Source: Rickettsiales bacterium (GTDB lineage: Bacteria > Pseudomonadota > Alphaproteobacteria > TMED109). Taken from it: a DNA stretch of 15,250 nucleotides. Position numbers and translations under genes: made by a program. The notes under the pieces are model-generated. The model saw only the letters and a list, made by a program, of their open reading frames with translations, made no database searches and was not told the DNA's origin. Positions 1 through 15,250 of the stretch are shown here, in pieces (position 1 is the stretch's first letter; the number at the start of each line of letters is the position of its first letter). The stretch covers positions 1 to 15,250 of the forward strand of contig PBGQ01000049.1 of NCBI GenBank assembly GCA_002720125.1, in the 5' to 3' direction.

Positions 1-807
1 AATATCAAATCCTCGTTTTTGTGCCCTTAGTAGTGCTCCAACTGCCAGAACGTCATTCCCGCAAAGAATAGCGGTTGTAGCGGGGTGCTCATTAATAAGA
101 GCTTCAAAAGCATCGCCGGCTTCTTCAAATACATAGCTTGCTTCAATTATTTGCGAGTTGGAAACGGCTATCTTATGGTTTTCTAAGCTTTTGATAAAAC
201 CAATCTTTCTGTCCCTTGCCCTATCATTTTCAGCTGTTTTTCCGGCAATAATACAAATGTTTTTATGACGTCTCCTAATAACTTCTTCTGCTGCCATCTC
301 TGCTGCGCAAACATTATCAAATCCTATAAATGTATGTTGAGTTGTCTTTCGATAATTCCACGCAATTACATATGGTATTTGGCGTTGTTTGAGATACGCA
401 TATATATCTGGATCACGGCCTTCGCCAATTAATAAGAGTGCGTCTGCCCCCTGCGATACAAGAGCGTAAATCTGTTCTTCCTCTAAGTCGCGTTGATAGG
501 ATGAACTTGAAACCAGCAGGGTGTAACCTGCGGCACTCAGGGTCTCTTGAAAAGCTTGGATACCATTAGCAAAGATGGCGTTTTCCATTGTTGGAATTAT
601 GGCGCCAATTAAATTTGTTTTTTTTGCTGCTAGTACTTTAGCGCCAAAATTAGGAGAATATTCAAGAGATTTTACTGCACTGAGCACCCTCTTTTTTGTA
701 TCACTTTTCACGCTTTCTGGATTATTTAAACATCTTGAAACAGTTGCGGTTGAAACCCTTGCCAATCTTGCCACATCTTCAATAGTGGCGCGTTTTCCGA
801 TTTTCAT
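1..807 (-). CDS. LacI-family transcriptional regulator, C-terminus cut by window edge
   Basis: Read on the minus strand from ATG at 807-805, the frame stays open to base 1, giving 269 residues of a family usually near 330-340. The missing part is the end of the effector-binding domain. Residues 8-30 form the LacI helix-turn-helix (TIEDVARLARVSTATVSRCL), followed by the hinge helix region around residues 55-62 and the periplasmic-binding-protein-like core from about residue 66 (NLIGAIIPTMENAIFANGI). The family represses catabolic genes and releases DNA when a small ligand binds. The gene is divergent from the suyAB-comC-suyZ operon, so regulation of sulfolactate use is a reasonable inference, but the ligand cannot be read from the sequence. 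No strong ribosome binding site precedes the ATG. A LacI-type operator lies on its own probable promoter, which suggests autorepression. Confidence 0.93.
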   Translation of the reverse strand, partial: MKIGKRATIEDVARLARVSTATVSRCLNNPESVKSDTKKRVLSAVKSLEYSPNFGAKVLAAKKTNLIGAIIPTMENAIFANGIQAFQETLSAAGYTLLVSSSSYQRDLEEEQIYALVSQGADALLLIGEGRDPDIYAYLKQRQIPYVIAWNYRKTTQHTFIGFDNVCAAEMAAEEVIRRRHKNICIIAGKTAENDRARDRKIGFIKSLENHKIAVSNSQIIEASYVFEEAGDAFEALINEHPATTAILCGNDVLAVGALLRAQKRGFDI

Positions 808-846
808 TTAAGCGTTTATCCAGTTATCTGTGAATTACTTTACATT

Positions 847-876
847 AATCTATCGTAAATCATGTAAATTTTGCAA
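847..876 (-). promoter_or_regulatory. Probable promoter of the LacI-family gene
   Basis: On the minus strand TTGCAA (876-871) and TAGATT (852-847) are separated by 18 bases and lie about 40 bases upstream of the start codon. They resemble sigma-70 -35 and -10 elements. The -35 element lies inside the operator palindrome at 872-885. This assignment is by eye only. Confidence 0.4.
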
Positions 877-885
877 GCGCTTACA
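872..885. promoter_or_regulatory. LacI-family operator palindrome
   Basis: The 14-base sequence TGCAAGCGCTTACA has 7-base half sites with 6 of 7 pairs matching and the central CG step typical of LacI/GalR operators (consensus-like TGTAAGCGCTTACA). It lies 65 bases upstream of the LacI-family start codon and overlaps its probable -35 box. Binding by the adjacent regulator would block its own transcription. The first divergent gene on the other side, suyA, is about 590 bases away, so direct control of the operon from this site would need a distant promoter or a second site. Confidence 0.65.
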
Positions 886-1131
886 TTTTGTTTCCAATAT
901 CTATGTCACCTCTTACATTTAAGTGTTCTTACGCAACTTTTTTCAAAACTCAATGGTTATTGAATTTTAATTTGTTTATAAAAATTTCAAAGGGATTGTT
1001 CTTAGCGTTTTTTGCTTAAGTATTTTTTGGCATCTCTTAACAGTAAAATCATACTGAGAAATGTTAGTGAATTTATTCTTTTATGCGAGCAAAACAATGT
1101 TCGGAATCTCAGGATGGCAGGTAAAAAATAT

Positions 1132-1156
1132 CATTAAGACTAAATTGGACTTAATG
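1132..1156. repeat. Inverted repeat CATTAAG-N11-CTTAATG
   Basis: Perfect 7-base arms (1132-1138 and 1150-1156) are separated by 11 bases, followed one base later by a 10-base palindrome, AGTTGCAACT, at 1158-1167. The location between divergent genes suggests binding sites for a dimeric regulator. Short AT-rich repeats can also occur by chance in this sequence. Confidence 0.4.
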
Positions 1157-1415
1157 TAGTTGCAACTCGCTCACTATCTAATCATATTATAAAGCAAGTG
1201 GTTTTATTACTCATATTGGTCTATGATCGAGCGAAGATGGGATTGATAAAAGGCGAATAATTTTATAAGGCATTTCATTTCTAGCTGCGACACCTTCATG
1301 CCAAATGACTTTCGTGATGCAGCAGGTACTATTTTTGATGGAAGTTTAGGTTCCTGAGAATGGATAAAATTTTGCATGTTATCAGAGGGCAAAAAGGCAT
1401 TTGAAGATTTGCAAA

Positions 1416-1432
1416 ATGGGCTAGTTGCCCAT
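1416..1432. promoter_or_regulatory. Inverted repeat ATGGGC-N5-GCCCAT upstream of suyA
   Basis: Perfect 6-base arms enclose a 5-base centre, 41 bases before the suyA start codon. It is among the more GC-rich patches of the intergenic region. It could be an operator for the suy operon or a short hairpin in the 5' untranslated RNA. It is not a LacI-type site, since there is no central CG and the spacing differs, and no T run follows, so a terminator is unlikely. Confidence 0.45.
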
Positions 1433-1473
1433 CCAAAATTTATATTGAAACCGTGACAGAAGGAGATAATAAA

Positions 1474-1764
1474 ATGTCAGAGATACCGCATTTGTTGGTT
1501 CATGATCACGAGGATACAGTTGGTGTTGTTGTCGTTGAAGGGCTTGAGGCTGGAACAGATATGCTTGTTTGTGTAACTCATGATAATTCAATCTTTCGGC
1601 TAACAGCTAAACAGGCAGCGCCTATTGGTCATAAGATATCGTTGAAAGACCATAAAGTAGGCGACACAGTCTATAAATATGGTGAGGACATTGGCAAAAT
1701 CATCGTAGATTGTGCGAAAGGCCACCATTTGCATACACATAACTGTAAAACCAAGCGTTGGTAA
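1474..1764 (+). CDS. suyA: (R)-3-sulfolactate sulfo-lyase small subunit SuyA
   Basis: This is the small SAF-domain subunit of (2R)-sulfolactate sulfo-lyase (EC 4.4.1.24), which with SuyB cleaves (R)-3-sulfolactate to pyruvate and bisulfite in the cytoplasm. The 96-residue product matches the UxaA N-terminal (altronate/galactarate dehydratase) fold and ends in the metal- and substrate-binding signature HHLHTHN (residues 84-90) followed by CKTKRW, an ending I associate with SuyA. ATG at 1474 is chosen because AGGAG at 1461-1465 lies 8 bases upstream; the in-frame GTG at 1453 would place that site inside the gene. The stop codon overlaps the SuyB ribosome binding site, indicating translational coupling. 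Assignment to sulfolactate rather than a sugar acid rests on the neighbours suyB, comC and suyZ. Confidence 0.88.
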
Positions 1765-1768
1765 GGAG
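1763..1768 (+). promoter_or_regulatory. suyB ribosome binding site overlapping suyA stop
   Basis: AAGGAG begins on the last two bases of the suyA TAA stop and sits 7 bases before ATG at 1776. It fixes the suyB start and couples translation of the two subunits. Confidence 0.75.
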
Positions 1769-1775
1769 CTTGATA

Positions 1776-2954
1776 ATGAACGATCTCTCAAATTTAACGG
1801 TTCAGGGTTATCGACGAGGTAATGGTCACATCGGTGTTCGCAATCACGTTTTGATACTGCCACTTGATGACATTTCAAATACAGCTTGTGAAGCGGTTGC
1901 TAATAATATTAAAGGTACATTGGCAATCCCGCACGCATATGGGCGCCTGCAATTTGGAGAAGACCTTGAAGTGCATTTTAGAACTTTGATAGGTACAGGC
2001 TGTAATGCGAATGTGGCAGCTGTTGTTGTTATTGGGATTGAGCCTGAATGGACGCAGATAGTTGTAGACGGCATAGCAGAAACAGGAAAACCTGTTACCG
2101 GGCTTTCAATAGAACAAAATGGTGATTTGAAAACTATTATGGACGCTTCTCGAGTTGCGAAGGAATATGTGCATTATGCAACCGAGATTCAGCGCGAAGA
2201 ATGCTTTTTGTCTGACTTATGGATTTCAACAAAATGTGGTGAAAGCGACACGACCACTGGCCTTGGTTCTTGCCCAACAGTTGGTAATATGTACGATAAG
2301 CTTTTACCAATAGGTATTACTGGTTTTTTTGGAGAGACTTCTGAAATCACAGGTGCTGAGCATATTTGTAAAGAGCGGGCAATTAATTCAGAGGTTGGTG
2401 AACGCTGGTATAAAATGTGGAAGGCCTATCAAGATGATGTAATTTTTGCGAACCAAACAGACGATCTCTCTGACAGTCAACCAACGAAGGGTAACATACT
2501 TGGTGGCTTAACCACCATTGAAGAGAAAGCTCTCGGTAATCTTGAAAAGATTGGCCGAACTTCAAAATATATTGATATTCTTGGTCCTGCAGAAATGCCT
2601 AAATCTGGAAAGGGCCTGTATTTTATGGATAGTTCTTCTGCAGCAGCAGAATGTGTGACGTTAATGGCTGCTGGAGGTGCGGTAATACATACCTTCCCAA
2701 CTGGCCAAGGTAATGTGATAGGCAATCCCATTGTGCCTGTTATTAAAATAACAGCTAATCCAAGAACAATTCGTACAATGAGTGAACATGTAGATGTTGA
2801 CGTATCTGGTATTTTGAGGCGCCAAACTACAATTGACGAAGCTGGCGACCAACTAATTGACATGATTGTGCGCACGGCTAACGGACGAAATACAGCTGCT
2901 GAAGCACTTGGCCATCGAGAATTTTCGATGACCAAATTATATCGTTCTGCTTAA
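1776..2954 (+). CDS. suyB: (R)-3-sulfolactate sulfo-lyase large subunit SuyB
   Basis: This is the large, iron-sulfur-type subunit of sulfolactate sulfo-lyase and a member of the UxaA C-terminal (altronate dehydratase) family. The 392 residues match the usual SuyB length of about 390. The family start motif [15 protein letters not shown] (residues 11-25) is followed by segments such as [20 protein letters not shown] (31-50) and [14 protein letters not shown] (80-93), which I recognise as SuyB-like. KCGESD at 153-158, with further cysteines at 76 and 166, is the likely cluster and substrate region. ATG at 1776 follows AAGGAG by 7 bases; a TTG at 1758 in the same frame has no such site. Together with SuyA it releases sulfite and pyruvate, so cells need a way to remove sulfite; suyZ two genes downstream fits that need. 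Confidence 0.9.
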
Positions 2955-2988
2955 TAAGGGAGTGTGGTAGTAGGTACCGCCTTAATCA

Positions 2989-3984
2989 TTGGAACATATA
3001 ATAATTAAGACACACGAAGTAGGCCGTATCGTCAGTAGCGCCCTCCAATATCATGGATTGAGCAAACATAGTTCAGACCTGATTTCTAATGCTTTAGTTA
3101 TGGCAGAAACTGACGGCCACACAGGTCATGGCCTATCTCGTCTAAAGAGCTATCTGGAACAAATTAAAAGTGAAAAGGTAAATATTTGCCCATCTATTAA
3201 AGCAGAGTTAAATGGAAATAGCTGGTTAATGTTGGACGCAGATCATGGATTTGCTTTTACAGCTTTTGATCATGCTTTTTCTAGGGCCGTGCCTCTTGTT
3301 CGCAAAAATGGAGCGTTGCTCGTAACTATAAACAAATCGCATCATGCTGGGGTTCTTGGTCATCAAGTTGAGCGATATTCAGAGATGGGGATTATAGCAC
3401 TTATGTTTTCGAACAGCCCTGCCGCAATGGCGCCTTGGGGCGGGTCTACACCTATTTTTGGAACTAACCCTGTCGCATTTGCCTGTCCAAGACATACTGC
3501 GCAGCCACTTCTGATTGATCTCTCTCTTTCAAAGGTGGCGCGAGGTAAAATTATGAGATTAAAAAAAGAGGGCAAAACAATTCCAAATGACTGGGCTATT
3601 GGTCCAAATGGTTCCGCCACAACCGATCCTGAGCAAGCTTTAAAAGGAGCGATGTTGCCGATAGGTGGGGTAAAAGGTGCATCTCTCGCATTAATAGTTG
3701 AACTGATGACGGCAGGGCTCGCAGGCGCGCATTATGGGTTCCAAGCCTCCTCTTTTATGGATGCAGAGGGTTCAAAGCCAAATGTTGCTCAGACACTAAT
3801 TCTTATAGCACCTCCAGCGGAACGATTAATTCATTTTGAGAAGTTGTTCACAGCTATTTTAGCCCAGCCAGGCACTCGTCTTCCTGGAATGAACCGGTTT
3901 AAAAAGCGAGCAGATGTTACAAAAAATGGATTGAGAGTTCTCAAAGATGATTATGAATACATTTTATCACAGGCGAAAAAATGA
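2989..3984 (+). CDS. comC: (R)-sulfolactate dehydrogenase ComC (malate/lactate dehydrogenase family)
   Basis: This NAD(P)-dependent 2-hydroxyacid dehydrogenase of the malate/L-lactate (type 2) family is best read as ComC, (2R)-3-sulfolactate dehydrogenase (EC 1.1.1.338). ComC reduces sulfopyruvate to (R)-sulfolactate, the substrate of SuyAB. Family motifs are present: TDGHTGHG (41-48), the catalytic histidine region SHHAG (117-121, probable catalytic His119), GTNP (158-161) and IGGVKG (225-230). The last replaces the GGHKGY common in malate dehydrogenases, which supports a different substrate. The 331 residues are full length. The start is TTG at 2989, since a stop lies two codons upstream and no ATG or GTG comes early in the frame. 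Only a weak AGG is seen 14 bases before it, so translation may be modest or coupled. The gene overlaps suyZ by 4 bases. Confidence 0.82.
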   Translation: MEHIIIKTHEVGRIVSSALQYHGLSKHSSDLISNALVMAETDGHTGHGLSRLKSYLEQIKSEKVNICPSIKAELNGNSWLMLDADHGFAFTAFDHAFSRAVPLVRKNGALLVTINKSHHAGVLGHQVERYSEMGIIALMFSNSPAAMAPWGGSTPIFGTNPVAFACPRHTAQPLLIDLSLSKVARGKIMRLKKEGKTIPNDWAIGPNGSATTDPEQALKGAMLPIGGVKGASLALIVELMTAGLAGAHYGFQASSFMDAEGSKPNVAQTLILIAPPAERLIHFEKLFTAILAQPGTRLPGMNRFKKRADVTKNGLRVLKDDYEYILSQAKK

Positions 3985-4718
3985 CCAATCACTTATACGG
4001 AATAGCGCATCGATATTACCCCGGAATAATTTTAGCAGGAATTTTAGCTCTTGCAGCTCAATTTATTTCTGATCATTATGGCGCTCCAACGATGCTTATG
4101 GCATTGCTTTTTGGAATGGTTTTGAGTTTTCTCTCTAAAGAAGAGCGTTGTGTAGAGGGAATAAATTTTGTTGCGAAGAAAGTTCTTAGGTTAGGTGTTT
4201 CCTTGCTTGGTGCTCGAATAAGTTTTGAGATGATTTCAGCAATAGGGCTTGTAAATGTGGCAATCACATTAATTGCAGTGTTAGCCACAATAAGTTTTGG
4301 AATTTTTCTATCTAAATGGTTGAAGATTGATAGGTATTTTGCCTTTTTAACTTCTGGTTCGGTTGCTATTTGTGGCGCTTCTGCGGCTATTACAATTGCT
4401 GCTATTTTACCAAAAAATAAAGAGCGTGACGAAGAGCTTATATTCACAGTTGCTGGCGTCACAGTTCTGTCAACATTTGCAATGATACTATATCCCATCT
4501 TAGGTCAAAAAATTGGACTTACAGGAGATGCATTAGGGGTTTTTTTAGGTGCAACTATTCATGACGTTGCTCAGGTTGTAGGGGCAGGATATTCCGTTGA
4601 TGAACCAACAGGTGATATTGCAACAATTGTTAAATTGTTGCGAGTTGCGATGCTTGCTCCTGTCGTCATTATCGCCGGATTAATTATTCGTTATGCAATA
4701 GGGGGGGGGAGGAACTAG
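3981..4718 (+). CDS. suyZ: Putative sulfate/sulfite exporter SuyZ, N-terminal three quarters (frame broken at G9)
   Basis: This is an inner-membrane exporter of the putative sulfate exporter (PSE, YeiH/UPF0324) family. In Paracoccus the suyAB-linked member SuyZ is proposed to remove the sulfate or sulfite produced from sulfolactate. Hydrophobic helices alternate with family motifs: RLGVSLLGARIS (70-81), AICGASAAI (129-137), IHDVAQVVGAG (193-203) and KLLRVAMLAPVV (218-229). The start ATG overlaps the comC stop as ATGA. As read, the frame ends at TAG 4716, seven codons into and after a run of nine G (4701-4709), giving 245 residues. The rest of the protein continues in the next frame. Reading through with one G fewer would give about 331 residues, the normal family length. 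Causes could be a sequencing error, slippage-based phase variation, or a real inactivating mutation. Confidence 0.85.
   Translation: MTNHLYGIAHRYYPGIILAGILALAAQFISDHYGAPTMLMALLFGMVLSFLSKEERCVEGINFVAKKVLRLGVSLLGARISFEMISAIGLVNVAITLIAVLATISFGIFLSKWLKIDRYFAFLTSGSVAICGASAAITIAAILPKNKERDEELIFTVAGVTVLSTFAMILYPILGQKIGLTGDALGVFLGATIHDVAQVVGAGYSVDEPTGDIATIVKLLRVAMLAPVVIIAGLIIRYAIGGGRN
4701..4709 (+). repeat. Homopolymer of nine G inside suyZ
   Basis: Nine consecutive G stand out in an AT-rich sequence and lie exactly where the suyZ frame breaks. Losing one G, or gaining two, restores the full exporter frame. Such tracts are slippage-prone in replication and in sequencing. Confidence 0.9.
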
Positions 4719-4977
4719 CGAGAGCCCACCAATTCTTCCTTTTTTTGTTTTAGGATTTATTTTGGTTGCGCTTGCTAATTCGTTTGGCATATTGCCACAA
4801 ATTGTAAAGGATGTGTTTCAGGTTGCTTCACGTTGGTGTTTAGTTATGGCGATTGCAGCTGTTGGGATGAAAATCGATTTAAGCCAACTTCGTCATTTTG
4901 GCAGGTCCGCTTTTTTTCTTATTATTGCTGAAACAGCGTTTGTAGCTATTTTTGTAATAAGTGTTCTTTTGATTTAG
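4711..4977 (+). pseudogene. suyZ: C-terminal part of SuyZ in the shifted frame
   Basis: This 88-residue stretch continues the exporter one frame over from the preceding part. After a short hydrophilic linker (GTSESPPIL) it holds two or three hydrophobic helices and the family end segment with VASRWCLVMAIAAVGMKIDL, matching the C-terminal domain of YeiH/PSE proteins. The internal TTG at 4762 could start a separate product of 71 residues, but no ribosome binding site precedes it and half an exporter domain would not be expected to act alone. I read it as the displaced tail of one gene. No clear terminator hairpin follows the stop at 4975-4977. Confidence 0.8.
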
Positions 4978-5127
4978 AGGTACTTAAATTTGATACATAA
5001 TTTGAAGGTAAAAAACTTGAATATTAAAAGCAATTTAAATTTGTAGTTAAGACACATGGTGATGAGACTTTCCTGTAGTGTGACAATCTGTTATTCAAAT
5101 CAGAGTTTTTTTTAAATAGGAATGAAT

Positions 5128-6075
5128 ATGTTACTGCGAAACAAGACCGTAAGTATAATCGGAGGCTCTGGATTCATTGGAAGAGCATTAGTCGAAAAAT
5201 TGGCGCGTGCAGAGGCACGCGTTACAATTCTTACTCGAAATGCCACGCGTTCAAAAAAATTAAAAACAGTGGGGGATGTTGGCCAAATCACTATCATATC
5301 AGGAGATGCATTGCAGGACGATGATTTGTCAAATAGTATTCAATCTGCTGACTATATCGTAAATTTGGTTGGTATCTTTCACCCATCTAGAAAACAAAAT
5401 TTTGAAAACGCACAAGCCGAATTGCCGAAAAGAATAGGTGAAATCTCAGAACAGCTAGGAATTAAAAAAATAGTTCAGCTATCTGCAATCGGCGCAGACC
5501 TTAATGCTGCGAGCAAATATTATAGAACTAAAGCTGAGGGAGAGAGAAGTTTACTTCGTCTCGCGCCTAATAGTACAATTTTGCGCCCATCTATTGTTTT
5601 CGGACCAGGAGACGGTTTTTTTGATCGGTTCGCAAAAATGGCTATGTTCGCGCCGGCGTTACCATTATTAGCGGGGGGCAAAACAAAATTTCAACCTATT
5701 TTTGTTGGCGATGTTGCTGAATCGATAATATATTGTCTGAAAAACAGCCAAACAAATGGACAAATATATGAAATAGGAGGCCCCTCTGTTTACAGTTTTA
5801 AAGATTTATTGTCCTATACACTTTCGTCTATAAATAAAAAGAGAGCGTTAATCCCTGTTCCAATTTTTGCTATGCAAGTTCCTGCAGCAATGGCGTCTAT
5901 TTTGCCTAATCCACCAATAACTCGTGACCAGTTGCTCATGTTAGATACAGATAATATTGTAAATGGGGATATGCCAGACATAACTTCATTTGGCATTACT
6001 CCACAACCAATCGAGGCTCATGTCCCAATTTATTTAAATTGTTACCGACAAGGTGGAAAATTTGCACAGTCATGA
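5128..6075 (+). CDS. Complex I NDUFA9-like NAD(P)-binding protein (atypical SDR)
   Basis: This is an extended/atypical short-chain dehydrogenase of the NDUFA9 type, 315 residues. The nucleotide-binding motif GGSGFIG lies at residues 12-18, followed by the core strands VTILTRN and IISGDALQDDD. SAIGAD (119-124) and YYRTKAEGE (131-139) hold the positions of the usual active-site Tyr and Lys. LRPSIVFGPGDGFFDRF (152-168) and FQPIFVGDVAESI (188-200) are characteristic of the NDUFA9 subgroup. In mitochondria NDUFA9 is a complex I accessory subunit; in alphaproteobacteria its job is less clear and may be assembly or quinone related. ATG 5128 is preferred over ATG 5122 because the only AGG (5118-5120) is 7 bases from 5128 but one base from 5122. 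It appears to be a single-gene unit. Confidence 0.82.
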   Translation: MLLRNKTVSIIGGSGFIGRALVEKLARAEARVTILTRNATRSKKLKTVGDVGQITIISGDALQDDDLSNSIQSADYIVNLVGIFHPSRKQNFENAQAELPKRIGEISEQLGIKKIVQLSAIGADLNAASKYYRTKAEGERSLLRLAPNSTILRPSIVFGPGDGFFDRFAKMAMFAPALPLLAGGKTKFQPIFVGDVAESIIYCLKNSQTNGQIYEIGGPSVYSFKDLLSYTLSSINKKRALIPVPIFAMQVPAAMASILPNPPITRDQLLMLDTDNIVNGDMPDITSFGITPQPIEAHVPIYLNCYRQGGKFAQS

Positions 6076-6432
6076 GTTAAAAACTGCCTTAGGAAAATAC
6101 TTAATATAACAAATCTCGTTTTATCAGTAAGTTGTGTGTCAATAACTCCATATTAATTCACCTTTCTATATATTTTAAAAAATTTTTAATTTTTAAACTT
6201 GAAATTTATAAAAAAAGGTAATACATACTGACCTAAGTGGCACGTTTTTTGTAACATGTTGTTTGGAATTGAATGAAATAAATCTGTTTGTGAAAGATTT
6301 TGGGTTCAATCATAACTGCTCTATTTGAGACTGAATTATATCTGTGTTAATTGAAATCAAAGCAGACAAAAGTCGTCCATTTTTTTCTTCAATTACTCAG
6401 ATGTTCGTTATTTACTTTGGGAGTTATATTCT
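6076..6432. other. Intergenic region upstream of the gltB-like gene
   Basis: This 357-base, very AT-rich stretch probably holds the promoter of the gltB-like gene. I see no gene, no clear terminator hairpin for the upstream gene and no promoter pair with good spacing. GGGAG at 6419-6423, 9 bases before the TTG at 6433, is a good ribosome binding site and supports that start. Confidence 0.5.
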
Positions 6433-9400
6433 TTGAAAAAACTTAGAAGTCACCTTGGTTTGTATGATCCCAATTTAGAGCACAGCGCTTGCGGTGTTGG
6501 TTTTCTTACGAGGAAAGACGGTAATCAAACTCACGAAATTCTGAAACTGGGTAATGAAGCGTTATGCGCAGTTCCTCATCGGGGAGGTATGTCGGCAGAG
6601 GGTGTAGGTGATGGTGCAGGTGTATCAATTGACCTTTCTGAATCGTTTTTTTCAAAACTAACAAAATCCAGACTAAAAACAGGGAAATTTGGGGTTGGTA
6701 ATTTTTTCTTTCCAAACGACAAAAAACAGCATAATAGCGCAAATGAAATTATTAAACAAACATTTAACAAATTTGATTTCAAAGTCCTTTTACAGCGAAC
6801 AGTTCCCGTGAATATGGAAAAGCTTGATAAGAGAGCACAAAAATATCAACTTCCTATAAAACAATGGATATTTTTGCAGCCAGACCGTAAACACGAAACA
6901 TATAATTTCGATTCTGAAATTTACAAAAGTATGTTAATGATAGAAGCCCGTGCTTACCAAGATCTGAGTTTGGAGGGTCTTTATCCATTATCTTTATCAT
7001 CAAAGCTTCAAGTGTTAAAAGGAAGATTGAACTCTTGGGAATTGATACCTTACTTCAATGATCTTAATGATCCAGAACATGAGGTTCATTCTCTTTATTT
7101 TCACACGAGATTTTCCACAAATACTGACCCACACCCCACAATGGCGCAACCTTTTAGATTGATGGCGCATAATGGTGAGTTGAATACGGATAAAAAAAAT
7201 CGTTTGTCCGAAACAGCTATAGCACTTGCAAGAAATAATCAAATTATAAGACCCAAGGGCCAATCCGACTCTTGTAGATTGGATCAAACACTTAATTCAA
7301 GAGTTTTTGAAGAAAATTTAGATTTAGTTACTGCTGTTGTGTCAATGATGCCACCTGCCTGGGAGAATGACAAAAACATCAGTAAACCGGTAAAAGCTAT
7401 GCTTGAATATTTTTCGTTATTTGAGGAAAAGAATGATGGCCCAGCGGCACTTATATTTGGAGATGGTAAAATCATAGGTGCTAGATTAGATAGATTAGGT
7501 TTGAGACCGCTGAGAAGCGTAGAGACGGCTGAGTTTCTTGCGGTTACTTCAGAAGCTGGACAGATATATTTTGATCCCGAAAAAATAATAAGTCGTGGTC
7601 GAGTTGAGGCTGGTGGTATGATTTACTACGACCATGGTTTAAAGAAAACCTTTCGAACAAATGAAACTCTAGAAAATTTAGCCAGTCGAGTGGACTATCA
7701 GAAACTACTTTCAAACCTTAGCGTTAAAATTAAAAGTCTTCCTGAACCAAAAGTTAAACCAGAGGTGGCAGCTTCATCTTATGATGGTGATCTTGAGTTG
7801 GATGCTAAATACGTTGCGTATTCTCATAATCAAGAAAGTTTTAAATTTTTGCTAGACCCTATGCTTAATTATGGTTCCGAAAAAGTGTCGGCTATGGGTT
7901 ACGGGAACGCTATAAATGCGCTTTCGGATGTTGAAGGTGGTATAGCAAAATATTTTAGTCAAAGGTTTGCTCAAGTGACAAACCCACCATTAGATTCAAT
8001 CAGAGAAGCCGATGGAATGACTCTTAGGGTTTCCTTGGGTGAGAAGCCGCATAATGGAAAATCTAGATCAAAGCAAATAATTTTGGATAGTCCAATTCTT
8101 AAAATGTCCGAAATTTTAAAAATAAGAGAGCAAAAATTTACGCCGTGTGAAACATTCGATATTCTCTATGAGCCAGAGCCTGATAATGTTGAAATTAACG
8201 AAGATAATTTACTTAGAGCCATTGATAATGTTTGCGACAACGTTGCTAATTTTGCTCAAAAAAAGGGTGGTATAGCCATACTATCAGACAGAGGTATGTC
8301 CAAAAAGTTTGCATCAATCCCGCTAATTTTAGTAATATCGACAATTAATCAAAAGTTAATCGCGGATGGACTAAGACTTAAGGTTTCGGTCATAGCAGAG
8401 AGCGGCCAAATTGTGTCATCACATCACATAGCATGTGCGTTAGGCTTTGGGGCCTCAGCCGTTTATCCGATCTCGGTAAGATTGAGAGCGGAAGAGCTGT
8501 TTGGAGATGAAAAGGCCACTGAAGCTTTTCAGCGTTTTCGGAAAGCTGGTGAAAAAGCGTTAATGAAAACCATGGGGAAGGTTGGTCTTTGTACAGCAGA
8601 GAGTTACATCGGGGGAGAATTTTTTGAACCAAATTTTCTTGACACTAATGATCCAGTTCTATCTCGTATGCTCCCAAATATGAAAACACCTGTGGGAGGA
8701 GTGCGATTTCGGACTATTTCGCAATCAGCCGCGGATTGGCACTCATATTCGAAGAAAATACAAACATCGAATGACATACCTATTCTTGGATTATTTAAAG
8801 AGCGGTCTGAGGGTGCCGGTCATTCTTTCGGTACAGCTGCAGTTCGAGGCTTCGTAGATTTAACGGAAGAAGAAATTAAATTTTCTGATAAACAAAATAA
8901 TATCCTGGATGGTGAGGTAAACCCGTTCAGTGTTATGACCCTTAATCAGATGAAAGATGCTTTCGACATAGACGAAAATGGATATGTTAATACTAGTTTC
9001 GAAGAGCTCGATGAATCCGTGATTGATAACTTTGAAATTACCTCCGCATATAGAAAGTTTTCACTTGATATTTTTGAAGAAAGAATGAACAGACCTGCTG
9101 CTTTGCGGGACATTCTATCACTACCAGCTGATATCACTTACATGACTACATACGAAGACATTAAGCGCGAAATGATGCTTTTTAATCGAGCGGGTAATAA
9201 CGATTTTGTCATACGGGGTTTGACTTGTGTTAAAGTATCTGAAGACAATTTTAACCTAAATTTAACAGGTCCTTTGGCTTATGACTTAGGAAGGTTGGAT
9301 ATATTAGCACAAACTCTGATTGACCGTTTTAATGAAGATATTAAGGGTCACTTTGTTTCTAGTCGTTCATTAAATATTACAGCTTCTGGATTTGCTAAAG

Positions 9401-11952
9401 ATTATTTGGAAAGACTTCGTGGAGCACCATCATCTATTGAGATTGATATGGTTCAACCTGCTTCAGAAATAACGAAAAAGATTGCGTCAGGGGCAATGTC
9501 TCATGGGGCCCTTGTAGCTTCAGCTCACGAAGCTGTTGCTCATGGCACAAATATGGTAGGCGGAATGTCAAACTCTGGTGAAGGTGGGGAACACATCAGC
9601 CGTTATGGAACAATTCGTGCTAGTAGGATTAAGCAGTTTGCCTCAGGCAGGTTTGGCGTTTGGGCTGGTTATTTAGCAGACCCTAAACTAGAGGAAATTG
9701 AAATAAAGATTGGGCAGGGAGCAAAACCGGGAGAAGGTGGACAATTACCGGCTGCAAAAGTAACTGTAGAAATCGCTGCTGCGAGAGGAGGCACGCCAGG
9801 AGTGGAGCTAATATCTCCTCCCCCTCATCATGATACTTATTCGATAGAAGACTTAGCCCAATTGATTCATGACGCGAAGGCCGCTCGTGTTAGAGTTATA
9901 GTAAAGTTGGTGAGTTCCGAGGGCATTGGAACCATCGCAGTGGGCGTTGCTAAAGCTGGAGCTGATGTAATTAATGTTGCAGGTAATACCGGAGGAACTG
10001 GGGCCGCTGCCGTCACATCTCTTAAATATACTGGAAGAGCAGCGGAAATCGGTATAGCGGAAGTTCACCAAGCTTTATGCCATAATGGGCTTCGCGAGAA
10101 GGTTGTTCTGCGAAGTTCCGGCGCCATGCAAACCGGATTAGATATAATTAAGGCATCTCTATTGGGCGCGGACAGTTTTGAATTTGGGACAACAGCGCTC
10201 ATGATGCTTAAATGTGTCATGGCAAAGAATTGTAATATTAAGTGTCCTGCAGGTTTAACAACAAACGCGGAAACCTTTAGCGGAGACCCAAGAGCTTTGG
10301 CACAGTATCTCCTTAATATCGCTCACGAGGTAAGGGAGATTTTAGCTATGCTTGGTTTTAAGAACTTAGAAGAAGCCAGAGGTAGGTCTGACCTTTTGCA
10401 TCTTTTAGATCATCCAGCTTCGATAGGTCATTTAAACCTTAGAGAGATGTTAACTAGAGTTGAAGCAGAAAAAGTAAACAAACCTAAATATATGCCACGC
10501 GATTATTCGGTTGATGATTTTTTGCTTGGTCAAGTTGAGAATTTTCTTCGTTCTGACGAAACCGAAATTATATTGAAGCCGAACACTCCGCTCAATAATC
10601 GAAATAAATCTGTTGGCGGACAATTATCAATCGACATAGAACGTATACTAAACTACGGGAAAAAAATGAAATCTGGAAGCATTGTAACCGATAATCGTGG
10701 ACGTTGTTTTTTAGATTATGAGAGCGTAAAAATTGCAACAAAGGGTTCTGCCGGCCAGAGCTTTGGAGCTTTTTGTAATGATGGTATGGTTTTTGAACAC
10801 ACGGGAACATGCAATGACGGTGTAGGCAAAGGAGCGTGTGGCGGAAAAATTATCGTAAAATCGCCCGCTGGTGGTGGTAAGCACTACGGAGATAACGTTC
10901 TCGTTGGAAACTTTACCTTATTTGGTGCATCTGGTGGAAAAGCTTTTATTGAGGGGCAAGCTGGTGACAGGTTTGCAGTACGAAACTCAGGAGCTACCGC
11001 GGTTGTTGAAGGGGTTGGTGAGTTTTGCGCGGAGTATATGACCAACGGCGCAATTTTGAATATTGGAGGATTTTCAAAGGGTTTTGGTAACGGTATGTCG
11101 GGTGGTTTTGCTTACCAATATGATCCAGAAAACATATTTGAGCAATTTGTTAGTCACGACTCTGTGATTTTAGGTAAAATTGGTCAAGGAGAGACTTCAG
11201 AGGCAGTGCATGAACATGCTGTAAAACAAATGCTTGAATGGCATTATTTAGAAACTAAATCATCCAAAGCGAAAAAACTAATTCAAGATTGGGACAAAAT
11301 TAAAGAAAAAATATGGTGGGTAATGCCAAAAGCTCTCCTGCAGTATCAAGATTATGAGGAGATACTGTCCTCAAAATCGAGAAAAGAGATAACGGAGGAA
11401 TTAGCCACTGCCCTTGCTAATCATCAGGTAAAAAAGATCAAATCTGCTTGGAAACTCAATTCTCCAGTTAATGATGGTGCTATTCCTACTGAAACTAAAG
11501 AAAGTAAAAAATCCATGGCAGAGCTGTTAAATTCCTACACAGTTTTGGATATGGCTCAGAAAATTATATTAAAAAAATCAAAAAATATTTGGAATGGAAA
11601 TATCAGTGATCAGCTAACCAAAAATCTTATAATGACAGAAGATTTTAGTCTTATGACAGAGTTGTCTAAGTATGCAAAAGAGGCGTTAGCAGATTACACA
11701 GATGAAGAAATTGCTATTCTGGTGGCGAATAAAAGATTAACAGATTTTAAACAAGCTTTGGCATTGAGAAATGTTATTAGCATGGAAAGTCCAGCAACGT
11801 ATTCTTGGATTATCTATCAAAATCAAAAAAATATAAATGCGTTAGGTTCTATACCAAGCTTTGATGAATTATTTGCCAAGTCAACTTTGGCAGAACTTAG
11901 CCAGACAGTTTTTATGGACAAAGGTAATGAAATCTCTAAATATACCCATTGA
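6433..11952 (+). CDS. gltB: Oversized glutamate synthase large-subunit homologue (GltB-like)
   Basis: The family makes two glutamates from glutamine and 2-oxoglutarate (EC 1.4.1.13/14). Cys20 in HSACGVGF is the expected amidotransferase nucleophile after removal of residues 1-19. The class II glutaminase domain follows with RFSTN (226-230), HNGE (246-249), SDS (278-280) and DGPAAL (335-340). Next are the central domain (about 480-780), the FMN/synthase domain (about 1005-1350) with QGAKPGEGGQLPAAKVT, and the GXGXG beta-helix domain (about 1395-1590). Oddities: about 100 extra residues at 898-1001; GNTGGTGAAA (1184-1193) where E. coli has GYDGGTGASP; SSGA (1228-1231) for VDGG; cysteines 1261, 1267 and 1271 spaced x5/x3 instead of x5/x4; and about 185 residues after the usual end near 1655. 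The start is TTG. There is no gltD; an overlapping diflavin reductase follows. The family is certain, but the exact reaction and electron donor are not. Confidence 0.88.
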   Translation: MKKLRSHLGLYDPNLEHSACGVGFLTRKDGNQTHEILKLGNEALCAVPHRGGMSAEGVGDGAGVSIDLSESFFSKLTKSRLKTGKFGVGNFFFPNDKKQHNSANEIIKQTFNKFDFKVLLQRTVPVNMEKLDKRAQKYQLPIKQWIFLQPDRKHETYNFDSEIYKSMLMIEARAYQDLSLEGLYPLSLSSKLQVLKGRLNSWELIPYFNDLNDPEHEVHSLYFHTRFSTNTDPHPTMAQPFRLMAHNGELNTDKKNRLSETAIALARNNQIIRPKGQSDSCRLDQTLNSRVFEENLDLVTAVVSMMPPAWENDKNISKPVKAMLEYFSLFEEKNDGPAALIFGDGKIIGARLDRLGLRPLRSVETAEFLAVTSEAGQIYFDPEKIISRGRVEAGGMIYYDHGLKKTFRTNETLENLASRVDYQKLLSNLSVKIKSLPEPKVKPEVAASSYDGDLELDAKYVAYSHNQESFKFLLDPMLNYGSEKVSAMGYGNAINALSDVEGGIAKYFSQRFAQVTNPPLDSIREADGMTLRVSLGEKPHNGKSRSKQIILDSPILKMSEILKIREQKFTPCETFDILYEPEPDNVEINEDNLLRAIDNVCDNVANFAQKKGGIAILSDRGMSKKFASIPLILVISTINQKLIADGLRLKVSVIAESGQIVSSHHIACALGFGASAVYPISVRLRAEELFGDEKATEAFQRFRKAGEKALMKTMGKVGLCTAESYIGGEFFEPNFLDTNDPVLSRMLPNMKTPVGGVRFRTISQSAADWHSYSKKIQTSNDIPILGLFKERSEGAGHSFGTAAVRGFVDLTEEEIKFSDKQNNILDGEVNPFSVMTLNQMKDAFDIDENGYVNTSFEELDESVIDNFEITSAYRKFSLDIFEERMNRPAALRDILSLPADITYMTTYEDIKREMMLFNRAGNNDFVIRGLTCVKVSEDNFNLNLTGPLAYDLGRLDILAQTLIDRFNEDIKGHFVSSRSLNITASGFAKDYLERLRGAPSSIEIDMVQPASEITKKIASGAMSHGALVASAHEAVAHGTNMVGGMSNSGEGGEHISRYGTIRASRIKQFASGRFGVWAGYLADPKLEEIEIKIGQGAKPGEGGQLPAAKVTVEIAAARGGTPGVELISPPPHHDTYSIEDLAQLIHDAKAARVRVIVKLVSSEGIGTIAVGVAKAGADVINVAGNTGGTGAAAVTSLKYTGRAAEIGIAEVHQALCHNGLREKVVLRSSGAMQTGLDIIKASLLGADSFEFGTTALMMLKCVMAKNCNIKCPAGLTTNAETFSGDPRALAQYLLNIAHEVREILAMLGFKNLEEARGRSDLLHLLDHPASIGHLNLREMLTRVEAEKVNKPKYMPRDYSVDDFLLGQVENFLRSDETEIILKPNTPLNNRNKSVGGQLSIDIERILNYGKKMKSGSIVTDNRGRCFLDYESVKIATKGSAGQSFGAFCNDGMVFEHTGTCNDGVGKGACGGKIIVKSPAGGGKHYGDNVLVGNFTLFGASGGKAFIEGQAGDRFAVRNSGATAVVEGVGEFCAEYMTNGAILNIGGFSKGFGNGMSGGFAYQYDPENIFEQFVSHDSVILGKIGQGETSEAVHEHAVKQMLEWHYLETKSSKAKKLIQDWDKIKEKIWWVMPKALLQYQDYEEILSSKSRKEITEELATALANHQVKKIKSAWKLNSPVNDGAIPTETKESKKSMAELLNSYTVLDMAQKIILKKSKNIWNGNISDQLTKNLIMTEDFSLMTELSKYAKEALADYTDEEIAILVANKRLTDFKQALALRNVISMESPATYSWIIYQNQKNINALGSIPSFDELFAKSTLAELSQTVFMDKGNEISKYTH

Positions 11953-13681
11953 TGCCCCGTTCAACGAAAACCAGAGAGCTTGGTTAGATGGTTTTGTCGC
12001 TGGGCTCAAGTCCAGCGATTGGAGCAATTCTAGCAGTGAAAGCGTACATAACGCTAACAATTTAAAGACTTTGGAAATCTTATTCGGAACGCAAACCGGA
12101 AATGCTGAGGGACTTGCGAACGATGCGGCTACCTTAGCAAAGACAAGAGGATATTTGGCAAACGTACGTGAACTAGATTCCATCGATATGGAATATTTAG
12201 CAAATGTTGAAAATGCTATTATAATCGTGTCAACTTATGGCGAAGGGGAAATGCCCGATAATGCCGGAATATTCTGGGATTCCTTAGTATCAGAGTCTGC
12301 ACCCAGATTGGAGGCGCTTTCTTTCGGTGTTTTGGCATTGGGTGATACTAGTTACGATGAATTTTGCCAAGCTGGAAAATTAATTGATACAAGGCTTGAA
12401 CAATTAGGCGCTATGAGAACTAGTGTTAGGATAGATTGCGATGTAGATTTTGAAGAGCCTGCTGCTAATTGGTTGGATTTAGCCATTCCAGATATGGGAA
12501 CCTCTTTAAATGAAACCTCTAAAATGAATTCTTCCTCGAATGGAAAAGAAAACATTGATGAGGCACCACCTAGTTGGAACAGAAAAAATCCATATCAAAC
12601 TTATTTAAAGGAAAATCGGCTTTTATCTGCCTCGGGATCGGCGAAAGAAATCAGACATATTGGTGTAAATATAGCCAACAGCGGGATCACGTATGAAGCT
12701 GGTGACTCACTAGGTATTATGCCGGTCAATTCATCTTATCTTGTTGAAGAAATCATAAAAATTTTAGGAGTAAATCAAGACTATTCACTGGAAGGTACAG
12801 ATGAAAGCTTGTCAGGTCTTTTGAGCACAAAATACGAAATAATGACACCCTCTAAGGACTTGATTTATGAGGTAGAGAGACATGCGTCAAACACTGGTCT
12901 TAGTTCCGCCATTGCAAACAAAGAGACGCTAGACACATTTCTTTGGGGACTGGATACCTTAGACTTATTAAAGTTATTAAAGGATTTTCATTTTTCACCT
13001 GAACAATTTATTAAACTTCTCAGACCGTTACAACACAGAGCTTATTCTATTTCATCTAGCTTCAAATCCTTCCCAGAAGAGATCCATCTAACCGTAGCGG
13101 CAGTGAGATGGACGTATGATGATAGAATACATAATGGTGTTGCCTCTACCTTTCTTGCTGATCAGAACTCTGGTGAAACAACCAATGGGGTTTTCCTATT
13201 GCCAAATAAAAATTTCCGAGTGCCTAAGGATGATAGTGTCCCTATGGTTATGGTTGGTCCAGGAACAGGAATTGCTCCCTTTAGAGCTTTTTTACAGGAA
13301 AGAGAAGAGCGTGGCGCGAAGGGAATGAATTGGCTGTTCTTTGGCGATCAGCATAGAAAATACGACTTCCTTTATGAGCAAGAACTTGGCCAAATGAGTG
13401 ACACCGGTCTTTTAACACGTCTTGACTTAGCATTCTCTAGAGACCAGAAGGAAAAGATTTATGTCCAAAATAGAATGCTGGAAAATAGTTATTCACTTTT
13501 TAAGTGTTTGGAAGAGGGCGGACATTTCTACGTGTGCGGTGACGCCTCTAAAATGGCCAAGGATGTTGATAGAGCACTTTTTGAGGTTATAAAGCATCAA
13601 GGTAGTTTTACAGATGAACAGACAACCGATTATATTAATTTGCTAAAAAAAGAGAAAAGGTATTTACGGGACGTTTATTAA
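11927..13681 (+). CDS. CysJ-type NADPH diflavin reductase (sulfite reductase flavoprotein alpha)
   Basis: The 584-residue protein carries electrons from NADPH through FAD to FMN, as in CysJ. After an N-terminal segment of CysJ type (FNENQRAWLDGFVAGL) comes a flavodoxin domain with GTQTGN (54-59), STYGEGE (102-108) and LGDTSYDEFC (138-147). A linker (about 175-215) leads to the FAD domain with RAYSISSS (371-378), then the NADPH domain with GPGTGIAPFRAF (444-455), FSRDQKEKIYVQ, YVCGD (535-539) and the CysJ-like end RYLRDVY. ATG 11927 lies inside the gltB-like gene, overlapping its end by 26 bases; AAGG is only 2 bases before it, so coupled translation is likely. CysJ normally serves CysI, which is absent here. 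The position suggests it may instead feed the GltB-like enzyme. Dedicated sulfite reduction with a distant CysI remains possible. Confidence 0.88.
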   Translation: MKSLNIPIDAPFNENQRAWLDGFVAGLKSSDWSNSSSESVHNANNLKTLEILFGTQTGNAEGLANDAATLAKTRGYLANVRELDSIDMEYLANVENAIIIVSTYGEGEMPDNAGIFWDSLVSESAPRLEALSFGVLALGDTSYDEFCQAGKLIDTRLEQLGAMRTSVRIDCDVDFEEPAANWLDLAIPDMGTSLNETSKMNSSSNGKENIDEAPPSWNRKNPYQTYLKENRLLSASGSAKEIRHIGVNIANSGITYEAGDSLGIMPVNSSYLVEEIIKILGVNQDYSLEGTDESLSGLLSTKYEIMTPSKDLIYEVERHASNTGLSSAIANKETLDTFLWGLDTLDLLKLLKDFHFSPEQFIKLLRPLQHRAYSISSSFKSFPEEIHLTVAAVRWTYDDRIHNGVASTFLADQNSGETTNGVFLLPNKNFRVPKDDSVPMVMVGPGTGIAPFRAFLQEREERGAKGMNWLFFGDQHRKYDFLYEQELGQMSDTGLLTRLDLAFSRDQKEKIYVQNRMLENSYSLFKCLEEGGHFYVCGDASKMAKDVDRALFEVIKHQGSFTDEQTTDYINLLKKEKRYLRDVY

Positions 13682-13743
13682 TTCAGCTAGTGTGATGAAA
13701 ATATCATTGAATATTTAAATAATTAGTGTCAAAAATCAGCCCA

Positions 13744-14592
13744 TTATAATATGGCCAAGCCTATTAGAAATATCCCCAAAATTAACCGATATATTACGAA
13801 AACCTTGAAATCGGTTTTTCCAACCCACAATAATAAAAAGCGTATTGAACTTAAGGCTACAACAAACGAAAGAACGCAAACAAGTATAATTGGCGCTAAG
13901 TTATAAGTTACATCTGATAAAACAATTTTAATAATTTGTAAAACCCCAGCTGCGGTTATCACAGGTATACCAGAGAGCAAAGAATACTCTGTTGCGCTTG
14001 TTCTGTCATAACCTAGGTATCTTGCCATTGATATTGTGACACCACTTCGCGAAGAACCAGGTATTAATGCAAAAATCTGAAAAAAACCAATAATTAAGGC
14101 ATCTTTAACGTTTATGCTAGAAAGAGTTTTGGAGGAGCTACCAATCCTATCTGCGTGAAATAAAATCAATGCAAAGAATAAATTACCAATTCCAATCGTT
14201 ATTAATAGACGAAGTATTGAAATATTTGTTTGTACAATTAAAAACCCAATTACTAATATGGGAAGACATCCAACGATTAAGCACCTAACAAGATTTGCAT
14301 CTTCGTATTTTTTCTTGTCTCCAATATCTCTGAAATTATTTCCTAACAAACTGGCAAAGTTAGAAAATATTGTTTTGGATAGTCTAAAAACTATCCTTCT
14401 AAAGTAAAAAATCACAGCAAACAAAGAACCAATGTGTGCAGCAACTTCGATTTCAATACCTTTTTTACTAAAATCACCAATCTCAGATATCAAAATTAAA
14501 TGGCCAGAAGATGAAATAGGTAAAAATTCAGTAAAACCTTGAATTATGGCTATTATGCTTATTTGTAAAAATTCATCTAATTTAATGTCCAT
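13744..14592 (-). CDS. uppP: Undecaprenyl-diphosphatase UppP (BacA family)
   Basis: This integral membrane phosphatase (EC 3.6.1.27) converts undecaprenyl diphosphate to the monophosphate, recycling the lipid carrier of peptidoglycan and other envelope polymers; overexpression gives bacitracin resistance. Both family signatures are present: QGFTEFLPISSSGH (18-31), including the catalytic glutamate, and PGSSRSGVT (178-186) with its arginine. Multiple hydrophobic helices span the 282 residues, a normal length. ATG at 14592-14590 is preferred over the TTG one codon upstream, since GGG lies about 10 bases before the ATG. It is convergent with the diflavin reductase gene and divergent from the acetyltransferase. 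I recall uppP and the NDUFA9-like gene as adjacent in many alphaproteobacteria; here the gltB-like and reductase genes lie between them. Confidence 0.95.
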   Translation of the reverse strand: MDIKLDEFLQISIIAIIQGFTEFLPISSSGHLILISEIGDFSKKGIEIEVAAHIGSLFAVIFYFRRIVFRLSKTIFSNFASLLGNNFRDIGDKKKYEDANLVRCLIVGCLPILVIGFLIVQTNISILRLLITIGIGNLFFALILFHADRIGSSSKTLSSINVKDALIIGFFQIFALIPGSSRSGVTISMARYLGYDRTSATEYSLLSGIPVITAAGVLQIIKIVLSDVTYNLAPIILVCVLSFVVALSSIRFLLLWVGKTDFKVFVIYRLILGIFLIGLAIL

Positions 14593-14906
14593 CAATAATA
14601 CCCATCATAAGTAAATTTTTGGCCTTTTTGGTCCCGAAGTAATTATACTGAGGCTTTTTTAAACATAAACTTCAATTAAAGTCCTGCTTTTACTGAAATT
14701 CTTGAACATAACCCATTATCTTTCTATAGTTTCAATAAAATAATTTAAATCATTTATATTAAGATTTTTCTTTAATGCGATTTTTCAGTTCAATAGAAAT
14801 TCATTACACGAAAAAATAGCAAGGTGAGAAAATTTTGTTAGAGGTAAAGTTTTAATTTGTCTTTAATCATGAGAACTAACCTAGGAATAAAAAAGTTACA
14901 ATAATT
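14593..14906. other. Divergent intergenic region between uppP and the acetyltransferase gene
   Basis: This 314-base AT-rich region should hold promoters for both divergent genes. I could not place a convincing -35/-10 pair, operator, RNA gene or repeat in it. Confidence 0.5.
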
Positions 14907-15250
14907 ATGTCAGATCGTTACAAATTAAGGTCTTATCTCCCCAAAGACAAACAATCTGTGCATCAAATGATAATAGAGGAATTTGGACATGACTATTTAG
15001 ACCGGTCGGTCTGGAAATTTCGAAAATCAAAACCCATAGAAAAACTTGGATTGATAGTTTCAGATACTTTTCACTTGCATCATGAAGAAATAGTAGCAAG
15101 CTTACAATATTGGCCAATAAAGATTGCTGAATATAAGTCACTTCTCTTGGGTCCTTTGGTAGTGAGAGATCACTTAAAAGGAAAAGGTATTGGTTCACTA
15201 TTAATAACCTCTTCTCTAAAGATGATCAAAAATAGTGGTTGGAATTTTTG
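14907..15250 (+). CDS. GNAT-family N-acetyltransferase, 3' end cut by window edge
   Basis: From ATG 14907 the frame is open to the window end, giving 114 residues. The core GNAT features are visible: strands with EEIVASLQYWPIKI (60-73), the strand-4 segment SLLLGPLVV (78-86), and the acetyl-CoA pyrophosphate-binding loop KGKGIGSLLI (91-100), which matches the Q/RxxGxG/A motif. The family transfers an acetyl group from acetyl-CoA to an amine on a small molecule or protein; the substrate cannot be inferred. About 40-60 residues of the fold are probably missing. No strong ribosome binding site precedes the ATG; AGG at 14883-14885 is about 20 bases upstream. It is divergent from uppP. Confidence 0.85.
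   Translation, partial: MSDRYKLRSYLPKDKQSVHQMIIEEFGHDYLDRSVWKFRKSKPIEKLGLIVSDTFHLHHEEIVASLQYWPIKIAEYKSLLLGPLVVRDHLKGKGIGSLLITSSLKMIKNSGWNF

Follow-up and report, generated by a model that had tools for sequence, protein, structure and literature searches.

A long GltB homologue and a CysJ-type diflavin reductase encoded as a pair in several bacterial phyla: a probable NADPH-dependent glutamate synthase of diflavin type

A long gltB gene overlapping a diflavin reductase gene

The window, the whole stretch of 15,250 nucleotides analysed here from a Rickettsiales bacterium, carries a long gltB gene (6433..11952) that starts with TTG and encodes an alpha-type subunit of glutamate synthase of 1839 amino acids; this and the other window features described below are on the + strand. 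All four Pfam domains of GltB (GATase_2, Glu_syn_central, Glu_synthase and GXGXG) are present, and domain scans placed the glutaminase domain (GATase_2) at residues 20-424 (6490..7704), the FMN-binding synthase domain at residues 998-1309 (9424..10359) and the GXGXG domain at residues 1418-1585 (10684..11187). Against the NCBIfam model PRK11750 the protein scored 1046 bits, the cut-off being 1047. In alignments with the A. brasilense sequence and chain 1ea0, C20 corresponds to Cys1 of mature Azospirillum GltB, and by analogy the 19 residues preceding this presumed catalytic cysteine (6433..6489) may constitute a propeptide. The extra length consists of two stretches, of ca. 190 and ca. 200 residues, that do not align to solved GltB, whose chains have about 15-45 residues at these places. 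With approximate edges, extra region 1 (about residues 803-988, 8839..9396) is located at the boundary between the central and FMN domains, and extra region 2 (about residues 1638-1839, 11344..11949) is a C-terminal extension. Neither gave an above-cut-off match in Pfam or among PDB sequences; they might serve as docking surfaces for the electron donor, as suggested in the preliminary description.

Long and canonical GltB differ at 76 class-specific positions, and the glutaminase and synthase-domain motifs of the canonical form are mostly retained. Alignment with canonical forms located the Fe-S loop of the long GltB at C1261-x5-C1267-x3-C1271 (10213..10245). All of the long forms studied (79 of 79), and likewise 120 of 120 best matches, have the spacing C-x5-C-x3-C, whereas the 13 canonical sequences, a narrow set of 12 members of the window's family and that of Azospirillum, all have C-x5-C-x4-C, the spacing of [3Fe-4S] ligands, so that the long-form loop is one residue shorter. 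Three lysines are specific to the class: K1260, directly ahead of the loop, K1265 and K1270. The type of cluster bound by the long GltB is inferred, and the nearby lysines may have a role in donor docking.

The second gene (11927..13681) encodes a CysJ-type diflavin reductase of 584 residues, identified from its domains and the lengths of its homologues, that is the proposed substitute for GltD. Its frame opens at 11861 in the ORF listing; the ATG at 11927 was taken as the start because the closest homologues have 584 residues, and with this start the overlap with gltB reported previously is exactly 26 bases. The domain scan found an FMN (flavodoxin) domain (Flavodoxin_1, 12077..12448), an FAD-binding domain (FAD_binding_1, 12578..13153) and an NADPH-binding domain (NAD_binding_1, 13250..13570), which reproduce the domain order and motifs of CysJ; the alignment with solved CysJ covers residues 71-606 of the ORF as opened at 11861. 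The FMN domain is acidic, with a net charge of -17 (K/R minus D/E, about 146 residues). The protein passes the PRK06214 'sulfite reductase subunit alpha' model (443.4 vs 432), and its closest homologues carry this same public name; its score against the cysJ equivalog TIGR01931, 594.6 bits, is below the cut-off of 668.15. Neither gltD nor cysI is among the eight window ORFs scanned, in agreement with the preliminary description.

Pairing, fusion and co-evolution of the two proteins

The gene directly after gltB, in the same orientation, encodes the reductase in 78 of 80 related loci belonging to several phyla. The remaining two contigs stop within gltB, so that the pair is present in 78 of 78 testable loci. 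The 80 were the best of 499 loci, and most of the count therefore comes from nearer relatives. Further loci taken from even surveys of classes and orders had the pair in 5 of 5 cases, and no lone long form was met, which bears out the adjacency predicted from the window. The intergenic gap is at most 30 nt in 58 of 77 measured loci, 14 of which overlap. Among the 78 pair reductases, the T-x-T-G-N type FMN motif and RxYS are invariably present, and the GPGTG(I/V)AP type motif is found in 76, the other two having GPGTGLAP. They form a single clade, separate from four further proteins of CysJ type, of which three are partial.

In seven cases among the 120 matches listed (of 4370) in the fusion search, GltB and the diflavin protein form one chain of 2268-2482 residues, with the order GATase-central-FMN-GXGXG-diflavin in the three scanned, two of which, P0255 and P0257, lack their front part. 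Two of the seven are named Lentisphaera, and the longest contigs of these two measure 2.65 and 2.40 Mb. For 78 pairs, the correlation between the distance matrices of the long GltB and the reductase is r = 0.953, with 0 of 1000 permutations as high; the value includes the shared descent of the hosts. The two proteins thus co-evolve.

Canonical GltB, GltD and sulfite reductase in pair-carrying genomes

Canonical GltB was not found in 21 of the 50 pair-carrying genomes tested, which were drawn from the 80 loci, and 19 of these 21 yielded no GltD-type domain (PF14691) either. The 21 genomes comprise 12 uncultured assemblies of unstated completeness and 9 isolates of Enterobacterales. All of the Enterobacterales genomes tested (9 of 9) yielded the long form as their sole GltB, as did some marine assemblies of SAR116 and SAR92. 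The other 29 genomes hold both types of GltB, and the pair may therefore have a special role there.

In the source genome, which is 79% complete, canonical GltB, the GltD-type domain (none even at E <= 1) and the sulfite/nitrite reductase domain were all not found, and the assemblies available for its two closest relatives gave the same result. Neither the ordinary gltBD pair nor the lone cysI that had been considered as possibly encoded elsewhere was detected in this genome; single absences are weak, given its completeness and the 12 uncultured assemblies among the 21. The source genome also contains a separate flavodoxin-like frame with 36% identity to the FMN domain of the reductase. Regarding sulfite reductase, a PF01077 protein is present in 6 of 16 genomes tested and was not found in the source genome and 9 of the 15 others, which have the pair as their only GltB; all ten are uncultured assemblies, so that no sulfite reductase is visible there as a partner for the reductase. 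In the three Enterobacterales genomes tested, the PF01077 domain is present with its own CysJ-type frame adjoining (L105-L107).

Within the window's family, 25 of 27 relatives have a canonical-type GltB, and no full-length match to the reductase was found in 40 sampled relatives. A contaminating contig was therefore considered, and rejected, since two other SAR116 assemblies have the same pair and neighbours (L014, L015), the contigs there being 107 and 221 kb long.

The pair in the chromosomal position of gltBD

In Enterobacterales the pair follows rapZ-mtgA-arcB in 15 of 15 loci, and the corresponding slot of the E. coli record reads rapZ-mtgA-elbB-arcB-yhcC-gltB-gltD. In SAR92-type loci the order is aroK-aroB-pair-hemE in 6 of 7, the seventh being cut at the contig start; the same arrangement, with gltB-gltD in place of the pair (aroK-aroB-gltB-gltD-hemE), occurs in 8 of 10 regions taken from the same taxonomic order. 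The pair has replaced gltBD in place in these two lineages. The neighbours uppP and NDUFA9 were rejected as markers of a native gltBD slot in SAR116, as none of 12 canonical regions has them, and in-place replacement is consequently put forward for the two other lineages only.

Genetic evidence bearing on function comes from Pantoea ananatis: a 2025 paper states that nothing closely homologous to E. coli GOGAT exists in this species and that a gltB knockout, in strain AJ13355/SC17(0), is a glutamate auxotroph (PMC12364357). In our analysis, its genome (G079) has one GltB only, the long form, which is thus presumably the gene that was knocked out in AJ13355/SC17(0).

A diflavin-type glutamate synthase

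The pair very probably constitutes an NADPH-dependent glutamate synthase of diflavin type. The preliminary description had left the choice between such an enzyme and a related amidotransferase; the fusions, the co-evolution, the replacement in the gltBD slot and the Pantoea auxotrophy favour the former and disfavour the latter. Its proposal that the diflavin protein stands in GltD's place is largely supported by the pairing, the fusions, the co-evolution, the absences of gltBD, the slot replacement and the altered loop. As in known glutamate synthases, the long GltB would hydrolyse glutamine at its N-terminal Cys domain, and the ammonia would be channelled to 2-oxoglutarate at the FMN site. 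The diflavin protein would reduce the long GltB, with electrons passing from NADPH to FAD, the acidic FMN domain, the altered Fe-S cluster and the FMN of the long GltB, and GltD, with its FAD and two [4Fe-4S] clusters, would be bypassed by the CysJ-type protein.

An amidotransferase that uses NADPH to form a product other than glutamate could explain the 76 class-specific positions and the coexistence of both GltB types in 29 genomes; the mostly retained motifs, the gltBD slot in two lineages, the 21 genomes among 50 in which no GltB other than the long form was found and the reported auxotrophy (PMC12364357) make it improbable. Similarly unlikely is a long GltB that depends on ferredoxin or flavodoxin, the diflavin protein only reducing the carrier or acting elsewhere. 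The separate flavodoxin-like frame in the source genome would suit this reading, and ferredoxin-type glutamate synthases do function without GltD; against it, the fusions attach the diflavin module straight to GltB, and there are zero genes between gltB and the reductase in 78 loci. That the reductase is an ordinary CysJ of assimilatory sulfite reductase, that merely lies beside gltB, is barely credible and was rejected: CysJ proteins are its closest solved relatives, its homologues are named accordingly and six of 16 genomes have a PF01077 protein, but no such partner was found in the other ten, all uncultured assemblies, the TIGR01931 score is under the cut-off, the pair reductases cluster apart from the four other, partly incomplete, CysJ-type proteins, and in Lentisphaera the reductase is fused to GltB.

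The proposed diflavin-type glutamate synthase shares with GltBD (Azospirillum 6S6X/2VDC, Bacillus 7MFM) the four GltB domains, the aligned N-terminal Cys, the synthase-domain motifs, NADPH as the presumed source and, in two lineages, the chromosomal slot; it differs in having a diflavin protein instead of GltD, the shorter Fe-S loop and a long GltB with two unaligned stretches. Like the ferredoxin-dependent enzyme (Synechocystis 1LLW) it is a GltB-type enzyme without GltD, but the long GltB is less similar to 1LLW (677 bits) than to 7MFM (825 bits) and is encoded with a dedicated NADPH reductase. The Lentisphaera single chain, combining synthase and NAD(P)H reductase, resembles the eukaryotic NADH-dependent form with fused alpha and beta parts, as presented in sections of a 2021 review (PMC8097209), though its fused reductase is diflavin and not GltD-like. 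With CysJ of NADPH-sulfite reductase (6EFV) the pair reductase has domain order and cofactor motifs in common, while its partner is GltB and its score is under the equivalog cut-off. CysI, the partner of CysJ, contains an Fe-S centre. CysJ-type modules are also joined to another terminal enzyme in the fusions of molybdopterin oxidoreductase (nitrate reductase) with diflavin proteins, which account for 112 of the 120 fusion-search matches listed (of 4370).

Three donor arrangements, NADPH via GltD, ferredoxin and the fused NADH form, are distinguished in those sections of the 2021 review, in whose main text the word 'diflavin' is absent (PMC8097209), and we found no description of a diflavin glutamate synthase in the titles and abstract starts of the open-licence papers listed. 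Glutamate synthase is a central entry of ammonia into biomass. A diflavin class across several phyla, if confirmed, would correct annotations such as 'glutamate synthase-related' and 'sulfite reductase alpha' in many genomes, and would imply that a core enzyme can exchange its donor module without leaving its chromosomal slot. It would also connect nitrogen assimilation with iron economy in a way that can be tested.

Upstream elements and a possible link to iron

The use of flavins instead of GltD would save two [4Fe-4S] clusters; provided that GltB keeps a [3Fe-4S] cluster, this amounts to 8 of the 11 Fe in each protomer. We consider it possible, if not quite probable, that the pair is an iron-sparing glutamate synthase representing a fourth electron-donor class, to which bacteria with both types switch when iron is short. 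In Caulobacter, canonical gltBD is reported to decrease under iron limitation (PMC3751524).

Consensus motifs for IdeR, Irr and Fur were searched in 77 of the 80 upstream regions (three had no anchor). Nine of 10 actinobacterial loci have a box of the IdeR/DtxR type ahead of the long gltB, with 13-16 of 19 consensus positions matched (p <= 0.015 on dinucleotide shuffling); as these loci are related, L052 and L054 sharing one box, the ten are not independent. The exception is L087 (Rhodococcus coprophilus), with 10 of 19 and p 0.65. In six of these genomes, one of eight canonical gltB promoters has a box at p <= 0.05 (L129, 13 of 19, p 0.03), two further controls having p 0.07. Counting by hand gave 13 and 15 of 19 at two additional actinobacterial loci, L135 and L136. 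The TAGGCT conserved in the boxes may partly represent a promoter -10 element. Beyond Actinomycetota, IdeR matches at p <= 0.03 were found at L028 (14 of 19), L033 and L041; Irr and Fur gave four cases at this level (L033, L038, L089, L093), about what chance predicts for the number of tests. An exact 14-mer from the boxes occurs four times in the four genomes searched, one of which has none: three times ahead of the long gltB and once directly ahead of a gene for a siderophore-interacting protein. A HemS/ChuX-like ORF directly follows the pair in 20 of 80 loci.

An Rfam scan of gltB leaders from seven sources found no family. In the window, sequence comparison revealed an imperfect inverted repeat, AGGTAA-N7-TGACCT (6216..6234), upstream of gltB, and related sequences precede the long gltB in three other SAR116-type and eight Rhizobiales loci. 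A palindrome search in two Rhizobiales genomes recovered the gltB sites in both, with four one-mismatch sites in one of them.

Evidence for a probable diflavin-type glutamate synthase

The gene pair of the window is real, widespread yet uncommon, and most probably encodes a diflavin-type glutamate synthase. Its role as an alternative glutamate synthase, raised in the preliminary description, is supported by its presence in the gltBD slot of two lineages, by single-chain fusions, and by the glutamate auxotrophy described for a gltB knockout of Pantoea ananatis (PMC12364357). By all signs its catalysis is the same as that of GltBD and its electron donor is different, the electron path being putative. 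The pair falls outside GltBD proper, since GltD is missing and the spacing of the cluster cysteines is different, and the wording that it works like a glutamate synthase stands.

Structure and pairing of the two genes

The GltB-like ORF, of 1839 aa, extends from 6433 to 11952 (+) and the CysJ-type reductase gene from an ATG at 11927 to 13681 (+). This start, and with it the 26-base overlap of gltB with a complete reductase gene that had been noted from the sequence, was chosen because the closest reductase homologues are of 584 aa. Pfam detected four GltB domains and three diflavin domains in the two ORFs. Residues 8-802 and 989/996-1637 of the long GltB could be aligned to solved GltB sequences, leaving unaligned the stretch between these blocks and the C-terminal 200 residues; profiles of each of the two stretches rendered no PDB relatives below E 0.6, and the window's copies rendered no Pfam families above cut-off.

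A profile made from 12 long GltBs matched at least 590 stretches, at least 499 of which were confirmed, and the best 80 loci were kept. According to record titles, 44 are alphaproteobacterial, 15 from Enterobacterales (10 Pantoea, 3 Erwinia, 1 Mixta and 1 titled Enterobacter ludwigii), 7 of the SAR92/Porticoccaceae/Cellvibrionales type, 2 betaproteobacterial, 10 actinobacterial and 2 verrucomicrobial, some being metagenome bins whose label is possibly wrong. The reductase is the next same-strand ORF in 78 of these best 80 loci; in the other two (L033 and L053) the contig stops inside gltB, so that the next gene is beyond view. The reductase, at 44-50% identity, also adjoins the long GltB in all five loci outside the best 80 that came from the first two of the surveys described below. 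The adjacency pointed out previously was thus found in 78/78 loci with contig past gltB, plus 5/5 survey loci. The gap between the genes is 30 nt or less in 58 of the 77 measured loci, 14 of these 58 showing overlap, and the longest gaps, up to 189 nt, are those of Enterobacterales. Tree distances of long GltB and reductase have a pairwise correlation of 0.953, reached by none of 1000 permutations (best 0.21), and the 78 pair reductases constitute one clade (support 0.90) that excludes four further CysJ-type proteins, three being partial sequences. The two genes form a unit.

In evenly drawn surveys, long GltB was found in 5 of 387 alphaproteobacterial species genomes (own genome included), in 3 of 150 genomes of the order of a Mycolicibacterium (centre included) and in 1 of 56 from the order containing a SAR92 genome, namely the centre itself; the long form is therefore uncommon. 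It is also plasmid-borne, being carried by 9 of the best 40 among 238 matching records (99% coverage, 56-67% identity).

From a locus bearing both genes in one frame, the reductase part served as query and the whole set the candidate lengths. Among the 120 hits listed of 4370, seven (2268-2482 aa) have GltB and diflavin domains in one chain, another 112 being molybdopterin oxidoreductase-diflavin fusions. Two of the seven have species names, Lentisphaera profundi and L. marina, and their longest contigs measure 2.65 and 2.40 Mb. In the three scanned fusions (P0249, P0255 and P0257, the last two truncated at the front) the GltB domains come first and the diflavin domains last. In a further protein of 3384 aa (P0248), listed under Artemia franciscana, a GltB-diflavin fusion is joined to extra, unrelated domains; contamination or a mis-joined annotation artefact is the probable cause. 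The C-x5-C-x3-C signature is present in all eight GltB fusions, P0248 included.

Residues of the long GltB

In an alignment of 79 long GltBs with 13 canonical ones (12 from the window's family and 1 from Azospirillum), the long forms retained the N-terminal Cys, together with the principal motifs of the glutaminase and synthase domains. Long and canonical forms differ at 76 class-specific positions, including K1260, K1265, N1268 and K1270 in the Fe-S loop, which is of the C-x5-C-x3-C type in 79/79 long and 0/13 canonical GltBs. Class-specific S486, A487, G491 and A493 flank the position to which Met479 aligns, a possible gate from cluster to FMN according to a review (PMC8097209), which also places the GltS cluster potential near -280 mV. 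All 78 reductases have an acidic FMN domain, with net charges of -20 to -9 (-17 in that of the window), and the cluster loop is slightly more basic in long than in canonical GltBs (median +3 vs +2). In keeping with these charges, the FMN domain might dock at the cluster site.

Probable replacement of GltBD

The window is the entire contig C51, of 15,250 bases, in an assembly of 1.42 Mb and 51 contigs (79% complete, 5% contaminated). The large contigs of two SAR116 assemblies carry GltBs 99% and 95% identical, preceded by an NDUFA9-like gene and followed by uppP, so that the pair belongs to SAR116. The single GltB of the 79% complete assembly is the long one, and neither the GltD-type domain PF14691, even at E <= 1, nor the sulfite/nitrite reductase domain PF01077 was found in it; a normal gltBD together with a lone cysI, which would speak against the proposed replacement, was thus not found there. 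A canonical-type GltB, in some cases fragmentary, was matched in 25 of 27 other sampled genomes of the family, and long GltB in none.

Genomes were tested for 50 of the 80 loci. All have long GltB; canonical GltB is also present in 29 and was not detected in 21, which comprise 9 isolates of Enterobacterales and 12 uncultured assemblies whose completeness is unstated. PF14691 was matched in 29/29 genomes with both types (in G051 by a 213-aa frame on another contig) and, among the 21 pair-only genomes, in two Erwinia only, where the frames measure about 650 and 1050-1100 aa. Canonical GltB was thus undetected in 9/9 tested Enterobacterales genomes bearing the pair (G073, G075, G077, G079, G081, G082, G083, G085 and G086), of which 5 are titled Pantoea or Candidatus Pantoea, 2 Erwinia, 1 Mixta and 1 Enterobacter ludwigii.

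The gene order of an E. coli record is rapZ-npr-yrbL-mtgA-elbB-arcB-yhcC-gltB-gltD, and the order rapZ-mtgA-arcB-long gltB-diflavin is seen in 15/15 Enterobacterales loci, in which elbB and yhcC were not detected; in L061, ArcZ adjoins arcB. Similarly, aroK-aroB-long gltB-diflavin-hemE is seen in 6 of 7 SAR92-type loci (L085 starts inside gltB), and genomes of that order show aroK-aroB-gltB-gltD-hemE in 8 of 10 regions, the exceptions being L165, without detectable aroKB, and L166, which stops at a contig end. These matching orders indicate that the pair holds the gltBD slot in two gammaproteobacterial lineages. For SAR116, none of 12 canonical regions compared had the NDUFA9-like and uppP neighbours of the pair.

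According to PMC12364357, P. ananatis AJ13355 lacks any close homologue of the E. coli GOGAT. The paper gives 64% identity between the product of this strain's putative gltB and the large subunit of an Agrobacterium GOGAT and, citing Hara 2012, describes glutamate auxotrophy of a gltB knockout; its main text contains neither 'diflavin' nor 'sulfite reductase'. The only GltB of P. ananatis genome G079 is the long form (L069), 68% identical to long Agrobacterium forms, and we infer that the gene knocked out was the long gltB.

Possible link to iron and neighbouring genes

Scoring against the IdeR box consensus, of 19 positions, rendered matches at 13-16 positions 5' of long gltB in 9 of 10 actinobacterial loci (p of 0.015 or less in those nine, vs 200 dinucleotide shuffles); eight canonical gltB promoters from six of these genomes scored 9-13 (one p of 0.03, two of 0.07). 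A search of four genomes for the exact 14-mer TTAGGYTAGGCTAA, drawn from these boxes, gave four sites, three at long gltB and one directly 5' of a SIP-family siderophore-interacting gene, with none in G078. Outside Actinomycetota, iron-box matches are scattered, single ones. A HemS/ChuX-like ORF lies directly 3' of the pair in 20 of the 80 loci (Pfam-checked in three), in Alphaproteobacteria and Actinomycetota, with a Cys-rich start in several (e.g., L022:14223-15200, L050:14242-15210 and L052:14119-14985). Under iron limitation canonical gltBD goes down in Caulobacter, according to PMC3751524. Taken together, these data make iron sparing a plausible role of the pair where a genome has both enzymes, which leaves the pair-only lineages unexplained.

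The palindrome ATTATGTAAG-N5-CTGACATAAT, or weaker variants, is located 5' of gltB in L036-L038, L041, L046, L047, L088 and L093, about 320-340 nt ahead of the catalytic Cys codon; its exact core is single in genome G058, at gltB, and a one-mismatch copy is at gltB in G055.

Region 1453-4718 of the window looks like a sulfolactate-use operon, with a small SuyA-like ORF, a SuyB-like UxaA domain protein, an Ldh_2 dehydrogenase (sulfolactate dehydrogenase being its best model, at 180.7 bits, under the cut-off of 500) and a short YeiH-type sulfate exporter, the SuyAB/SuyZ names being those that we presume to apply. A putative LacI-type regulator, assigned by eye and cut by the contig end (1-807, -), is divergent from it. 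In two mycobacterial loci a second, different diflavin reductase lies a few kb 5' of the pair (L052:2140-3873 and L054:2189-3922, both -, that of L052 Pfam-checked).
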